From positions 249,883-313,882 of the forward strand of contig CAIZWN010000005.1 in NCBI GenBank assembly GCA_903936705.1: a stretch of DNA of 64,000 bases, written 5' to 3'. The number at the start of each line of letters is the position of its first letter. Position 1 is the stretch's first letter. Positions 1 to 64,000 of this stretch are shown one piece after another. The DNA is from an uncultured Myxococcales bacterium (GTDB taxonomy: Bacteria; Myxococcota_A; UBA9042; DTJE01). The notes under the pieces are model-generated. The model did not search any database and had not been told where the DNA came from. It saw only the letters and a list, made by a program, of their open reading frames with translations. The position numbers were made by a program, and so were the translations under genes.

Positions 1-1310
1 TCATCGGACGGCATTCCGGTGCCTGCATCCGCGACGTCGATCTCCACCGCATTTCCGTCATCCACCAGTCGGCGGGTTATCGTGATTTCGCCACCATCCG
101 GCATCGCGTCCATCGCGTTCACCAGCAGGTTCAGGAACACCTGCTGGATCTGGGCAGCGTCCATCTCGATCTCGGGCAGGTCGCCCCCTACTTCCAATAT
201 TTGTATGCCCGACTTCGACGCCTGGGTCCTGACAACCTGCAGGACCTTGCCAATGACACCCTCGATCCTCGCCGGAATTCTCTGCGGCATGGTTTGACGC
301 GAAAAATCCAGCAGCCCCTTCACTATCTCGCGACAGCGCTGAGCCTCGCGAGAGATTGTCTCCAGGTCGGCACGACGAGGGTCAGAAGGATCACTCGAAT
401 CCAGCATGTTGCTGGAAATCAGCATCAGGCCGGTCAGCGGATTGTTGATTTCGTGGGCCACGCCAGCGGCCAACCGTCCGACTACCGCCAGCTTTTCCGA
501 GTGCAACAAGTGGCCGCGAGCCTCGGACAAGCTGCGGGTCATGCTGTTGAACTCCTGTGCAACATGGGCGAATTCGTCGTCGCCCGACGTCCGAATCGGC
601 TGATCCAGATTACCCCCGGACACGCTCGCCATGCCCTTTAACAGGACGCGAATGCGGCGGGTAACAAACCGGTGAACAAACCCGAAGATTACCAGGGCAA
701 TCAGGATGGTTAGAACCAGTGCCGACGCCAACGATGCGGCCCGGAACTTCTCGAGTTCGACGTCGAAGGGCGCCAGAGACAGTGTCAAATCCATGACGCC
801 CAGAATCTTCTGATCAGCGGGATGCACGTGGCACGGAGCCGACGAACAATCCGGTTCGTTGTACAAAGGCTCGATCAGCGTGAACAGGCGTCGTCCCTGC
901 GCGTCACGATAGATGAACGTCCGCTGGGCCGGATCCATCGACGCAACTGGCGCGCCATTTCCATGACACCCCTTGCAGGCATCATCTGTCGTTGGAACCC
1001 GCGAACCCGTAACCGCAGGGTCCGAAGCGAACTGGACAACGCCGTCCTTGTTGAAGATCCGAAGACCCGTGACGTCCTGCCCGCCTGCCAGTGTTCGGAC
1101 CGTCGTCTTCACGCCCTCGCGGTCATCGTGCAGCATGGCATACCGCAGGCTGCGTTTGACCGTGTCCGACAGGCGGATTCCGCCCCCCTGAACCTCTCCG
1201 ATAACCTGTTGCTCGAGGCTTCGAACTGCCACCCAGGCGCCGATGCCAAGGCCGACTGCCAGCGTCAGCCCCACTGCCACTACCAGGCGGACGGCAATCA
1301 ACTGTCTCAT
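1..1310 (-). CDS. Heme-c-motif sensor histidine kinase (3' end cut by window edge)
   Basis: Membrane sensor kinase read from 1310 towards the left edge; the ATP-binding domain is incomplete, ending inside the G box (DAGTGMP). The order is a first membrane segment (residues about 5-30), a periplasmic sensor, a second membrane segment (about 185-210), HAMP, then a HisKA domain with the H box VAHEINNPLTG. The periplasmic part holds CKGCH (Cys112-His116), a classical c-type heme motif, and CSSAPCH (Cys155-His161), a CX4CH heme-like motif. The kinase at 58200 has the same arrangement, so the two are paralogues. The ATG follows GGGAG and a good promoter lies 35-70 bases upstream. The partner regulator is probably beyond the window. 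Heme attachment is inferred from motifs only. Confidence 0.88.
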   Translation of the reverse strand, partial: MRQLIAVRLVVAVGLTLAVGLGIGAWVAVRSLEQQVIGEVQGGGIRLSDTVKRSLRYAMLHDDREGVKTTVRTLAGGQDVTGLRIFNKDGVVQFASDPAVTGSRVPTTDDACKGCHGNGAPVASMDPAQRTFIYRDAQGRRLFTLIEPLYNEPDCSSAPCHVHPADQKILGVMDLTLSLAPFDVELEKFRAASLASALVLTILIALVIFGFVHRFVTRRIRVLLKGMASVSGGNLDQPIRTSGDDEFAHVAQEFNSMTRSLSEARGHLLHSEKLAVVGRLAAGVAHEINNPLTGLMLISSNMLDSSDPSDPRRADLETISREAQRCREIVKGLLDFSRQTMPQRIPARIEGVIGKVLQVVRTQASKSGIQILEVGGDLPEIEMDAAQIQQVFLNLLVNAMDAMPDGGEITITRRLVDDGNAVEIDVADAGTGMPSD

Positions 1311-1351
1311 GAACGCTCCCGGAAAACGTCGGCTAGACCCTGGCGGGCGCG

Positions 1352-1380
1352 AGTATAGTCAAGAGGAGTCTGCTTGTCCA
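1352..1380 (-). promoter_or_regulatory. Sigma-70-type promoter for the heme-motif kinase
   Basis: On the minus strand TGGACA (1375-1380) and TATACT (1352-1357) are separated by 17 bases, both close to consensus. Transcription would start near 1345, leaving a leader of about 35 bases before the ATG at 1310. Confidence 0.55.
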
Positions 1381-1517
1381 CGTTCGAGGTACCGAAAATA
1401 CCGATTTACTGAATCCCGCCTACAGCAGGTTATCAGGCAGTCTGGCGGCATGACCCGAATCGCAATCACGAGTCTGAAACGGGAGAAAGCCGATTTGAAA
1501 ACGTGGTCACGACAACG

Positions 1518-2768
1518 CTATTTTTTCTCGTCGCTGGCGCTCTTGCGCTTCTGGGCACGCAGGAGCGCTTCACCGAGAGCGGTGACCGCAGGGACTGCGG
1601 GCTGGTTCTGGGGCGCGGTCGGGGTCCATCGCCGCTGGGTGCCTGCATCCCGATCGACAACAAAGCGGGCGCGAACCTCGGGATCCACCTCTTCTTCCTT
1701 GGCCTCCAGCGCCTTCAGCGACAGGGACACGCGACGCGACGCGGGATCAACCGTCAAAACTGAAACGTCGATTTCCTGATTGATCTTGAGAAGTTCACCC
1801 GCCGAACGCAGGTGTTTCTTTCCCGTGAACTCCGAGATGTGCAGCAGGCCCTCGATGCCGCCACCCACATCCACGAAAGCCCCATAGGTCGTCAGCCGGG
1901 TCACCTTCCCGCGTACGGTACTGCCTACCATCAAACGGTCCGATACGTCCGTCCACGGGCTGTCGCCGGCTTGGCGCAGGCTGGCGCTGATTCGGGGGCG
2001 CTCACCGGTCGTCTCGACACGCAGGATCTTGACCGTGATCTCGGTGCCAGGCGCTGGCGGGGGCTCGGAAGACCTGGTCCAGGACAGTTCGGACTGAGGC
2101 ACCAGCGCATTCACGCCACCACCCAGGTCCACGAAAATCCCGAATGTTTCATGCTTGACCACCCGGACCAGGCGCAACTGGCCCTCGGCAATCTCGGCCA
2201 TCAGACGCTCTCGATCAGCAGCCTGTTCCTCCTTCAAAAGGGCCGTACGCGACAAAATCACGTCCCTTCCGCGAACCTCCAGAACCCTGAACCGGAAGCG
2301 CTGGCCGATGTAGGTCTCGGGCGGCAGCCTTGCAAAATCCATCTGCGAAAATGGCACAAATCCTCGGGCTGACCCGGGCAGATCGACGGTAAAACCACCC
2401 TTGTTGGACCCGCTGACGTTTCCCTCTACCGGAATACCCGAGCGACTGGCCTGGACCAGCGACTCAAGGTCCAGGTTCCTGGCCTTCAGCGCCCTGGACA
2501 GAACAACTCCGCCGGCAACGAACTTCAGCACCCGACACTCGATGATGTCGCCCAGATTCAAAGACAAAAGTTCTTCCGGCGAAAACTCCTCAAGCCCTAT
2601 GGACCCTTCGGCACGCTGACCGACGTCCAGCAGCAGCGCAGTCTTTCCCAACTCGACAATCCGCGCCTTTACCATGTCGCCAGGGCTGTACCGGCTGAAT
2701 GACTTCGGAAGATTTTCCGCCAGCAACCGCTCGAATTCGCCGGGATCCTCGGTTCCATGATCGGTCAT
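1518..2768 (-). CDS. S1-domain RNA-binding protein (ribosomal protein S1-like)
   Basis: A 416-aa cytoplasmic protein with four S1 (OB-fold) RNA-binding repeats, at about residues 28-95, 112-185, 199-265 and 283-355. The last is the most typical (GKVTRLTTYGAFVDVGGGIE, then LLHISEF). Bacterial ribosomal S1 usually has four to six repeats, so this is either a short S1 or an S1-like accessory factor for translation or RNA turnover; other S1 genes may exist outside the window. The tail is rich in Lys, Arg and Pro. The start follows GAGG with a six-base gap. It is transcribed divergently from the cyclophilin gene. Confidence 0.85.
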   Translation of the reverse strand: MTDHGTEDPGEFERLLAENLPKSFSRYSPGDMVKARIVELGKTALLLDVGQRAEGSIGLEEFSPEELLSLNLGDIIECRVLKFVAGGVVLSRALKARNLDLESLVQASRSGIPVEGNVSGSNKGGFTVDLPGSARGFVPFSQMDFARLPPETYIGQRFRFRVLEVRGRDVILSRTALLKEEQAADRERLMAEIAEGQLRLVRVVKHETFGIFVDLGGGVNALVPQSELSWTRSSEPPPAPGTEITVKILRVETTGERPRISASLRQAGDSPWTDVSDRLMVGSTVRGKVTRLTTYGAFVDVGGGIEGLLHISEFTGKKHLRSAGELLKINQEIDVSVLTVDPASRRVSLSLKALEAKEEEVDPEVRARFVVDRDAGTQRRWTPTAPQNQPAVPAVTALGEALLRAQKRKSASDEKK

Positions 2769-2823
2769 GATGGGCCTCGATGCTCATTAGTAGGCGCACC
2801 CGCCCATGCGGATGCGTCGGCCG

Positions 2824-2852
2824 ATGGTAGGGACCTCGGGGACTTGCGTCAA
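2824..2852 (-). promoter_or_regulatory. Sigma-70-type promoter for the S1-domain gene
   Basis: TTGACG (2847-2852, minus strand), 17-base spacer, TACCAT (2824-2829). The predicted start near 2816 gives a leader of about 48 bases. Confidence 0.5.
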
Positions 2853-2960
2853 GCACGACACCTAATTTCGGAAGGCATTCGTCCTGCAACGCATCTGCGG
2901 TATCATCCCGAACACGCCGCCCACCGGTGGGACGGCATTTGCCCTTAGGAGGTACCGGAG

Positions 2961-3590
2961 ATGAAGACGTTTCGAGTCTCGTTGCTGTTCGCGGCCCTGA
3001 CCCTGGTTGGATGCGGTACGAAGGGCGAGTCGAGCGCGTCGGCAGGCACGACGGCAAAGTCGGAATCGCCTGCTGCCACCACCCAGAAGTCTGCCGAACA
3101 ATTGAAACCTGTCGCAGTGTCGGTTCAGACAAACGTCGGCACCATCGTAATGGAGTTGTATCCGGACAAGGCACCCAAGACGGTCGAGAATTTCCTGACT
3201 CTGGCCCGAAAAGGGTTCTATGACGGCATTCAGTTTCACCGCATCGTCCCGGGCTTCGTCATCCAAGTTGGCGACCCGTTGACAAAGGACCCGACGCAGA
3301 AGGCCCGCTGGGGAACTGGCGACCCGGGCTACAAGTTTGCTGACGAACCAGTTGCCGGCGAGTACGTTCGAGGGGCGCTGGCCATGGCAAACTCTGGTCC
3401 GAACACGAACGGCAGCCAGTTCTTCATCTGCCTGCAAGACCTGACGGGCCGCCTGCCCAAGAAGTACAACTACTTCGGAAAGGTTACGACCGGACTGGAT
3501 GTCGTCGACAAGATCGCCGCTCTTGAGCGTGACGAACGCGACTGTCCGAAAACTCCAGCCACGATCGAGAAGGTGACCGTCATCCAGTGA
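2961..3590 (+). CDS. Peptidyl-prolyl cis-trans isomerase, cyclophilin type, lipoprotein
   Basis: A 209-aa cyclophilin predicted to be lipid-anchored outside the inner membrane: a hydrophobic signal ends in the lipobox LVGC (Cys18), followed by a Ser/Ala/Thr-rich linker to about residue 50. The catalytic domain shows FHRIVPGFVIQVGD and GSQFFI, the usual active-site segments of cyclophilins, so it should isomerise prolyl bonds in exported proteins. The ATG is preceded by AGGAGGT with ideal spacing. It stands alone, divergent from the S1-domain gene and followed by a 36-codon membrane-protein gene. Confidence 0.9.
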   Translation: MKTFRVSLLFAALTLVGCGTKGESSASAGTTAKSESPAATTQKSAEQLKPVAVSVQTNVGTIVMELYPDKAPKTVENFLTLARKGFYDGIQFHRIVPGFVIQVGDPLTKDPTQKARWGTGDPGYKFADEPVAGEYVRGALAMANSGPNTNGSQFFICLQDLTGRLPKKYNYFGKVTTGLDVVDKIAALERDERDCPKTPATIEKVTVIQ

Positions 3591-3755
3591 CGGCCCCGGG
3601 GGATTTCGACATCGAAACCCTCCTTCTGGTACACTTGTAATCGAACCAAGAAATTGGCGTCCGCTGCCGGGGCCTCGTGCCAGACGGTGCGGGAGGTCCC
3701 GGCGGGAAGCTTTGGCAGCGGTCCGTCCCGGGACGAGTCCGCTTTGGGGGGGATC

Positions 3756-3866
3756 ATGGCAGTTGTGGTCATTGCAGTGGTGGGATTCTTCGCGATCATC
3801 GCCTTCGTGGCCTATATGAGGAAGCGCAACTACCACGCCCCTGATCTTGATGCCAAGGGCAAGTAG
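3756..3866 (+). CDS. Small single-span membrane protein, 36 aa
   Basis: A short reading frame after a run of Gs that can serve as a ribosome site. The product is one hydrophobic helix (about residues 2-21, VVVIAVVGFFAIIAF) and a positively charged tail with RKRN, giving an expected inside C-terminus. It ends 21 bases before the convergent permease gene. No family is recognised. The clean helix-plus-basic-tail layout and the placed ribosome site make it credible, but a gene this small could be chance. Confidence 0.45.
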   Translation: MAVVVIAVVGFFAIIAFVAYMRKRNYHAPDLDAKGK

Positions 3867-3887
3867 GCCTTGTTCGCGGCCGCCAGT

Positions 3888-4664
3888 TCAGGTTCCCGAA
3901 AGCACCTGCCATGCCAGACGAACCAGCAGCAATGCGACTACGCCAACAAAGACCCTCCTGACCCAGGCACTCCCCTGCCCTATGGCGAATCTGGCACCCG
4001 CCATTCCACCAAGAAGATTGGAGACCGCCAGCATGACGGCAAGGCCGGGCATCCATGAACCATGCCACATGAACACGACGAGGGCCGCCAGATTGGACCC
4101 CCAGTTTGCCGCCTTCGCCAGCGCGGATGATCGAAGAAAATCGTAGCCGAGTATGCTGACGTTCAAGAAGATCAGCAGGCTTCCGGTTCCCGGGCCGAAG
4201 ATCCCGTCGTAAAATCCCAGGCACAAGGCTATAGCGACCGACAGTACCATCCCCGTCTTCGCCGCAAACCGAGGGGCATGAACACGCCCGTGACCGGGAC
4301 GAAGAAGGGTGAAAACCAGCATCCCGACAAGAAGAACCACCATCGCAGGCTTCAGGATCGACGGGTCGATCCCATAGGCCATCCGGGCGCCGACAGCCGA
4401 CCCTGCCATCGCAGCGACGACAGGGCCAGCAAGTTCGCGCCACCCAACCAGGTCCGCCTTTACGAACTGCCAGGTCGCAGCACTGGTTCCCGTGAAAGCG
4501 GCAAACTTGTTGGTCCCCAGAAGGGTTGTAATCGGGGTTGACGCCGGAAAGCCCAACAACAGAGCCGGCAACAGGATCAACCCTCCGCCGCCGGCCACCG
4601 CATCAATGAACCCAGCCAAGCCCGACGCAAGCGCCAGAAAGGCAACCACCTCTGCGCCGGGCAT
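3888..4664 (-). CDS. TSUP (TauE/SafE) family permease
   Basis: A 258-aa integral membrane protein of the sulfite exporter TauE/SafE family. It opens with the family's signature loop FIDAVAGGGGLILLPALLLG and repeats a similar segment in the second half (GFYDGIFGPGTGS). Members export or import sulfur-containing or small organic anions; the substrate cannot be read from sequence. The ATG at 4664 is preferred to upstream in-frame codons because those overlap the end of the neighbouring minus-strand gene (stop at 4732). Confidence 0.85.
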   Translation of the reverse strand: MPGAEVVAFLALASGLAGFIDAVAGGGGLILLPALLLGFPASTPITTLLGTNKFAAFTGTSAATWQFVKADLVGWRELAGPVVAAMAGSAVGARMAYGIDPSILKPAMVVLLVGMLVFTLLRPGHGRVHAPRFAAKTGMVLSVAIALCLGFYDGIFGPGTGSLLIFLNVSILGYDFLRSSALAKAANWGSNLAALVVFMWHGSWMPGLAVMLAVSNLLGGMAGARFAIGQGSAWVRRVFVGVVALLLVRLAWQVLSGT

Positions 4665-4731
4665 GTCCAGCCTCCATGAAGTCCTCCCGAAAATCACGGT
4701 GCCAGAACCGGCCCTGCAACGCGCAGTCGAT

Positions 4732-5907
4732 CTAGTCCCGTATGGACTCCAGCGCCTTTCTAGCCGCAGTAGAGACGCCCATCCGCACAAAGTTCGGCCT
4801 TGCCAGCAGCCTCCACTCGGAAGGGCCCAATCGGGGCACCAGCCTGATAGCCAGGTCGAGGGGGGACGACGGGTTCTTGACCAGCGCCAGGATCACCATT
4901 CGCGACGACATCCAGGTCGAATTCGCCGAAATGGCCTCCAGCGCATCCTTGGCCAGGCCCGGCCAGTTCGCGTATTCCAGAACCTCGTCCAGCATGACGT
5001 CCGGGTTTGACAGCACGGTCCGCTGCAGCGACTTGTTCGGATCACGCATCAGGATCTGCCTTACCGTACGACGCCCGTGACGAGCCAATTTCTGCTTTTC
5101 CAGAAGCGGCAGGTCCCTGACCTTTGCGTACACATCCGAATACTCGGTCTCGCGGCCGGTGACCGTCGACCCCCCCCCGGCAACAGTGGAAGTACCATCG
5201 GCACGCCTTTCCGGAAGGTCCTTGACCGATCCCGGCGTGCCCGCCCGGGCCACCGGCATCCGGATCATAGGCCGACGCGGCACCGAGGTGTCCGCTGCGG
5301 GAACAACCCGGGGTGCCGAAGCCTCTTCCACGGGACCCGCCTCAATCGCAAACTTGTCTATTTCCACCGACTCGTTCAGCAGATCAAAGATGGACACGCT
5401 GCCAGAGGACTCCTCGCGAATTGCGGCAAGAGGCTTTGCTGTATGGGTCTGGCGCTGTGTTGGAAACAGTGGCCTGACAGGTTCGACTGCTGGTTCTGGC
5501 TGGAGCTTGTCGGTTCCAGACGGCTCTGCACCGTCCCGAAACAACAGATTTTCGGGGCTGACGGTCAGAAGCAGGTCGTCCACGAGACTGGAACTGCTGG
5601 GCACACTTGCTGCGGTGCCTGAAATGGGCAACTGGGTAGCGCCCGAATTAGACACCTTCGTCATACGACGCAACGATTCCAGCGGAGGCAAACTGTCTGC
5701 CTGTAGCAGGAATTCGTTCTCGCCGCTGGCCCGGATTACGCGCCCCCTTGTCTCGAAAACGGAGCCATCAGGCAGCATCAGCCTGACCTTCCCCTCGGCC
5801 AGCATCGGCGGCGGAGTGCCCTCGGCTGGCACCACTCCCATCGATACGTATCTTTCGAGAACGACAGCCAACCATCGCGGGTTCTGAAGATTGATGTCCC
5901 ACGTCAT
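4732..5907 (-). CDS. PilZ-like / HEAT-like protein of unknown role
   Basis: A 391-aa cytoplasmic protein in three parts. The N-terminal ~100 residues read like a PilZ-type beta-barrel (VRLMLPDGSVFETRGRVI); PilZ domains bind cyclic di-GMP, but I do not see a confident RxxxR motif. A Pro/Ser/Val-rich low-complexity linker of about 170 residues follows. The last ~130 residues are helical repeats (RRTVRQILMRDPNKSLQR, LALVKNPSSPLDLAIRLV) like those in DUF2336 or HEAT-type proteins. A run of eleven Gs forms the ribosome-binding region and nine Gs lie in the coding sequence, both prone to slippage. The start at 5907 was chosen because that G-rich site directly precedes it. Confidence 0.65.
   Translation of the reverse strand: MTWDINLQNPRWLAVVLERYVSMGVVPAEGTPPPMLAEGKVRLMLPDGSVFETRGRVIRASGENEFLLQADSLPPLESLRRMTKVSNSGATQLPISGTAASVPSSSSLVDDLLLTVSPENLLFRDGAEPSGTDKLQPEPAVEPVRPLFPTQRQTHTAKPLAAIREESSGSVSIFDLLNESVEIDKFAIEAGPVEEASAPRVVPAADTSVPRRPMIRMPVARAGTPGSVKDLPERRADGTSTVAGGGSTVTGRETEYSDVYAKVRDLPLLEKQKLARHGRRTVRQILMRDPNKSLQRTVLSNPDVMLDEVLEYANWPGLAKDALEAISANSTWMSSRMVILALVKNPSSPLDLAIRLVPRLGPSEWRLLARPNFVRMGVSTAARKALESIRD
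5170..5178 (-). repeat. Homopolymer tract G9 inside the coding region
   Basis: Nine consecutive Cs on the plus strand encode a Gly-Gly-Gly run in the linker of the PilZ-like protein. Loss or gain of one base would truncate the protein before its C-terminal domain. Confidence 0.8.
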
Positions 5908-5910
5908 CGG

Positions 5911-5921
5911 CCCCCCCCCCC
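5911..5921 (-). repeat. Homopolymer tract G11 in the ribosome-binding region
   Basis: Eleven consecutive Cs on the plus strand sit four bases from the ATG at 5907. They form the Shine-Dalgarno region of the PilZ-like gene, so tract-length changes would alter its spacing. Confidence 0.8.
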
Positions 5922-5964
5922 TCGCCGCCCGGACAACACGCACGGGCACTACGAGACATTATCG

Positions 5965-5994
5965 TTGTGTAGTTTACACCTGGTTGCCTATAAT
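5965..5994 (+). promoter_or_regulatory. Promoter for the NAD-type isocitrate dehydrogenase
   Basis: TTGTGT (5965-5970), 18-base spacer and a perfect TATAAT (5989-5994). Predicted start near 6001 with a leader of about 75 bases. Confidence 0.45.
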
Positions 5995-6076
5995 TCCGAC
6001 CAGAAGTTGCAATGAAATCGATGGGGCGGCCGACTAGGACCGGACCCGTGTTCCAGGATCCCGACTGGAGGTCCGG

Positions 6077-7318
6077 ATGATGAATGATTCTATAATCCAA
6101 TATGAAAACAAGCAGTTCGTGGTACCCGACCGGCCTACAATTCCCGTCCTGCCCGGCGATGGTATCGGCCCCGAGGTCTTCGCTGCCTCTCGCCCTTCAA
6201 TTGCCGCAGCCATTGACGCGTGCTATGGCGGCAGACGCAAGATCGACTGGCTGGAACTGCCCGCAGGCGTGTCGGCCATCCAGAAGGGCCTGCTGCCGCT
6301 GCCAGAATCCACGCTGGATGCCATCCGGAAGTACCGTGTCGCAATCAAGGGCCCGACCATGACACCGACCGGCGGAGGGCACAGGTCCATTAACGTGGTC
6401 TTGCGCCAGGCTCTTGATCTGTATTCCAGCGTTCGTCCGGTCCGGTATTTCCGAGGTGTCAAATCCCCGGTACGAAACCCTCACGCACTGGACGTGGTCA
6501 TCTTCCGCGAGAACACTGAGGACGTCTACGCAGGCATCGAGTTCGAGCAGGGTACCGACGACGAGGTCGAACTTGCTGCCTGGTTGCGCACCAAGAAATT
6601 TCACGTGCCCTTCGACGCCGGCCTGGGCATCAAGGTGATTTCTAAGGTATGCAGCCAGCGCCTGGTCCGCGCCGCCGTGAAGTACGCCATTGCCAGAGGC
6701 CTGCACCGTGTGACGCTGGTGCACAAAGGCAACATCATGAAAGCGACAGAGGGGGCATTCCTTCGATGGGGTCAGGAGGTCGTCCGCGAGGAATTCGCCG
6801 GAAGCGCAGTAATCGCGTCCGATTTTCACGGCGCAACCATCCCGCCCGGGCAGGTCCTTGTCGACGAGCGTATCGCCGACGCCATGTTCCAGGACCTGAT
6901 TCTGTCGCCGTCCCGATTCAATGTCATTGCGACCCCTAACATCAACGGCGACTACCTGTCAGACGCCTGCGCCGCGCAGGTTGGCGGCCTGGGTGTAGCT
7001 CCCGGCGCAAACATTGGCGAGGGGCTTGCCGTGTTCGAACCAACCCACGGAACGGCCCCCGACATCGCCGGCAAGGGCATCGCCAACCCGGGCTCGATGA
7101 TCCTCACCGCAGCCATGCTGCTGGAACACATAGGCTGGATCGAGGCATCCAGGATGCTGGTGGCCGCCTTCGAGACGGTTCTTGGATCCGGCAGGATGAC
7201 GGTGGATCTGGCGGTGGATCGCCCCGAAATCCAGGTTCTTTCGACGACCGGTTTCGGCGACGCCGTGGCCGATGAAGTGGTCCGTCGCCACAGATCTGGC
7301 CGCAAGACAAACGCGTAG
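6077..7318 (+). CDS. Isocitrate/isopropylmalate dehydrogenase family, NAD-type isocitrate dehydrogenase
   Basis: A 413-aa beta-decarboxylating dehydrogenase. It shares isocitrate-binding segments with the adjacent bacterial-type enzyme ([40 protein letters not shown]), so isocitrate is the likely substrate, giving 2-oxoglutarate and CO2. The cofactor region reads THGTAPDIAGKGIANP: Asp-Ile stand where NADP enzymes carry Lys-Tyr, and the later Tyr/Arg pair is absent, indicating NAD. It is about 60 residues shorter than its neighbour because it lacks the middle insertion. GGAGG lies five bases before the ATG. It converges on the NADP-type gene, 32 bases apart. A homoisocitrate or isopropylmalate role is less likely given the context. 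Confidence 0.82.
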   Translation: MMNDSIIQYENKQFVVPDRPTIPVLPGDGIGPEVFAASRPSIAAAIDACYGGRRKIDWLELPAGVSAIQKGLLPLPESTLDAIRKYRVAIKGPTMTPTGGGHRSINVVLRQALDLYSSVRPVRYFRGVKSPVRNPHALDVVIFRENTEDVYAGIEFEQGTDDEVELAAWLRTKKFHVPFDAGLGIKVISKVCSQRLVRAAVKYAIARGLHRVTLVHKGNIMKATEGAFLRWGQEVVREEFAGSAVIASDFHGATIPPGQVLVDERIADAMFQDLILSPSRFNVIATPNINGDYLSDACAAQVGGLGVAPGANIGEGLAVFEPTHGTAPDIAGKGIANPGSMILTAAMLLEHIGWIEASRMLVAAFETVLGSGRMTVDLAVDRPEIQVLSTTGFGDAVADEVVRRHRSGRKTNA

Positions 7319-7350
7319 GCGTCAATCGAAAGTCGAAAGCTGTCTTGTGG

Positions 7351-8766
<1,416 letters not shown>

Positions 8767-8853
8767 CGATTCCTCCTAGACGTTTGTGGGCAACAAGGGG
8801 ACCTTCAGAGCTGAACGGGGAACTCCTAAAGCAGTACAAAAAGGACTGGGGGC

Positions 8854-8882
8854 ATCTTATTTAGGCACCTATGTCGTGTCAA
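8854..8882 (-). promoter_or_regulatory. Strong sigma-70-type promoter for icd
   Basis: A perfect TTGACA (8877-8882, minus strand), 17-base spacer and TAAGAT (8854-8859). The start near 8847 leaves a leader of about 80 bases. The rest of 8767-9008 shows nothing else I can name. Confidence 0.65.
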
Positions 8883-9008
8883 GGTTGCGGCCCAGCAAAG
8901 CCTGTCTGGATGCGACCGCGCGCTTCCGATGCAGTGGACCACTGCCACGACTGGGTCGCGAGATCCGAGACCTGAGAGGGGATCCGAAGGCATACCCAGC
9001 CGGCGCGC

Positions 9009-10670
9009 CTAGACCTTCACACGATACTCGCGCCAGGCAGCCCGCTTCAGCACCTCCCTGAAGCGCGGATGCGCGACCGAAATCACCGCGCGAATGAATT
9101 CAGACTGGCTGCGGCCCGACAACTGCGCTATGCCGTGCTCGGTCACCAGGTACGACACCGCGCCTTCGCGCCCACCCGCCATGTCCGGCCCGGTGTACGC
9201 TACCGGGGTCCCCCTGGGCAGGAACGGGAAGACCGAGGAACGCGTCTCGCCCTCGGGCGTGGTATGCGTCGACTTCATGCACAGATAACTGATCCCGCCC
9301 TTCGCCAGGCCTCGCAGAATAGCCGCGCCGCCGCCAACGCCGCTGTAGTGGTTCCTGTCGCGCGCCGACGTGTTCACGTGCCCGTTGAAATCGATCGCCA
9401 GACAGTTGTTGATTCCCATGCCCCCCGCGAAAGCCTCGGAAACGACGACCCGGGACGACGGAGCCACGATGACCGCGGGGTTGTTGTCGATACGCCTATA
9501 GAAATCGCTGTCCTTCATGCCCACCGTGAACGTGCAGACGATCCGACCGTCCAGTTGCGTTCGCCGCCCATCCTTCTCGATGATATGAGACCCGGCGATC
9601 TTGCCGGACTCGAACAGGTCCAGCATGTACGGCTCCAGCATCTCGGTGTACGCGCGGCCCGTCCACGACGACTCCTTCAGTTTGCGCACGGCCAGGACGC
9701 CCGTGCCGCCAAAGCCGACCTGAACGGCGCGACCGTGTGTCCGATCTTTGTTCGCCTCGACGTGGTTCACGACGTGCTCGGCAATCGTCAGTTCGGTTGG
9801 CAGCGGCTTGTCGAACGCCCCGGCTGGCAGCGCCGGCAGGGGACCATCGTCCTCGACCACGAACAGGCGTCCGGCTTTCGCCAGAGGCTTGAACCGATCA
9901 ACGTGGATCGTGTTCGACGCGTCCTCGTATCCCCTGGTGAATGGGTAGGCAGCGTTCACGTACAGCAAAAGGTCCTGATCGCACGACTCGACAATGTGGT
10001 CCAGAACCGTGCTGTTGAAGGCCGAACAGGGTCCATGACTCATCTCTCCGTTCGCGTTCGGAGGGGTCATGACCATGACCGCGACGTGCGTCCTGGAATT
10101 GCCCCTCTCGTCCAGCGCCATATTGTCCGCGGCATCCGGAAAGTGGACGAACACCATGTCGGTAATACCCATGCGCGACGTGTTGCGACGAATGTATTCG
10201 GGGTAGAGCACCCGTGACATCGGCACGTCGGGAACGATCCCGTTCATGGCGGGACTCAGGAAGCCGCACCTGAAGACGATTTTGCGCTTCTGCAGACGCT
10301 TGTAGTGCGCAATCAGCGAAGCGAGGCTGTCGAATTTGCGCGTTGCCTGGTTGATCGTTCGAGCCCACTCGGCGAACAGGCTGACCGACAGTTCGTCGGC
10401 CACACCGTGCAACAGGCCCTTGCGTTTCAAGGCGCTGCCCACGAACAGATTGTAGGGGGTCAACACCAGCCCGTTCACGAAGTTCAGTTCCTGTACCTTC
10501 TCGCGGCGGATGTGATCCCAGACCGTCGAGTAGAAAGTGCAGGGTTCAGACGTCGCGAATCCGGCCAGGATGCTGCGGCCGGATCGAACGGTCTTCTTCA
10601 AGGCCTCGTCGTTTGGCAACAGACAATCGTTCAGCACCTTCGGCAACGCCTTCTTGCTTGTGGTGGACAT
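9009..10670 (-). CDS. Acetyl-CoA hydrolase/CoA-transferase family protein (Cat1/AarC-like)
   Basis: A 553-aa family I CoA-transferase-type enzyme. The C-terminal half shows VQVGFGGTGVLAV, GGMGINNCLAIDFNGHVN, NHYSGVGGGAAILRGLAKGG and VTEHGIAQLSG, typical of acetyl-CoA hydrolase, 4-hydroxybutyrate CoA-transferase and succinyl-CoA:acetate CoA-transferase relatives. Among two isocitrate dehydrogenases and aconitase, a succinyl-CoA:acetate CoA-transferase that activates acetate while completing the TCA cycle is attractive, but the sequence alone does not fix the substrate pair. The ATG at 10670 follows GGAGAG; further in-frame codons upstream have no ribosome site. Confidence 0.82.
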   Translation of the reverse strand: MSTTSKKALPKVLNDCLLPNDEALKKTVRSGRSILAGFATSEPCTFYSTVWDHIRREKVQELNFVNGLVLTPYNLFVGSALKRKGLLHGVADELSVSLFAEWARTINQATRKFDSLASLIAHYKRLQKRKIVFRCGFLSPAMNGIVPDVPMSRVLYPEYIRRNTSRMGITDMVFVHFPDAADNMALDERGNSRTHVAVMVMTPPNANGEMSHGPCSAFNSTVLDHIVESCDQDLLLYVNAAYPFTRGYEDASNTIHVDRFKPLAKAGRLFVVEDDGPLPALPAGAFDKPLPTELTIAEHVVNHVEANKDRTHGRAVQVGFGGTGVLAVRKLKESSWTGRAYTEMLEPYMLDLFESGKIAGSHIIEKDGRRTQLDGRIVCTFTVGMKDSDFYRRIDNNPAVIVAPSSRVVVSEAFAGGMGINNCLAIDFNGHVNTSARDRNHYSGVGGGAAILRGLAKGGISYLCMKSTHTTPEGETRSSVFPFLPRGTPVAYTGPDMAGGREGAVSYLVTEHGIAQLSGRSQSEFIRAVISVAHPRFREVLKRAAWREYRVKV

Positions 10671-10974
10671 CAGCAACTCTCCGCAAGGGAAAACCACGTC
10701 CGGACGGACGCTCTGCGTCAAACGCCGGCTCCTGTTATTTTGGTAACACCTCGCGTGGGCTGGAGGCAAGCGAAACCCGACACGAATAACGCAATGCGTC
10801 AACCAAATGTCGGATCGTTTGAATGGGGACTGAGGGAACCTCGGAGAATCGTCAATCGCGTCGAACGCGAAAAAATCAGTCGATTGGCGACAGATATTTG
10901 ACTCGGGACCAGACGTGGCCTAGCGTTCCCGTATGGTCCCAGACGGTTCAGCCCTTGTTGTTGCTGGAGGCACG
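10671..10974. other. Divergent intergenic region
   Basis: This holds the upstream regions of the CoA-transferase and of the unknown gene at 10975. A small inverted repeat, TGTTA-N6-TAACA (10733-10748), could be an operator of the CoA-transferase gene. The only promoter I can propose is the rightward one listed separately. Confidence 0.35.
10898..10926 (+). promoter_or_regulatory. Possible promoter of the unknown gene at 10975
   Basis: TTGACT (10898-10903), 17-base spacer, TAGCGT (10921-10926); the -10 box is weak. Confidence 0.35.
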
Positions 10975-11652
10975 ATGAAGCGACGCCTGATCTTGAACTG
11001 GAGCGATTCGCACAATGGCATCCGTGAGGCGATAGAAAGAGGTATCGATGCCCCGTGGGAACTGCCAGAGTCTGGAAGGGGATGGACCTACGCCACTTTC
11101 TGCCCCCCAAATTCCGACCCTCGCACGATCCTGTTCGATGTCGACAAACTTGAGGGCCTGGCAAAGGACAACGGCTATCACCTTCCCATCGAGGTGGTTG
11201 CTCAGCACAACAAGATCGTGGTCACCGCCATCGGCGACACGTCTTCAGCCCAACTGTTCGGCCTGGCTCATCTTCTTGAACACTTTGCCAGGGAATGTGC
11301 CGACGAATCCAGACATCCGCACCAAGCCTTCTATGGAAAATTCGGCGGCGTGTATGAGCGCCCCGAGAAGGGCCGTGCCCTTGCCATCTACGCGCGTGAT
11401 GACGAGGCCCTGCTGTCGATTTCGGAAACGATCGAAACTCTGATACCGAAGCTGCATGTGCCTGGCGTCCAGTTTGCCACGCGCTTGGCCAACGGGCTTT
11501 CCGCGATTCCCAGGATGCTGCACGGTTTCGATGACCCAACGTACCGAGGTTCGGGAGCTGAAGTCTTCAGGATCGTGGACCCGAACCGATTTGCCGTGCT
11601 GCTGGACCAGGCCAGGGCCGACTATCCTAACTATCGCTTCACTTCCCGGTGA
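10975..11652 (+). CDS. Hypothetical protein, 225 aa
   Basis: Not recognised. The product is soluble, with no signal peptide or membrane helix. An N-terminal Trp/Pro-rich part (residues 1-45) leads into an alternating alpha/beta region with ILFDVDKLEGLAKDNGYHLP, and the C-terminus contains HGFDDPTYRGSGAEVFRIVD, a loop-rich polar stretch. GGAGG lies four bases before the ATG and a possible promoter precedes it. It ends 49 bases from the convergent aconitase gene. Codon use resembles the neighbours, so it looks like a real resident gene. Confidence 0.7.
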   Translation: MKRRLILNWSDSHNGIREAIERGIDAPWELPESGRGWTYATFCPPNSDPRTILFDVDKLEGLAKDNGYHLPIEVVAQHNKIVVTAIGDTSSAQLFGLAHLLEHFARECADESRHPHQAFYGKFGGVYERPEKGRALAIYARDDEALLSISETIETLIPKLHVPGVQFATRLANGLSAIPRMLHGFDDPTYRGSGAEVFRIVDPNRFAVLLDQARADYPNYRFTSR

Positions 11653-11701
11653 CTGGGACCGCGGCCTGCATGGCCAGTTCGTGACTTCGCTGAAGCAGCA
11701 A

Positions 11702-14416
11702 TCAGTTTCCCGAAAGGAACCCGCGCAGGACGGCCTGGAGGATGCCTCCGTTGCGGAAGTACCCAACCTCGATCCCGCTGTCCAGACGACATATCGCAGT
11801 GAACTTCAAGACCTTGCCTGATTCGTCACGGGCCTCTACCGTCAGGACCTGGCCGGGCTTCACGCCGTCGTCAACAGCAATCGAAAATACCTCGCGACCC
11901 GTCAGGCCCAGCGATTCGGCGGATTCGCCGCCCTGGAACTGCAGGGGCAGAACACCCATACCGACCAGATTACTGCGATGGATGCGCTCGAATGACTGGG
12001 CGATGACTGCACGAACACCCAGCAGATATGTGCCCTTCGCGGCCCAGTCGCGGGAGGAACCCATGCCGTAGTCGTTGCCGCCCAGGATGACCGTCGGTAT
12101 GCCATCCGCCTTGTAGCGCATGGCAGCGTCGTGAATTGGCAGGCGTTCGCCCGACGTAAGGTGCGTCGTCAGGCCTCCTTCGACCCCACCGGCCAGCCGG
12201 TTGCGCAGGCGAACGTTCGCGAACGTGCCTCGCGTCATGACGCGGTCGTTCCCTCGGCGGGAACCGTACTGGTTGAAGTCCTTCTGCTGGACGCCATGCT
12301 GCTGCAGATAGGCGCCTGCGGGACTGTCCGCGGCTATGTTGCCCGCTGGACTGATGTGGTCGGTGGTGATGCTGTCGCCCAGCAAGGCCAGGACACGCGC
12401 TCCGACTATCGGGGTGATTGTCCCGGCAGCTGGTCCCATGGTCGCAAAGAACGGGGGATTCTGGATGTACGTGCTGGCCTCGTTCCAGGCGTACAGGTCA
12501 CCGCCGGCAACCGGAATCGCGTTCCAGGCCTGGTTCGACCGCTCGATGCCGTCATACAACTTCTTGAAGACGGCAGCATCCAAGGCCAGGGGCAGAACGG
12601 CCGCAACCTCTGCCGAAGTCGGCCAGACGTCTCGCAAATATACGGGAGTGCCATCAGGCGCGTGCCCCAGCGGTTCAGTCGCCAGGTCAATATCGACGGT
12701 GCCCGCAATTGCGTAGGCAATTACCAATGGGGGGGACGCCAGGTACGCCGCCTTGATGTCCTGGTGGACGCGCCCCTCGAAGTTCCGGTTGCCGGACAGA
12801 ACGGCCGACACGACCAGGCTGTTCGCCTTGATTGCGGCGCGCACAGGTTCCGGCAGTGGTCCGGAGTTCCCGATGCACGTGGTGCAACCGTAGCCGACGA
12901 TGTTGAAGCCCAGTTGTTCCAGATAGGGCAGCAGGCCCGAACGTGACAGGTAATCGGAGGCAACCGTGGAACCTGGGGCCAGCGAGGTCTTGACCCAGGG
13001 CTTCGTTGTGAGGCCGCGTTCGCGGGCCTTCCTGGCGACCAGGCCGGCTGCCAGCATCACGGAGGGGTTCGATGTATTGGTACAGGAAGTGATCGCGGCC
13101 AGTGTCACCGAACCGTGGGCCAGTGTGGACGTCGTACCGTCGACATTGACGACGCTGCCGGTGCGAGGCAGGTCGGCTTCGGTCAGAGCAAAGCCACGCT
13201 TGTCGATCGGCAACGTAAGGCCGGCCTTCCACGCTGACTTCATATCGACCAGCCTGACCCGGTCCTGCGGGCGCTTGGGTCCGGACAAACAGGGCACGAC
13301 CGTGGCCAGATCCAGTTCCAGGGTGTCCGCGAAAACAGGGTCCGGTTCCCCCCCGCCCTGCCACAACCCCTGGGCCTTGGCATACGCCTCGACGCGATCG
13401 ACCAAATGGCCACGATTGGTTCCGTGCAGGAAGGCCAGAACCTGGTCGTCCACCGGGAAGTAGCCAATGGTGTTGCCGGCTTCGGGGGACATGTTGGCGA
13501 TGGTCGCCCGGTCCGGGACGGTCAGGGCGGCGATGCCAGGTCCGAAGAATTCGACGAACTGATCGACGACGCTCATCTTCCGCAGCATCTGGGTAATCGT
13601 CAGAACCAGGTCGGTTGCGGTCGCGCCCTCGGGCAGACGGCCGGTCAGACGGAACCCGATCACGCGCGGAGCCACGAGATAGATGGGCTGGCCCAGCATG
13701 ACGGCCTCGGCCTCGATGCCACCCACGCCCCAACCAACGACGCCCAGGCCGTTAATCATCGGGGTGTGGCTGTCGGTGCCCACGCACGAGTCCGGGAACC
13801 AGATTTCGACGCCGTCCTCGACGGTGGAGCGCACCACCTGGCCAAGGTACTCCAGGTTGACCTGGTGGCAGATGCCGGACGCGGGGGGTACGACGCGGAA
13901 GTTCTCGAAGGCCTGCTGCCCCCACGCCAGGAACTCGTAGCGTTCACCATTGCGATCGAATTCGAGGTCGGCGTTCAGCTTCAGGGCGTCCGCGGACCCG
14001 AAGTAGTCCACCTGCACGCTGTGGTCGATGACCAGGTCCACAGGGATGCGCGGGTTGATGCGCTTCGGATCGCCTCCCAGGCGCTTCATCGCATCGCGCA
14101 TGGCAGCAAGGTCGACAACGCAGGGAACTCCCGTGAAGTCCTGCAGCAGCACACGGGCCGGCAGAAACGGAATCTCGGTCTTGGGAGGATTTGCAGGGTC
14201 GTAGCCTACCACCTTCGCAACGTCGTCCCGCGTCACCTCGCGACCGTTCTCGGCACGCAGGGCAGCCTCCAGAAGGACCTTTATGGACCTTGGCAGACGC
14301 GAAACGTCAGCCAGCCCCTTTTCGGCCAGCGCCTGAAGGCGGAAGTACCGGACACGGCCTTCAAAGCCCGGCAGATCGGTCAGGGTGCCGAATGAATCGA
14401 CATGGACTGGCTTCAT
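11702..14416 (-). CDS. acnA: Aconitate hydratase A
   Basis: A 904-aa aconitase that interconverts citrate and isocitrate via cis-aconitate in the TCA cycle, with length and order as in the AcnA/IRP1 branch. The [4Fe-4S] cluster cysteines are in [11 protein letters not shown] and in [14 protein letters not shown]; the C-terminal swivel domain carries [15 protein letters not shown] and [22 protein letters not shown] lies about ten bases from the ATG. It is the third TCA enzyme in this block. In some bacteria AcnA also binds RNA when its cluster is lost; nothing here tests that. Confidence 0.96.
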
Positions 14417-14729
14417 GGACGCTTTCCCTCCTGATTAGTATCGCTACCACCGAGGCGACCGAATGACGGCCGGCAAGCCGGGTTCGCGCTGGCACCGTGG
14501 CAAAAAGGATGGTCGCGAGGCGGTGTTTCGTCAAGCCAGGCGGGCCTTGCGGGCCGCTGGGACGCGATTTTGGGATGCTGATGGGGGCTCGATGTACCTA
14601 CTTGCGAACGCCGACCGGCAGGATCGCCTGGACGGTTTACCTACAACCGCGATCACGTCCATCGGGTACGTGGCCCGGGCCGACGCCGGAGCATCGTAGA
14701 TGACAGATTTGGCAAGCTGCGCCGGCGCG
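14417..14729. other. Gap between aconitase and the MFS transporter
   Basis: No convincing gene. The part nearest acnA carries the possible acnA promoter listed separately; the remainder, just after the transporter stop codon, shows no clear terminator or RNA. Confidence 0.5.
14506..14534 (-). promoter_or_regulatory. Possible acnA promoter
   Basis: TTGACG (14529-14534, minus strand), 17-base spacer, CATCCT (14506-14511); good -35, weak -10, leader about 83 bases. Confidence 0.35.
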
Positions 14730-16193
14730 TCACGCCTTCGTCTTGAAGTCCCTGCCGACCCAGTTGCGGGCGACTATCAGCATCACGGTCGACGACATGG
14801 CGATCAGGCCGTATATGAACCACATGGTTTCGGTGTTCAGCATTGCGGCCGGGGTGTCTTTGGGACAGTAGTGCGTCAGGAAATAGCCCGAATAGATCGG
14901 CACTATGACCTTGGTCAGGAACCACGGGAACTGGGCCACTCCCATGTATGCTCCGGTACGCCCCTCTGGAGCGATTTCAGCAGCGTACTGCAGGAACCTC
15001 GGCTGCCACATGGCCTCGCCGATGGTCATCAGAACCAGGAAGGCGAACAGGGTCCAGAAGGACGGGCCGATAGCAAGCAGAAATGTCGGTGCCGCCATCA
15101 CCGCGGTACCAGCGATCATCATCGTATAGACGTTCCTTCGCTGGGTAAGGGCGGTCACAATCGGCACCAGGATGAAGATCAGGATCGGGTTGAAGTTGGT
15201 TGCCACCTCGAAGTTCTTGCCGATCCAGGTGCCGGCGTAGGCGCGCTCGACGTACATCGGCAGCGTCAGCCAATTGTGGGCGAACAACGTCTGGACAGGA
15301 ATCAGGCAGAACACGAAGAAGGCGAACTTGGCGTCGGCCAACGGATGGTTTTTCAACCAGTGCAACGACCTGGCAAGAAATCCGACCGGCACTGGACCGG
15401 CTGGAACGGGCGTTGCCGTGGCAGCAACCGGTTTGCCGTCGTTCGCCTTGGCAGCCTCGGCCGCCTTCGAAGCTGCCGTCCTTTCGGCTGCGATCTTGGC
15501 GGTTGCCACGGCGTCCTGAACTACCTTCCGGGTCAGGATCAGGAACGTCAGGAACAGGCCAACCGCAGTCAGACCTGTGTAGACCCAGTAGACACCAGGG
15601 ATGCCAAGGCCTGCGTATTCCTTGTCGCGCAGCAGAAACGCGAACGTCGGGATCCAGCCGCCCAGGTTCATCAGGGCGTAAAGCATCGCATAGCCCATTC
15701 CGGCGGCCTCGGGCGTTGAAAACTGGCGAACGGCGGCATACGCGGCAGGCTGGTACATGCCGTAACCCAGCACGATCAGCAGAATCCCGAACAGGACCAT
15801 CAGGTGAATGGGCGAACCAAGCCCCGCCGGGGCCAATCCCAATAACGGGCCGGACGCGATGAAGATCCTTCCGACCAGCATCATCGCCAGCGCGCCCAGG
15901 ATTGACGCACGGACGCCCCACTTGTCCGAAAGCCCGCCGAAGAAGAACATGCTGAAGGTGATACCGAACGTCAGCACCCCGACATTCAGGCCCGCCCACA
16001 CGTCATCGAGGCCGACTGCCTCGTTGAAGAACATCGCCAGGTAGCCCAGCATGCCGAAGTAGACCAGACCCTCCAGGAAGTACGTGAGGTTGATGCCCCA
16101 CAGGGCGCGAGGCGCGTGGACCAGGTCGATGAAAGGCTGGGTGACCTCCTTCCACCAGGGACCATTCGGGGCTTCAGGCGCGGCGCCGGACAT
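14730..16193 (-). CDS. Major facilitator superfamily transporter
   Basis: A 487-aa permease with about twelve hydrophobic segments. The motif-A loop GGLSDKWGVR between helices 2 and 3 marks the MFS fold. A long Ala/Lys/Thr/Pro-rich cytoplasmic loop of about 60 residues separates the two six-helix halves. The substrate is unknown; the cytoplasmic N-terminus and Trp-rich start recall oligopeptide (POT-like) and related carriers, but the POT signatures are not obvious. ATG at 16193 is chosen over ATG at 16211 because GGAGG lies seven bases before it. No operon partner is close. Confidence 0.85.
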   Translation of the reverse strand: MSGAAPEAPNGPWWKEVTQPFIDLVHAPRALWGINLTYFLEGLVYFGMLGYLAMFFNEAVGLDDVWAGLNVGVLTFGITFSMFFFGGLSDKWGVRASILGALAMMLVGRIFIASGPLLGLAPAGLGSPIHLMVLFGILLIVLGYGMYQPAAYAAVRQFSTPEAAGMGYAMLYALMNLGGWIPTFAFLLRDKEYAGLGIPGVYWVYTGLTAVGLFLTFLILTRKVVQDAVATAKIAAERTAASKAAEAAKANDGKPVAATATPVPAGPVPVGFLARSLHWLKNHPLADAKFAFFVFCLIPVQTLFAHNWLTLPMYVERAYAGTWIGKNFEVATNFNPILIFILVPIVTALTQRRNVYTMMIAGTAVMAAPTFLLAIGPSFWTLFAFLVLMTIGEAMWQPRFLQYAAEIAPEGRTGAYMGVAQFPWFLTKVIVPIYSGYFLTHYCPKDTPAAMLNTETMWFIYGLIAMSSTVMLIVARNWVGRDFKTKA

Positions 16194-16345
16194 CTGGGAC
16201 CTCCGTGACATGAAAACTGGCCGCCGGACGCGGCGGCGCCAGCGTATCACGGGTTTGCACCAGCCGATACCGGTACTGCGACAGCCTCTCCCCCGGCCGG
16301 TGTAATAGTCGTTGATGTGCCGTTTGACGCCGGCGGCAGGCCAGA

Positions 16346-17164
16346 CTACCCCAAACCACGGACCACCGACCTGACCAGGTTCCGGCGCGAAAAGTGCCCC
16401 AGCGTCACGGCCTCAATCAGCATCGGCCCGCCACATACCTTACTGGCAATCGCGCCAATCGAATAACCGGACCGGTGCATCCTGCCAATCTGGTCGGCCA
16501 GTTCATCGTAGTACTCGACCTTCCCGGCAAGTGCCTGGCGGGCATCGTCCGGCACCCGCGCCGCACCCGGGAACAACTGCCTCAACTGCAACCCAGCAAG
16601 GCGCCGTAACGATGCAGCGCTGGCCCAGACGTCCCCGTCCGATCGCAGGGCTCGATCCCGGCCTCCAACGTACAGGTCCCCACTGAACAGCCAACCTCTT
16701 TCGGGTTCCAGAAAGCACAAGTGGTCGCTGGAATGACCTGGAGTGTGCAGCAACTGGAACCTGTAGGGGCCTGCGTCAACGACGTCCCCGTCACCAAGCG
16801 CACGTGACGGCACACGTTCCGGCCAACCCCACATGACGCGCCGGTAGGGATGCAAGGGCTGCCGTTTCCGAGGATCACCCAGAACGGCGACGCATTCGGG
16901 ATGCGCGACAACATCGACAGACCCTCGCTGGCGAACCAGCGCCCCACTGCCTCCGATGTGGTCCTCGTGGCAGTGGGTGTGCAAAATGCGATCCACCGGA
17001 TGACCGTCCAGTACCCGCAAAAACTCGACCGCGGCATGCGAACATCCAGAGTCAATCAACGTGGAGCCAACCCTGTAGCAGGTGGTCCAGTAGCGACCAC
17101 GGCCCGCGATATCGCGAGCGATGTCGTACCTGACGACTTCGCCGAACTCGGTTACCCGCACCAT
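16346..17164 (-). CDS. Metallo-beta-lactamase-fold hydrolase
   Basis: A 272-aa soluble hydrolase. The metal site HTHCHEDH (His64, His66, Asp68, His69) and a later TPGHSSDH supply the usual two-metal ligands of the MBL fold, and FSGDLY gives the bridging Asp. The closest style is glyoxalase II-like or RNase Z-like thioester/phosphoester hydrolases; no substrate can be assigned. The C-terminal ~60 residues look like the helical tail of LACTB2-type enzymes. ATG at 17164 follows TTGAGGT. The following minus-strand stop and the upstream EEP gene (72 bases away) suggest a shared transcript. Confidence 0.85.
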   Translation of the reverse strand: MVRVTEFGEVVRYDIARDIAGRGRYWTTCYRVGSTLIDSGCSHAAVEFLRVLDGHPVDRILHTHCHEDHIGGSGALVRQRGSVDVVAHPECVAVLGDPRKRQPLHPYRRVMWGWPERVPSRALGDGDVVDAGPYRFQLLHTPGHSSDHLCFLEPERGWLFSGDLYVGGRDRALRSDGDVWASAASLRRLAGLQLRQLFPGAARVPDDARQALAGKVEYYDELADQIGRMHRSGYSIGAIASKVCGGPMLIEAVTLGHFSRRNLVRSVVRGLG

Positions 17165-17236
17165 GACAGACACCTCAAGAGGCCCGCGCATTGTGCTGCA
17201 GCCGGCAACTGGTAACAACCCTGCAAATAGGGACTA

Positions 17237-18292
17237 TCAAGGCGCTGCGGGATTCGTGAATTCGGCAAAGACGGCAAAATGGTCGGATGCATCGGAACGA
17301 ATGACTTCTCGACGGACGCTGCGATCCAGTCCCCCGGCGAAAATGTAATCAAGCCGGCGGGTAGGCGCAGAGGACGGGAACGTGAACGAGTCCACCTCGG
17401 GATTGTCGGGAGAGTCGTCCAGGAATACCTCCCGCATGCGACTGGCGCCCCATACGATGTCGATGCTCTGATCCGTCCTGAAATCCGTGTCCTCGTCAGT
17501 GAAACCTGATTTTTGTGCAGCTCGGGTCGGCAGCGCGTTGAAGTCACCTGCAACTACCAGGGGCCCGCGCAGCGCCAAGCGATCGACTACGTTGGCCAGA
17601 ATCCGTGCCTGCGCTTCGCGATTTGATTGCGAGAACGACTCCAGGTGAACATTGACAACCGACAGGGCAATGCCACCTGGCAGACGCACTGTTGCCTGTT
17701 GCAGACTGCGGTGCAGGTAAGCCCGATTGTACCAACTGGGGTTCTCGTCCGGCTGCGGCATCGGAATACGAATACACTCCTCGATCGGGTACCGGCTGAG
17801 GATGGCCTGCCCACTATGAACACGACCAATCTGCCTTGATGGCGGCCACACCGGCATCGGAAGATAATTCAGATTCCACGTTGTGATATAGCAACCGTGC
17901 GCATATCCCGCCAACTCGATCAGGACCTGGAACTGGTCGATTTCCCCCGATCGGTCCGATGGCTTGTCGACCTCCTGCAGGAACACCACATCGGCATCAG
18001 CCTCTCGTATCAACAAGGCCTGCGCCCGAAGATTGCCTTGAACCTCGGCAGCTTCGTGCACGTCCATCGCGGTACCGGAGCCCCCACCCCCAAAGGCAAC
18101 GTTCCAGGTCATGACACGAAGGGTTTTCCCTGGAACCGGCTGGGGAGCCGATGACGACGAGGTGATCTCGGCCGCCATTGACGAAACAGGATCGACGCCA
18201 TCCCAACCGGAGGACGCCCACATGAAGGCACCTGCCAGCGCGGCCACAAGCAGGGCAAGAACCGCCACTATCCAGCCCACGGATCGCCTCAT
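17237..18292 (-). CDS. Endonuclease/exonuclease/phosphatase (EEP) family protein, membrane-anchored
   Basis: A 351-aa protein with an N-terminal hydrophobic segment (residues about 5-25) that should place it in the periplasm or anchor it. The EEP fold shows all blocks in order: RVMTWNVAF, VVFLQEVDKP, VVNVHLESF, VVAGDFNALP, RRLDYIFAGG and SDHFAVFAEF. Such enzymes cleave phosphoesters in nucleic acids, phosphoinositides or sphingolipids; the location argues for a secreted nuclease or phosphodiesterase. GGGAGG lies before the ATG at 18292; an in-frame TTG five codons upstream lacks a ribosome site. Confidence 0.85.
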   Translation of the reverse strand: MRRSVGWIVAVLALLVAALAGAFMWASSGWDGVDPVSSMAAEITSSSSAPQPVPGKTLRVMTWNVAFGGGGSGTAMDVHEAAEVQGNLRAQALLIREADADVVFLQEVDKPSDRSGEIDQFQVLIELAGYAHGCYITTWNLNYLPMPVWPPSRQIGRVHSGQAILSRYPIEECIRIPMPQPDENPSWYNRAYLHRSLQQATVRLPGGIALSVVNVHLESFSQSNREAQARILANVVDRLALRGPLVVAGDFNALPTRAAQKSGFTDEDTDFRTDQSIDIVWGASRMREVFLDDSPDNPEVDSFTFPSSAPTRRLDYIFAGGLDRSVRREVIRSDASDHFAVFAEFTNPAAP

Positions 18293-18364
18293 CCGTCCTC
18301 CCTTCAACCAGACGGTTGGAAACGAATCTTCCGTCGCTGCCTGCTAAACCGCAAGGACCCGACG

Positions 18365-21199
18365 CTAGATTCCACCGCCGTGGCCCAGCGAGGACAATGG
18401 CAAAGGACCGTCAAGCACCTCGCGAACCCTCCTGGTGAGGCCCGCTACCGAAAACGGCTTGCGCAGAAACGGTACGCTTTCGTCCATCAAACCGAAACGC
18501 TCGACAAGGTGTTCGGCGTACCCGGACATGTAGACGACCTTCAGCCCGGGGCGTATGGCCAGGGCACGCCGATACAACTCGCGGCCGTCCATTCCGGGCA
18601 TGACAAGATCGGTCAACAGCAGGCTCGCCGCGCAAGCCGGGTCTTCCAGCAGCGACAGAGCTCGTTCGGGACCAGACGCATCCAGAACGGAATACCCGTG
18701 CCGGCAAAGGACATCTATCGCCAGTTCCCGCACCATATCGTTGTCTTCTGCCACCAGAATCGTCTCGGTGCCGCGAGAAAGCGGCGCATTGGATACCCCT
18801 GGATGCCCCGGATACGCCTTTGCCGAGTCCGTACAAGGCAGAAGGATGACGAAGTTGGTGCCCTTGCCCGGCGTGCTGTGAACCTCGATCCCTCCCTCCA
18901 ACTGGCGAACAATTCCGTACACGGTTGAAAGCCCCAACCCAGTCCCTTTTTCGGCTTCCTTGGTTGAAAAGAACGGCTCAAAAATGTGGCTCTGGGTCTC
19001 GGCATCCATACCGCTTCCGTCGTCGCTGACGGCCAGCCGTAGGTATCGCCCAGGCCTGAGCCCATCGGACCTGGCAGCCCAGATTTGGTCCATTTCGACA
19101 CCAGATGCCTCGAACTCCAATGTACCCCCGCGCGGCATGGCATCCTGAGCATTCAAGGCCAGGTTAAGAACAACCTGCTCGATCTGCGTGGGGTCGGCCA
19201 TCACGCATCCCGAGTTCGGGTCAAGCCGAGTCTTGATACTGATGTTCTCGCGAATCGTCCTACGAAGGATTCGCCCGAATGATTCGATCACTTCCACAAC
19301 GGGAACGGCGCGCCGTTCCATGACCTGCCCCTTGCCGAACGCAAGCAACTGACGCGTCAAATTCTGCGCACGCTGGGCAGCCTCATGAACGTGAGTCAGC
19401 TGCTCGGCCCTGCGATCCGCCGCCGGCATATCTGCCAGCAGAAGATCCGAATACCCCATGATCGGTGTCAGGAGATTGTTGAAATCATGAGCAATACCAC
19501 CGGCAAGACGCCCCAGACTTTCCATTCTGTGCGCCTGGGCCAACTGGACCTCCAGCCGATGACGTTCGGTCACGTCCTGGCCGGTGCCGATGATCCATTT
19601 CACCTCTCCGGAAGCACCCAGAATCGATCCACCCGTCCACACGATGCGGCGCACGGTCCCGTCGCGCGCCAGCCAATCGCTCTCGTCACGCAGCGTGTTG
19701 CCGGCTTCTCGCAGCCACTCGACAGCCCTGGTCGCGACATGCCGATGTTCTGACGGAACGAGTATTTCCTCCAGACGATGTCCGGTAGCTTCGGCCGTGG
19801 ACCATCCCAGTGTTCGTTCCGCCGCCTGGTTCAAGCGAATGACATTACCATCGGGGTCCATTACCAGCACCAGCGAACCTGTCATTTCCAGCACCGTCGA
19901 GACGAACGACCTCTCCTCGACGAGGGCCTGTTCGGTCAGCTTGCGCTGTGTAATATCGGTGGCAATTCCCCCTGTCGCAAACGGCCGGCCCTGACCGTCG
20001 CGCAACGGAAACTTGATCGACATGTAGGTGTGCAGACCGTCACCATGCAGCGCCTGCTCCTCGGTGACGGTCTCGTGACCGGCATCCAGGGTCATTCGGT
20101 CGTTGCTGCGGTACTGGTCGGCCAGGTCGGCAGGGAACAGGTCGTGGTCGGTCCTGGCCAGCATCTCTTCTGCCGAGCGTTGGAAGACATCGCACCATTG
20201 GCGATTCACCAGAAGATAGCGCCCGGTCAAATCCTTCACGAACACCAGGGCCGAGGTGTTGTCGATTATTCCCCGCAACAACGATTCGCTGCGTCGCAGT
20301 TCGTCCTCGGCCCGTCGATGTTCCATTTCCACGGCGGCCCGGTTCGAAAAAACGGCCAGAATCGATTCGACTTCTGCTGCGTTTGAGATCGGTCTGCTGA
20401 ACCACGCACCGAGGCCCCCGATTGCATGCCCATGGGAGTCGGTCAGAAGGGCACCAGTGAAGGCTTCGGCCATGGTCGCCATTCCGACAGGGTCGCGAGG
20501 AAAACGTTCACGCAAGCCGGAAGGCCACGTTCGAGCACCCGACCGCAGAATGTCGCCGAACGGACTGCTTTCGGCATCGACAGGAAAGGCTCCTACCCCG
20601 GGGACCAGCAACCATCCGGCTACGCCCCGAATCCCCAATCCGTCAGGCCCTTCGAAAAGGACTACGGCGGTGGCATCAGCTCGCAACGCACGGCCGAGCT
20701 GTTCGGCCACTCCGCGGAAAAAGGCGTCGCCCACCGCCCCGGATTCCCCGTGCGGACTTTTCACCAGGGCATCCTCGAACCACTTGCCTTCCGAAACGTC
20801 GATCACGACACCAGAATGAACCACCGCACCCGTGGCATCTCGAACCGGACGGACTCCGGCCCTCAGCCAGCGCGTCCGGCCGTCCGGCCCTTCGACCCTG
20901 AATTCCGCAAACCATGGGCTCAGCGAGGTCGTTCCATCCTCCAAAGCCTGTCTCATGGCGCCAAGATCGTCGGGATGAATCCGTTTGAAGAAGGCACCGG
21001 CATCAGCCAGGCAATCAGCCGCCGATACGCCCGCAAGTGCCAGGATCCCATCGTCGATTGAATGAAAGCGTTTAGGGCCTTCCAAGGGCAATTGGAGGCA
21101 GAACATGACGGAAGAAACCCCGACTGGGCCCTGCCCGGGCACCGGTATAACCGGTTCCTCCTTCGGCCCGCAGGATTCATGATCCAGGGGTTCGGACAC
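18365..21199 (-). CDS. Hybrid sensor histidine kinase with PAS and GAF domains and a receiver
   Basis: A large soluble kinase with no membrane helix. Domain order by eye: PAS (about residues 50-140), GAF (150-300), PAS (305-420), PAS (430-550), HisKA with GIAHDFNNLLTPIMGYSDLL, HATPase_c with GSGMDAETQ and KGTGLGLSTVYGIV, then a C-terminal receiver with LLTDLVMPGMDG. It should sense a cytoplasmic signal and relay phosphate through its own receiver. GTG at 21199 has GGAG seven bases upstream; an in-frame TTG at 21235 would add 12 residues. A good promoter precedes both. No separate response regulator is adjacent. Confidence 0.88.
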   Translation of the reverse strand: MSEPLDHESCGPKEEPVIPVPGQGPVGVSSVMFCLQLPLEGPKRFHSIDDGILALAGVSAADCLADAGAFFKRIHPDDLGAMRQALEDGTTSLSPWFAEFRVEGPDGRTRWLRAGVRPVRDATGAVVHSGVVIDVSEGKWFEDALVKSPHGESGAVGDAFFRGVAEQLGRALRADATAVVLFEGPDGLGIRGVAGWLLVPGVGAFPVDAESSPFGDILRSGARTWPSGLRERFPRDPVGMATMAEAFTGALLTDSHGHAIGGLGAWFSRPISNAAEVESILAVFSNRAAVEMEHRRAEDELRRSESLLRGIIDNTSALVFVKDLTGRYLLVNRQWCDVFQRSAEEMLARTDHDLFPADLADQYRSNDRMTLDAGHETVTEEQALHGDGLHTYMSIKFPLRDGQGRPFATGGIATDITQRKLTEQALVEERSFVSTVLEMTGSLVLVMDPDGNVIRLNQAAERTLGWSTAEATGHRLEEILVPSEHRHVATRAVEWLREAGNTLRDESDWLARDGTVRRIVWTGGSILGASGEVKWIIGTGQDVTERHRLEVQLAQAHRMESLGRLAGGIAHDFNNLLTPIMGYSDLLLADMPAADRRAEQLTHVHEAAQRAQNLTRQLLAFGKGQVMERRAVPVVEVIESFGRILRRTIRENISIKTRLDPNSGCVMADPTQIEQVVLNLALNAQDAMPRGGTLEFEASGVEMDQIWAARSDGLRPGRYLRLAVSDDGSGMDAETQSHIFEPFFSTKEAEKGTGLGLSTVYGIVRQLEGGIEVHSTPGKGTNFVILLPCTDSAKAYPGHPGVSNAPLSRGTETILVAEDNDMVRELAIDVLCRHGYSVLDASGPERALSLLEDPACAASLLLTDLVMPGMDGRELYRRALAIRPGLKVVYMSGYAEHLVERFGLMDESVPFLRKPFSVAGLTRRVREVLDGPLPLSSLGHGGGI

Positions 21200-21271
21200 G
21201 ATCGTGCTCCGTTGACGGGAGCGCGGCACAAACAATCCGCCGACGCTTGCAGAACCAGTCCTGGGTTATTA

Positions 21272-21300
21272 TTTCTAAGCGAATCGCCACACCCAGTCAA
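21272..21300 (-). promoter_or_regulatory. Promoter for the hybrid histidine kinase
   Basis: TTGACT (21295-21300, minus strand), 17-base spacer, TAGAAA (21272-21277). Start near 21265. Confidence 0.5.
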
Positions 21301-21379
21301 TCCGACTGGCTCGCAGAATCAAGCCTGAAGGGCGAAAGGCGGGGCATCGGCGTCTTCAGCACCGCAGCTAGGGATTACC

Positions 21380-21550
21380 TCAGTGCCCAGGGTCTTTCCA
21401 GTCGATGATTATCTTTTCGTCCGGCATCTTCTGAACCGCCAGTCGGGCCAGCGTCTTCAGTTCCTCGCGGCAGCAGTCTATCGTCTTGGCTTTGTCGATG
21501 CGATCAAGCAGGTCGGCAACAAACTCGCGGATCGTCACTTCGCGCTTCAT
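21380..21550 (-). CDS. Small hypothetical protein, 56 aa, with a Cys-Cys pair
   Basis: Last gene of the radical-SAM operon, 47 bases after the thioredoxin-reductase fusion. The product is mostly helical and charged (MKREVTIREFVADLLDRIDK), with adjacent Cys26-Cys27 and a short beta-like end (KIIIDWKDPGH). AAGGAG lies six bases before the ATG at 21550, and that start is preferred to an upstream in-frame Met. No family is recognised. The Cys pair fits the thiol theme of the operon: it could be a carrier or accessory protein, or a second modification substrate. Confidence 0.7.
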   Translation of the reverse strand: MKREVTIREFVADLLDRIDKAKTIDCCREELKTLARLAVQKMPDEKIIIDWKDPGH

Positions 21551-21597
21551 GACATGCTCCTTCTTCAAATGCGACGCCAAGCATAACGCCAGGAACC

Positions 21598-22890
21598 TCA
21601 GTCGCCAAGCTCCCTTGTTATGGCCATCGCGGCAATGGTGCCGTCAGACACGGCGGTAGTCATCTGGCGGAACTGCTTGCTGCGAACGTCACCAGCCGCG
21701 AACACCCCAGGAACGTTCGTCCGCATGTCCTCCTTGACCTTGACGTACCCGAAATCGTCCAGTTCGAAAGCCTCTCCGAACGGTTCCAGGTTGGGGCGCA
21801 TCCCGGCGAAAATGAACACGCCATCGCATGCGATCCTATGAAGCTCCTTTGTACGCAAATCCTCCACCACCACTTCGCCCACGGTGCTTCCCTGCGCAAC
21901 GAACTCGCGTGGCTCATGCTGGAACATAAAGCCAACCTTCGGGTTCGCGAACAGTGATTCCTGCGCCACGCGGTTGGCCTGCAGCTTGTCGAACTGGTGA
22001 ACGACAGTGATGCGCGAAGCAAACTTGGCGATGAACAGCGATTCCTCGACAGCAGAGTTGCCGCCGCCAATCACGACCACGTGCTTGTCCTGGTAGTACT
22101 TTGCGTCGCAGGTCGCGCAGTAGGAGATTCCGCGGCCGCGATACTCGGATTCTCCCTTGACACCGATCGGTCGAGGGGAAGACCCGGTTGCAACGATGAT
22201 ACGTCGCGCCCGGATCGTCTCGACCCCGTCGATCTCGACCTCCTTCGCAACCAGATCCACCCTCGTAAGGTCCACGGCGGATCGGTGTTCGACACCGGCT
22301 TTCACAGACTGTTCGGCCATGTAGTGCGCCAGAAGATAGCCAGGCTGAGGTTCGATGAAGCCGGGGAAGTTCGAAACCTGATGCGTGATCGACAGATTTC
22401 CGCCGGGCAGTGCCCTGTCGATCACTATGGTCTTGAACCTTGCCTGGGCCGCATATATCCCGGCGGTCAAGCCAGCCGGGCCGGCGCCGATTACAAGCAC
22501 GTCACACTCGGTCGATATCCGCGGCACCTTTGCAGCCAGCACGGCGGCCCTACCGGGCGCCAGCAGCAATTGCAGGTTTCGCTGGACATCGGCGCGCCGG
22601 ATGCCCCCGGTCAATCGATCCCCGACCATGAGTCCGTCCCGGTAGAACAGCAAGGTTGGCGACGATGCGACGCCAAGCGACTCGGAGAGGGCGCGGTTCC
22701 CCTGGCGGTAGATCTTCACGAATCTGACGTCCTCGCCGTAGACGTCGGCAAGCCCCTCGAATTTTGCCGCCAGCGCCTCGCAAGGCGGGCATTCGGTCGA
22801 GTAGAAATCCACGACCACCGGGCGATCCGCGTTCAATACAACCTCTTCAAACCGATCCGCCTCGACATGCAAAATGCGCTCGCTGTTCAT
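21598..22890 (-). CDS. Thioredoxin-thioredoxin reductase fusion
   Basis: A 430-aa protein with an N-terminal thioredoxin domain (residues 1-112) and a C-terminal flavin reductase (about 125-430). The thioredoxin site is ECPPC (Cys34, Cys37) instead of WCGPC. The reductase has the FAD motif GAGPAG (135-140), the redox pair CATC (Cys258, Cys261) and a dinucleotide motif GGGNSAVEE (275-283). The usual NADPH-binding HRRxxxRA is replaced by HQFDKLQA (298-305), so NADPH use is doubtful; NADH or another donor is likely. The domain order is the reverse of the reductase-thioredoxin fusion of Mycobacterium leprae. Its ATG overlaps the radical SAM stop by four bases (ATGA), so the two are translationally coupled. 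Confidence 0.9.
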   Translation of the reverse strand: MNSERILHVEADRFEEVVLNADRPVVVDFYSTECPPCEALAAKFEGLADVYGEDVRFVKIYRQGNRALSESLGVASSPTLLFYRDGLMVGDRLTGGIRRADVQRNLQLLLAPGRAAVLAAKVPRISTECDVLVIGAGPAGLTAGIYAAQARFKTIVIDRALPGGNLSITHQVSNFPGFIEPQPGYLLAHYMAEQSVKAGVEHRSAVDLTRVDLVAKEVEIDGVETIRARRIIVATGSSPRPIGVKGESEYRGRGISYCATCDAKYYQDKHVVVIGGGNSAVEESLFIAKFASRITVVHQFDKLQANRVAQESLFANPKVGFMFQHEPREFVAQGSTVGEVVVEDLRTKELHRIACDGVFIFAGMRPNLEPFGEAFELDDFGYVKVKEDMRTNVPGVFAAGDVRSKQFRQMTTAVSDGTIAAMAITRELGD

Positions 22891-24215
22891 GGTCCCTCCA
22901 CGGGCAAATAGGCAGCTGTACCCAGTTCAAGCAACTCCCTGATCGGACGGCAGTCGGGCGCAAGCAGGCTGCCGGTCCGGTTGCGCGCAACTGACGCGCA
23001 CCCGCCGCCGCATGCGAGACGCGACGAGCACGTCCGGCAGGCTTCTATCGCCAGCACGTCGCGGTCCTGCCACTGCGCGATCTCGTCGTCCTTTCTGGTG
23101 ACTGTCGGCCAGAATGTCCCGACCTCCTCGCCGACCTTGCCAACTGTCGCGGTGCACGAGTAGATGCGCCCGGTGTGATCAAAGGCCCACTCGGTCTTGC
23201 AGCCCGAACACGAATCGAACAGAGGCAAAGGCATCCGGCCGTTGTCGAACAGGAACTTCGAGATCGAATAGGCCGGCCGGTGGAATTCAAGAACCTCGGG
23301 GTGACGACGCGCAAGGTCGAACAGTGCCTCGTACATCTCGAGGCGCGAGTAAAGCACCTGCGAACCGGCATGGCACTCGTGCAATTCGTAGTTGCGACCA
23401 AGTTGGGTCTTGAAGTTCGGGTTCCTGGTCCAGCCACGCTGAATCGCGAAGGTGGCAAGCGCCGGAAGATCCTCGAGGTTGTCGCGATCCACAACGGCTC
23501 GCAGGTTTACAGGGATCCCGGCGCCAAGCGTGGCGTCGACCCCAGCAACGATGGCATCGAAGGTACTGCCGCCTCCTTTCAGGGGCCGGCGGCGGTCGTG
23601 AACCTCCCGAGGGCCATCCAGCGTGACCTGGATTTCCCGAACATCAGCGCGCTGCAGCAGCGGCAGGTATCGTGCAAGTTCGTGCCCGTTGGTGACTACG
23701 GCAATCGGCATCCGGCGTGCAGCGGCCCGATCGACCAACCCCTCAATGACACCCATCGCCGATGCGCCCGGCAGAAGAGGTTCGCCCCCGAACAACGTCA
23801 GGTATGTCCGGCGGCCAGCCATCTCGCGGTCCACGTACTCGAAGAACGCATCCAGAACCTGGGGCCCTGGCAGCCCACCGGACGAGGGGTAGGCGCCCTG
23901 ATAGCAGTATGAGCAACCAAGATTGCAGGCGTACCACGGGGCAAAAAAGATCTGAACCTCGTCCCGATCCCTCCGATCAACGAAATCGAGGTAGGCGCGC
24001 CGGTAGCGCCCCTCCTCCTCGGCAGGATCCACCAGGTAGCCCCGCGCAGCGAAACTGCCGCCTGGGTCTGGCCGACCCGCCTGGATTTCAGCAGCCTCGT
24101 CCGCAGTCAGCACGTCGGCACAACCCGACAGCGGGTTAACGACGAACCAGGACGCGGACCCGCGAACCGGCCCTACGATGTTGTGTCGCGAAGGTTGCAG
24201 CAGAGGTGTTTCCAC
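22887..24215 (-). CDS. Radical SAM/SPASM peptide-maturase-like enzyme
   Basis: A 442-aa iron-sulfur enzyme. An N-terminal ~85-residue region (WFVVNPLSGCADVLTADEA) resembles the leader-binding or accessory parts of peptide-modifying radical SAM enzymes. The radical SAM motif CNLGCSYCY has Cys97, Cys101 and Cys104, followed by the GGEP loop (TLFGGEPLL). The C-terminal SPASM region has cysteines in DSCSGCKTEW, YSCTATVG, CRTCSSRLACGGGC and APDCRP, enough for two auxiliary clusters. The GTG start lies one base after the stop codon of the 50-codon peptide gene and has no good ribosome site of its own, implying reinitiation after the peptide. SPASM enzymes typically modify ribosomal peptides or activate enzymes; the reaction here is unknown. 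Confidence 0.9.
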   Translation of the reverse strand: METPLLQPSRHNIVGPVRGSASWFVVNPLSGCADVLTADEAAEIQAGRPDPGGSFAARGYLVDPAEEEGRYRRAYLDFVDRRDRDEVQIFFAPWYACNLGCSYCYQGAYPSSGGLPGPQVLDAFFEYVDREMAGRRTYLTLFGGEPLLPGASAMGVIEGLVDRAAARRMPIAVVTNGHELARYLPLLQRADVREIQVTLDGPREVHDRRRPLKGGGSTFDAIVAGVDATLGAGIPVNLRAVVDRDNLEDLPALATFAIQRGWTRNPNFKTQLGRNYELHECHAGSQVLYSRLEMYEALFDLARRHPEVLEFHRPAYSISKFLFDNGRMPLPLFDSCSGCKTEWAFDHTGRIYSCTATVGKVGEEVGTFWPTVTRKDDEIAQWQDRDVLAIEACRTCSSRLACGGGCASVARNRTGSLLAPDCRPIRELLELGTAAYLPVEGP

Positions 24216-24216
24216 G

Positions 24217-24369
24217 TCAGTCGTGGCAGCCCATGCTGGGCCCCGAGACCTTGGCGCAACACTGTGCCTGGGCCTTCTCGGGTGCGGCCTGGACCGTGCG
24301 TTCCTGAACGACCGGAGGTGTCTTGCCTGGCTCGATGGTCGTTGTACGATTCCTGGTGATCGGCTTCAT
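24217..24369 (-). CDS. Putative precursor peptide, 50 aa
   Basis: A short gene with GGAGG four bases before ATG, set 17 bases after the methyltransferase and one base before the radical SAM start. The N-terminal ~30 residues are polar, Thr/Pro/Gln-rich and Cys-free (MKPITRNRTTTIEPGKTPPV). The end is a compact Cys-containing segment, AQCCAKVSGPSMGCHD, with Cys37, Cys38, Cys48 and a final His-Asp. A leader-like half followed by a Cys/Gly/Ser-rich core directly before a radical SAM/SPASM gene is the usual form of a RiPP precursor. There is no signal peptide or transporter nearby. Substrate status is inferred from position and composition. Confidence 0.75.
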   Translation of the reverse strand: MKPITRNRTTTIEPGKTPPVVQERTVQAAPEKAQAQCCAKVSGPSMGCHD

Positions 24370-24386
24370 GGTTCCTCCATTAATTT

Positions 24387-25043
24387 TCAACCACAGCGAC
24401 AGCCACTTGGCTTGGCGCCGGCGATCGTAAAACTTGCGACCCGAATCCGGCCCTTTTCATAGGGCTCGCTTTCCTCTATCACCTTCAGGCCAACCAGGCC
24501 CGCAGCGGCCACTGTCGACAGGTACAATTCCCGCCGCACCGAACCGGCCCAGCACTCGGCGACCGCCTCCGGATCAGTCGAGTAGGCTTCTGGAACATCG
24601 TCGATGGCGTAGATATCGCTGACCACGAAGCGGCCACCCGGTTTCAGGACACGGTGAATCTCGTGCCATACGGCTGTCTTGTCCTCGGCATGGTTGATCG
24701 TGCAGTTCGAGACGACCAAGTCAACCGTCTCGTCCGCCAAAGGGACGCATTCCAGCGCAGACTTCAAGAACGTGACGTTTTCCAGGCCAAGTTTGGCCGC
24801 GTTCCGCCTGGATTTTTCCAGCATGGCGTCCGACACATCCAGCCCATAGGCATGCCCGTCGATGCCTACGGCCTCGGCCAGTCGCAACACATCCTGCCCT
24901 CGCCCGCTGCCGAGATCCAGGCAGACCTCACCTTGACGGGCCTCAGCGTACCTGACGGCTCCACCGCACGAAAGGCAGCACGAACTCTCGGCGAGTTGTC
25001 CGTATCGTGCCTCGATGACCTTGGTAGCTCCAGCTTCTATCAT
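24387..25043 (-). CDS. ArsM-like SAM-dependent methyltransferase
   Basis: A 218-aa class I methyltransferase most like arsenite methyltransferases. Visible blocks: SSCCLSCGG (Cys22, Cys23, Cys26), the SAM motif VCLDLGSGRGQDVLRLAEAVG, ISNC-type VVSNCTINHAEDK, RVLKPGGRFVVSDIYAIDD and AVAECWAGSV, and the C-terminal end GCRCG. Cysteines near the N-terminus and in the ECWAG block correspond in position to conserved As(III)-binding cysteines of ArsM. It could methylate arsenic, another metalloid, or a thiol of the peptide encoded next. Its ATG overlaps the marR-type stop by four bases and the ribosome site GAGG lies inside that gene. An upstream extension in frame overlaps the regulator and is rejected. 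Confidence 0.85.
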   Translation of the reverse strand: MIEAGATKVIEARYGQLAESSCCLSCGGAVRYAEARQGEVCLDLGSGRGQDVLRLAEAVGIDGHAYGLDVSDAMLEKSRRNAAKLGLENVTFLKSALECVPLADETVDLVVSNCTINHAEDKTAVWHEIHRVLKPGGRFVVSDIYAIDDVPEAYSTDPEAVAECWAGSVRRELYLSTVAAAGLVGLKVIEESEPYEKGRIRVASFTIAGAKPSGCRCG

Positions 25044-25492
25044 GTTGCCTCGATGACCTGCGCCAAAGTGTTCAGCCCGGTCTGAACCTGTGCCAGTTCC
25101 AACGGTGACATGCGCCCGGTCAGAATCTCGTCGCAGTGGCAGACAAGCGTATCGATACGACGCCGCATGGCGCCTCCGCTGATCGACAACACCAGCATCT
25201 GGGCGCGCCGGTCGGTCGGATCGTCCTCGCGCCTCAGGAATCCCAACCTTACAAGGTCGTCTATCACCCGCCCCCCTCGGGACGCCGATAACCCTGTCAG
25301 GCGGGACAATTCCCCGGTAGGGACAGACCCGCATGAAGGCATACGACAAAGGCACCTGTACTGCGGCAGCGTCAAGCCGGTAAGCTCGAGGATCTCGGTC
25401 TCCTTCTCCTCGCAAAATCCGCGCAGCCGCTGGATCAGTGTCATCAGCGAACCGGAAGGCGACGCATTGTTGCTTGTAGCACTAGTTGTCAT
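25040..25492 (-). CDS. MarR-family transcriptional regulator, cysteine-rich
   Basis: A 150-aa winged-helix regulator of the MarR type: PTGELSRLTGLSASRGGRVIDDLVRLGFL is read as recognition helices, followed by the wing segment REDDPTDRRAQMLVLS. Six cysteines are grouped as CLC (47, 49), Cys54 and CHC (118, 120) plus Cys27, unusual for MarR and suggesting thiol, redox or metal(loid) sensing. ATG at 25492 lies so close to the predicted -10 box that the mRNA may be leaderless; an in-frame TTG at 25498 is an alternative. A palindrome covers the start codon. It is the first gene of the radical-SAM operon and most likely represses it. Confidence 0.88.
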   Translation of the reverse strand: MTTSATSNNASPSGSLMTLIQRLRGFCEEKETEILELTGLTLPQYRCLCRMPSCGSVPTGELSRLTGLSASRGGRVIDDLVRLGFLRREDDPTDRRAQMLVLSISGGAMRRRIDTLVCHCDEILTGRMSPLELAQVQTGLNTLAQVIEAT

Positions 25493-25501
25493 ACGCAACT
25501 A
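25483..25501. promoter_or_regulatory. Palindromic operator for the MarR-type regulator
   Basis: TAGTTG-N7-CAACTA, perfect six-base arms, spanning the end of the -10 box and the ATG of the regulator gene. The form matches many MarR-family operators. Confidence 0.6.
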
Positions 25502-25528
25502 AATAGGTCGTCCACGTCACGCTGTCAA
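25500..25528 (-). promoter_or_regulatory. Promoter of the radical-SAM peptide operon
   Basis: Perfect TTGACA (25523-25528, minus strand), 17-base spacer, TATTTA (25500-25505). The start falls at about 25492-25494, on or next to the regulator ATG, and the operator overlaps it. Confidence 0.65.
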
Positions 25529-25553
25529 GGCACCAGCCCATCAGGTCAGCCGG

Positions 25554-26744
25554 TCAGCACTGCTTGATGCTCCCAGGCAGGGGAAAACCTTGACGAGGGA
25601 TCCATACACGCACCAAGGTCCCATGCCCGGGGGTGGATTCGATATCGACCTGCCCACCAAGCGACTTTGCCATCTCGTGCATCGAAATCAAACCCAGGGT
25701 CTCACTGCGCCTTTCGACTACGGCCTCCCGCGCAAAACCACATCCATCGTCGCGAACTGTCATCCTGAGCCCCGGTTTCGAAGCATACAGCCGCACCTTA
25801 ACGACCTTTGCTGCGCCATGACTGGCTGCGTTGGTAAGTGCCTCCTGGGCAATTCGGAAAAGCACCATTGCGGTCTCGCGATCAATTACTGCTCCATGCG
25901 TTCCGTCGGTGAAATGCACTCGCAGCGCAGTTCCCCTGGTGACCGTTTCAAAGTGATAGCGCAGGGCAGCAGTCAATCCCAGCAGATCCAAATCGGGCGG
26001 CCGAAGGCGAATCGCCAGATCCTTGAGTGACGCCAAGGCCTGGTCGAATACGCGCCTGAGTTCGTGCAGTGATTCGATCGCCTGTCGCACCCGGCCTGCA
26101 CGCAGGTCATCCTCGGCCGCGACCAGGCGACCCTTCACGCCAATTGCCAGGGACCCAGTGTCGTGGTGCAGCGCTGTCGAAATGCGCCTCTTTTCGTCCT
26201 CCCTGGTGGAAAGCAGCCTGCGCGAGAAGCCGCGAATCTCTTCCTCGGCCATCTTGATATCGGTAACATCCCGGAACACTGCGGCAATTTCGCCGAACGG
26301 CAGCTTGAACACGCTGTTTCTGAACCAGAACCTCAGGCGCCCGTCGTCGTACCGAAAGGCTGGAATCTCCTGGGGCTGACCGGTCCGCCATACCCACCGA
26401 AACGATTCCAGCAAACCGGACACGACCATGCCCGGCAGGATTTCGCGCACGTCCCGCCCTATCGCATCCTCCCGTTTCAACGCGATGATGTGCGCACAGG
26501 CCGGGTTGAGGCCCGCAAGGAAGAATTCGTTGCCATCGTCACGGGTTCCACAGATAGCAATGCCATCAGTGTTCCTTTCGAACAGTTCGCGATACCGCAT
26601 TGCAAGATCGTTAAAGTAGCTTGGATCCTCCGAAATCAGCACCGAACCGGAGCGCTTCAGGCTGGCAGCCTCGGAAGCCCGCAGAATCAGGGCAGTCGCA
26701 TCACTAATCCCATTTGCGCCATCGACCATCTTTACGTGCGCCAA
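25554..26744 (-). CDS. PAS-domain histidine kinase, NarL/DegS type
   Basis: A 396-aa soluble kinase. A PAS domain occupies about residues 48-165 (ELFERNTDGIAICG; VFRDVTDIKMAEEE). The HisKA_3 dimer domain has EKRRISTALHHDTG with His194 as likely phosphoacceptor, and the ATPase domain has LTNAASHGAAK and VRDDGCGF. The TTG start is supported by GGAGG six bases upstream; a Met at codon 6 lacks one. No response regulator of the NarL class is in the window, so it is an orphan here. It lies just after the metal efflux operon and before the radical-SAM operon, and could serve either. Confidence 0.85.
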   Translation of the reverse strand: MAHVKMVDGANGISDATALILRASEAASLKRSGSVLISEDPSYFNDLAMRYRELFERNTDGIAICGTRDDGNEFFLAGLNPACAHIIALKREDAIGRDVREILPGMVVSGLLESFRWVWRTGQPQEIPAFRYDDGRLRFWFRNSVFKLPFGEIAAVFRDVTDIKMAEEEIRGFSRRLLSTREDEKRRISTALHHDTGSLAIGVKGRLVAAEDDLRAGRVRQAIESLHELRRVFDQALASLKDLAIRLRPPDLDLLGLTAALRYHFETVTRGTALRVHFTDGTHGAVIDRETAMVLFRIAQEALTNAASHGAAKVVKVRLYASKPGLRMTVRDDGCGFAREAVVERRSETLGLISMHEMAKSLGGQVDIESTPGHGTLVRVWIPRQGFPLPGSIKQC

Positions 26745-26818
26745 GATTTGCCTCCTTCAGACGTTGCCACGTCACAAGGGAGAACAAGCCGAAAAAAGCT
26801 GGCGCTGACAGTGATTGA

Positions 26819-26847
26819 ATTCTACACGAAGGCCGATTTTCGGTCAG
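26819..26847 (-). promoter_or_regulatory. Possible promoter of the PAS kinase
   Basis: CTGACC (26842-26847, minus strand), 17-base spacer, TAGAAT (26819-26824), placed just after the efflux pump stop codon. Confidence 0.4.
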
Positions 26848-26859
26848 GATTCTTCCTGG

Positions 26860-29800
26860 TCAACCAACGGTCCCTTCCCGCACCCCGGCAGACCACACGT
26901 ATATGGCCGGCAGAACCACCAGTGTCAGCAGAGTGCAGGAGATGAGCCCCCCCATCACTACGACCGCCAGAGGCCTCTGGATATCCGCTCCAGACCCGGT
27001 GGCGTATAACATTGGAAGATGCCCAATGAAGCTGGTCAGAGCGGTCATCAGCAAGGGTCTGAACCTGAGCTTGCATCCCTCGCGAACGGTATCGGCCACA
27101 AGGTAGCCTCGGCTTCGCAACTGCCGGAAGAATGCAACCAGGACCACGCCGTTCTGAACCGCTATACCCAGCAGCACGATGAACGCGACAGCGGCGGAAA
27201 CGGACAGTTCCATCCCGAATCCCACGACCGCTACCACCCCCCCTACCAGGGCGAACGGAAGGTTCAACAACACCAGCAGCGAGTCCCTGACCGTCCCCAG
27301 CGCCATGTAAAGCAGGATCAGCACCATCAGGAAGGCGACCGGCCCGACTATCGACAACTGCCGCATCGCCCGCTGCTGGTTCTCGAACTGCCCGCCGTAT
27401 TCCAGAAACGAACCAGCAGGCAGGCCAGCCGAGATGCCCTCGAGTTTTTCCTGCACCTCCGCCACAAATCCGCCAAGATCCCGCCCGCGCACGTTCGACT
27501 CAACCACAACGCGTCTGACGCCGTTCTCGCGTCCGACCTGCGCCGGAGCCTCGACGAAACGCACCAAGGCCAACTGCCCCAGGGGAACACGCTCGCCGCC
27601 AGCCCCCCGAATCAACAGTCTCTCAACGTCGCCCACCCACCGTCGATTGGCTTCGGGTAACCGAACCACGATAGCGAACCGTCGCTGGTCCTCGATGAAA
27701 GTGGATGCCACGCTGCCGCCAATACCGGTCTCTATGGCCTCGTTCACGTCCGCTATGTTGATGCCATACCGCGCCACTGCAGCCCGGTTGATCTCGACAT
27801 CAAGCTGGCTCATGCCCGAGACCTGCTCGACCCGCACGTCCTGGGCGCCCTCGATCCCGCGCACGACAGTCGCGACGCGGTCAGCCTCACGCTTCAGAAG
27901 ATCAAGGTCATCGCCGAAAACCTTGACCGCAAGGTCGCTTTTGACGCCCGAAATCAGTTCGTTGACGCGCAAGGCGATGGGCTGCGAGAAGGACAGCCTA
28001 AGGCCGGGGATCTGCCCGATGTCCTGCTGGATTGCCGCGACCAGTTCCGTCTTGTCGCGCCCCGTGCCCCATTCCTTCCGGGGCTTCAGCATGACGAATA
28101 CATCGGTCTGCTCGGGACCCATCGGGTCCTCCGAAATCTCGGCGCGCCCGCTCTTGCTGACCACCGTTTCAACCTCGGGGAACCGCATGAGGCGCTTCTC
28201 GATGAAGTCGGACACGCGTGTTGTGCCCTCCAAAGACGCGTTGGGCAATCGCACGACGTTGATGGCGATGGATCCTTCGTCCAGCGGGGGCATGAACTCG
28301 GTCCCGATCAACGGCGTCAAGGCCCCAGCCCCTGCCAGCAACACCACGGCGGCTCCCACGGTGATCCGAGGGTGGCGGATCGCGCGATCCAGCAACCTCA
28401 GATAGGCATCGGAAATCCTGCGAACGAACCCGAATTCACGCTCGGGGACCTGGCGCAGCACCCAGGCTGCCAGCACTGGCACGATCGTATAGGCCACCGC
28501 CAACGACACCAGAAGCGCGATCAACATCGTTGACGCAAGGGGCCGGAACATCTTCCCCTCAATCCCTTGCAGCGAATACAGCGGCACCAGAATGATCCCG
28601 ATGATCAGGACGGAAAAGGCCACGGGTCGCGCGACCTCGCCGAACGCCTCGGACACGACACGCAGCTTCGAACCTGCTTCAGAACGATGTGCCAGGTGCC
28701 TCCGTATGTTCTCGACGACCACGATGGAGGCGTCCACCACCATTCCAACCGAGAAGGCCAGGCCGCCAAGGCTCATAAGGTTGGACGAGATGCCGGCCAG
28801 CCTCATCACGATGAACGTAACCAGGAACGTGAACGGCAGCGAGAAAAGCACGATAAGAGCTGTGCGCAGTTCGGCAAGAAACAGGAAAAGCACCAAAACC
28901 ACGAGTATTCCGCCCTCCAGCAGCACGTCCATAACGGTACGGATACACGCCTCGATCAGCGAGGTTCGATCGTAGAACACCGACAGCCGAACTCCGTCCG
29001 GCAGCGAGCCCTGGACCTTCGCGATTGCCTCCTTGGTACGATCAACCACGTCCTTGGAATTCTCGCCCTTCAGCAGAATCACCAGGCCAGCAACGACCTC
29101 GCCCTTGCCGTCACGCGTGACCGCGCCCTGCCGCGGCTCGGCACCGATCACGACGTCGGCCACGTCACGCACCGTGACGGGCGCACCATCATGGCTCTTC
29201 AGCACTATCCGCTCGATGTCCGGCAGATCCTTCAACAAACCCACGCCACGCAGGTAGACCTGCTCCCAGTCACGAACCAGCACGCCACCACCGGCGTTGG
29301 CATTGTTCTTCTCGACCGCTTCGACAACGTTCTGAAGTGTCAAACCATAGCCAACCAGTCGATCCGGATGGACAAGCACCTGATACTGCTTGACGAAACC
29401 GCCGAAACTGTTGATCTCGTTGACCCCAGGGATCGGCTTCAGGCGCGGCGCGACAACCCAATCCTGCAAAGTCCTCAGTTCTGTTGGCGACAGTTGATCA
29501 CTCTCCAGCGTGTACTGGAAGATCTCGCCCAGGCCGGTGCTGATTGGGCCCAGTTCAGGTTCGACCCGGGGAGGAAGCTTGTCCCGCACGTCAGCCAGAC
29601 GCTCGAAGACTACCTGCCGCGTCCAGTATGTTTCCGCGTCGTCGTCGAATACGACAACCACCTGGGACAGCCCGGCACGTGACAGTGAGCGAACCTGCTT
29701 GACCCGCGGCAGGCCGCGCATCAATTGCTCGATCGGATAGCTGACCCTCTGCTCGACATCGACCGCAGCCAACCCAGGAGCCTTGGACAGCACCATGACC

Positions 29801-29934
29801 TGCACGTTCGTAACATCGGGAAACGCGTCGATAGGCAGGCGGGTCCAGGCCACGATGCCAAGGCCGGCCAGGATCACCGTGACCAGGACCACCAGCAACC
29901 TGTTCCCAAGCAACCATTCCATGAAGCGCTGCAT
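26860..29934 (-). CDS. Heavy-metal RND efflux pump, CzcA/CusA family
   Basis: A 1024-aa inner-membrane RND transporter that drives metal ions out across the cell envelope with the proton gradient. It has the RND order: one helix, a large periplasmic loop, six helices, a second loop, five helices. Heavy-metal-branch features are RVSYPIEQLMRGLPRVKQVR near the N-terminus, SVGMVVDASIVVVENIRR in helix 4, and SGRAEISEDPMGPEQTDVFV before the second half. Zn/Co/Cd versus Cu/Ag cannot be decided by eye: the helix-4 motif lacks the classic CzcA DFG. GAGGGGG precedes the ATG; the adaptor gene ends ten bases upstream. Confidence 0.93.
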   Translation of the reverse strand: MQRFMEWLLGNRLLVVLVTVILAGLGIVAWTRLPIDAFPDVTNVQVMVLSKAPGLAAVDVEQRVSYPIEQLMRGLPRVKQVRSLSRAGLSQVVVVFDDDAETYWTRQVVFERLADVRDKLPPRVEPELGPISTGLGEIFQYTLESDQLSPTELRTLQDWVVAPRLKPIPGVNEINSFGGFVKQYQVLVHPDRLVGYGLTLQNVVEAVEKNNANAGGGVLVRDWEQVYLRGVGLLKDLPDIERIVLKSHDGAPVTVRDVADVVIGAEPRQGAVTRDGKGEVVAGLVILLKGENSKDVVDRTKEAIAKVQGSLPDGVRLSVFYDRTSLIEACIRTVMDVLLEGGILVVLVLFLFLAELRTALIVLFSLPFTFLVTFIVMRLAGISSNLMSLGGLAFSVGMVVDASIVVVENIRRHLAHRSEAGSKLRVVSEAFGEVARPVAFSVLIIGIILVPLYSLQGIEGKMFRPLASTMLIALLVSLAVAYTIVPVLAAWVLRQVPEREFGFVRRISDAYLRLLDRAIRHPRITVGAAVVLLAGAGALTPLIGTEFMPPLDEGSIAINVVRLPNASLEGTTRVSDFIEKRLMRFPEVETVVSKSGRAEISEDPMGPEQTDVFVMLKPRKEWGTGRDKTELVAAIQQDIGQIPGLRLSFSQPIALRVNELISGVKSDLAVKVFGDDLDLLKREADRVATVVRGIEGAQDVRVEQVSGMSQLDVEINRAAVARYGINIADVNEAIETGIGGSVASTFIEDQRRFAIVVRLPEANRRWVGDVERLLIRGAGGERVPLGQLALVRFVEAPAQVGRENGVRRVVVESNVRGRDLGGFVAEVQEKLEGISAGLPAGSFLEYGGQFENQQRAMRQLSIVGPVAFLMVLILLYMALGTVRDSLLVLLNLPFALVGGVVAVVGFGMELSVSAAVAFIVLLGIAVQNGVVLVAFFRQLRSRGYLVADTVREGCKLRFRPLLMTALTSFIGHLPMLYATGSGADIQRPLAVVVMGGLISCTLLTLVVLPAIYVWSAGVREGTVG

Positions 29935-29944
29935 GTTTCCCCCT

Positions 29945-31339
29945 CTAGTCCGCGCAGCCGGCGCCCATTTTCGAGCGCAGGACGTCGGACTTCAGGAGAA
30001 ATGCGCCGTCGGCGGCCACCTTCTGGCCCGCCTGGATCCCCCCCTTGATTTCGACCCAGCCATCCCATTCCCTGCCGACGCGAACCGGCCGCCGAACCCA
30101 GAAGTCCCCGTGATGCGGGACGAACACGAATGATCTCCCCTCGTCAATCATCAGGGCCGGACGCGGGATCGCCAGGACAACATCGTCCCCTGGCAGGCCC
30201 AGCTTGACATTCGCAAACATCCCCGGCCGCAGCTTGCCGTCGGGGTTGGCAGCGGACACGCGCGCCTTCACCGTGCGGGATTCACGGTCCATCACCGAAC
30301 CCAGCAGGTCCAGCGTACCCAGGAATTCCTGGTCGGGAAAAGCCTTCACGGTCACGACCGCTGCGACCGGTCCCTTTCCCAGACGGTCCTGGACCGTGCC
30401 CAGATTGTCCTCGTACAGGTCGGCCAGGACCCAGACCGGATCGGTTTCACCAATAACCATTGTGCTCTCGCCGGCCTTTGCTGCCTCGCCGGCTACGGCG
30501 TGCATCTCTACAACACGACCGTCTATCGGCGCCCGAACAACCAACCGACCCCGGGCGCTTCCCAAGCGACTCGCCCCCCCCAACGACTTCAAGTCGGACG
30601 TGTCCAGCCCAAGGCGCAAAAGGCGTTCGGAAGCTGCCCTGACCCTGATGTCGGCCGCCTCGAACGCCTGCCCGGCCTCCAGTGCCTCACGCTGGGACGA
30701 GACGCCTTCGCGGCGCAGCGCCTGCTGCCTCTCCAGAGTTCGCGCCGCAAGTTCAAGCGACGCCCGGGCGACCAGGTACTCACCCTGAGCATCGCCAAGA
30801 ACGATGCTGTCCACCTCGATCAACGCCTGCCCGCCCTTGACCCGGTCGCCCAACTGGACGTGCACCGCACGAATGACTCCGTCCGTGCGTGGAGCAAGAT
30901 GAGTGACCCGCCGCTCGTCGAAACGAACTTCGCCAGTCAAGGCCAACGGTGCTTCAACCGTACGCATGACAGCCTGGGCGATCCGTATCAAGCCGCCCTC
31001 GACCAGACATGGAGCAACCTTCACAACCCCCATCTCATAGCGGCACTCATCGCACTCGAAGGTCTTGACCCCATGTTCGCAACCTGCGCCAAACAGTTCC
31101 TCGACCGGACGATCAAGGTCGGATACCTGATCTCCCTCGCCATCGGAGTGTCCACCGGCTAACTTCGCAGATTCGTGTCCATCCGAGACCTGGGTCCGGG
31201 GGTTCTTGTCCTCCCGGGCGGGCTTCGTCTCGGCCGGCGACCTGGACGGCGGCACTTGCTTCCCGCAGGCAATCGCGAACATCAGCCCCACCAGGATCAT
31301 CGGCCGGCCGATTCGACTGGTCATTGTGTCATCGCACAT
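29945..31339 (-). CDS. RND efflux periplasmic adaptor, CzcB/CusB family
   Basis: A 464-aa membrane-fusion lipoprotein (lipobox AIAC, Cys25) linking the pump to the outer-membrane channel. After a charged linker comes a metal-site-like element, CEHGVKTFECDECRYEMG, seen in many heavy-metal adaptors and probably a metal loader. Then follow lipoyl halves (APRTDGVIRAVHVQLGDRVK; VRAPIDGRVVEMHAVAGE) around a helical hairpin, and the beta-barrel. ATG at 31339 overlaps the channel gene by 11 bases and has a G-run eight bases upstream; ATG at 31324 is the alternative. Confidence 0.9.
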   Translation of the reverse strand: MCDDTMTSRIGRPMILVGLMFAIACGKQVPPSRSPAETKPAREDKNPRTQVSDGHESAKLAGGHSDGEGDQVSDLDRPVEELFGAGCEHGVKTFECDECRYEMGVVKVAPCLVEGGLIRIAQAVMRTVEAPLALTGEVRFDERRVTHLAPRTDGVIRAVHVQLGDRVKGGQALIEVDSIVLGDAQGEYLVARASLELAARTLERQQALRREGVSSQREALEAGQAFEAADIRVRAASERLLRLGLDTSDLKSLGGASRLGSARGRLVVRAPIDGRVVEMHAVAGEAAKAGESTMVIGETDPVWVLADLYEDNLGTVQDRLGKGPVAAVVTVKAFPDQEFLGTLDLLGSVMDRESRTVKARVSAANPDGKLRPGMFANVKLGLPGDDVVLAIPRPALMIDEGRSFVFVPHHGDFWVRRPVRVGREWDGWVEIKGGIQAGQKVAADGAFLLKSDVLRSKMGAGCAD

Positions 31340-32570
31340 CCTCGATTCCCCCCGTCAGCACGGCAAGCGCCGTACATTCGGCCCGGGCCCGCAAGCCCGT
31401 CCCGATCTGTTCCTTCCTGACGTCCAGCAGAACTCGCCTGGCATCCAGCACCTCTATCAGCGAGAACTCGCCAAGCTCAAACCCGCGTTCGACCGCGCGA
31501 CTTGCGGCCTCGGCCCTGGGCAGAATCTCGGTTTCGAATCGCGACACGGAATCACGACCCTGCACGCACCTCTCCCACGCCTCGCCTGTCTCGGCTACCA
31601 GGTCGCGCAAAGCCACCTCGGCGGCCATCGTTTCGGCCTGGCGCTGGGCCTCGGCCCTTCGAATCCCGCCCGAGTTCCAGTTCCATACTGGCAGTCTGAC
31701 CTGCAACAAGCCGCCGGCGACGTCCCGATCGGACTCCCGGTCAAAATACCCCCCCAGGGAAAAGCCCGGGATCCGACGGGCCTTTTCGGCCGCCACCATG
31801 GCATCGCGAGCCTGGATCCGTGATTGGGCTGCAGCAAGACGCGGGTGTGCCGCCAGAACACTTCGAACTGCATCGTCTCGTCCGCACGGCGCCGGCCAAC
31901 CGACCGGCTCTGCGTGCACCCGAGGCTCGACTCCATCCGGAAGTCCCATTACCACTGCCAGGGATCGCCTCTCGGAACGCGCATCGGCCCTGGCCCGGTC
32001 AAGGTCAATCCTTACCCGCTCCAGCTCGGTTTCGATCCGCGGAAGTTCCGGAGGTCGAGCCTCACCCTTTTCAACTCGCAGGCGAATCATCGACGCCAGT
32101 CGCGCAACCTGTGACTCGGTTTCCTCGAGAGTCGCCACCAGGCGCTGGTCGAACACGATTCTCCAGAACAGACCGGCAAGTCGCCCCAGAACACTGCGAC
32201 GAGTCAAGCGAGCGTCCTGCCGGCATGCGTCCGCTTCGGACCTGGCCGCGCGAACCTCGGCGCCACGGGGCCCTACCCAGTCGAACGGAAGGGACAGTCC
32301 GACTCCCCACTCGAATGCGTCGGACTGACCTCCATGAGGCATGCCGCTTCCTAAACGAACCTCTGCCTCGGGATTTTGCACCTGGCCGACGGCGTCCACG
32401 CCGGCCTCGGCAGCCCGCGCCAGAAATCGAGCCTCCTGGAGCTGCGGCAACGCATCAAGCCGCCCAACCAGGTCGGACCAGGTCATCTCGAACGATGGCG
32501 ACTCTTTCGCGACAGCCGATCCGGCAAATGTCACCGTCAGGACTGCGCAGCAAATCGCGCTTGCACGCAT
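31329..32570 (-). CDS. TolC-family outer-membrane channel, CzcC-like
   Basis: A 413-aa exported protein (signal peptide about residues 1-22, ending AVAKES) made almost wholly of long coiled-coil helices, as in outer-membrane efflux proteins of the OEP/TolC class. Repeated elements ARSEADACRQDARLTRRSVL and ERGFELGEFSLIEVLDARR mark the two structural halves. With the adaptor and pump it forms a tripartite metal exporter. ATG at 32570 follows a run of seven Gs; the longer in-frame extension upstream would remove the signal peptide from the N-terminus and is rejected. Confidence 0.9.
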   Translation of the reverse strand: MRASAICCAVLTVTFAGSAVAKESPSFEMTWSDLVGRLDALPQLQEARFLARAAEAGVDAVGQVQNPEAEVRLGSGMPHGGQSDAFEWGVGLSLPFDWVGPRGAEVRAARSEADACRQDARLTRRSVLGRLAGLFWRIVFDQRLVATLEETESQVARLASMIRLRVEKGEARPPELPRIETELERVRIDLDRARADARSERRSLAVVMGLPDGVEPRVHAEPVGWPAPCGRDDAVRSVLAAHPRLAAAQSRIQARDAMVAAEKARRIPGFSLGGYFDRESDRDVAGGLLQVRLPVWNWNSGGIRRAEAQRQAETMAAEVALRDLVAETGEAWERCVQGRDSVSRFETEILPRAEAASRAVERGFELGEFSLIEVLDARRVLLDVRKEQIGTGLRARAECTALAVLTGGIEDVR

Positions 32571-32649
32571 ATGTCCCCCCCCGGAGCCAAGGAAGGCTCC
32601 CGACCACTGGCTTTCAGATTCATTAACTAAATTGACCAACTGGCCAGAA

Positions 32650-32979
32650 TCAGGTTCGCGGAGGGCGGAACGGCGAAGCAATGGCTCCCAGACTCGACGG
32701 GATGCCGATGGACACCGCATGCATCTCAATTGGATCATCGGCACGAACGACAGCCGGACCATTCATGGCTACCGCCGGGACATGGCACATACAATCGCAG
32801 GAGTGCAGCTGCGGTTTGGGGTCGTCATGGTCCGCGGACGCCGCACACGCACTGGCGGCTGACGACGAACATGACAGAGCGCACTCGTCTTCTTCCAGGC
32901 AGGGCTGCACCTGCGCAACTCCGGCCATGAAGGCCAGCAGCGCAACCAACGAGACAGTCTGGCGGAAGAATTCGGCCAT
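32650..32979 (-). CDS. Small exported Cys/His-rich protein of the metal efflux operon (CzcI-like)
   Basis: A 109-aa protein with a signal peptide (FFRQTVSLVALLAFMAGVAQ) and a middle rich in Cys, His, Asp and Ser (CLEEDECALSC; LHSCDCMCHVP). It ends SPFRPPRT, an end style shared by small exported proteins that often head metal efflux operons. Probably a periplasmic metal-binding or regulatory protein. It is first in the operon, 79 bases before the channel gene; assignment to CzcI or DUF2946 is by style and context only. Confidence 0.6.
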   Translation of the reverse strand: MAEFFRQTVSLVALLAFMAGVAQVQPCLEEDECALSCSSSAASACAASADHDDPKPQLHSCDCMCHVPAVAMNGPAVVRADDPIEMHAVSIGIPSSLGAIASPFRPPRT

Positions 32980-33004
32980 CACGATCCCTGCAGAATCCCT
33001 GGAA

Positions 33005-33033
33005 ATCCTGCTAAATGAACCTCCAGAAGTCAA
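33005..33033 (-). promoter_or_regulatory. Possible promoter of the metal efflux operon
   Basis: TTGACT (33028-33033, minus strand), 17-base spacer, CAGGAT (33005-33010); weak -10. It overlaps the stop of the upstream gene. Confidence 0.35.
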
Positions 33034-33635
33034 CCGGCGTCGACATCCCAGGTCTTTCCAAGCTTGCTGGGGCTGAGCGTGGTCCTGGCACGCTGGCCGT
33101 CGGGACCGGAAAGCCTGACATTGTAGGCACTTTTGGCAGGGGACCACTGCAGCAGGCCCGTCCAACCCTTGAACGAACCAGTCAGAACGCGAGCGCGGGT
33201 GCCCGCCGGAACAGGGGGCTTTACGGCACTGGACTTTCCAACCGGCTTCGCTGCTTTACCAACAGGCTTCGCTGCCTTTGCAACCGGCTTAGCTGCCTTT
33301 GCAACCGGCTTAGCTGCCTTTGCAACCGGCTTCGCCGCCTTTACAGCGGGCTTCGATTTGACACGCACCGCATCCTTGGTTTTCTGAACTGGAGCGACTG
33401 TCTCCACCCGGCTTGCCACCGGAACGCGGGGGGGCGGGTTGAAGACGGGCGCAGGCTGACGCCATACCGAGGGCGGAGGAGGAGGAGGAGGAGGTTGACC
33501 GATTATCGCGCCAACGATATCGCCACCCGGAATGCGACCAAGAAACTCGTGAACAGCCGGTACATCGACCACCTTGCGCGCCTCGACCAGAACCTGCCGC
33601 ACAAGACCTTCCAGTTGCTCGACAACGATCCGCAT
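33030..33635 (-). CDS. Lys/Ala/Pro-repeat protein with C-terminal KOW-like domain
   Basis: A 201-aa protein in three parts. Residues 1-50 are a helical region (MRIVVEQLEGLVRQVLVEAR) resembling phasin or coiled-coil association segments. A poly-Pro run and a histone-H1-like basic region follow, with five VAKAAKP heptads encoded by 21-bp DNA repeats. The end (TRARVLTGSFKGWTGLLQW) looks like a KOW/SH3 barrel as in NusG. DNA or RNA binding is a reasonable guess; the repeat tail resembles H1-like proteins of myxobacteria. GGAGG lies before the ATG at 33635. Confidence 0.7.
   Translation of the reverse strand: MRIVVEQLEGLVRQVLVEARKVVDVPAVHEFLGRIPGGDIVGAIIGQPPPPPPPPSVWRQPAPVFNPPPRVPVASRVETVAPVQKTKDAVRVKSKPAVKAAKPVAKAAKPVAKAAKPVAKAAKPVGKAAKPVGKSSAVKPPVPAGTRARVLTGSFKGWTGLLQWSPAKSAYNVRLSGPDGQRARTTLSPSKLGKTWDVDAG
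33240..33344 (-). repeat. Five 21-bp tandem repeats
   Basis: Five in-frame 21-bp units at 33240, 33261, 33282, 33303 and 33324; the third and fourth are identical. Each encodes one Lys/Ala/Pro heptad. Confidence 0.9.
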
Positions 33636-33956
33636 TGCTTCCTCCAAATTCCGGACCGCGCCCACAGTAGCACGAGTCAGGTTGATCGTTCAATTCCCGA
33701 CTCATCGGCAGAAGGCATTCCAGTCAATTCTTGACACGAAGTCTTCTTACCTCGCATGACTGCCCGAGCCTGCCAGGCAAGATGCATCCGGGATTCGGGA
33801 ATTTGTCCTGAGACGTAGAACATTCAATCTTTCATGCACATTTTTTGAAACTGACCCAAATCACGCCTCGCCAGGAAACTCATTAGTCGTACAATCCTCC
33901 CGTGATTCGGAAGGTGCGCGACCACGGGGCCGCACCGGATTTATCTGGAGGACAAC
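33636..33956. other. Divergent intergenic region
   Basis: This separates the repeat protein from the large PHP lipoprotein gene. A leftward promoter is proposed separately. On the right side I see only a -10-like TACAAT (33890-33895) without a matching -35. No small gene or RNA stands out. Confidence 0.4.
33664..33693 (-). promoter_or_regulatory. Possible promoter of the repeat-protein gene
   Basis: TTGAAC (33688-33693, minus strand), 18-base spacer, TACTGT (33664-33669). Confidence 0.35.
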
Positions 33957-36881
33957 ATGAACATGACACGACTGATGGGCCTCGGATTGGCTATTGTGGC
34001 TGCCGGCTGGCTGGCCTGTGGTTCGTCGGAGAGTTCGGGGACGGACACCGTGGACCACGGGACCACGGATACAGCCGACGTGATCGTGGATATTCCGGTG
34101 GATTCGCCAGCCGATGGGCTGGACGTGGATACTGACGTCACGCCGGACACGGCAACTGATGTCGCGATGGATGTTGCAGCCGACAGCGACATCGGCCCAA
34201 CGCCCTACCTGTCAGCCCGCAAGGTTGAAGTGAAGGCAGATCTGGTGGGCGGCGACAACGCCTACGGCATCGTCGGTCACGCCTACGTGATCGAAAACAA
34301 CCGAGTACGCTTCCTGATCCAGGACGCCGGCACATCCGTGCATCTGTACCTTTACGGCGGCAACCTGATCGACGCCGACGTGAGGCACTGGGAAGGCGAA
34401 CCGGGCAACGACCAGTGGCGCGAGATGTTCGCGATCGTTGGATTCAGGGTGTGCGCATCCGAAAAGGTCGAGGTCATCAAGGACGGGTCCGACGGCAAGG
34501 AAGCGATCCTGCGGGTAACCGGCAGGGACGCGAACACCAACATGATCGCCATGCTGGACAACATGGCTCAGCCGCTGGACCTCACTTTGCAGAATGACTA
34601 CGTGCTGGCGCCTGACTCGCCTATTCTCACCTTGCGTACCACCGCTATCAACGACACCAAGTACGGGCTGACCGACATGGTCGCTGGCGACTTCCTGTCA
34701 TTCGGCGGGGCACAGCACGTCTTCTCGATGGAAAACGGCTTCGGCGATGCGGCCGGTGACGTTGCTGCAATTGCCAGTACGGGGCGCGGATCCTCCTACG
34801 GCTATACCATCAAGTCGGGCACGATGAACCTGCCGCTGGTTGATGCCAGCGGGACAATCAGCCTTCTAACATCAAGCTTCGCGGTACCAGCGTTCGGACA
34901 GGCTTCGTTCGAGCGATACATGGTGGTCGGCAACGGGGACGTCGCATCGGTGCTGGACGTGATCCGGCAGATCCGCGGCGAGGCTTTCGCGTCCCTGCGC
35001 GGAAGTGTCAAGGACGAGGCCGGTGCCGCACTGGCCGGGGCCAGAGTTACCGCCCTGACAGGAACCGGCAACGCACGCCGGGCAATGAATCAGGCCATCA
35101 CTGGCGCGGACGGGGCCTACGTGATGGGTTTGCCTGCGGGGACCTACGACATGGCCGCGACAGCCCCAGGTCGCGCCACGCGGACGGATTCCGTGATTGT
35201 TCCCGAAGGCGGGACGACGAAGGATTTTGCATTCGCGGCCGAGGGTAGAATCACGCTGTCGATCGACGAGGTGGATGGCGCGGAAACGACCACTGCCGCC
35301 ACGATCGGACCGGTACCAGGCAAGGCTTCGCTGGTGTGCCTGGATGACGACGGAGGATCGGACCAGGTCATTGAGGAGAGCGCCAACGGATGTGCAATGG
35401 CCTCGGGCGGTGGATTCAGTGCAACCAGCCAGTGGTGCGAATTGGGCATGTACCCGATGGGCAGCGGGAAGGGATCCGTCTGCACACTGTTGAACTCGGC
35501 GCACGGCACGGCCGCCACGGTTCCGCTGAAGCCGGGCCACTACAAGATCGTCGTGTCGCGCGGCCCCGAATACGAACAGAACGTGTTCGAGGACGTCGAA
35601 ATCAAGGCCGGCGAAACCACAACCGTCGCAGCCAAGCTGTTCAGGTCTGTGGATACCTCCGGATACCTGTCTGCCGACTTCCACCAGCACACGTTCGGCA
35701 GCCTCGATTCGGCCATGTCACCTTTTGACAAGACCGTCGCAAACCTGAACGAAGGCGTCGAGATTGCTGCGGACACCGAGCACGACATAGTGCGCTCGTA
35801 CGACGACATGATCGCAGCAATGCAAGTCGGGACGCGGATCCACGGACTGAACGGCGACGAAGTATCCGTGAACACGGTCGGCCATTTCAACCTGTTCGGC
35901 TGGGAAGGCAAGCTTGTCAACGACGATGGAACTGCTGGAGACATGTTGCCCTTCGCTGGCACCAAGCTGTTCTCCGGCAAGACCCAGCCTCAGCTGACCG
36001 CTGCAATCCGCACCATCCCCGGCGTGTCTCTGTGGCAGATGAACCACCCGCGCGACGAGGGATCGGGATATTTGACATTCATCCAGTTCGACCCGACTAC
36101 CGGCAATTCGTTCAACGACACCGAACCGATGGAATGGGGCTACGACATGATGGAAGTGAAGGGGTACGTGGGAACTCCAGCCCAGTACCTGGAATCTGCC
36201 GACATAGGCATGGCAAAACTGGCCGCCCGCGGATCAGGCGACATCCCCACCATGCGTGACTGGTTCGGTTGGCTGAACCTGGGGCATCCGATCACGGCGA
36301 CCCACAATTCGGACAGCCACTTCCGCAACCATTCGGTGGGATGGGGCCGCAATTTCCTGCGCGTCGGCGACAAGACACCGGACACGGTCACTACGGCCGA
36401 TATTTCTGCGGCAGTCAAGGCCGAGCAGGTCATCGTTTCGCACGGGCCATTCGTGCAGGTATTCGTGGAAGGCGTCGAGCGCATGGGCCACGGGGATCTG
36501 GTTCCGCCCGGAACTGAGGGAAAGGTCACGGTTCGGCTGAAGGTCCAGGCGCCCACATGGATGGACGTGACCAGCGTCGAGGCTTACGGCAACGGTCGTC
36601 CACTGGTTCTGGAAGAGGTGGACGGCAAGCTGGTTCAAAAGACTGACGCCCTTGAGGGAGCACCGCTTTCAATCGCCCTGCCGCTGGCCAGCCAGCCAGC
36701 AGACGGTGCCGTGCGCGCTGATGTGGACGTGGTTCTGTCTCCTGCCGTAGATACGTGGTACGTGTTCCTGGTCCGCGGAGCACTTAGCGTCTGGCCACTG
36801 GGAGGCGGAACTCCCCTCGGCTACACCAACGCACTTTATGTCGATGTCGGTGGCAACGGTTTCACCGGCAGTCTTCAGTAG
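33957..36881 (+). CDS. Large PHP-domain (CehA/McbA-like) lipoprotein
   Basis: A 974-aa exported lipoprotein: lipobox GWLAC (Cys21), then an Asp-rich linker to about residue 75 with spaced Asp-Val pairs. Residues 80-340 form an all-beta region. Residues about 345-435 look like a carboxypeptidase-regulatory-type Ig domain (GARVTALTGTGNARRAMNQA; GAYVMGLPAGTYDMAA). The C-terminal part is a PHP metallohydrolase: ADFHQHTFGS gives His-x-His, followed by EIAADTEHD and THNSDSHFRNHS, the order of the CehA/McbA branch (phosphoesterases and carbaryl-type hydrolases). A surface or periplasmic hydrolase is likely; the substrate is unknown. GGAGG precedes the ATG. Confidence 0.82.
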   Translation: MNMTRLMGLGLAIVAAGWLACGSSESSGTDTVDHGTTDTADVIVDIPVDSPADGLDVDTDVTPDTATDVAMDVAADSDIGPTPYLSARKVEVKADLVGGDNAYGIVGHAYVIENNRVRFLIQDAGTSVHLYLYGGNLIDADVRHWEGEPGNDQWREMFAIVGFRVCASEKVEVIKDGSDGKEAILRVTGRDANTNMIAMLDNMAQPLDLTLQNDYVLAPDSPILTLRTTAINDTKYGLTDMVAGDFLSFGGAQHVFSMENGFGDAAGDVAAIASTGRGSSYGYTIKSGTMNLPLVDASGTISLLTSSFAVPAFGQASFERYMVVGNGDVASVLDVIRQIRGEAFASLRGSVKDEAGAALAGARVTALTGTGNARRAMNQAITGADGAYVMGLPAGTYDMAATAPGRATRTDSVIVPEGGTTKDFAFAAEGRITLSIDEVDGAETTTAATIGPVPGKASLVCLDDDGGSDQVIEESANGCAMASGGGFSATSQWCELGMYPMGSGKGSVCTLLNSAHGTAATVPLKPGHYKIVVSRGPEYEQNVFEDVEIKAGETTTVAAKLFRSVDTSGYLSADFHQHTFGSLDSAMSPFDKTVANLNEGVEIAADTEHDIVRSYDDMIAAMQVGTRIHGLNGDEVSVNTVGHFNLFGWEGKLVNDDGTAGDMLPFAGTKLFSGKTQPQLTAAIRTIPGVSLWQMNHPRDEGSGYLTFIQFDPTTGNSFNDTEPMEWGYDMMEVKGYVGTPAQYLESADIGMAKLAARGSGDIPTMRDWFGWLNLGHPITATHNSDSHFRNHSVGWGRNFLRVGDKTPDTVTTADISAAVKAEQVIVSHGPFVQVFVEGVERMGHGDLVPPGTEGKVTVRLKVQAPTWMDVTSVEAYGNGRPLVLEEVDGKLVQKTDALEGAPLSIALPLASQPADGAVRADVDVVLSPAVDTWYVFLVRGALSVWPLGGGTPLGYTNALYVDVGGNGFTGSLQ

Positions 36882-36921
36882 CGAATCTGCTTTGATCCCC
36901 ACCCACGACCAGGAGGTCACC

Positions 36922-38097
36922 ATGGGAATGCTGTCTGGTATGCGCGTGCTGGACTTGTCCATGCGCCTGCCTGGGCCTTTCTGCACACTGATGCTTGCCG
37001 ACCACGGGGCAGACGTAATCCTCGTGACACCCCCCGGCCAGGAAAGCATGAACCCCTTCACTGGTGAACCGCCTGGTTTGTCTGCCTACGAACGCTACCT
37101 GAATCGTGGCAAGCGCAGCCTGTCCCTGAATCTGAAGCTCCCGGCAGGGCGCGAGGTTTTCATGCGACTGGCCGCCACCGCCGATGTGGTGGTGGAGGGT
37201 TTCAGACCGGGGGTGGCAGCCCGCCTGGGCGTGGACTCGGAGACGCTTCGGACCGCCTTTCCAAGCCTGATCTACTGCTCCATCAGCGGCTACGGGCAGG
37301 ACGATCCCCGCGCCAGATTGGCTGGGCACGACATCGACTACCTCGCGTGGTCTGGCGTTCTTGGCTTGAACGGCGTTTCCGGCGGGGCACCGGTGCCCTT
37401 GCCGGTGCAGGCCGGTGACATTTTCGGCGGGTCCATGATGGCGGTTACGGCCATCCTGATGGCGCTGTTTGCACGGCAGCGAACCGGCAGCGGAGCCACA
37501 CTGGACGTGCCAATGACCGACGGCGCCATGACGCTTCTGGCGCTTCAGGCGCCGCATCAACTGGCCGGCGACGGCCCCCAGCCGTCACGCGGGGAAATGC
37601 CGTTGTCGGGAGCCTTCCCCTGCTACGATCTCTACCGTTGCGGCGACGGGGGTTACCTGGCAGTCGGCGCACTGGAGCCTGTTTTCTGGGGACGATTGAT
37701 GGAGGCACTAAACCTGACCGAACTTGCATGGGGGCAGTTCGCCACCGGCGAGGACGGGCTGCTGGTGCGCGAGTCCGTCACGTCGGCACTGGCCGCCCGA
37801 TCGCGTGACAACTGGATGGAGATACTGGGACCCGTTGACTGCTGCGTTGCTCCGGTCTTATCCCTGGACGAAGCCCTGAACCACCCCATAGCAAGGTCGC
37901 GCGGCATGATTGTGAACGTGCCTTCGCCGCTTGGCGGCCACGATCGTCAGCTTGGAGTGCCATTCCTGTGCGACGGTGCTCGACCGACGCCATCTGCGGC
38001 CCCGCGCATGGGACAGCACAGTGACGGCATTCTTCAGTCCCTGGGATACGACGCTGCCGCCATACAGGTTCTGCGGCACGACGAGGTCACCGGATAG
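36922..38097 (+). CDS. CaiB/BaiF family III CoA-transferase, alpha-methylacyl-CoA racemase-like
   Basis: A 391-aa family III CoA-transferase-fold enzyme. AGHDIDYLAWSGVLG, QAGDIFGG and GGYLAVGALEPVFWGRL match the alpha-methylacyl-CoA racemase branch; the His and Asp in the first two blocks fit the racemase acid/base pair. Such racemases invert the 2-methyl group so that branched acyl-CoAs can enter beta-oxidation, consistent with the thiolase and multifunctional enzyme just downstream. A true CoA-transferase is the alternative. AGGAGGT precedes the ATG at 36922; longer starts overlap the end of the lipoprotein gene. Confidence 0.85.
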   Translation: MGMLSGMRVLDLSMRLPGPFCTLMLADHGADVILVTPPGQESMNPFTGEPPGLSAYERYLNRGKRSLSLNLKLPAGREVFMRLAATADVVVEGFRPGVAARLGVDSETLRTAFPSLIYCSISGYGQDDPRARLAGHDIDYLAWSGVLGLNGVSGGAPVPLPVQAGDIFGGSMMAVTAILMALFARQRTGSGATLDVPMTDGAMTLLALQAPHQLAGDGPQPSRGEMPLSGAFPCYDLYRCGDGGYLAVGALEPVFWGRLMEALNLTELAWGQFATGEDGLLVRESVTSALAARSRDNWMEILGPVDCCVAPVLSLDEALNHPIARSRGMIVNVPSPLGGHDRQLGVPFLCDGARPTPSAAPRMGQHSDGILQSLGYDAAAIQVLRHDEVTG

Positions 38098-38166
38098 ACG
38101 ACTTCTGAACCCTTGACATCGCTGAATATTCAAGGCAGCTTACCTAAGTAATCTAGGAGAAATCTG

Positions 38167-39369
38167 ATGAGCGATGCCTACGTTTTTGACGCCATACGTA
38201 CGCCCCGTGGGCGAGGGAAGGACACTGGCAGCCTCTACTCCGTTAGGCCGATCGATCTGCTGTCTGGAGTCTTGCGAGCCGTACGCCTACGCAACTCACT
38301 GGACACTTCGCAGGTGGACGAAGTCGTCGTCGGATGCGTTACCCAGGTGGGCGACCAGGGGGGGTGTATCGCGAGATACGCGTCCATGGCTGCGGGTTAC
38401 GATTACCGTGCTCCCGGAGTGACAATCAACCGCTTCTGCGCATCTGGCCTCGAGGCCGTCAACCACGCCGCCGCGATGATCGTATCGGGCTTCGCCGACC
38501 TGGTGGTCGCCGGCGGTGTGGAAAGCATGTCCAGGGTTAAAATGGGCAGCGACGGTGGCGCCTTGACAGATCCGACGTGCCAATGGGACGTAGGTTTCGT
38601 TCCCCAGGGCATCAGCGCCGACCTGATGGCGACGCTGCACGGAATTACCCGAATGGACGTGGACGCCTTCGCGTGCGAGAGCCAGCGGCGGGCATGCGCA
38701 TCGCTTGATTCCGGCGCGTTTCGCAGCGTTGTTCCTGTGGTGGATCGGGCGGGTCTCGTCGTTCTGGACAGGGACGAATACCCCAGGCAGGAAACTACAA
38801 TCGAGTCGCTGGGCAAGCTGAACGCCGCCTTCGAGGCGATCGGGGCCAGGTTCGGCCTGGACTCGCTGACGCGGCGAACATACCCCCAAGTCGAACGCAT
38901 CCAGCATATCCACACGGCAGGTAATTCCTCGGGCATCGTCGATGGCGCAGCAGCCGTGTTGATTGGTTCTCTTGAAAAAGGCCTGTCCATGGGATTGAAG
39001 CCCAGGGCCAAGATCCGTGCTGCAGCAACGGTGGGTGACGAACCCATTCTCATGCTCGACGGTCCGGTTCCTGCTACCCGCAAGGCGATGGCGCGGGCAG
39101 GCATGGTTGCGAAGGACATTGACCTGTTCGAAGTCAACGAGGCGTTTGCAGTCGTGCCGATCCGCTATATGCGAGAGTTCGACGTGCCGCCAGACCGGCT
39201 GAACGCCAACGGCGGCGCGATTGCGCTGGGGCATCCGCTGGGAGCTACTGGCGCCATGCTGGTTGGCACGCTGCTGGACGCCCTGGAGGAACGAAACATG
39301 TCAACCGGTCTTGTGACTTTGTGCATCGGCGGCGGCATGGGAGAAGCCACCATTTTCGAGCGGGTCTAA
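38167..39369 (+). CDS. Thiolase (acetyl-CoA C-acyltransferase)
   Basis: A 400-aa thiolase for the last step of beta-oxidation. The nucleophile Cys91 lies in NRFCASGLEAVNHAA; the base pair is in GGAIALGHPLGATGA (His) and CIGGGMGEATIF (Cys). FadA-like length and order. AGGAG precedes the ATG. It sits between the racemase-like gene (69 bases) and the multifunctional enzyme (12 bases), clearly an operon with the latter. Confidence 0.93.
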   Translation: MSDAYVFDAIRTPRGRGKDTGSLYSVRPIDLLSGVLRAVRLRNSLDTSQVDEVVVGCVTQVGDQGGCIARYASMAAGYDYRAPGVTINRFCASGLEAVNHAAAMIVSGFADLVVAGGVESMSRVKMGSDGGALTDPTCQWDVGFVPQGISADLMATLHGITRMDVDAFACESQRRACASLDSGAFRSVVPVVDRAGLVVLDRDEYPRQETTIESLGKLNAAFEAIGARFGLDSLTRRTYPQVERIQHIHTAGNSSGIVDGAAAVLIGSLEKGLSMGLKPRAKIRAAATVGDEPILMLDGPVPATRKAMARAGMVAKDIDLFEVNEAFAVVPIRYMREFDVPPDRLNANGGAIALGHPLGATGAMLVGTLLDALEERNMSTGLVTLCIGGGMGEATIFERV

Positions 39370-39381
39370 AGGAGTATGAAA

Positions 39382-41532
39382 ATGAGTCAGGACGCAAATT
39401 TCAGCGATGGAATCATCGGTCTTACGTTCGATGAGTCGACCGGCATAGCGACACTTACGCTGCAAATGGCGGGCAAGGTCAACAAGATCGACGCGGCCTT
39501 TGGCATGGGTCTGGCCCAGGCGCTGAACCAGACAGCGACACTTGCCGGACTGCGGGGCGTAATCGTGGCCAGCGCGCACCGAGACTGGTGCGTCGGCGCC
39601 GACATCGACTTCTTGTACGGGGCAAACGACCCTGCCATCCTTCTGGACTTCACCAGGAAGCTTGGCGCGCTGTATCGACGCCTCGAAACACTTGGCGTCC
39701 CGGTTGTCGCGGCTCTTTCCGGTTCTGCCCTTGGAGGTGGCTGCGAACTGGCGCTGTCGTGCCACTACCGGATTGCCGTGGACCTCCCAGGGGTACAGAT
39801 CGGCCTGCCCGAAGTCAGTCTGGGCGTCATTCCCGGTGCCGGCGGCACCCAGCGACTTCCCCGCATGCTGGGCTTCCAGTCGGCCCTAGACATTCTGCTT
39901 CAGGGCAAGGTACTGCGAGCCTCGCAGGCCAAGGCCGCCGGCCTGGTGGATGAACTGGTCCCGGACGTTGCCGCATTGCGAACTGCTGCCGAGGCATTCA
40001 TCGCGGCCCATCCCGCTGCAAAGCAACCGTGGGACCTTCCCGGGTACGTTTGGCCAGCCCCGGCGCCTGGCTCCGAGGATGCTCGCAACCTTTTCATCGC
40101 TGCCTCGGGCATGCTGTACAAGCGAACCGCCGGCGTATTCAAATCCCCGGAGGCAGCCCTGTCGGCCGTGCACGAGGGGGCATCGCTGTCCTTCGACAGG
40201 GCGCTGGAGGTCGAACAACGCATCTTCGTGGCCGTGTCCGTTGGCGACCAGGCCAAAGACATGATCAGGACGCTGTGGTACCACCGAACGGCCGCGGAAA
40301 AGCACGAAGGCCTGCCCAGGGCCGACAAGGACGGCATCCGCAAGGTCGGAATACTGGGAGCCGGCATGATGGGAGCAGGACTGGCCTTTCTTGCCGCAAA
40401 TCGCGGGTACGAGGCGGTCCTGAAGGACATTGCCCAGCCTGTCCTGGACAAGGCGATGGAACACTGCGGAGATCAGATTCGCAAGAGCGGGAAGCACCTC
40501 GACGAGGCAGGAAGACAGGCAATTCGCAACCGCATCAGGCCCACGCTGCAGACGGCCGATCTGGCTGGATGCGACCTGATAATCGAGGCCGTGGTTGAGG
40601 ACCTGGACCTGAAGCACCGCGTCACACGCGAAGTCGAACCTCTGATCTCCACTACCGGACTTTGGGCGTCGAACACTTCGGCCCTGCCAATCACGGACCT
40701 CGCCACCGCGTCCCAGCGACCTGCCAGTTTCCTTGGGCTGCACTTCTTCTCGCCCGTGGAACAGATGCCACTGGTCGAGGTAATCCTGGGAAAACAGACA
40801 TCGCAGGAAACCTTGGCCCGCGCGCTGGCCTTCTGCCGGTCAATCAAGAAGCTGCCAATCGTGGTCAACGACGGCTACGGCTTCTACACCACTCGCGTCT
40901 TTTCGGCCTACATAATCGAAGGCGCGCAGCTTGTGGCCGAAGGACACGACCCAGTGCTGATCGAGTGGGCCGCCAGGGTGGCAGGCATGGTGGTCCCACC
41001 CTTGCAAGTGTTCGACGAGATCACCCTGAAACTTGGCCGCCACGTTCTTTCGCAGGCGGAGAGATATATCGGGAAGATAGACATTGCCGGCGTCGATCTG
41101 GTGCGCCGGATGGTCGATGATCTGGATCGGCCTGGCAAGGCGGCTGGACGAGGTTTCTACGACTACGATGGCGGACGGCGGATCTGGCCGGGTCTGAAGG
41201 ATCTTGCTGTTGGCAAACCCGATCAGACGGGCGTCGAGCACCTGGCGCGCAGGATCATCCTGGCCCAGATTGCGCAGGTCGGCCACGCACTGCAGGACGG
41301 CATCCTAATGAATTTCCGCGATGCCGAAGTTGGCGCCATATTCGGCATCGGCTTTGCTCCCAACACAGGCGGGCCCCTGTCATACATGGATCGCCAGGGG
41401 CTGGGGAACGTGGTTGCCTGGATGGACGACTTTGCAGCCCGCTACGGCAAGCGATATGCACCGACGCAAATCCTGCGAGACCGCGCAGCAAATGGCATGC
41501 GCTTCTTCCCCCTGGATTCGCCGCCCACCTGA
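39382..41532 (+). CDS. Multifunctional fatty-acid oxidation enzyme (enoyl-CoA hydratase / 3-hydroxyacyl-CoA dehydrogenase)
   Basis: A 716-aa FadB/FadJ-type protein. The N-terminal crotonase domain (1-190) has the oxyanion and acid segments SALGGGCELALSCHYRIA and LPEVSLGVIPGAGGTQRLPR. The dehydrogenase domain (about 315-500) has the NAD motif VGILGAGMMGAGLAFLAANR and the catalytic His in LGLHFFSPVEQMPLVE. A C-terminal dehydrogenase-type helical domain completes it. It hydrates enoyl-CoA and oxidises the 3-hydroxyacyl-CoA, feeding the thiolase. ATG at 39382 has AAGGAG seven bases upstream, better than the ATG at 39376. Confidence 0.94.
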   Translation: MSQDANFSDGIIGLTFDESTGIATLTLQMAGKVNKIDAAFGMGLAQALNQTATLAGLRGVIVASAHRDWCVGADIDFLYGANDPAILLDFTRKLGALYRRLETLGVPVVAALSGSALGGGCELALSCHYRIAVDLPGVQIGLPEVSLGVIPGAGGTQRLPRMLGFQSALDILLQGKVLRASQAKAAGLVDELVPDVAALRTAAEAFIAAHPAAKQPWDLPGYVWPAPAPGSEDARNLFIAASGMLYKRTAGVFKSPEAALSAVHEGASLSFDRALEVEQRIFVAVSVGDQAKDMIRTLWYHRTAAEKHEGLPRADKDGIRKVGILGAGMMGAGLAFLAANRGYEAVLKDIAQPVLDKAMEHCGDQIRKSGKHLDEAGRQAIRNRIRPTLQTADLAGCDLIIEAVVEDLDLKHRVTREVEPLISTTGLWASNTSALPITDLATASQRPASFLGLHFFSPVEQMPLVEVILGKQTSQETLARALAFCRSIKKLPIVVNDGYGFYTTRVFSAYIIEGAQLVAEGHDPVLIEWAARVAGMVVPPLQVFDEITLKLGRHVLSQAERYIGKIDIAGVDLVRRMVDDLDRPGKAAGRGFYDYDGGRRIWPGLKDLAVGKPDQTGVEHLARRIILAQIAQVGHALQDGILMNFRDAEVGAIFGIGFAPNTGGPLSYMDRQGLGNVVAWMDDFAARYGKRYAPTQILRDRAANGMRFFPLDSPPT

Positions 41533-41589
41533 ACCGAAGCTGGGTGACAATCGGGCTGCGCTTGGCCTTGCTGGCGCCTAGTGGAGCAA

Positions 41590-43080
41590 TCAGGTTCCAT
41601 CTGGCTTTGACGGGATATCGATCTGCTTCAGCAGTTTTCCTTCAAGGTCCATGTAGCGCACCGTCAGGCCATCGCAGCCGGTCTCGACGACGGCAAAATT
41701 CGCGATGCCGTAGATCCCGTTCCACGGGGCCGGGAATCCATCGGGTGTCGGACAGTCGCCCGAATCCATACCGCAACCGCACAGCCCGCCAACAATGAAC
41801 GTGTTGACACCTTCAACCGCGCCCCACTCGATACCGTGCATATGGCCGTGAAACGAGGCCTGGACCCCGGCCGCAGCCAGCATGGGTATCAGCGCCACGC
41901 GCAGGCACTGCTCGCCGTTGGAACTGCACTCGGTCCCCCACTGGGTGCTGTACGCAGGCTCGTGAATGAAGAACAGTTTCCATTGGGCCGTCTTGAACTC
42001 CTCAGTCTCGAACTGGCGACGGAACCAGCCAACCTGGCCCCAATCCGCGTCGGGCATCGAGAGGTAGAAATCGCGGATCCACCCGCCTCCAATCCAGACG
42101 TTGCCCATCCGCCTGGCCCACCATCCCTCGCCAAGGCCGGCTGCCGATTCCTCCTCGTTGCCCTGGGGCAAAACGAAGGCATCGAAGTACCCTTTGATGT
42201 TCTTCTCGTCGTGGTTTCCCAAGACCGCCCAGACGTTTACCCGACTTCCCAGATCCTGGAAGCCCTTGAGTGTCTGGTCGAACTCCTCGGGCAGTCCGAC
42301 CCCTGTCAGATCCCCGATTCCGATCGCGAAATCGACACCCATACCGAGGGCAAGCGTGGACATCTTCTGAAGATTCTCGACTTTATTATGGGCGTCCGCG
42401 AACACGGCGAACTTCATCGGAACGGGCCTGTCAGGCAGGGTCCGGAACGTCAGTTGCGACGTCAGCACCTTGCCGACCTGAACGTGATAGCTGACTTCAC
42501 TGGCAGCCGGCAGACCAACCACCTGGATCTCGTACTGGCCGTTGGCGTCGGGCAATCCGCATTCCATTCGATACTGGTCGCTCCAGGTCAGATGCACGCA
42601 GCCCTCGTCCTGGGATGGAGTTGCCGTTCGCCAAACAATGGTCGCGCGGTCACGATCGGACATCTGAACCAGCGGGCCGCGCAGGAAAGTGGCGTCAGGA
42701 ATCAAGGTCCAAGCGGCACCAGTTCCTGCCCCCTCGCAACCCGACGCCCAGTGGAACGGCTGTGGTGTGTCAATAACGCCTTCGGCAACATCAGGTGTCA
42801 CGTCATACAACGTGTCTGTCATGGCGTCTGCCACGTCCACGGCCGCTCCCAGATCCCCGGTATCCAGATGGTCCCCTGGCAGGTCCATCGCGACTTCAAT
42901 TACATCGGCAAGGACTTCGACAGCAGGGTCGCCCGACGGGTCAAAACCCGGGTCTGCCGACGACGATGAAGAACCGCAGGCCAGCGCGAAAACGGCTAGG
43001 AAACCTGGCGCAAGGAGGCGCCGCCTGAAGCCTGCCACGGGGCCACTCGAAAGCACCAGCCTCTCCGAAATCCCAAGCAT
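41590..43080 (-). CDS. Metallophosphoesterase lipoprotein
   Basis: A 496-aa exported lipoprotein (lipobox ALAC, Cys35) with a long Asp/Val-rich linker, the same style as the PHP lipoprotein. A fibronectin-like purple-acid-phosphatase N-domain (TIVWRTATPSQDEGCVHL; EVSYHVQVG) precedes the calcineurin-like phosphoesterase core: FAVFADAHNKVENLQ, GIGDLTGVG, VLGNHDEKN, FFIHEPAYS and SFHGHMHGIEWG supply the metal ligands. It probably hydrolyses phosphate esters outside the cell. ATG at 43080 follows GGGAGGG. Confidence 0.88.
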   Translation of the reverse strand: MLGISERLVLSSGPVAGFRRRLLAPGFLAVFALACGSSSSSADPGFDPSGDPAVEVLADVIEVAMDLPGDHLDTGDLGAAVDVADAMTDTLYDVTPDVAEGVIDTPQPFHWASGCEGAGTGAAWTLIPDATFLRGPLVQMSDRDRATIVWRTATPSQDEGCVHLTWSDQYRMECGLPDANGQYEIQVVGLPAASEVSYHVQVGKVLTSQLTFRTLPDRPVPMKFAVFADAHNKVENLQKMSTLALGMGVDFAIGIGDLTGVGLPEEFDQTLKGFQDLGSRVNVWAVLGNHDEKNIKGYFDAFVLPQGNEEESAAGLGEGWWARRMGNVWIGGGWIRDFYLSMPDADWGQVGWFRRQFETEEFKTAQWKLFFIHEPAYSTQWGTECSSNGEQCLRVALIPMLAAAGVQASFHGHMHGIEWGAVEGVNTFIVGGLCGCGMDSGDCPTPDGFPAPWNGIYGIANFAVVETGCDGLTVRYMDLEGKLLKQIDIPSKPDGT

Positions 43081-43219
43081 CAGTCGCCCTCCCCTTCTAC
43101 GGATCAAAACCGTGCGTCCGCGGTATGCTGCCCCAGATCCCTACAGACCGCAACGCGATACGATCGTGGATGCTAACTCGACAAGAAATGGGGAACGGCA
43201 CGAGGGCCAGTTGTGGGTT

Positions 43220-43397
43220 GCGTGACGCTGTGGAGGGCCGGTTCCGGGGGTGCCCCTCCGGGACCGGAGTTCCGGCGGGGGCTCTGCCCCCACCGGCCTC
43301 CTGCAGTCTCGGCGCGGCCCGATCACCTATTTCCCCCGTATTGTGGGCCGCGCCTCCGACGGCTCCCTCCGGAGCACCCCCGGACCCGGCCCGCGGT
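43220..43397 (+). repeat. 178-bp structured repeat, copy A
   Basis: This matches 45510-45687 in inverted orientation with 6 mismatches and no gaps. Near-terminal imperfect inverted arms begin GGGCCGG and include CCGGGGGTGC. Internal hairpins: CCGG-C-GGGGGC/GCCCCC-CCGG at 43272-43296 and perfect ten-base arms GGCGCGGCCC/GGGCCGCGCC at 43311-43320 and 43345-43354. No protein-coding potential is evident, and four of the six mismatches fall in the loop between the ten-base arms. It lies upstream of the metallophosphoesterase gene. Confidence 0.93.
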
Positions 43398-43565
43398 TGC
43401 TTGTTGGGGATTGGCAGGCTTCTGGCTCGCGTTGGGTGCGAGTGCCCCCTCTGGCTCGACAGTTTCTGTCGAATCGGCGTCTTGGCTTGAAGACAGTGAA
43501 TCTCGGAACGATCCGCCGCATGTGGTCCTGACCCTGACCTCCACTCAGTTACACACGTTGGCTCT

Positions 43566-43643
43566 GGGAGCCAACCTCCTGCATTTCCAGCCAGTCACTC
43601 GGTAACTGAAGCGCCAGGTATATTAGTGCGTCCGCATCAAGGT
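43566..43643 (+). repeat. Degenerate direct repeat, copy 1
   Basis: About 78 bp resembling 45268-45342 in the same orientation, sharing GGGAGCCAACC, ATTTCC, CACTC, ACTGA and ATCAAGGT blocks in order. It is just past the 3' end of the Cys-rich gene. The rest of 43081-43762 outside the two repeats shows nothing I can name. Confidence 0.6.
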
Positions 43644-43762
43644 GCCGCCAATAGAAAGGCACCAGTAACGGCGGACCCAATTGGGTCATTGGAATGCAAG
43701 CGCAGCACTCGCTCTCGTCACGTATCAGTGAAGCAGCCCAGGCAGACGCTGAGCATCCTTCC

Positions 43763-45130
43763 CTACAAGCCGCATCCGATAGCACCTGCGCATGGATCCC
43801 AGGGACCATAATTGCAGTAGTAGGTCACCCCGGCACGTCCTAGGCAATCGTTAACGCCCACAATAGGGTACTGGCAGCCGACTGAGGCGCCGTTTGCATC
43901 CCGCAGCGAGCATCGTACCTGCTGACCGCAATTGTTGATAATTGAGGTAGTGTTGGGAAGACAATACGGACCCGCTTGGCCGAATGAAATGCATGGACCG
44001 GCGTCCGTGCATTCCCCACCCCCACCCCCAAAAGGCACACACGCGTCAGCAAGACAGATCTGATCAGATGGACACCCACCCGGGCAGCCGCCGCCACCGC
44101 CTACCCATCCGCACTCACCAAGAATGCAGGTTTGTCCCTGTGGACAACCATCGGGGCACGGAATTGTTTGACATCCGCAGGTAGTGCCGTTACGTGAGCA
44201 ACTTGGCTCAGTGACGCAGTCTGACAAGCCCAGACAAAGGGGGGCATCCTGGCAGGTTCCGCCACAACCATCCCCGCATCCACCTGAGGTGGGGGGGCAT
44301 TCGGGTGTACACACGCACTTTCCATCGATGCACTCAAAGTTCCTGAGCCCGTAATCACTTTCGCCGCAATCGTGAAACACTATGCGTTTACTGCAGGAAC
44401 CGCCGCAGCCGTCAGCGCCGCATTCCTTTCCTTCGCAGTTGGGTAGGCAGCAACCAACTCCATCGACACACTGGCTGTTCGCTTCGCAGATCTCAACGTT
44501 TGGAATATTGTACGTTTGCGGAGCGCAGATGACCTCCGAAGTGCATCCGCTGGATGCGTAGGGAAAGGTCCCCCCATCCCATAGCCCTTGAACGTTCTCA
44601 ACGCACTCGGCACCCATCGGGCACTCGCAGTTCACCTTCTTCGGACAACCCCAGATTGCGTCACCAAGAATATCCTTCCAGTGATTGTACGCGCCATGCT
44701 CCATCTCGATTTCACCGCACGCGGGCGGAAGGCCCCTCGTGTATCCGGTATGATTTCCAGAAGAAGCCGCAACCGCAGCTTGCAAAACGAGGCAGTCTGA
44801 ACCTGGATCGAAGTCACATCGAACGCATTGGTGTCTCGCATCGCTGAACGCGCCACAATGCAAGCCAGTCCATTTCGGATCCCCTCTGCAATCGGAATCC
44901 GCAAAAGTCGTACCGCAGACGACTTCCTGTCCAACTGCAAGACATGCTTCAGCCTTTCCGTTCCATTGGCATTGTCCATCGGCCGATGGTGCGTAGGGCG
45001 GAAGTTCCATCTCGTCGGACTCGATCATGTCCGAGATATCACCAACGTCCTTGACATCTCCGCTACATGCCACGAAGTTGCACGCCACGAGCAGCACGAA
45101 CAGGAGTAGCACCAGGATCATGCGCTTCAT
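43763..45130 (-). CDS. Cys-rich exported lipoprotein
   Basis: A 455-aa protein with a lipoprotein signal (Cys17 or Cys22) and more than 40 cysteines. The central region has CLPNCEGKECGADGCGGSC and TPECPPTSGGCGDGCGGTC, the GKxCGxDGCGGxC repeat style frequent in deltaproteobacterial secreted proteins, and two glycine-run hinges (GWVGGGGGCPGGCP, FGGGGGECTD). Multiple disulfides and an outer-surface location are expected; no enzymatic domain is visible. The coding sequence looks less GC-rich than its neighbours and the gene is enclosed by 178-bp inverted repeats, so it may have arrived as a unit. Confidence 0.8.
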   Translation of the reverse strand: MKRMILVLLLFVLLVACNFVACSGDVKDVGDISDMIESDEMELPPYAPSADGQCQWNGKAEACLAVGQEVVCGTTFADSDCRGDPKWTGLHCGAFSDARHQCVRCDFDPGSDCLVLQAAVAASSGNHTGYTRGLPPACGEIEMEHGAYNHWKDILGDAIWGCPKKVNCECPMGAECVENVQGLWDGGTFPYASSGCTSEVICAPQTYNIPNVEICEANSQCVDGVGCCLPNCEGKECGADGCGGSCSKRIVFHDCGESDYGLRNFECIDGKCVCTPECPPTSGGCGDGCGGTCQDAPLCLGLSDCVTEPSCSRNGTTCGCQTIPCPDGCPQGQTCILGECGWVGGGGGCPGGCPSDQICLADACVPFGGGGGECTDAGPCISFGQAGPYCLPNTTSIINNCGQQVRCSLRDANGASVGCQYPIVGVNDCLGRAGVTYYCNYGPWDPCAGAIGCGL

Positions 45131-45155
45131 CCCGTTGCTCCGGAGAGTTGGGGGA

Positions 45156-45185
45156 ATCTTGTCAGGCTTGCACCCCCCAGGTCAA
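45156..45185 (-). promoter_or_regulatory. Possible promoter of the Cys-rich lipoprotein gene
   Basis: TTGACC (45180-45185, minus strand), 18-base spacer, CAAGAT (45156-45161), about 25 bases before the ATG. Confidence 0.35.
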
Positions 45186-45267
45186 GAGCGATTCTTGACG
45201 AGATCCTGGAGGTGGACACGACCTTGGACACGACCTTGATCCCAAGGCAGTAGACCACCGCGGCCTC

Positions 45268-45342
45268 GGGAGCCAACCACCCGAATTTCCGGCCAGGCAC
45301 TCAGGGACTGAGGTGCCGGGTTGTCTGCGTTTTGATCAAGGT
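45268..45342 (+). repeat. Degenerate direct repeat, copy 2
   Basis: The partner of 43566-43643, on the 5' side of the Cys-rich gene. It contains an imperfect hairpin, GGCAC-TCAG/CTGA-GGTGCC. Nothing else is recognised in 45343-45509. Confidence 0.6.
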
Positions 45343-45509
45343 AATGGGTCGAAGCACGACTTCATAGACTTCCGTTCAGCCCACCAACAACCGTGCCCGC
45401 GACGACAGTCCAGACACCAGGAGGCGCAATGACATACTGCAGTTCGATAACTCATGTCTGGATCGACCTTGTGGTCCACGAGAAGCTATGGGCCTGTCCT
45501 CAAGTGAAG

Positions 45510-45687
45510 ACCGCGGGCCGGTTCCGGGGGTGCTCCGGAGGGAGCCGTCGGAGGCGCGGCCCACCATACGGGGGAAATAAATGATTGGGCCGCGCCGAGA
45601 CTGCAGGAGGCCGGTGGGGGCAGAGCCCCCGCCGGAACTCCGGTCCCGGAGGGGCACCCCCGGACCCGGCCCTCCACAGCGTCACGC
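45510..45687 (-). repeat. 178-bp structured repeat, copy B (inverted)
   Basis: An inverted copy of 43220-43397 (172 of 178 bases identical by eye). It ends 16 bases from the glutamate dehydrogenase stop codon, so its hairpins may act as a terminator for that gene. Confidence 0.93.
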
Positions 45688-45703
45688 CATCAACAACAGG
45701 CCC

Positions 45704-47371
<1,668 letters not shown>

Positions 47372-48526
47372 ATGCTGAACATCGCGCTTTTCGGACCACC
47401 TGGGGCCGGCAAGGGTACGCAGTCTCCCATGCTGGTGGCTCGATACGGCTTGTTCTGCATTTCCACCGGCGACCTTTTAAGGACCGAGATGCGGAACGGG
47501 ACCGACCTTGGACTGGCGGCCAAGGACGTCATCGCCAAGGGCGGCCTGGTTCCGGACGAGATCATCGTCCAGATTCTCGAGAAGACAATCAGCGAGAATC
47601 CGCAAGCAAACGGATTCCTGTTCGACGGCTTTCCCAGGACATGGGTCCAGGCATATATTCTCGAAGGCCTGCTGCTGAAGATGCACACGTCACTGATGGC
47701 CTTGATCAGCCTGGAAGTTCCCGATCGTGTTTGCACCGAACGTCTATTGGGACGAGCGGTGAACTCGGGGCGCATCGACGACAAGCACGAGGTCATCGAG
47801 GTCCGACTGCGCGAGTACAACGAAAAGACGGCGCCGGTACTGGGCTTCTACGCCGAGCGTGGGATTCACAAGGCCGTCGATGGCCTTGGAACCGTCGATG
47901 AAATCTTCGATCGCGTCACCAACGTAATCGACCTGACGCTCGAATCCGTTCAGATGAACGTGGTCTTGCTGGGCGGCCCTGGATCTGGACGGGGCACACA
48001 GGCTCAGCGGTTGGCCGCCAAGCACAACCTGACCATTCTGTCCGCGGGCGACCTGCTGCAGGAAGAGATTCGCCGGGGATCGCCAGTCGGCCAGCAGGTT
48101 TTTGCGCAGATGGAGGAAGGTTCGCTGGTTCCCGACGAGGTCGTCATCCGGCTGGTCGAGGAACGCATCAAGTCCAACAAGGGCAGGAACGGGTTTATCT
48201 TCAAGGGCTTCCCAAGAACGCTGGTCCAGGCCTATATCCTTGACGGGCTGCTGCGCAAGGCCGGCTCGCAGGTGAACTGTGTTCTGGACCTTCGGGTACC
48301 GACTATCGAACTGGTGCGACGCCTGTCAGCCCGGGGGCGCCACTACGATCTGGCCACGGCGACAATCTTCCAGCGCCTGCATGCTTATGAGCATTATGAG
48401 AACGCCCTTTCAAGCTACTACGGAAACTCGGGTAGGCTGCACGTGATCGACGGCGTCGGTTCGCTGGACGAAGTATTCTTGCGAATGTCCAAGCCGATCG
48501 ACGAAGCCTTCCGCCTGGCCCGGTAG
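47372..48526 (+). CDS. Tandem (two-domain) adenylate kinase, second domain degenerate
   Basis: A 384-aa fusion of two short-lid nucleoside monophosphate kinase domains. Domain 1 (1-190) has the canonical P-loop FGPPGAGKGTQ, STGDLLR, LVPDE and DGFPRT and an intact basic lid segment (GRIDDKHEVIEVRLREY), so it should make ADP from ATP and AMP. Domain 2 (195-384) keeps the fold (LSAGDLL, LVPDE, GFPRT) but its P-loop reads GGPGSGRGTQ, with Arg for the essential Lys, its DGFPRT has become KGFPRT, and the lid arginine pattern is gone. It is probably a pseudokinase with a regulatory or structural role. GAGG precedes the ATG. A single adenylate kinase is normally about 190-215 aa. Confidence 0.88.
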   Translation: MLNIALFGPPGAGKGTQSPMLVARYGLFCISTGDLLRTEMRNGTDLGLAAKDVIAKGGLVPDEIIVQILEKTISENPQANGFLFDGFPRTWVQAYILEGLLLKMHTSLMALISLEVPDRVCTERLLGRAVNSGRIDDKHEVIEVRLREYNEKTAPVLGFYAERGIHKAVDGLGTVDEIFDRVTNVIDLTLESVQMNVVLLGGPGSGRGTQAQRLAAKHNLTILSAGDLLQEEIRRGSPVGQQVFAQMEEGSLVPDEVVIRLVEERIKSNKGRNGFIFKGFPRTLVQAYILDGLLRKAGSQVNCVLDLRVPTIELVRRLSARGRHYDLATATIFQRLHAYEHYENALSSYYGNSGRLHVIDGVGSLDEVFLRMSKPIDEAFRLAR

Positions 48527-48563
48527 GCGGACCAGATCCTGGCAATTCGCAGCCAGGCCACGC

Positions 48564-48592
48564 TTGACGGATAGCCGTGCCGCACTGACAAT
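48564..48592 (+). promoter_or_regulatory. Promoter of the VTC-DUF4956 operon
   Basis: TTGACG (48564-48569), 17-base spacer, GACAAT (48587-48592). Start near 48600, about 24 bases before the GTG. Confidence 0.55.
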
Positions 48593-48623
48593 AGCGCGGT
48601 CTTTTACTCGATGAGGCTAGGTT

Positions 48624-49442
48624 GTGGCGGCAGGCGCCGGAATGAACCCACGTTCAAGCCGTGCCGCATCCAGCCGCTACGAATTCAAGTACCATGTGGA
48701 GGAATCGCTGGCCAGGGCCGTTGCTCGGGCTGCGCGCACGTGGTACGACCGGGATCCTCACCTGCCCCCGGGTCAATCCGAGTACGTAATTACCAGCCTG
48801 TACCTCGATACCCCGCGTATGGATTTCTACAAGGATCGCGTATCCCAGCGGTTTGATCGTATCAAGGCTCGCATCCGCACGTACGGTCCCAGAAACGAGG
48901 GGCCGGTTTTCCTAGAGATAAAGCGCCGCTTTGGCGACACGATGGTCAAGTCCCGAGCGCATGTTCCGACCGACCTTTGGACGTCGGCGCTGGTCCCCGG
49001 CTTTCAGGACTTTTCTTCGTGGGGCCTGACCCATTCGCGCGAAAAGGTAGTCCTTGATTTTGCTGGAATGTGTTCGGCCCGCTCGCTGCGCCCCGTCGTT
49101 TCGGTGCGCTATGACCGCGAGGCTTACGTCGGAAGGATGAGTCCCGATTTGCGACTTACATTCGATCGGCGCCTGCGCTATATGCCCGTTGGTAACGTGA
49201 CGCTGCCGCCGCACGACCGCGACTACCGGTTGATGGACTCCGGAACTCTATTCGCAGGGTCGCAATCGCTGGTCGTAATGGAAGTCAAGTTCACAGGACG
49301 ACACCCGCTGTGGATGGAGGATCTGCTGGCGCAATTCGACCTTCAACGGCGATCGTTCTCGAAATATATTGTCGCCGTGGACGCCATGCAGAGCGAGGCC
49401 GATACCAGTTGCCCGGGCGCCAGACGCTCGTGGGTCGTGTGA
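48624..49442 (+). CDS. VTC-domain (polyphosphate polymerase-type) protein
   Basis: A 272-aa protein with a VTC tunnel domain: RYEFKYHVEE at the N-terminus, SLYLDTPRMDFYKDR, KARIRTYG, VFLEIKRRFGDTM, RPVVSVRYDREAY, LTFDRRLRY and VVMEVKF are the ordered basic and acidic strands of the triphosphate-tunnel fold that in yeast Vtc4 makes polyphosphate. In bacteria such proteins are commonly paired with DUF4956 membrane proteins, as here. Enzymatic activity is plausible but untested. GTG at 48624 has GAGG seven bases upstream; ATG at 48642 is the alternative. Confidence 0.88.
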   Translation: MAAGAGMNPRSSRAASSRYEFKYHVEESLARAVARAARTWYDRDPHLPPGQSEYVITSLYLDTPRMDFYKDRVSQRFDRIKARIRTYGPRNEGPVFLEIKRRFGDTMVKSRAHVPTDLWTSALVPGFQDFSSWGLTHSREKVVLDFAGMCSARSLRPVVSVRYDREAYVGRMSPDLRLTFDRRLRYMPVGNVTLPPHDRDYRLMDSGTLFAGSQSLVVMEVKFTGRHPLWMEDLLAQFDLQRRSFSKYIVAVDAMQSEADTSCPGARRSWVV

Positions 49443-49446
49443 GGCG

Positions 49447-50133
49447 ATGGAAGACGTCCTCAGAATGATGTTGGCCTCTGATACACCGATGCCCTGGCAG
49501 GCGGTCCTTGTGTCACTGCTGTTGTCGTTCGTTGCGACCATTGCGGTGGCAATGACCTACAGCAAGACGTATCGGGGTTTGTCGTATTCGCGAACCTACG
49601 TCCAGTCTCTCGTTCTGGGCGGCATGGTGGCGGCGGCGCTGATGCTGGCCGTCGGCAACAACCTGGCCCGCGGCATTGGCATTCTTGGTACGCTGGCTAT
49701 CGTGCGCTTCCGCTCCACCTTGAAGGACCCCAGAGATCTCATCTTTCTTTTTGCTTCCTTGGGACTTGGCATCGCCATGGGTGTGCGGGCGTTCGCGGTC
49801 GGCCTGATCGGGACGGGCGTATTCTGCGGCGCCGCTTGGCTGCTGGCATGGACCGAGTTCGGCAGCCGTCAGGCGTACGACGGCCTTGTCCGACTGGAAC
49901 TACCCGGTGCTGCTTCGCAGGAAGCGGCAATAAGGCGGGTTCTGGAACAGCACTGCGGCCGATTCGTACTTGTCGCGCTGCGTGAGGCTGCGCAGGGCGA
50001 GACGGTCGAACATTCCTACCAGGTGAAACTACGGGATCCGGATGCGCGAGCACCGTTTGTCGCTGACCTGGAGGCCATTCCGGGAAGCCGGAACGTGTCG
50101 TTCTACTGGCAGGAAGCCACGATGGACCTGTGA
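49447..50133 (+). CDS. DUF4956 membrane protein
   Basis: A 228-aa protein with about four hydrophobic helices in residues 15-135 (VLVSLLLSFVATIAVAMTYS and GGMVAAALMLAVGNNLARG) and the conserved signature GILGTLAIVRFRSTLKDPRD, followed by a soluble C-terminal domain of about 80 residues. This family is regularly encoded beside VTC-domain proteins and CotH kinases; its function is not established. It begins four bases after the VTC stop with GAGG before the ATG. Confidence 0.85.
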   Translation: MEDVLRMMLASDTPMPWQAVLVSLLLSFVATIAVAMTYSKTYRGLSYSRTYVQSLVLGGMVAAALMLAVGNNLARGIGILGTLAIVRFRSTLKDPRDLIFLFASLGLGIAMGVRAFAVGLIGTGVFCGAAWLLAWTEFGSRQAYDGLVRLELPGAASQEAAIRRVLEQHCGRFVLVALREAAQGETVEHSYQVKLRDPDARAPFVADLEAIPGSRNVSFYWQEATMDL

Positions 50134-50135
50134 TT

Positions 50136-52349
50136 ATGGCAAAGGATTTCAAACATCGACTTCGTGAGTTGCTGGGTTCACGGCTGATCTGGATCGCCGT
50201 GGCCTGGTTAGCCTCGCTGGTGGCTGCAGGCGTGCTGTACATTCAGACCCCCGAGTTTTCTGGCGTTGCAGGCGTTGTCGAGGTCGTTGACTATCGCGTT
50301 GCGGCCCCCGAGACATTGAAGATCGTTGAACTGCCGGTAGAGGTCGGGACGCGCGTTCGCCGGGGGGATGTTCTGGCGACGCTGGACGCAAAACATCTGT
50401 CGCTGGAACGGGACCTCGTCCGCGCCGAACTGGACCTAAAGACTGCCGAGTCGCGCTTTCGCGAGATTACTGATGATCGGTCCTTCGCGCAGGGCGTCAC
50501 CAGCGCTAAGCAGGCACTGGCTCAGGAGAACCTCCAGGCCACGCGGGTCCAGGCGGATCTGGACGCTCTGCGAAGGCGACTGGCCTGGTGGAAACGGCAG
50601 GTTGCGGCTGGCACGGCACCGGGGCGCGAGGTCGAGGACCTTGCGTCCGAGGAGGCTGCGCTGGCCATGCGACTGCGCTCGCACCGTGACGCAGTAGTCG
50701 ATCTGAAGATACAACTGAAGGAAGGCCGCGACCGCATGGAGTCATGGCATTGGCAGGTCGGAAATGGATCGCCGGAACACCCAACGGGGCAGGCCGACCC
50801 AATCAAGGCGGCCATCAGCGTGGCGCAAGCGAAACTGGCGATACTGGAATCGCGGCTGGACGCTCTGACACTGAGGGCTCCGGCAGATGGCGTGGTCCAG
50901 CGTGTTGACGCCAGGGCCGGCGACGTGTCACAGGCGGGGCAGACGGTTGTCCTGGTCCGCGAAGACATCCCGCGTCGCGTGTTCGCCTATCCCAGCGCCA
51001 GCCAGGCAGGCATGTTGCGACTGGGCACCCCGGCGTGGGTCGCGGCACGAGACACCGGCGGCACGCAGCGCTTTCCTGCGCATGTTGTCGCCATCGGACC
51101 CGGAGTCGTCCCCTACCCTGACGTACTGCAGAACCGGACGACCGCTGCGATGTCATTTGGCCAAGCGGTAATCCTTCACCTGGACGGCCCTTCGCCACTT
51201 GCTCCAGGCCAGGTGGTCGACGTCAGTCTGATGAAGATTGACCTGCCGATTCTCCGGGATCCTACCTCGGCTGCCGATGCTTCACCCCTACCCGTCGCCA
51301 CGATTCCGGGGGCGGTGTCTTCATCTGACCCTTCCGGCAAGACCGTACCTCCCGTGGCAACCAAAGTGACATCGCCCGCCGTTGTCAATGCGTCGGCCCC
51401 AAGTCAGCCCGTCGCCATGTCAGTGCCTGAATCCATTTCGCGGACGACGCGATTCGAACCGTCCGGCATTGCATGGCTGCCCGATCGAAGCCGTTTCATT
51501 GTGGTCAGCGACGACACTGGGCTGGTTGACGACAGCAATGACCATGCTCCGTGGGTTTTCCTGATGGACGGCAAGGGCACACTGGACCCACAGCCGGTTC
51601 TCGTCCAGGGCGCAATGAAAATCAGCGACATGGAGTCTGTGACGCGAACCGACAGCGGCGAGCTGTGGATCCTGTCATCGCAGTCGATCAGCCGGAAGGG
51701 TCGGCGGCCTGCTGCACGAACGCAACTTGTCCAGGTTGACGACACCGGCGGACGTTTCGTCGTGCGCCATGCTACCTCGCTGGCCTCGGCACTGGCGGCG
51801 CTGGACGGAGCATCGCTGGACGCCCTGGGCCTGATCCAGCGTGACAAGAACCTGAAGGAAGGAACCCTCGACCGCGTACTGAACGTGGAGGGCCTTGCCT
51901 CGGAAGGTTCCTCTCTGCTGGTTGGGTTGAAGCAACCCTTGGACGCCTCGGGCCGGGCAATCATCTGGCGCATCGCTGACCCTGGGACCCTGGTTCAGAC
52001 GGGCCGCTTCGCCCATGGAGATCCCTCACTTTGGGCCAGTGCTGCCATGTCCCTTGGTTCGGGCCAGAAGGGCGAGCAAGCCGGAATCTCGGACATCACC
52101 TCCTTGCCGGGAGGAGGGGTTGCAATCCTTGGAACCGCCTTGCCTGGATCGGCGTTGGGTGATTTCGGCGGCCTGTGGGTGGCGCGAGGCGGCCCGGCCA
52201 ATGGCGTTCTTTCGACACGGAAGGCAGTCGAATTCCCTGGCCTGAAGCCTGAAGGCGTCGCGGTGGGACCTGCGCCAGGGGAGCTGACAATCGTCTTTGA
52301 TGAGAACTCAAGGAACCCGCACTGGATCACCATTCCCATTCCCCGTTGA
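50136..52349 (+). CDS. Membrane-fusion (HlyD-like) protein fused to a beta-propeller-like domain
   Basis: About 737 aa. One N-terminal helix (residues about 16-36) anchors a periplasmic membrane-fusion protein: lipoyl halves (VELPVEVGTRVRRGDVLATL and LRAPADGVVQRVDARAGDVS) enclose a long coiled coil (90-250), then a barrel to about 370. A Ser/Pro/Val linker leads to a C-terminal ~300 residues with repeated beta units (EPSGIAWLPDRSRFIVVSDD; ISDMESVTRTDSGELWILSS; ISDITSLPGGGVAILG) like SdiA-regulated/esterase-like propellers. The adaptor should join the TolC-type channel encoded next; the propeller may bind cargo. A GTG at 50130 overlapping the previous stop is an alternative start. Confidence 0.8.
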   Translation: MAKDFKHRLRELLGSRLIWIAVAWLASLVAAGVLYIQTPEFSGVAGVVEVVDYRVAAPETLKIVELPVEVGTRVRRGDVLATLDAKHLSLERDLVRAELDLKTAESRFREITDDRSFAQGVTSAKQALAQENLQATRVQADLDALRRRLAWWKRQVAAGTAPGREVEDLASEEAALAMRLRSHRDAVVDLKIQLKEGRDRMESWHWQVGNGSPEHPTGQADPIKAAISVAQAKLAILESRLDALTLRAPADGVVQRVDARAGDVSQAGQTVVLVREDIPRRVFAYPSASQAGMLRLGTPAWVAARDTGGTQRFPAHVVAIGPGVVPYPDVLQNRTTAAMSFGQAVILHLDGPSPLAPGQVVDVSLMKIDLPILRDPTSAADASPLPVATIPGAVSSSDPSGKTVPPVATKVTSPAVVNASAPSQPVAMSVPESISRTTRFEPSGIAWLPDRSRFIVVSDDTGLVDDSNDHAPWVFLMDGKGTLDPQPVLVQGAMKISDMESVTRTDSGELWILSSQSISRKGRRPAARTQLVQVDDTGGRFVVRHATSLASALAALDGASLDALGLIQRDKNLKEGTLDRVLNVEGLASEGSSLLVGLKQPLDASGRAIIWRIADPGTLVQTGRFAHGDPSLWASAAMSLGSGQKGEQAGISDITSLPGGGVAILGTALPGSALGDFGGLWVARGGPANGVLSTRKAVEFPGLKPEGVAVGPAPGELTIVFDENSRNPHWITIPIPR

Positions 52350-52356
52350 GGTCTCG

Positions 52357-53736
52357 ATGCCCGGACGGAACCGAAGCAACCGCGCCGCCCTTGCCGTCTG
52401 GATGCTTCCCGGCCTGTTGCTGCTGGCAATCCCGTCCTGCTACCGGGCCGCACCGCTGGACGAAACAGCCATCCTGCGCACGATTCTCGAACAGCCGACT
52501 CAGGTATCCACATCAAAACCTGATCCGACGACTGTCCTGGCAAGCCCGCTGACTGAAGCCGACGCGATCGCGCTGGCAGCACGCAATCCTTCATTACGAG
52601 TCGAGCAGACACGCGTCGAGATTGCCAAGGCGGATGCAAGAAAGGCGCGACATCTGGAGAACCCCGAAATCCGCGTGGGAAACGGCTGGCAGGAGGATCC
52701 TTCCTTCGGCGAGGACCGTTTTACGATGGACTTGCGCTGGTCCCCGCAGCCTCTTCTGCAGCACCTGGCGAGTATCAAGGCCGCCGAGGCTGCGGTACCG
52801 GCCCGCGAGGCCGAGGTGGCTGAGAAGGCTTGGGAGGTTCGCCACCAGGTCCGGCTGGCATGGAACCAGGCCGCCTTTGACCGAGCAGGCCTGAGGCTGG
52901 GCGTCGAACGGGCGCTGCTGCGAAAAGCAATCAGGGATCGTCTGGCCGGGTCGCCAGGAGCCGATCCTCTGGCCGGGTTACAGGCCGACATGGATGCTGC
53001 AACGGCCGAGGACCAGGCAAAAATACAGCAGGAGCAGGAATCCAAAGCACTTTCGACTCTTGCAAAACTGCTGGGGCTGGGATCGTCAGCCGGACTGTCC
53101 GTGGTCTTGGGTTCTGCTTTGCCCGAATGCCATGCCCAGACAACACGGCAATCCTCGAAGGTCACGGACCATCCGCGCCTTCGGGTCGCTCGTGCCGTCT
53201 ATGCTGTGGCCGAGGCAGACTTGCAAACGGAAGTCTCGCGTCAAATTCCGTGGGCAAAATGGGTCCAGGTCGGCTGGGGCTATGCCCCAAAGACCGACAA
53301 GGGCAATACCACCTACCGCAACCAGCTTCGACTGGGGATATCGCTGGACCTTCCGATCCTGGACTGGAACCTGGGAGGCATTGCCGCCGGAAAGGCCCGC
53401 CGCCAGCGCGAGGCCGAGCTGTTCAAGGAGGCGCTGACTGAGGTAGTTGGCGGCTCAAATGAGGCGGCACAAAGGTGGGCGACGGCGCTGGAACGAGTCA
53501 GGCATCTGCGGACGGTTGTCGTCCCGCTGGCCGATCGTTCCGTGGCCGCCACGTCCGAAGCCGTTGACAGCGGACGCCTGACCGAGATTGAACTGTTGAA
53601 GGCGCGACTGGAGGCTCTGAAGATTCGCCAGGCACTGCTGGAAGCGACACAAGCCTGCCGCGAGGCCGCCATCGACGCCGAAGCTGCGAGTGGCCAACCC
53701 TCACCAGAATTGATGCCGACCGCCACTGTGCCATGA
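52357..53736 (+). CDS. TolC-family outer-membrane channel lipoprotein
   Basis: A 459-aa exported protein with a hydrophobic signal ending AIPSC (likely lipidated Cys28) and long amphipathic coiled coils in two repeats (TEADAIALAARNPSLRVEQT; VAATSEAVDSGRLTEIELLK), as in outer-membrane efflux proteins. TTGAGGT precedes the ATG. It is the last gene of the VTC operon and should pair with the membrane-fusion protein. No inner-membrane transporter is in the operon unless the DUF4956 protein takes that part. Confidence 0.87.
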   Translation: MPGRNRSNRAALAVWMLPGLLLLAIPSCYRAAPLDETAILRTILEQPTQVSTSKPDPTTVLASPLTEADAIALAARNPSLRVEQTRVEIAKADARKARHLENPEIRVGNGWQEDPSFGEDRFTMDLRWSPQPLLQHLASIKAAEAAVPAREAEVAEKAWEVRHQVRLAWNQAAFDRAGLRLGVERALLRKAIRDRLAGSPGADPLAGLQADMDAATAEDQAKIQQEQESKALSTLAKLLGLGSSAGLSVVLGSALPECHAQTTRQSSKVTDHPRLRVARAVYAVAEADLQTEVSRQIPWAKWVQVGWGYAPKTDKGNTTYRNQLRLGISLDLPILDWNLGGIAAGKARRQREAELFKEALTEVVGGSNEAAQRWATALERVRHLRTVVVPLADRSVAATSEAVDSGRLTEIELLKARLEALKIRQALLEATQACREAAIDAEAASGQPSPELMPTATVP

Positions 53737-53768
53737 TGAATGGCCTGCGACCCAACCCACAGGTTGCC

Positions 53769-54995
53769 CTATAAGGCCGACTTCAGGAATTCAATCCTGG
53801 CGGTGATCCGATCCTCGAGGTCCTTGCACCCGGCATCGAAGTCCTGCAACGTCCCATATGAATTCGGGTCCATCTCGACGTATGGCCGGATCTGCTGGCA
53901 CACCCGCTGCGTGCGCTGGCGGGCTGCTGCGTAGTACCCGTCACGCACGACAACCAGGGCGTCAGCGTATTCCTGCTTCCAGTCGTCCCTTTCGAACAGC
54001 AGGTTCCGCAGGTCGTATCCAAGTCCCGGCTGCAGGTCGCCGGTCATGTGCCCGACAAAGTCCCAGGGATTCGCATCGAAAGGTGCCGTTGAGGAAGCCA
54101 CCTCGTCGAAATCCCATGGCAGCACCACCATCGGCTTGGCCGCCGCAGGCTGGTACAGATAGAAGTTCCAGCCTCCGTTCGAGAAGTTGTCCCAGACCGG
54201 CCAAACCATCTCGGCCGCCGATTCCAGGAGAACCTGCGGCACATCCACCAGCGTCGCCACCTTTTCCAAAAACGGGGTCGAACTGCCGGCTCCACGGTGC
54301 TTCCAGGACTCCAGAGTATCCTCAAGGGCGAACACCGCCGCATAATCGCCGGTGTCGCCATTGGTCTGAAGGGACCAACTGCCGTCGGTCTTCTCGTACA
54401 GGTTGCCGATGGGCGGGTCAAAGCGCTGCTCAAGGAACTCGCGGTCAACCACCTCAATGTTCTGGTACAAGCCCAGCGGCTGCCCGTTCACGGTCACCCA
54501 GGCGTGGTTCGCCCGGGGCGCAGTCAACCCACCTAGTCGCAATGCCCACATCGCCACCCGGTCTCTTATCGGAGCAGCAAACGACGGCAGTGCCTCAAGA
54601 TCAATCCGACGCAAACCGAAGAAACGCCCCGAGTCCACCCATTTGTCGAAACGGACGATGATCTGGGGCTTCTTCTCGACATCAGCGTCCCCCGGATTTC
54701 CCTTATGGCGGCAGGCCGCGTCCAGAAATCTCACTCCCGCGAATTGGAACGAGCAATGGAACCACGTGCTGGTGTCCTTCTTGGGCTTCCACGCATCCTG
54801 GAATGCCTTCCAGTTCCGATCGTCAAAGCCCACGTCGAATTCCACCACGGCGCTCTCGTCGTACACCGCTGCGGTCTTTGCCTTGGGATGCAGCAAGGCC
54901 GGCTGGCCCAGGTCCCAGGAAGCGTCACCAGAAGGATCCGCACACGAGCAAATCGAAATTGCCATGATCGTTACGAGTCTGCCGGGGCACATCAT
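53769..54995 (-). CDS. CotH kinase-like exported protein
   Basis: A 408-aa protein with a signal sequence (lipobox weak; Cys16 or Cys18) and a CotH domain, an atypical protein-kinase fold that phosphorylates secreted proteins in Bacillus and Legionella relatives. Matching blocks: FRFDKWVDSGRFFGLRRIDL-like N-lobe, GQPLGLYQNIEVVDREFLEQ (substrate/ATP region) and VVLPWDFDEVASS (metal-binding Asp). Its ATG overlaps the stop of the upstream CotH gene by four bases. It converges on the TolC-type gene of the VTC operon, a partnership often seen in other genomes. Confidence 0.85.
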   Translation of the reverse strand: MMCPGRLVTIMAISICSCADPSGDASWDLGQPALLHPKAKTAAVYDESAVVEFDVGFDDRNWKAFQDAWKPKKDTSTWFHCSFQFAGVRFLDAACRHKGNPGDADVEKKPQIIVRFDKWVDSGRFFGLRRIDLEALPSFAAPIRDRVAMWALRLGGLTAPRANHAWVTVNGQPLGLYQNIEVVDREFLEQRFDPPIGNLYEKTDGSWSLQTNGDTGDYAAVFALEDTLESWKHRGAGSSTPFLEKVATLVDVPQVLLESAAEMVWPVWDNFSNGGWNFYLYQPAAAKPMVVLPWDFDEVASSTAPFDANPWDFVGHMTGDLQPGLGYDLRNLLFERDDWKQEYADALVVVRDGYYAAARQRTQRVCQQIRPYVEMDPNSYGTLQDFDAGCKDLEDRITARIEFLKSAL

Positions 54996-56416
54996 GGGGC
55001 GGCCTGCCTGAGGAAGACCGTACGGGCGTCAATCCTGGCAACCATGTCGGTACAGTCGGCATCGAACTCCTGCATGTCGCCCTCGCGATACGCGTCGGTC
55101 TCATGGATCGGGCGAATCATCGCGCACACATCGGCCACCCGGGTCTTTACCGCCTGGAACGGGCCGTCTCGAAGTTCGCGAACGCTGGCCAGGAACTCGC
55201 TGTTCCAAACAGGATTTTGCTGAACAAGCTGCCAGAACTTGCACGGCGGCAAGCCAGTACCCGGTTCTCCCCAATATGCCCAAAAATCGGAGTCAGTCCT
55301 GGCCCATTCGCTGAACACGTCGTCCAGATCCCACGGAATCAACAGAAACCCTCTACCTGGCTGGTCGTACCAGAAGAAGTTTGAGCCTCCGTTGATAAAG
55401 TTGTCCCCGGTTGGCAAGACCGCCTCGGCCGCCATCTCCCGCAAGATCTGATGCATGTCAGTCAGTTGCGCCAGCGATGCAAAAAACGACGTATGGTCCC
55501 CGGTCAGTGGTTCGCCGTCTACAAGGTCCTCAAGATCCCAGATCCGCGTCAGGTCATTGATCGCCTCGTTGGTAATCAACTTGTTTCCCTGCTCGTACAG
55601 GTTGCCGGATGGGTCCACGAAGTTGTCTTCCAGGAACTCGTGATCCACGACCTCGATGTTCTGGTAAAGGCCGTAATCCTGGCCGGACACCGACAGCCGC
55701 ACGTGGCTGACCCTGCTTGAAACAACGCCGGCGGCCGCCATGAATTCCAGGCCGAGGCGGTCGCGAATCGGAGCAAAGTGGTATGGACTGTATTCCAGGT
55801 TTATCGCCCTAAGGCCCATGAATCGCCCGTTGGCGTCCCAGTGGTTGAAGCGCACGACGAACTGCGGCTTTTTCTGGTCCGCCCATGACGTCGGATTGCC
55901 CTTGGGCCTGCACGCGGCATCCACGAACGAATTGGTCCCGAAGGTCAGGTTGCAATGGGCGTAGTCCTTGATTCCTTTGGTGATCGTTAACTGGTACAAC
56001 GCCCACTGGTCCGGGGTGAAATCCAGGCTGAAATCAAGCACTGCGTCGGCCTGGAACAGGGGCACCGTCTTCGGGTCGGGATGCGGTACGAAAGCGTCCG
56101 GGACATCGGTGTTCCCGGCTGTATCGACGGGGGGCACTCCATCGCCCTGGTTAGGGTCGCCGGCTGGATCCGAGGCGGTATCGGAAATCCCGGATTCGCC
56201 TCCAGGGTCACGAGAGTCCGAATCCGCAGCGCCTTGATCCTGATCGTCGTTCGCTACAGGTGTGTCGATAGCGCCTGGGTTGTCGATCGAACCCAAGTCC
56301 ATGCCATCGGAGGTATCGACGGCATCCGGGTCCTGAATGTCACCGGATGAGGCACCCCCCCCGCATCCGGACACCAGAACGACGCAAATGATCAAGACAA
56401 AGCACGATCTCATCAA
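54992..56416 (-). CDS. CotH kinase-like lipoprotein
   Basis: A 474-aa lipoprotein (lipobox VSGC, Cys18) with an Asp/Gly-rich linker to about residue 110 and a CotH domain like its neighbour: FRFNHWDANGRFMGLRAINL-type N-lobe, GQDYGLYQNIEVVDHEFLED and LLIPWDLDDVFSEW with the metal Asp. The two CotH proteins are clearly paralogous by duplication. GGAGA precedes the ATG and a promoter with TATGAT lies upstream. Confidence 0.87.
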   Translation of the reverse strand: MMRSCFVLIICVVLVSGCGGGASSGDIQDPDAVDTSDGMDLGSIDNPGAIDTPVANDDQDQGAADSDSRDPGGESGISDTASDPAGDPNQGDGVPPVDTAGNTDVPDAFVPHPDPKTVPLFQADAVLDFSLDFTPDQWALYQLTITKGIKDYAHCNLTFGTNSFVDAACRPKGNPTSWADQKKPQFVVRFNHWDANGRFMGLRAINLEYSPYHFAPIRDRLGLEFMAAAGVVSSRVSHVRLSVSGQDYGLYQNIEVVDHEFLEDNFVDPSGNLYEQGNKLITNEAINDLTRIWDLEDLVDGEPLTGDHTSFFASLAQLTDMHQILREMAAEAVLPTGDNFINGGSNFFWYDQPGRGFLLIPWDLDDVFSEWARTDSDFWAYWGEPGTGLPPCKFWQLVQQNPVWNSEFLASVRELRDGPFQAVKTRVADVCAMIRPIHETDAYREGDMQEFDADCTDMVARIDARTVFLRQAAP

Positions 56417-56454
56417 AGTATCTCCTGACCCTACATGGGGTAGCCGGACGCACG

Positions 56455-56484
56455 ATCATAGCAAACGCGGTGAGCGCGCGCCAA
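56455..56484 (-). promoter_or_regulatory. Promoter of the CotH gene pair
   Basis: TTGGCG (56479-56484, minus strand), 18-base spacer, TATGAT (56455-56460). Start near 56448. Confidence 0.45.
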
Positions 56485-56557
56485 ACGACACGTCCAACAG
56501 CCTCGCCTGAAACCGAATATTCCCCAGCCACAACAATGCGAACTGGACCTCATTGAA

Positions 56558-58014
56558 CTAGGGACACCCGTCGCCTGAGCGCGTTACGGAAATCGAATCG
56601 CTGCCGACGGGCGCACCACTGGAATCCAATGCCTGAAGCGCAATCAGGTTAGGACCGCAAGCAAGCGGGAAGGTAGCCAGCCAGGTCGACAGACAGGTCC
56701 ACGAGATACTTGTCGACACGGCGTCCCCGTCACGCAGGATCTCATGGACGTCCAGCCACCCATTGCCCTCAAGAAGAATGTCGGCGGTCGTAACCTCGAG
56801 GTCAGCACCCCCGTTGGTAGTGATCCCGAAAGGGACCTCTGGCAAGGCAAGTACCAACGAATCAGGGGCACCTTCCAGCGCCATCTGGAACGATCGGCGA
56901 TGAACTGGCAGTGCCCTGTGAAGTCCTGCCCCGACAGCAAGGCACCGTAATGCTGACACCAGCGCCCCATGTAAGCCTCGTTGTACGAGGTACGGATGAT
57001 ATCCAGAAGATGGCCATAGAAGGCACGGCGGCGCGCGGGCGGCCCGACCAGCTTCTGCAAGTCACCGCTGGCAAACAACTCCCCCTGGTACGAGAAGGTC
57101 TGCCAGACGGCGGCAGCCGACTCGTCGCTTGCGGCCCATGCCTCGGCAGCACTGTTGTCGGCTGAGGGATCGCGCAGTTCCAGGCTCGAACCACCAACGT
57201 CGGGCCTCGATGGCCAGCGCCCGCCGTCAAAGTACCTGACCGAATCCACCGGGTTGCCGCATGCATTGCGAAGAACGATGTTGCCGCTGGTGTTATCCAG
57301 CCGACCAACAAAGTCGCCGATGATCGCCATCGCGGGGTACAGCGCCCTCAACTTGGCCGACTTGCGTGCCACCACCAGGTAGCCTCCAGCAGGCAGTGCG
57401 ATGCCTGCCGGAATGGTGTACGCAACCGCATCAACCAGTTCCCAGCCTGCCAGGTCAACCGTCGCTGAACCTCGGTTATACAGCTCGATCCACTCCTCGC
57501 CGTCCGACGCCGGAACCGCGCCGGGAACGGCCTGCGGAGCGTGGTGGTACATGATCTCGTTGATGATTACGTCATTGCCAAGCACGACCTTGTTGGCAGA
57601 GCCGGGACTCGTCGTATCCGGATACACCCAAGATCCGCGACCAGGAACAACCCGGGCCTGAGGAACGCCGGCCACCTCTACTCCATCCACGACACTGGTT
57701 CGACCTGGCGCGAGGAGGGAAACGACTTCCCCAGGCGCTGCCGCAAACCCAAGCTGAGCCGGATCAATGAGAACCACCTCCCCTGGCGCAATTGTCCGGC
57801 TGGCAAGAACCAGTTCCCCCCCGGCCGATGAAGCCAGGACCCATCCCCCGATGTCCATCGGGTTCACCGACGTGCTGGCAAGCTCGAGCCAGAAGGGGCC
57901 TGAGCCGCCTCCCGCCACTTCGTTCAGCGCCAGACCAGGATCCCCAGAACCACCGCCGCACCCGATAGAAAGGAACAGGATCGTCATCAGGCAAGTACTT
58001 CGCGAACGACGCAC
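56558..58014 (-). pseudogene. Lamin-tail-domain lipoprotein, frameshifted
   Basis: GTG at 58014 after GGGAGA starts a lipoprotein (Cys19) with two lamin-tail-type domains (about residues 28-120 and 148-270; EWIELYNRGSATVDLAGWEL, SSLELRDPSADNSAAEAWAA). The frame reads well to about 56890 (TGHCQFIADR) and then turns into unlikely sequence, while the next frame continues sensibly from about there (MALEGAPDSLVLALPEVPFG) to a stop at 56558. One missing base explains this. The segment before the shift jumps from a lamin-tail end to what looks like the tail of a CotH domain, suggesting an earlier internal deletion. Sequencing error is the alternative to true decay. Confidence 0.7.
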
Positions 58015-58070
58015 GGTATTCTCCCTGCCGGCTAGGGAATTCAGCCATTCCGCTGTTTCAACGGGCGCGG

Positions 58071-58100
58071 ATTCTAGCTATCGGGCTAAACGATGTACAG
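58071..58100 (-). promoter_or_regulatory. Possible promoter of the lamin-tail gene
   Basis: TGTACA (58095-58100), 18-base spacer, TAGAAT (58071-58076), minus strand. Confidence 0.35.
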
Positions 58101-58145
58101 CAGATCACCAAGCCGACAATACTGCACCAACCCCGTGGAGTACCA

Positions 58146-58173
58146 TTGCTTCCGACGACTTGGCCGCTATGAT
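58146..58173 (+). promoter_or_regulatory. Possible promoter of the kinase-regulator pair
   Basis: TTGCTT (58146-58151), 16-base spacer, TATGAT (58168-58173); start near 58180. Confidence 0.4.
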
Positions 58174-58199
58174 ATCGAGGTGCCTCAAGAGGCGCGACG

Positions 58200-59909
58200 A
58201 TGCCATCTCCCGAGAGGCGCTTTCGAGCGCACCGTTTTCTGGCTATGCGCTGGCGCAGGCTGGGGCTTGCCCCCAAGGTAATTCTGTCACTGACGCTGAT
58301 CGTCACCGTCGTATCGACGGTGTCTGCCTACGTTGCCCTTCGCAACCAGGAAGAACTGCTGCTGCGCGAGATGATCCGCGGGGTAGATCAGTTGTCTCAG
58401 ACGATCCGCTCGGCGACCTGGCAAGCGATGCTGCGAGACCAGCGCCAGTCTGCCTACGAAGTCATGCAAACCGTCGGCCGCCAGGAAGGCATCGAGAAGA
58501 TCCGCATTTTCAACAAGGAAGGACGGGTCATGTTCTCTACCGGCGACGATCTGAATGCGCTGGTGGACAAGACCGCCGAGGCCTGCGACTTGTGCCACTC
58601 GCGCGAGGAACCACTGGTAAGGGTGGACGTACCTTCGCGGGCCCGGCTGTTCACTGACCGCATCGGACGCCGCGTACTGGGCATGGTGACACCCATCTAC
58701 AACGAACCGGCGTGCAGCGGCGGCGGGTGCCACGCTCACCCTGCGTCGATCAACGTCCTTGGCGTGCTGGACGTCAGCGTTGACCTGTCCCCCGTAGAGG
58801 AACAGGTCGCGATGTTGAGGTCCATCACGGTGACGCGGGCGACGATCGAGATCGGGCTTCTGGGGCTGATGATAGTCTTCCTTACACGCCGTTTGGTCGG
58901 CAAGCCAATCCGACGCCTGATCCGGGCCAGCCGGTCGATCGGAGCCCTGGACCCCAGTCCGGACATTGAGGACGAGGAAATACCGGCCGAAAGTGGCGAG
59001 GAAGTGCCGGTGCCGGGAGCGCAGGACGAACTGGCTCAGTTGCAGCACGCATTCGATGAAATGCGGCAGCGCCTTGAAACAGCACGGAACCAGGTCAACG
59101 CCTTCACGCGGCAACTGGAACAGAAGGTCGAGGAACGCACAGCGCAACTGGAGTCCGCACGCGTCCAACTGCTTCGGGCCGAGCGCCTGGCCTCGCTTGG
59201 ACGTTTGGCCGCGTCGGTGGCACACGAGATCAACAACCCGGTCTCTGGAGTCTTGAACCTGACGCGACTGGTGCAGCGACTGGTGGACGAGAAGGGCCTT
59301 GACCCCGCGCGTGTTCCGGAGGTGCGTGGATACCTGGCTCAGGTTATCGAGGAAACCACGCGGGTCGGGCGCATCGTGTCGGATCTGCTGGCGTTCGCCA
59401 GACAGACTCGGCCCCGCATCGAGCCTTCGGATCTTGCCGACCTGGCCAGACGCACACTGTCCCTGCTGTCCCTGAAACTGCGCCACCGGAACATCGAAAC
59501 GGACCTTTCGGTGGACCCGGAACTGCCACTAATCTCGTGCGACCGCGGGCAGGTAGAACAGGTCCTTATCAATCTGGTGATGAACGCCAGCGAGGCCGGT
59601 CCCGACGGAGCCAGGGTTCAGGTGCGGCTGCGGCACGCCCCCGGGGAACCATCCGTGGTCGTCGAGGTCGAGGATCGCGGGACCGGGATTTCCCAAGAGC
59701 ACCTGGGTCGCATCTTCGACCCCTTCTTCACCACAAAAGAAGACGGGAAGGGAGTGGGCCTGGGCCTCGCAGTTGCGTATGGCATCGTCGAGGCCCACGG
59801 TGGCTCTATCGACATTCAAAGCAAGGAAGGGCGGGGAACCACCTTCCGAGTCCGGCTTCCCCTGGAGGCCCGCGCGGCTCCGGCGAGTATGGCAGGAGGC
59901 GGCACATGA
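58200..59909 (+). CDS. Heme-c-motif sensor histidine kinase
   Basis: A 569-aa membrane kinase. Helix 1 (about 27-47) and helix 2 (about 205-225) bracket a periplasmic sensor with CDLCH (Cys129-His133) and CSGGGCH (Cys172-His178), then HAMP, coiled coil, the H box ASVAHEINNPVSG, and a complete ATPase domain (NLVMNASEAG, DRGTGI, KEDGKGVGLGLAVAYG). The sensor shares IRIFNKEGRV, the two Cys-His motifs, PIYNEP and LGVLD with the kinase at 1-1310. Such heme sensors could read periplasmic redox state, oxygen, NO or CO. AAGAGG precedes the ATG. Its stop overlaps the start of the response regulator by four bases. Confidence 0.9.
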   Translation: MPSPERRFRAHRFLAMRWRRLGLAPKVILSLTLIVTVVSTVSAYVALRNQEELLLREMIRGVDQLSQTIRSATWQAMLRDQRQSAYEVMQTVGRQEGIEKIRIFNKEGRVMFSTGDDLNALVDKTAEACDLCHSREEPLVRVDVPSRARLFTDRIGRRVLGMVTPIYNEPACSGGGCHAHPASINVLGVLDVSVDLSPVEEQVAMLRSITVTRATIEIGLLGLMIVFLTRRLVGKPIRRLIRASRSIGALDPSPDIEDEEIPAESGEEVPVPGAQDELAQLQHAFDEMRQRLETARNQVNAFTRQLEQKVEERTAQLESARVQLLRAERLASLGRLAASVAHEINNPVSGVLNLTRLVQRLVDEKGLDPARVPEVRGYLAQVIEETTRVGRIVSDLLAFARQTRPRIEPSDLADLARRTLSLLSLKLRHRNIETDLSVDPELPLISCDRGQVEQVLINLVMNASEAGPDGARVQVRLRHAPGEPSVVVEVEDRGTGISQEHLGRIFDPFFTTKEDGKGVGLGLAVAYGIVEAHGGSIDIQSKEGRGTTFRVRLPLEARAAPASMAGGGT

Positions 59910-61294
59910 CGGCAACGGGACGGATCCTGATAGTGGACGACGAGAAGGTCGTCAGGGATTCGCTGGCTGGCTGGCTGCGCGAGGACGGACACGTTTGCGA
60001 AACCGCCTCATCCGGGGAGCTCGCCATCCAGGCAATCCGGCATGCCGCATTCGACCTTTGCGTCGTGGACTTGAAAATGCCGCGGGGCATCGACGGACTC
60101 GAGACCATGCGGAAGATCCAGGAAATCCGTCCGGATTGCTCGGTGGTGATCATCACGGCTTACGCCACGGTGGGCACCGCCGTTGACGCGATGAAGCACG
60201 GGGCCGAGGACTACCTGGTCAAGCCCTTCGAGCCCCGAGACCTGTCTGCCATCGCGGAACGGGTGGTTGCCTTGCGCCGGGTTCGGCGGCCCGAAAAGGG
60301 AGGATCAGCATCGGTCGAGGTTTCTCGGTTCCACGGGATGGTAACCCGAAACCCGGCCATGCTGACGGTCTTCGACATGATCCGAAACATTGCCGATCTG
60401 CGCAGCACGGTACTCATCGAGGGAGAAAGCGGCACTGGCAAGGAACTGGTGGCACGGGCGATCCACGAAAACGGCCGGCGGCGGGAAGGCCCCTATATCC
60501 AGTTGTCATGCGCGGCGCTTCCCGAAACGCTTCTTGAGTCCGAGCTGTTCGGCTATGAACGGGGGGCCTTCACTGGCGCTGTTTCCCGCAAGCGAGGCAA
60601 ATTCGAGGTGGCCGGAGGCGGCACGCTGCTGCTGGACGAGATCGGCGACGTGGGACCGAAGGTTCAAACTGACCTGCTGCGCGTCCTGCAGGAAAGACGA
60701 ATCGTCCGCCTGGGCGGCAGCGAGGAGATCGCTGTGGACGTACGCTTCGTGGCGGCGACAAACAGGCCACTGCGTGCGGCGGTGCAGGAAGGCCGTTTTC
60801 GCGAGGACCTGTTCTACCGCTTGAACGTGATCCACGTTGAAATCCCCCCCTTGCGCAAGCGACTGGAGGACCTGGACCTGCTGGTCTTCGACCTGCTTCA
60901 GCAGGCATCCAAGGAAGTCGGCCGAACGGTAAAGGAAGTGGCACCAGCGGCAATCGAGCGCCTGTCGACCTATGCCTGGCCGGGAAACGTGAGGGAACTG
61001 GAAAACGCCGTCGAAAGGGCATTGGTGGGCTGCCGAGGCGACCGGCTTGAACCTGGGGATTTCGACTTCCTGTTCCGGACGGGTGCGGAACTCCTTTCGT
61101 GGCTGGCCCCGTCACACCTCTCGTTGAAGGAGGTCGAGGCCCGCGTCGTTGAATCGGTGCTTCGCAGCTCGGGGTGGAACGTCAGCGAGGCCGCTGCCAC
61201 TCTTGGAATAGACCGATCCACACTGTACGACAAGATGCGCCGCCATGGCATCGAAAGGCCCGATGAAGGGGGCGAACAAGAGACTTCGCGATAA
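59906..61294 (+). CDS. Sigma-54-dependent response regulator (NtrC family)
   Basis: A 462-aa regulator: receiver with phosphoacceptor Asp55 in CVVDLKMPRG; AAA+ domain with Walker A GESGTGKE, the sigma-54-contact loop GAFTGA and GTLLLDEIGD; a C-terminal Fis-type helix-turn-helix (NVSEAAATLGIDRSTLYDKM). Phosphorylated by the kinase encoded just before, it should activate sigma-54 promoters in response to the heme sensor. GGAGG precedes the ATG, which overlaps the kinase stop (ATGA). Its targets are not evident in the window. Confidence 0.94.
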   Translation: MTATGRILIVDDEKVVRDSLAGWLREDGHVCETASSGELAIQAIRHAAFDLCVVDLKMPRGIDGLETMRKIQEIRPDCSVVIITAYATVGTAVDAMKHGAEDYLVKPFEPRDLSAIAERVVALRRVRRPEKGGSASVEVSRFHGMVTRNPAMLTVFDMIRNIADLRSTVLIEGESGTGKELVARAIHENGRRREGPYIQLSCAALPETLLESELFGYERGAFTGAVSRKRGKFEVAGGGTLLLDEIGDVGPKVQTDLLRVLQERRIVRLGGSEEIAVDVRFVAATNRPLRAAVQEGRFREDLFYRLNVIHVEIPPLRKRLEDLDLLVFDLLQQASKEVGRTVKEVAPAAIERLSTYAWPGNVRELENAVERALVGCRGDRLEPGDFDFLFRTGAELLSWLAPSHLSLKEVEARVVESVLRSSGWNVSEAAATLGIDRSTLYDKMRRHGIERPDEGGEQETSR

Positions 61295-61330
61295 AGCATC
61301 CGGGAACGCCGACAATCGATTGAGGGAAAC

Positions 61331-61483
61331 CTAGGCCGTAGCGGGATGACTGACGCGCTGGGCGGCACGCGACCGCCACGCGGCCCTGCAACCTCCGACA
61401 ACACACGCAATCACCATGCCGAAGGTCATCGCCCCAAGCAGCAGATTCGTCACTACCACTGCAACAACCATTTCTTCAGACAT
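61331..61483 (-). CDS. Small membrane protein, 50 aa
   Basis: GGAGG five bases before ATG starts a 50-residue protein with one long hydrophobic helix (MVVAVVVTNLLLGAMTFGMV, ending IACVVGG) and a basic tail (RAAWRSRAAQR), so the N-terminus is likely outside. A 31-bp near-palindrome lies upstream. It ends 36 bases from the convergent response regulator. No family is recognised. Confidence 0.6.
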   Translation of the reverse strand: MSEEMVVAVVVTNLLLGAMTFGMVIACVVGGCRAAWRSRAAQRVSHPATA

Positions 61484-61648
61484 CCAGGCCTCCTTCGGCG
61501 CAGCGCCGGGTGCGTCACTGGAGACGTATATCTGCATGAAGAATGCCTGACCGTCCGCCTGCCATCGAAAACTTCCAACCAGCGGTTTTGTATTTGTTTA
61601 TGCGGCTTGAGGCCCGGTGGTTCGGGCAGATCTCGCGAAGAGAAGTGT

Positions 61649-61679
61649 GGGAAATTCCAACACCGGTGTTGTAAATCCC
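61649..61679. promoter_or_regulatory. 31-bp near-perfect palindrome (possible operator)
   Basis: Core AACACCGGTGTT with outer arms GGGAAATTCC and GTAAATCCC, symmetric apart from one base insertion and one mismatch. It lies in the gap 61484-61761 upstream of the 50-aa membrane protein gene. The form fits a TetR- or LacI-type operator. Confidence 0.45.
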
Positions 61680-61761
61680 GACACATCAGAGATTGGCGAT
61701 TGAATCACAGGCCAGGAGGTGGTGTCGGCGAAAACGGCAGGCGGATGCCGAAAAGCACCTG

Positions 61762-63375
61762 TCAGCAATCGACCTCGGTACCAGGACTACCGGCTCTCTC
61801 GACTCGCCCACTAGCCGTAGCCGGCGCTAGTTCGAGCTCGGCCAGATGCCGCACGGCGTCGGACGATGTGACCCGGTTCCGACCGCCACGCTTGGAAGCG
61901 TAGAGATTCTCGTCGGCCAGGCGGATCAATTCGGTACCCTCGGTCGCGTCAGCAGGCATCATGGCAACACCAAAGCTGGCGGTGATCCGGACCGGGTTCT
62001 CGCGGGCTCCGAAGGTCGCTGCCTCGACCGCCTTCCGAAGGCGCTCGGCCACGGCCAGAACCACGCGGTAGGGCACCTTCGAGAGAATCAGGACGAACTC
62101 CTCGCCACCGTAGCGCGCAACCACGTCGTTGGATCGCACAGCCCGCCTCAGCAGCGCGGCTACGCCCTGAAGCACAACGTCGCCAATCGGGTGCCCGAAC
62201 TGGTCGTTCACCTTTTTGAAAAAATCGATGTCCATCATGATGACGGCCAGCGAATCCTGGCCCACGGCCGCAGCTGACACCAGTTCCTTCAGACGCCGCT
62301 GGAAGTGCGCGTGCACGAAGGTCTGCGTCAGGCCATCGGTGACCGAAGCCTGCCACAATTGGTCGTGCAAACGGGCGTTGTCGATAGCGAACGCAGCCTG
62401 GTTGGCAAACAACATGATCAGGTTGACGTCCTCGGCCGAGAAATCGCCCTCTCTCTTGTCGTTGACGTTCAAGACACCGATGACCTGACCACGGGACCTG
62501 AGAGGCAGGCTGACCAGCGACGGCGACCGGTAACGGTCGGGGTTGCACCCCCTCAGGCCACCGGTGGCATCGGCAATGTTCCGCAAGAAGACCGGTTCCC
62601 CGGTCTGCGCGACACGACCGGAAATTCCCTCGCCTATCTTCCGGACAGCAGTCCGGACCACTTCTTCCGGAACCCCGATTGCCATGCGGATTCGAAGCGT
62701 TTCACGCGACTCGTCCAGCAGCATGATCGAGCATGCCGTCGCATCCGACAGACGTGCCACACCGTCCACTATCAGCCGTAGGACTCGGTCAAGATCCAGG
62801 GTGCTGGCCAGAGTCTGGCCGACCTCGGCCAGCGTGGTGAGTGCTTCCACACGCAGGTTAAGCGCCGTCTGGGCCCTCATCCCGCGGATCAACGTTGTTG
62901 CATGGATGGCCGTCAACCGCAGGAACTTCAGCCGCGTCGAGTCCGGAGGCCCGTCCGACAAACCAGCGACCACCAGCCATCCGACGGTCTGCCCGCCCTG
63001 GACCAGCGGGGTCCAGAACGAACCTTTGCGAAAGGCTGCTGGTGCCGTACGTAACTCGACTTCCCCCTCGTCGGCGGTCACGAACCTGGAATCCTCGCTG
63101 GCCAGCCAAGGCACTATGCCAAGTACAAAAACGCTGTTGTCGCCAGCGGCAACGAGACCCAGTCCATGTGAGGCGACCATGCGCATCAGACCAGACTCTT
63201 CTTCGGCCACGAAGACGCCTGCCTCGGTCGCGTCGGTAAGAAGGGAGGCAACCTCCGCCACCGCGCGCAGCGCCGTGGACAGCGATGACACTTCCTGCGC
63301 TTCGCCCAGCAGCCGCAGCAGGCCCATCACATGTTCAACCTGTTCGGCATTATCGGCCGGCCGGATCACTGGCAT
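61762..63375 (-). CDS. Diguanylate cyclase with two GAF domains
   Basis: A 537-aa soluble sensor-cyclase. GAF 1 (about 20-165) and GAF 2 (about 175-325, with VGVPEEVVRTAVRKIGEGIS and VAQTGEPVFLRNI) precede a GGDEF domain (about 345-505) with active-site GGEEF and an inhibitory-site RSND five residues before it, so it should make cyclic di-GMP from two GTP and be product-inhibited. IMMDIDFFKKVNDQFGHPIG is the upstream metal/GTP segment. No EAL domain. It may feed c-di-GMP to PilZ-like proteins. The start at 63375 has only a weak ribosome site but a fitting promoter. Confidence 0.92.
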   Translation of the reverse strand: MPVIRPADNAEQVEHVMGLLRLLGEAQEVSSLSTALRAVAEVASLLTDATEAGVFVAEEESGLMRMVASHGLGLVAAGDNSVFVLGIVPWLASEDSRFVTADEGEVELRTAPAAFRKGSFWTPLVQGGQTVGWLVVAGLSDGPPDSTRLKFLRLTAIHATTLIRGMRAQTALNLRVEALTTLAEVGQTLASTLDLDRVLRLIVDGVARLSDATACSIMLLDESRETLRIRMAIGVPEEVVRTAVRKIGEGISGRVAQTGEPVFLRNIADATGGLRGCNPDRYRSPSLVSLPLRSRGQVIGVLNVNDKREGDFSAEDVNLIMLFANQAAFAIDNARLHDQLWQASVTDGLTQTFVHAHFQRRLKELVSAAAVGQDSLAVIMMDIDFFKKVNDQFGHPIGDVVLQGVAALLRRAVRSNDVVARYGGEEFVLILSKVPYRVVLAVAERLRKAVEAATFGARENPVRITASFGVAMMPADATEGTELIRLADENLYASKRGGRNRVTSSDAVRHLAELELAPATASGRVERAGSPGTEVDC

Positions 63376-63402
63376 TGAAGGACCCTATTCCAGACCCGCG
63401 GC

Positions 63403-63431
63403 AATCTACCAGGAATGTGGGACTTCCGCAA
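63403..63431 (-). promoter_or_regulatory. Promoter of the diguanylate cyclase gene
   Basis: TTGCGG (63426-63431, minus strand), 17-base spacer, TAGATT (63403-63408). Start near 63396. Confidence 0.4.
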
Positions 63432-63606
63432 AGCGAGAACACCTGGACGCGCCCCTGCCGATTCCTTGGTATGACAGCTTCAGGATTGGCTTTGATGCGT
63501 CTGGCGCACTGACCGTATCGAGAGCCGAAAACATGCTTACCGCGCAGTTGCCCTGTGCTAGACTTCTTGCGAATCGATTTTCAACTGCAATTCCACGGAG
63601 GATTCC

Positions 63607-64000
63607 ATGGAGTTCGGCCTGACCCCCGACCAGAGTGCGCTGCGCGAGCAGGTCCTGCGCTTTGCGCGCCAGGAGATCGTCCCGCGCGTCCGCGAACATG
63701 ACCTGGCATCCGAGTTCGACTTCGATTCGTGGCGGAAGCTTGGCGAATACGGAGTGCTCGGACTGAACATACCCGAGGCTTATGGGGGCGGCGGGGCCGA
63801 CGTCATGACCTGCGTGGTGGTCGGCGAAGCACTCGGAGAAGCAGGCGTCGATGGAGGTCTGACTTTGGCGTACGGGGCGCACAGCTTCCTTTGCGCCGAC
63901 ACGATCGCGGCCCACGGCAACGAGGAACAGAAGGCGCTGTATCTGCCTAGGCTTGCCACCGGGGAATGGATCGGTTGCATGGGTCTGACCGAGCCAGGCG
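63607..64000 (+). CDS. Acyl-CoA dehydrogenase (5' part; runs off window)
   Basis: The first 131 residues of an acyl-CoA dehydrogenase: N-terminal helical domain (ALREQVLRFARQEIVPRVRE), LGEYGVLGLNIPEAYGGGGA, and GCMGLTEPG at the beginning of the beta domain where FAD contacts lie. It catalyses the first oxidation of acyl-CoA. GGAGG precedes the ATG. With the operon at 36.9-41.5 kb it completes a beta-oxidation set. Chain-length preference cannot be judged from this part. Confidence 0.92.
   Translation, partial: MEFGLTPDQSALREQVLRFARQEIVPRVREHDLASEFDFDSWRKLGEYGVLGLNIPEAYGGGGADVMTCVVVGEALGEAGVDGGLTLAYGAHSFLCADTIAAHGNEEQKALYLPRLATGEWIGCMGLTEPG

Follow-up and report, generated by a model that had tools for sequence, protein, structure and literature searches.

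What would an uncultured Myxococcales bacterium make with a compact group of six genes, in which a cysteine-containing peptide of 50 residues is encoded between an ArsM-like SAM methyltransferase and a radical SAM/SPASM enzyme? The genes all lie on the minus strand, at positions 21380-25528 of the window, i.e., the whole stretch of 64,000 nt that was analysed, and encode successively a MarR regulator, the methyltransferase (MT), the peptide, the radical SAM enzyme (rSAM), a thioredoxin-thioredoxin reductase fusion (Trx-TrxR) and a small accessory (CC) protein. A sequence-only reading had described them as an operon, with three genes linked by overlaps or a one-base gap, and both the coordinates and the domain assignments bear out the presence of all six genes. 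The MarR gene (25498-25040) overlaps the MT gene (25043-24387) by 4 nt, and 17 nt separate the latter from the peptide gene (24369-24217), which possesses its own ribosome-binding site, GGAGG. A single base lies between the peptide stop and the GTG start of rSAM at 24215, and the rSAM gene (24215-22887) overlaps that of Trx-TrxR (22890-21598) by 4 nt. Domain searches recognized MarR, an ArsM-like Methyltransf_31, Radical_SAM accompanied by SPASM cysteines, and Thioredoxin plus Pyr_redox_2, whilst profile searches gave no NCBIfam or Pfam family match for the peptide or the CC protein, and an Rfam search of the window returned zero matches. The CC protein (21380-21550, minus strand; 56 aa, with a TIDCC motif) starts with an ATG at 21550 preceded by AAGGAG, 47 nt past Trx-TrxR; homologues 64-78% identical occur downstream in same-genus loci, and homologues 40-46% identical in two spirochaete loci (L070 and L042).

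Comparison of the loci indicates that the 50-residue peptide, MKPITRNRTTTIEPGKTPPVVQERTVQAAPEKAQAQCCAKVSGPSMGCHD, is encoded by a genuine gene and not by a chance ORF. Exactly one ORF ending in AQCCAKxSx4GCHD-stop occurs in 85 of the 88 distinct loci compared, the corresponding core of the window extending over positions 24220-24267 of the minus strand, and all 12 divergent or additional spirochaete loci contain the peptide with a core reading AQCC[A/S]Kx[S/T]x4GCHD. Depending on the locus, the peptide consists of 30-53 residues, with a short basic leader of the MKSLxKKK type followed by a core containing two adjacent Cys and a third one, and its 16 C-terminal residues hardly vary among several bacterial phyla. 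Ten positions of the core are invariant, including C, C, C, H and D. The 85 cores are encoded by 84 distinct DNA sequences using the full range of synonymous codons, which points to purifying selection acting on the amino acids. A DNA pattern designed for the core gave one match per copy, and the reversed pattern used as a control gave zero matches in all genomes searched. With respect to the three loci lacking the motif, L079 begins inside the rSAM gene at a contig end and the motif is found elsewhere in its genome assembly, L094 similarly has the motif elsewhere in the assembly of the same genome, and in L021 the rSAM gene is located near a contig end. Peptide genes that are not truncated by the end of a contig all finish with AQCC[A/S]Kx[S/T]x4GCHD-stop.

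The cassette composed of MT, peptide, rSAM and Trx-TrxR was found at about 100 loci from Myxococcota, Bacteroidota/Ignavibacteria, Spirochaetota, Elusimicrobia and Bdellovibrio MAGs, nearly all the relatives compared being MAGs. Searching 84,980 species genomes yielded 80 loci with an rSAM 50-84% identical, belonging to Bacteroidota, Ignavibacteria, Spirochaetes, Myxococcales/Deltaproteobacteria, Elusimicrobia and Bdellovibrio MAGs, with Myxococcales MAGs as the closest relatives of the window. Nearly all loci display the same one-strand order, i.e., MT, a short gap holding a tiny ORF, rSAM and Trx-TrxR, and the order MT-peptide-rSAM-(Trx-TrxR) is preserved across phyla from 82% down to about 34% rSAM identity. 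A divergent spirochaete branch, with rSAMs 34-39% identical to that of the window, has kept MT, peptide and rSAM, as well as Trx-TrxR where the contig allows, and the locus L133, with a 30%-identical rSAM devoid of accompanying peptide, MT and Trx-TrxR, marks an outer edge of the family. In the class of the window, the core motif was detected in 8 of 52 genomes, each of which belongs to the nine with the rSAM; in the ninth, without a motif match, the rSAM gene is close to a contig end, and one genome (G001) harbors three copies of both the motif and the rSAM. In Spirochaetota, the rSAM was detected in 26 of 296 genomes. The distance matrices of MT, rSAM and Trx-TrxR correlate with r = 0.87-0.92 (77 loci). 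The sequence-only reading had asked whether peptide, MT and rSAM co-occur in the same order, which they do across phyla, and had named as the contrary case enzymes conserved in the absence of any Cys peptide; instead, the peptide accompanies the enzymes in the 85 of 88 and 12 of 12 loci quoted above, and in Bacteroidota the 5 genomes with the motif, of 296 examined, are also the 5 with the rSAM (at least 59% identity to the query). Its suggestion that MT and the dithiol reductase are integral to the cassette likewise finds support. A plasmid origin was considered and rejected, only distant rSAM matches being found on plasmids, with 29% identity at the best place.

The rSAM (22887-24215, minus strand; PF04055, 2.3e-16) contains a CX3CX2C motif (C97/C101/C104) and the SPASM cysteines C336-x12-G-x4-C354, C393x2C396x5C402x3C406 and C422, all of them invariant in 97 of 97 sequences. 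Its structure model (pLDDT 88.6) finds its best fold match in the ranthipeptide maturase CteB (5wgg, Z 26.6) over residues 9-440, N-terminal domain included, and for most other maturases the match does not begin before about residue 80. The first 80 residues or so, arranged in a β3-α3 order, may thus be read as an RRE-like domain (approximately residues 9-83). The cassette therefore exhibits the features expected for a RiPP of the rSAM/SPASM type, namely a short precursor gene conserved beside a maturase with CX3CX2C, SPASM cysteines and, judging from the model and the CteB match, an RRE-like domain; the conserved co-occurrence of peptide and maturase strengthens the RiPP assignment originally put forward for this locus. 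The rSAM stays below the curated cutoffs of CefB NF038107 (115 bits for a cutoff of 600), TIGR04463 (104 for 525), the geopeptide family TIGR04280 (101 for 400) and PapB NF047865 (81 for 340). It similarly falls outside the SCIFF/ranthipeptide family TIGR03974, with 63.5 bits for a cutoff of 425 and three core Cys instead of six in about 45 residues. The CteA-CteB pair nevertheless resembles the cassette by associating a rSAM/SPASM maturase and RRE with a short, widespread and non-antibiotic-like Cys peptide, but the cassette differs by its three core Cys, the additional ArsM-like MT and Trx-TrxR, and the phyla concerned. CteB, which possesses an RRE and two SPASM clusters, links Cys to Thr; the link in CteA was reported as Cys32-Thr37, five residues apart, and a later report gives Thr34 (PMC8326336). 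In the peptide, a spacing of five residues also separates the first Cys of the core from the invariant Ser/Thr, which offers a suggestive but weak parallel to CteA.

The MT (24387-25043, minus strand; 218 aa) matches the ArsM family PRK11873 (4e-55) with 187 bits in the window and 192 bits in locus L035, below the cutoff of 263, and should thus be considered as ArsM-like rather than as a proven ArsM. Its residues C26, C114 and C164 align with C72, C174 and C224 of CmArsM, which bind As(III) (PMC3877260), and this tri-cysteine set is invariant in 92 of 92 sequences. ArsM structures are the top fold matches of the MT model (pLDDT 91), with Z 24.1 and 32% identity for CmArsM (4fr0), compared with Z 22.0 for the best non-ArsM match. 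Although MT resembles ArsM/AS3MT in its fold, its identity to CmArsM and its three As(III) cysteines, it is shorter than CmArsM, scores below the family cutoff and is encoded beside a peptide and a rSAM. Pairs of ArsM and radical SAM enzymes are known for organoarsenicals (PMC8552651), such as ArsM-ArsS for arsenosugars and ArsQML for arsinothricin, and the pairing of an ArsM-type methyltransferase with a radical SAM enzyme recalls the present cassette. Here, however, the partner is a SPASM peptide maturase encoded beside a ribosomal peptide, without a conserved transporter, whereas the radical enzyme of arsinothricin is not a SPASM peptide maturase and BgArsL probably contains a single Fe-S cluster (PMC8552651). 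The Trx-TrxR fusion (21598-22890, minus strand) combines PF07992 and PF00085 (2.1e-17) domains, and is slightly under the cutoff of TIGR01292 (3.2e-96; 321.7 bits for 343). The CPPC of the fused thioredoxin (C34/C37) and the CATC of the reductase (C258/C261) are made of four cysteines invariant in 85 of 85 sequences. The reductant of AS3MT consists of Trx/TrxR/NADPH (PMC12608789), which would provide a natural role for the reductase of the cassette, and three thiols are required for As(III).

The MarR regulator (25040-25498, minus strand; PF01047, 1.5e-8) had been described as Cys-rich, and two cysteines, C29 and C122, are indeed invariant in an alignment of nine MarRs from cassette loci. Of 10 MarR-bearing loci, 9 have a putative operator, TTG[C/T]N5[A/G]CAA, no more than about 100 nt from the start of the MarR gene, compared with a mean of 0.09 and a maximum of 2 for shuffled sequences in the comparison of upstream regions. 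It is doubled in five loci, with copies 16 bp apart, and TTGACA occurs 27-30 nt upstream of it in four loci. In the window, the operator TTGCGTATGACAA (25486-25498, minus strand) overlaps the MarR start and is accompanied by a -35 box TTGACA (25528-25523) and a -10 box TATTTA (25505-25500); the promoter was located by comparing relatives, a generic promoter/terminator scan being uninformative. Such a two-Cys MarR with a conserved putative operator fits the sensing of a thiol-reactive signal.

Taken together, these features would best be explained, with about even chances of being correct, by a RiPP-type cassette producing a dedicated intracellular thiol peptide. The ribosome synthesizes a peptide of 30-53 residues with a basic leader and a fixed Cys core, the leader of which would be bound by the RRE-like domain of the CteB-like rSAM. 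Radical chemistry would then cross-link the core, the type of reaction being the least certain step of the scheme, most probably through a thioether between a Cys and a conserved residue, e.g., the invariant Ser/Thr located five residues after the first Cys; counting against this acceptor, Ser has no gamma carbon and would depart from the Thr C-gamma chemistry of CteA. Trx-TrxR, at the expense of NADPH, may keep the remaining thiols of the peptide and the cysteines of MT reduced, and the peptide may present a thiophilic atom, for which As(III) fits best, to MT at its three-Cys site, or be itself methylated there. The MarR would repress the operon at TTGCN5GCAA until relieved by thiol-reactive species. 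As the cassette is single-copy in most genomes, as its core is invariant and as neither an exporter nor a peptidase is conserved among its loci, the comparison points to a cofactor or carrier role rather than to an antibiotic; as for the peptidase, an unlinked protease could act.

The nature of the atom handled by MT leads to a competing explanation, since As(III) fits the enzyme and reduced sulfur would fit the neighbours found in Bacteroidota. These comprise a flavoprotein resembling sulfide:quinone reductase (SQR), whose cluster is represented in 21 loci (4.7e-28 to SQR in the PDB), together with rhodanese-Trx/thioredoxin proteins in 32, DUF302 in 23, DUF1847 in 18 and DUF6132 in 18, as well as Sulf_transp sulfur transporters; no ars genes were seen among the recurrent neighbour clusters. 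Accordingly, the modified peptide might carry or detoxify sulfane sulfur or sulfide as a persulfide, the ArsM-like MT methylating sulfide or a peptide thiol. This appears possible but somewhat unlikely, given that the sulfur neighbours were not found recurring in Myxococcota and most Spirochaetota loci, and that MT has kept the full tri-cysteine set for As(III). The metal-efflux theme once suggested for the surroundings finds no support: the CusA/CzcA-type RND genes at 26860-31339 are window-specific local neighbours, efflux genes being absent from the main recurring neighbours of the relatives.

SAM methyltransferases are common among RiPP tailoring enzymes, and in almost every locus the MT gene adjoins that of the peptide, so that MT might S-methylate, or otherwise methylate, the peptide in a second tailoring step leading to a product without a metalloid role. 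This is unlikely in our opinion, because the invariance of the As-binding cysteines would then have no obvious reason and a methylated thiol needs no dedicated reductase. Since sets of Cys, His and Asp ligands can bind metals, the invariant C, C, C, H and D might also be taken as the signature of a small unmodified metal- or Fe-S-binding protein with Cys3-His ligands, the rSAM acting on something else, but the strict co-occurrence of the peptide with a maturase of CteB-like architecture, endowed with a putative leader-binding RRE-like domain, makes this very improbable.

Returning to the dedicated thiol peptide, its most far-reaching version would regard the mature peptide as a ribosomal low-molecular-weight thiol cofactor which, comparable to glutathione, mycothiol or trypanothione and served by an NADPH-dependent reductase of its own, would carry either As(III) or reduced sulfur to its dedicated MT; in its boldest form, the rSAM would also join arsenic to a carbon of the peptide, making the product an organoarsenical RiPP. 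We regard this version as doubtful. Mycofactocin and PQQ, in which an invariant C-terminal core, a single copy and a rSAM/SPASM maturase are found together, are peptide-derived cofactors sharing these traits with the cassette, which differs from them by the lack of a conserved separate PqqD-like partner or peptidase, its Cys-based core and its thiol reductase.

To date, the cassette family bears no NCBIfam or Pfam name, and the motif strings and gene combination are absent from the literature searched, which consisted of open-access papers, so that a description in a subscription journal is possible; a survey of Bacteroidales RiPPs names a single methyltransferase and makes no mention of thioredoxin (PMC10352776). 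The cassette thus does not look like an isolated curiosity but like a peptide cofactor, or a system for handling metalloids or sulfur, that has yet to be described. The peptides with their near-invariant 16-residue core form a family, accompanied by a maturase, an MT and a reductase in at least five bacterial groups, and further members can be searched for directly by means of the exact core, the operator and the order of the genes. It also makes it testable whether RiPPs may serve as thiol cofactors, and whether the radical SAM peptide chemistry of bacteria may be coupled to the methylation of arsenic or sulfur.

The putative promoter-operator of the MarR gene, TTGCN5GCAA, is located at 25486-25528 of the window and is also conserved at the related loci L017, L027, L033, L035, L042, L044, L052 and L132. 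According to the upstream comparison of the MarR-bearing loci, this putative operator occurs twice, with a 16-bp spacing, in five loci. Upstream of the operon, the same strand of the window carries a gene for a PAS/HATPase sensor kinase and, after it, genes for an RND pump of the CusA/CzcA family and for the adaptor of this pump (25554-31339).

In a copy from the window's own genus (L018, G002:C107:21865-23171), the radical SAM enzyme is broken by a frameshift, which reflects either an assembly error or the decay of this copy; its peptide core is intact. In the precursors of several groups (L020, L022, L024, L051, L090, L100, L047, L064-L066 and L128-L130), a second cysteine pair (ACCAP, SCGC, SCC) occurs in the leader region and leaves the core unaffected.

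The gene arrangement is altered in the cassette variant L023, where separate, unfused genes for thioredoxin and thioredoxin reductase, together with those of the methyltransferase and the peptide, occupy the minus strand, and the radical SAM gene lies convergently on the plus strand.

In Bacteroidota, the cassettes continue into genes for DUF302, an SQR-like flavoprotein, DUF1847 and rhodanese-thioredoxin proteins (L048:10690-12268, L085:9336-12760 and L101:11592-12568), a sulfur/thiol gene neighbourhood that recurs beside these cassettes.

Follow-up and report, generated by a model that had tools for sequence, protein, structure and literature searches.

Two inverted copies of a foldback sequence, which enclose a Cys-rich gene in the window (the whole 64,000-nt stretch analysed here, from an uncultured Myxococcales bacterium), probably belong to a non-autonomous, non-coding family of small palindromic mobile elements that spread through a single family of uncultured Myxococcales (probability of approximately 0.6). 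A genome-wide search with the unit yielded 13 BLAST places in the 4.85-Mb host genome (G000), seven of them full length at 92%–100% identity and one a mere 22-nt palindromic echo of another copy, as well as diverged copies in two genomes of the same genus (4 and 11 BLAST matches). Further copies, whose absence would have counted against the original prediction of a dispersed foldback/MITE-like element, are present in the host genome and its relatives and support that prediction, and the full-length recurrence of the 178-bp unit in the genome at 92%–96% identity excludes a chance origin. A covariance model built from 14 copies (R1) matched the fold in 8 of the 13 genomes of the bacterial family and in 9 of the 52 genomes of the class, and a wider model (R2; 7 candidates scored per genome) in at least 9 of the 377 genomes of the phylum, namely the same eight and G027; the E-values of both models are rough. 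Ten R2 matches were found in G002, a member of the host genus. Because copies are more alike within one genome than between genera, amplification seems to have taken place separately in each lineage.

Other copies follow unrelated genes, encoding HEAT, dehydrogenase, thiolase, amine oxidase, aminotransferase, amidohydrolase and UDP-sugar dehydrogenase proteins. Two pairs of copies in G002 face each other at approximately 200–260 bp, an arrangement like that of the window pair, whose copies are 2.1 kb apart, and the longest array seen (L110, G011:C4:265279-266053) consists of three tandem copies with a 308-bp period. A pattern scan of genome contigs returned 29 stretches, seven of which lie in CAINDP01 or CAIOFV01 (G002 and G001); the other 22, from unrelated taxa, are taken as chance. 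Phages and plasmids gave no blastn match to window positions 43204–43440, and the three stretches picked out by the loop pattern in viral contigs were rejected, none being accepted by R1 at E up to 1.

The whole element measures approximately 190–240 bp and comprises a 31-nt left tail, a 158-nt core folding into a three-way junction and a variable right tail. The core consists of a long outer stem (P1), a hairpin with a GC tip (P2) and a hairpin with a conserved C-rich loop (P3) (Table 1). In an alignment of 44 sense copies (A5), changes on both sides were observed in 47 of 60 pairs, and the covariation reached 0.386 compared with 0.100 in shuffled alignments; none of 500 shuffles was as high and slid controls did not exceed 0.072. 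The pair percentages of A5 are inflated by its fitting to the structure, but a free alignment of 14 copies (A3) covaries as well (0.181 vs. 0.068). The preceding alignment, A4, had 56 rows, including 12 antisense matches of the palindrome and one truncated copy; the threshold applied dropped these 13 rows from A5 and admitted L173. The right tail, which is clearly visible at six places, changes faster, and the right ends differ among copies. A further five places, all above the inclusion line of nhmmer, share the right tail of window copy 1. We rejected a coding role for the frame downstream of the stop, since, as judged by eye, some copies interrupt it and the differences in core length do not preserve phase. 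A shortened copy that retains both tails but has lost most of the inner hairpins (L129, G000:C5:242663-242762) suggests an internal deletion inside the foldback.

Table 1. Features of the inverted pair and its surroundings, in window coordinates.
Feature	Position	Strand	Remarks
Copy 1 core, three-way junction, 158 nt	43235..43392	+	R1 match G000:C5:293117-293274
Copy 1 outer stem P1 arms	43235-43263 / 43364-43392	+	
Copy 1 hairpin P2	43266..43301	+	Tip GGGGGC-NNN-GCCCCC nearly invariant in the repeat family
Copy 1 hairpin P3	43303..43363	+	Ten-base arms and 24-nt loop; family consensus around CCCCCGCAAGG
Copy 1 left tail, 31 nt	43204..43234	+	Family consensus about GAGCCYGYTGTTGATRGCGTGACGCTGTGGA; no same-strand gene stop codon directly before
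Copy 1 right tail	43393..43440	+	Outer end not firmly set
Copy 2 core	45515..45672	-	P1 arms 45515-45543 / 45644-45672; R1 match G000:C5:295397-295554
Copy 2 left tail, 31 nt	45673..45703	-	Directly behind TAG stop (45704-45706) of glutamate dehydrogenase
Copy 2 degenerate right tail, start	45497..45514	-	GCGGTCTTCACTTGAGGA
Glu/Leu/Phe/Val dehydrogenase	45704..47062	-	Upstream neighbour of copy 2
Cys-rich ORF	43763..45130	-	455 aa, 56 Cys; between the copies

Among the 24 genus copies listed, the left neighbour lies on the same strand in 18 of the 20 that are assignable. In 7 of the 22 genus copies with a left end, about one third, the core begins 30–31 nt after the stop of a long frame on the same strand, compared with a mean of 0.24 and a maximum of 4 in 2000 uniform draws over 0–160 nt; the other 15 lie at other distances, one of them without any such frame, and the underlying ORF lists are mechanical and include some spurious long frames (those behind L115:3729 and L130, for example). 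The seven abutted genes are mutually unrelated and end in TAG (six) or TAA (one), whereas the long ORFs of the G000 loci end in TGA (38), TAG (18) or TAA (6); simple arithmetic on these background counts puts the absence of TGA among seven stops at approximately 0.003. TAR triplets are also rarer than TGA on the two strands of the window (735 TAG/TAA vs. 1703 TGA). The dehydrogenase beside copy 2 keeps a normal C-terminus, and its relatives in G001 and G002 end at the same point, with TGA and without the element, which indicates that, in abutting copies, it is the stop codon that defines the left end. No empty site could be shown at the nucleotide level, the nearest genomes being just 57%–58% identical in the neighbouring protein and the flanks too diverged. 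Outside the genus, clear stop abutment was seen at only one copy (L148). Inspection of both ends by eye revealed no consistent target duplication: a stop-like triplet is found 12 nt to the right of the core in six copies and matches the left one only in L131 and L134.

The exact abutment of TAG/TAA points to a defined target, which gives the search for a mobilizing enzyme a concrete basis. We propose that the element moves non-autonomously via a DNA intermediate that is either a folded single strand or a cruciform, with the help of an enzyme acting in trans. Insertion would take place 3′ of a TAR target, in this DNA tolerated mainly at stop codons, and the target would fix the orientation of the element, as it does in single-strand transposition of the IS200/IS605 kind. 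The window copies would then represent separate insertions, one of them behind the glutamate dehydrogenase stop, and the swapped stem bases described below would mean that the two have since exchanged ends by recombination or that the assembler joined them so. A Y1 transposase or RAYT was rejected as the mobilizer, as its presence does not track the element across the 16 genomes searched: Y1 (PF01797) is missing from the element-bearing G000, G001, G004 and G005, is present once in G002 and occurs five times in G006, which has no copies. It is tempting, albeit rather doubtful, to go further and regard the family as a new class of stop-codon-targeting mobile DNA, that is, a three-way-junction palindrome mobilized in trans as folded single-stranded DNA by a non-Y1 enzyme and fixed in orientation behind TAG/TAA. 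Such targeting would leave the protein intact while placing the element's own 3′ end on the host transcript.

The same placement could be expected of a 3′-UTR RNA element or terminator which is selected behind genes, acts as a fold in the transcript, either in termination, in stability or by offering the conserved P3 loop for binding, and owes its dispersal to old duplication. Functional RNAs tolerate G-U but not A-C pairs, so that G-T should clearly exceed A-C on the sense strand. The element shows no such excess on either strand, with 26 G-T and 35 A-C in the 2424 cells of A5, the only alignment on which this count draws; a separate count over the first 43 rows of A4 gave 25 and 33. By contrast, the same count on SRP RNA from 11 genomes of the same bacterial family, the single control family used, gave 45 G-T and no A-C in 319 cells. 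This weakens the RNA-forming alternative of the original prediction. The equal rarity of G-T and A-C implies that the fold is kept where both strands count equally and, judging from these sequence comparisons, it seems to be maintained at the DNA level rather than mainly as RNA, as in a cruciform or a folded single strand of either strand, or through repair of one arm by the other. Compared with shuffled sequences, the RNA has a much stronger fold (z of −5.2 and −6.2 on the two strands), but the antisense strand folds at least equally well. T-runs occur 7–8 nt past the core in some copies (L132, L134 and L135). A terminator scan of positions 43000–45900 found two sites, compared with 2.0 in shuffles, and none at the core; one of the two overlaps both the left tail of copy 2 and the stop of the dehydrogenase gene. 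Nor would a terminator need an exact 31-nt phasing to the stop, and Rfam returned no match at E up to 1 in positions 42800–46200. The sense placement behind genes leaves the RNA explanation a minority share, the conserved P3 loop would likewise fit it, and we regard it as unlikely. At little cost, the wobble test can tell foldbacks kept in DNA from those kept in RNA, a question that REP, YPAL and similar repeats also raise.

Two further explanations concern retrons and integrons. Lampson and Rice, in a title of 1997, reportedly described msDNA-like repetitive sequences in the myxobacterium Nannocystis exedens, and the copies studied here, likewise dispersed DNA in a myxobacterium, might similarly be retron msd hairpins that were reverse-transcribed and inserted into the chromosome. 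Maintenance of the structure at the DNA level and the long GC-rich hairpins would fit this origin. It is nonetheless very unlikely: a search of the 13 genomes for RVT_1 and of all 21 resulting reverse transcriptase (RT) loci, in 10 of them, with R1 uncovered no convincing element (best E of 0.38) and no linked retron; G002, with its ten R2 matches, has no RVT_1 match; and the five RTs of G000 comprise one group II intron RT above the NCBIfam cut-off and four below every such cut-off, none being named a retron by NCBIfam (retrons are reviewed in PMC6868368). An attC-like site, moved in folded single-stranded form by an integron-type tyrosine recombinase with gene and site forming a cassette, would share the sense placement behind genes, the stop codon abutment and the structure-conserved palindrome. 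However, the copies do not form cassette arrays but occur one by one next to long, unrelated genes, and at the base of the stem no RYYYAAC…GTTRRRY core pair of the attC kind was seen; we consider this origin highly improbable.

As to the window pair itself, the two inverted copies described in the original prediction are real and their arms slightly longer than the 178 bp given there, extending over 43204–43397 and 45510–45703 (194 nt each, 95% complementary) around a 2112-nt spacer. The further details of that description also proved accurate: the 178-bp copies differ at exactly six positions (23, 102, 107, 108, 123 and 166), four of which (102, 107, 108 and 123) fall within the 24 loop nucleotides that separate the perfect ten-base arms (43311–43320 and 43345–43354), the near-terminal arms form 29-nt pairs, and both copies read GGTTCC on the left and GGACCC on the right of the plus strand. 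This last pattern is due to differences 23 (T/G) and 166 (C/A), two positions that pair with each other in the outer stem and are mismatched in both copies (T opposite C in copy 1, G opposite A in copy 2). Swapping the right ends of the copies restores pairing at this position in both (T-A and G-C). Of the other five full-length copies in G000, four have T-A at this pair and one (L007) T opposite C, and the G002 copy L015 has G-C. One crossover between the inverted copies, inverting the 2.1-kb interior, would leave exactly this pattern, a hint that is possibly compatible with the inversion of the enclosed gene envisaged earlier; it could equally result from gene conversion, from two point mutations or from a misjoin in the assembly. 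Gene inversion between foldback repeats could be tested on this pair. For this pair only, a metagenome assembly error that joined the flanks of separate copies might explain both the inverted order and the swapped ends, and we consider it possible, if on balance unlikely. The G000 assembly consists of 84 contigs and breaks within another copy (C4:1 and the C29 end, with no difference over their 64 shared nt), a location that we also count in favour of a mobile element. However, both window copies lie inside one 382-kb contig with distinct flanks, and copy 2 adjoins the dehydrogenase stop in precisely the way seen for stop-abutting copies elsewhere.

Under the mobile-element reading, which we prefer, the sequence and the fold are new, whereas the behaviour resembles that of YPAL or GTAG-REP repeats, and a structurally unusual family would be added to the small mobile palindromes of bacteria. 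No matching palindromic or MITE repeat described for myxobacteria emerged from a literature search that covered few subscription journals. Classical MITEs are defined by terminal inverted repeats and target duplication; the element is similarly small, non-coding, dispersed and foldback-forming, but its inverted repeats are internal, with none at the ends of the conserved unit, and its two tails differ. By analogy, the nearest known system in size and habit appears to be YPAL (RU-2), the Yersinia palindromic sequences of approximately 168 bp, which are intergenic, carry internal inverted repeats and show variable target duplications of 3–26 bp beside dyad symmetry; comparisons of empty with filled sites underlie the claim of recent mobility (PMC2229807; for per-genome counts, PMC2847712; see also PMC2759123 and PMC2267715). 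The two are similar in size, in having their inverted repeats internally and not at the ends, in intergenic dispersal and in linkage to upstream genes, but YPAL belongs to another phylum, and the window element shows no consistent duplication and abuts TAG/TAA stops; the comparison is one of descriptions, not sequences. With regard to the stop codon, the nearest analogue would be the GTAG-tagged REPs associated with RAYT transposases (PMC3733652), which likewise lie behind genes, close to the 3′ end. GTAG is found in four of the seven exact copies of the element, other copies having CTAG, CTAA, CAG and more, but the TAG lies 31 nt from the stem with no GTAG at the hairpin foot, and G000 has no Y1/RAYT gene. 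Moreover, REPs, as described there, are single hairpins of 20–40 bp in high copy number, whereas the element forms a three-way junction and is present at approximately a dozen copies per genome.

The enclosed Cys-rich gene looks incidental and not part of the element, given that other copies flank unrelated genes. Its product has no Pfam or NCBIfam family and, among the 13 family genomes, is found at full length in G000 only, with short stretches matched in five others; the interior between the copies is AT-richer than the window (GC content of 0.571 vs. 0.612). A second, unrelated short repeat (77%–80% identity) flanks the gene in direct orientation (43566–43619 and 45240–45320) and occurs once more in the genome (G000:C21:3200-3273). 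Beyond the dehydrogenase gene, the window encodes an adenylate-kinase-like protein of 384 aa with two ADK stretches in one chain (47372–48526).

The group II intron RT of the host genome (L150, G000:C46:13674-14366) scored 335.9 bits against an NCBIfam cut-off of 300. The other four RT genes encode proteins of approximately 340–360 aa, each behind a small ORF (G000:C2:66293, C68:99410, C12:764 and C5:164708; L160, L165, L168 and L170, respectively), and L160, L165 and L170 contain frames with many RGGSxNN- and LRSxNR-like residues, or with the reverse of these. From their sequences, these four loci look like diversity-generating retroelements, which would be many for one genome.
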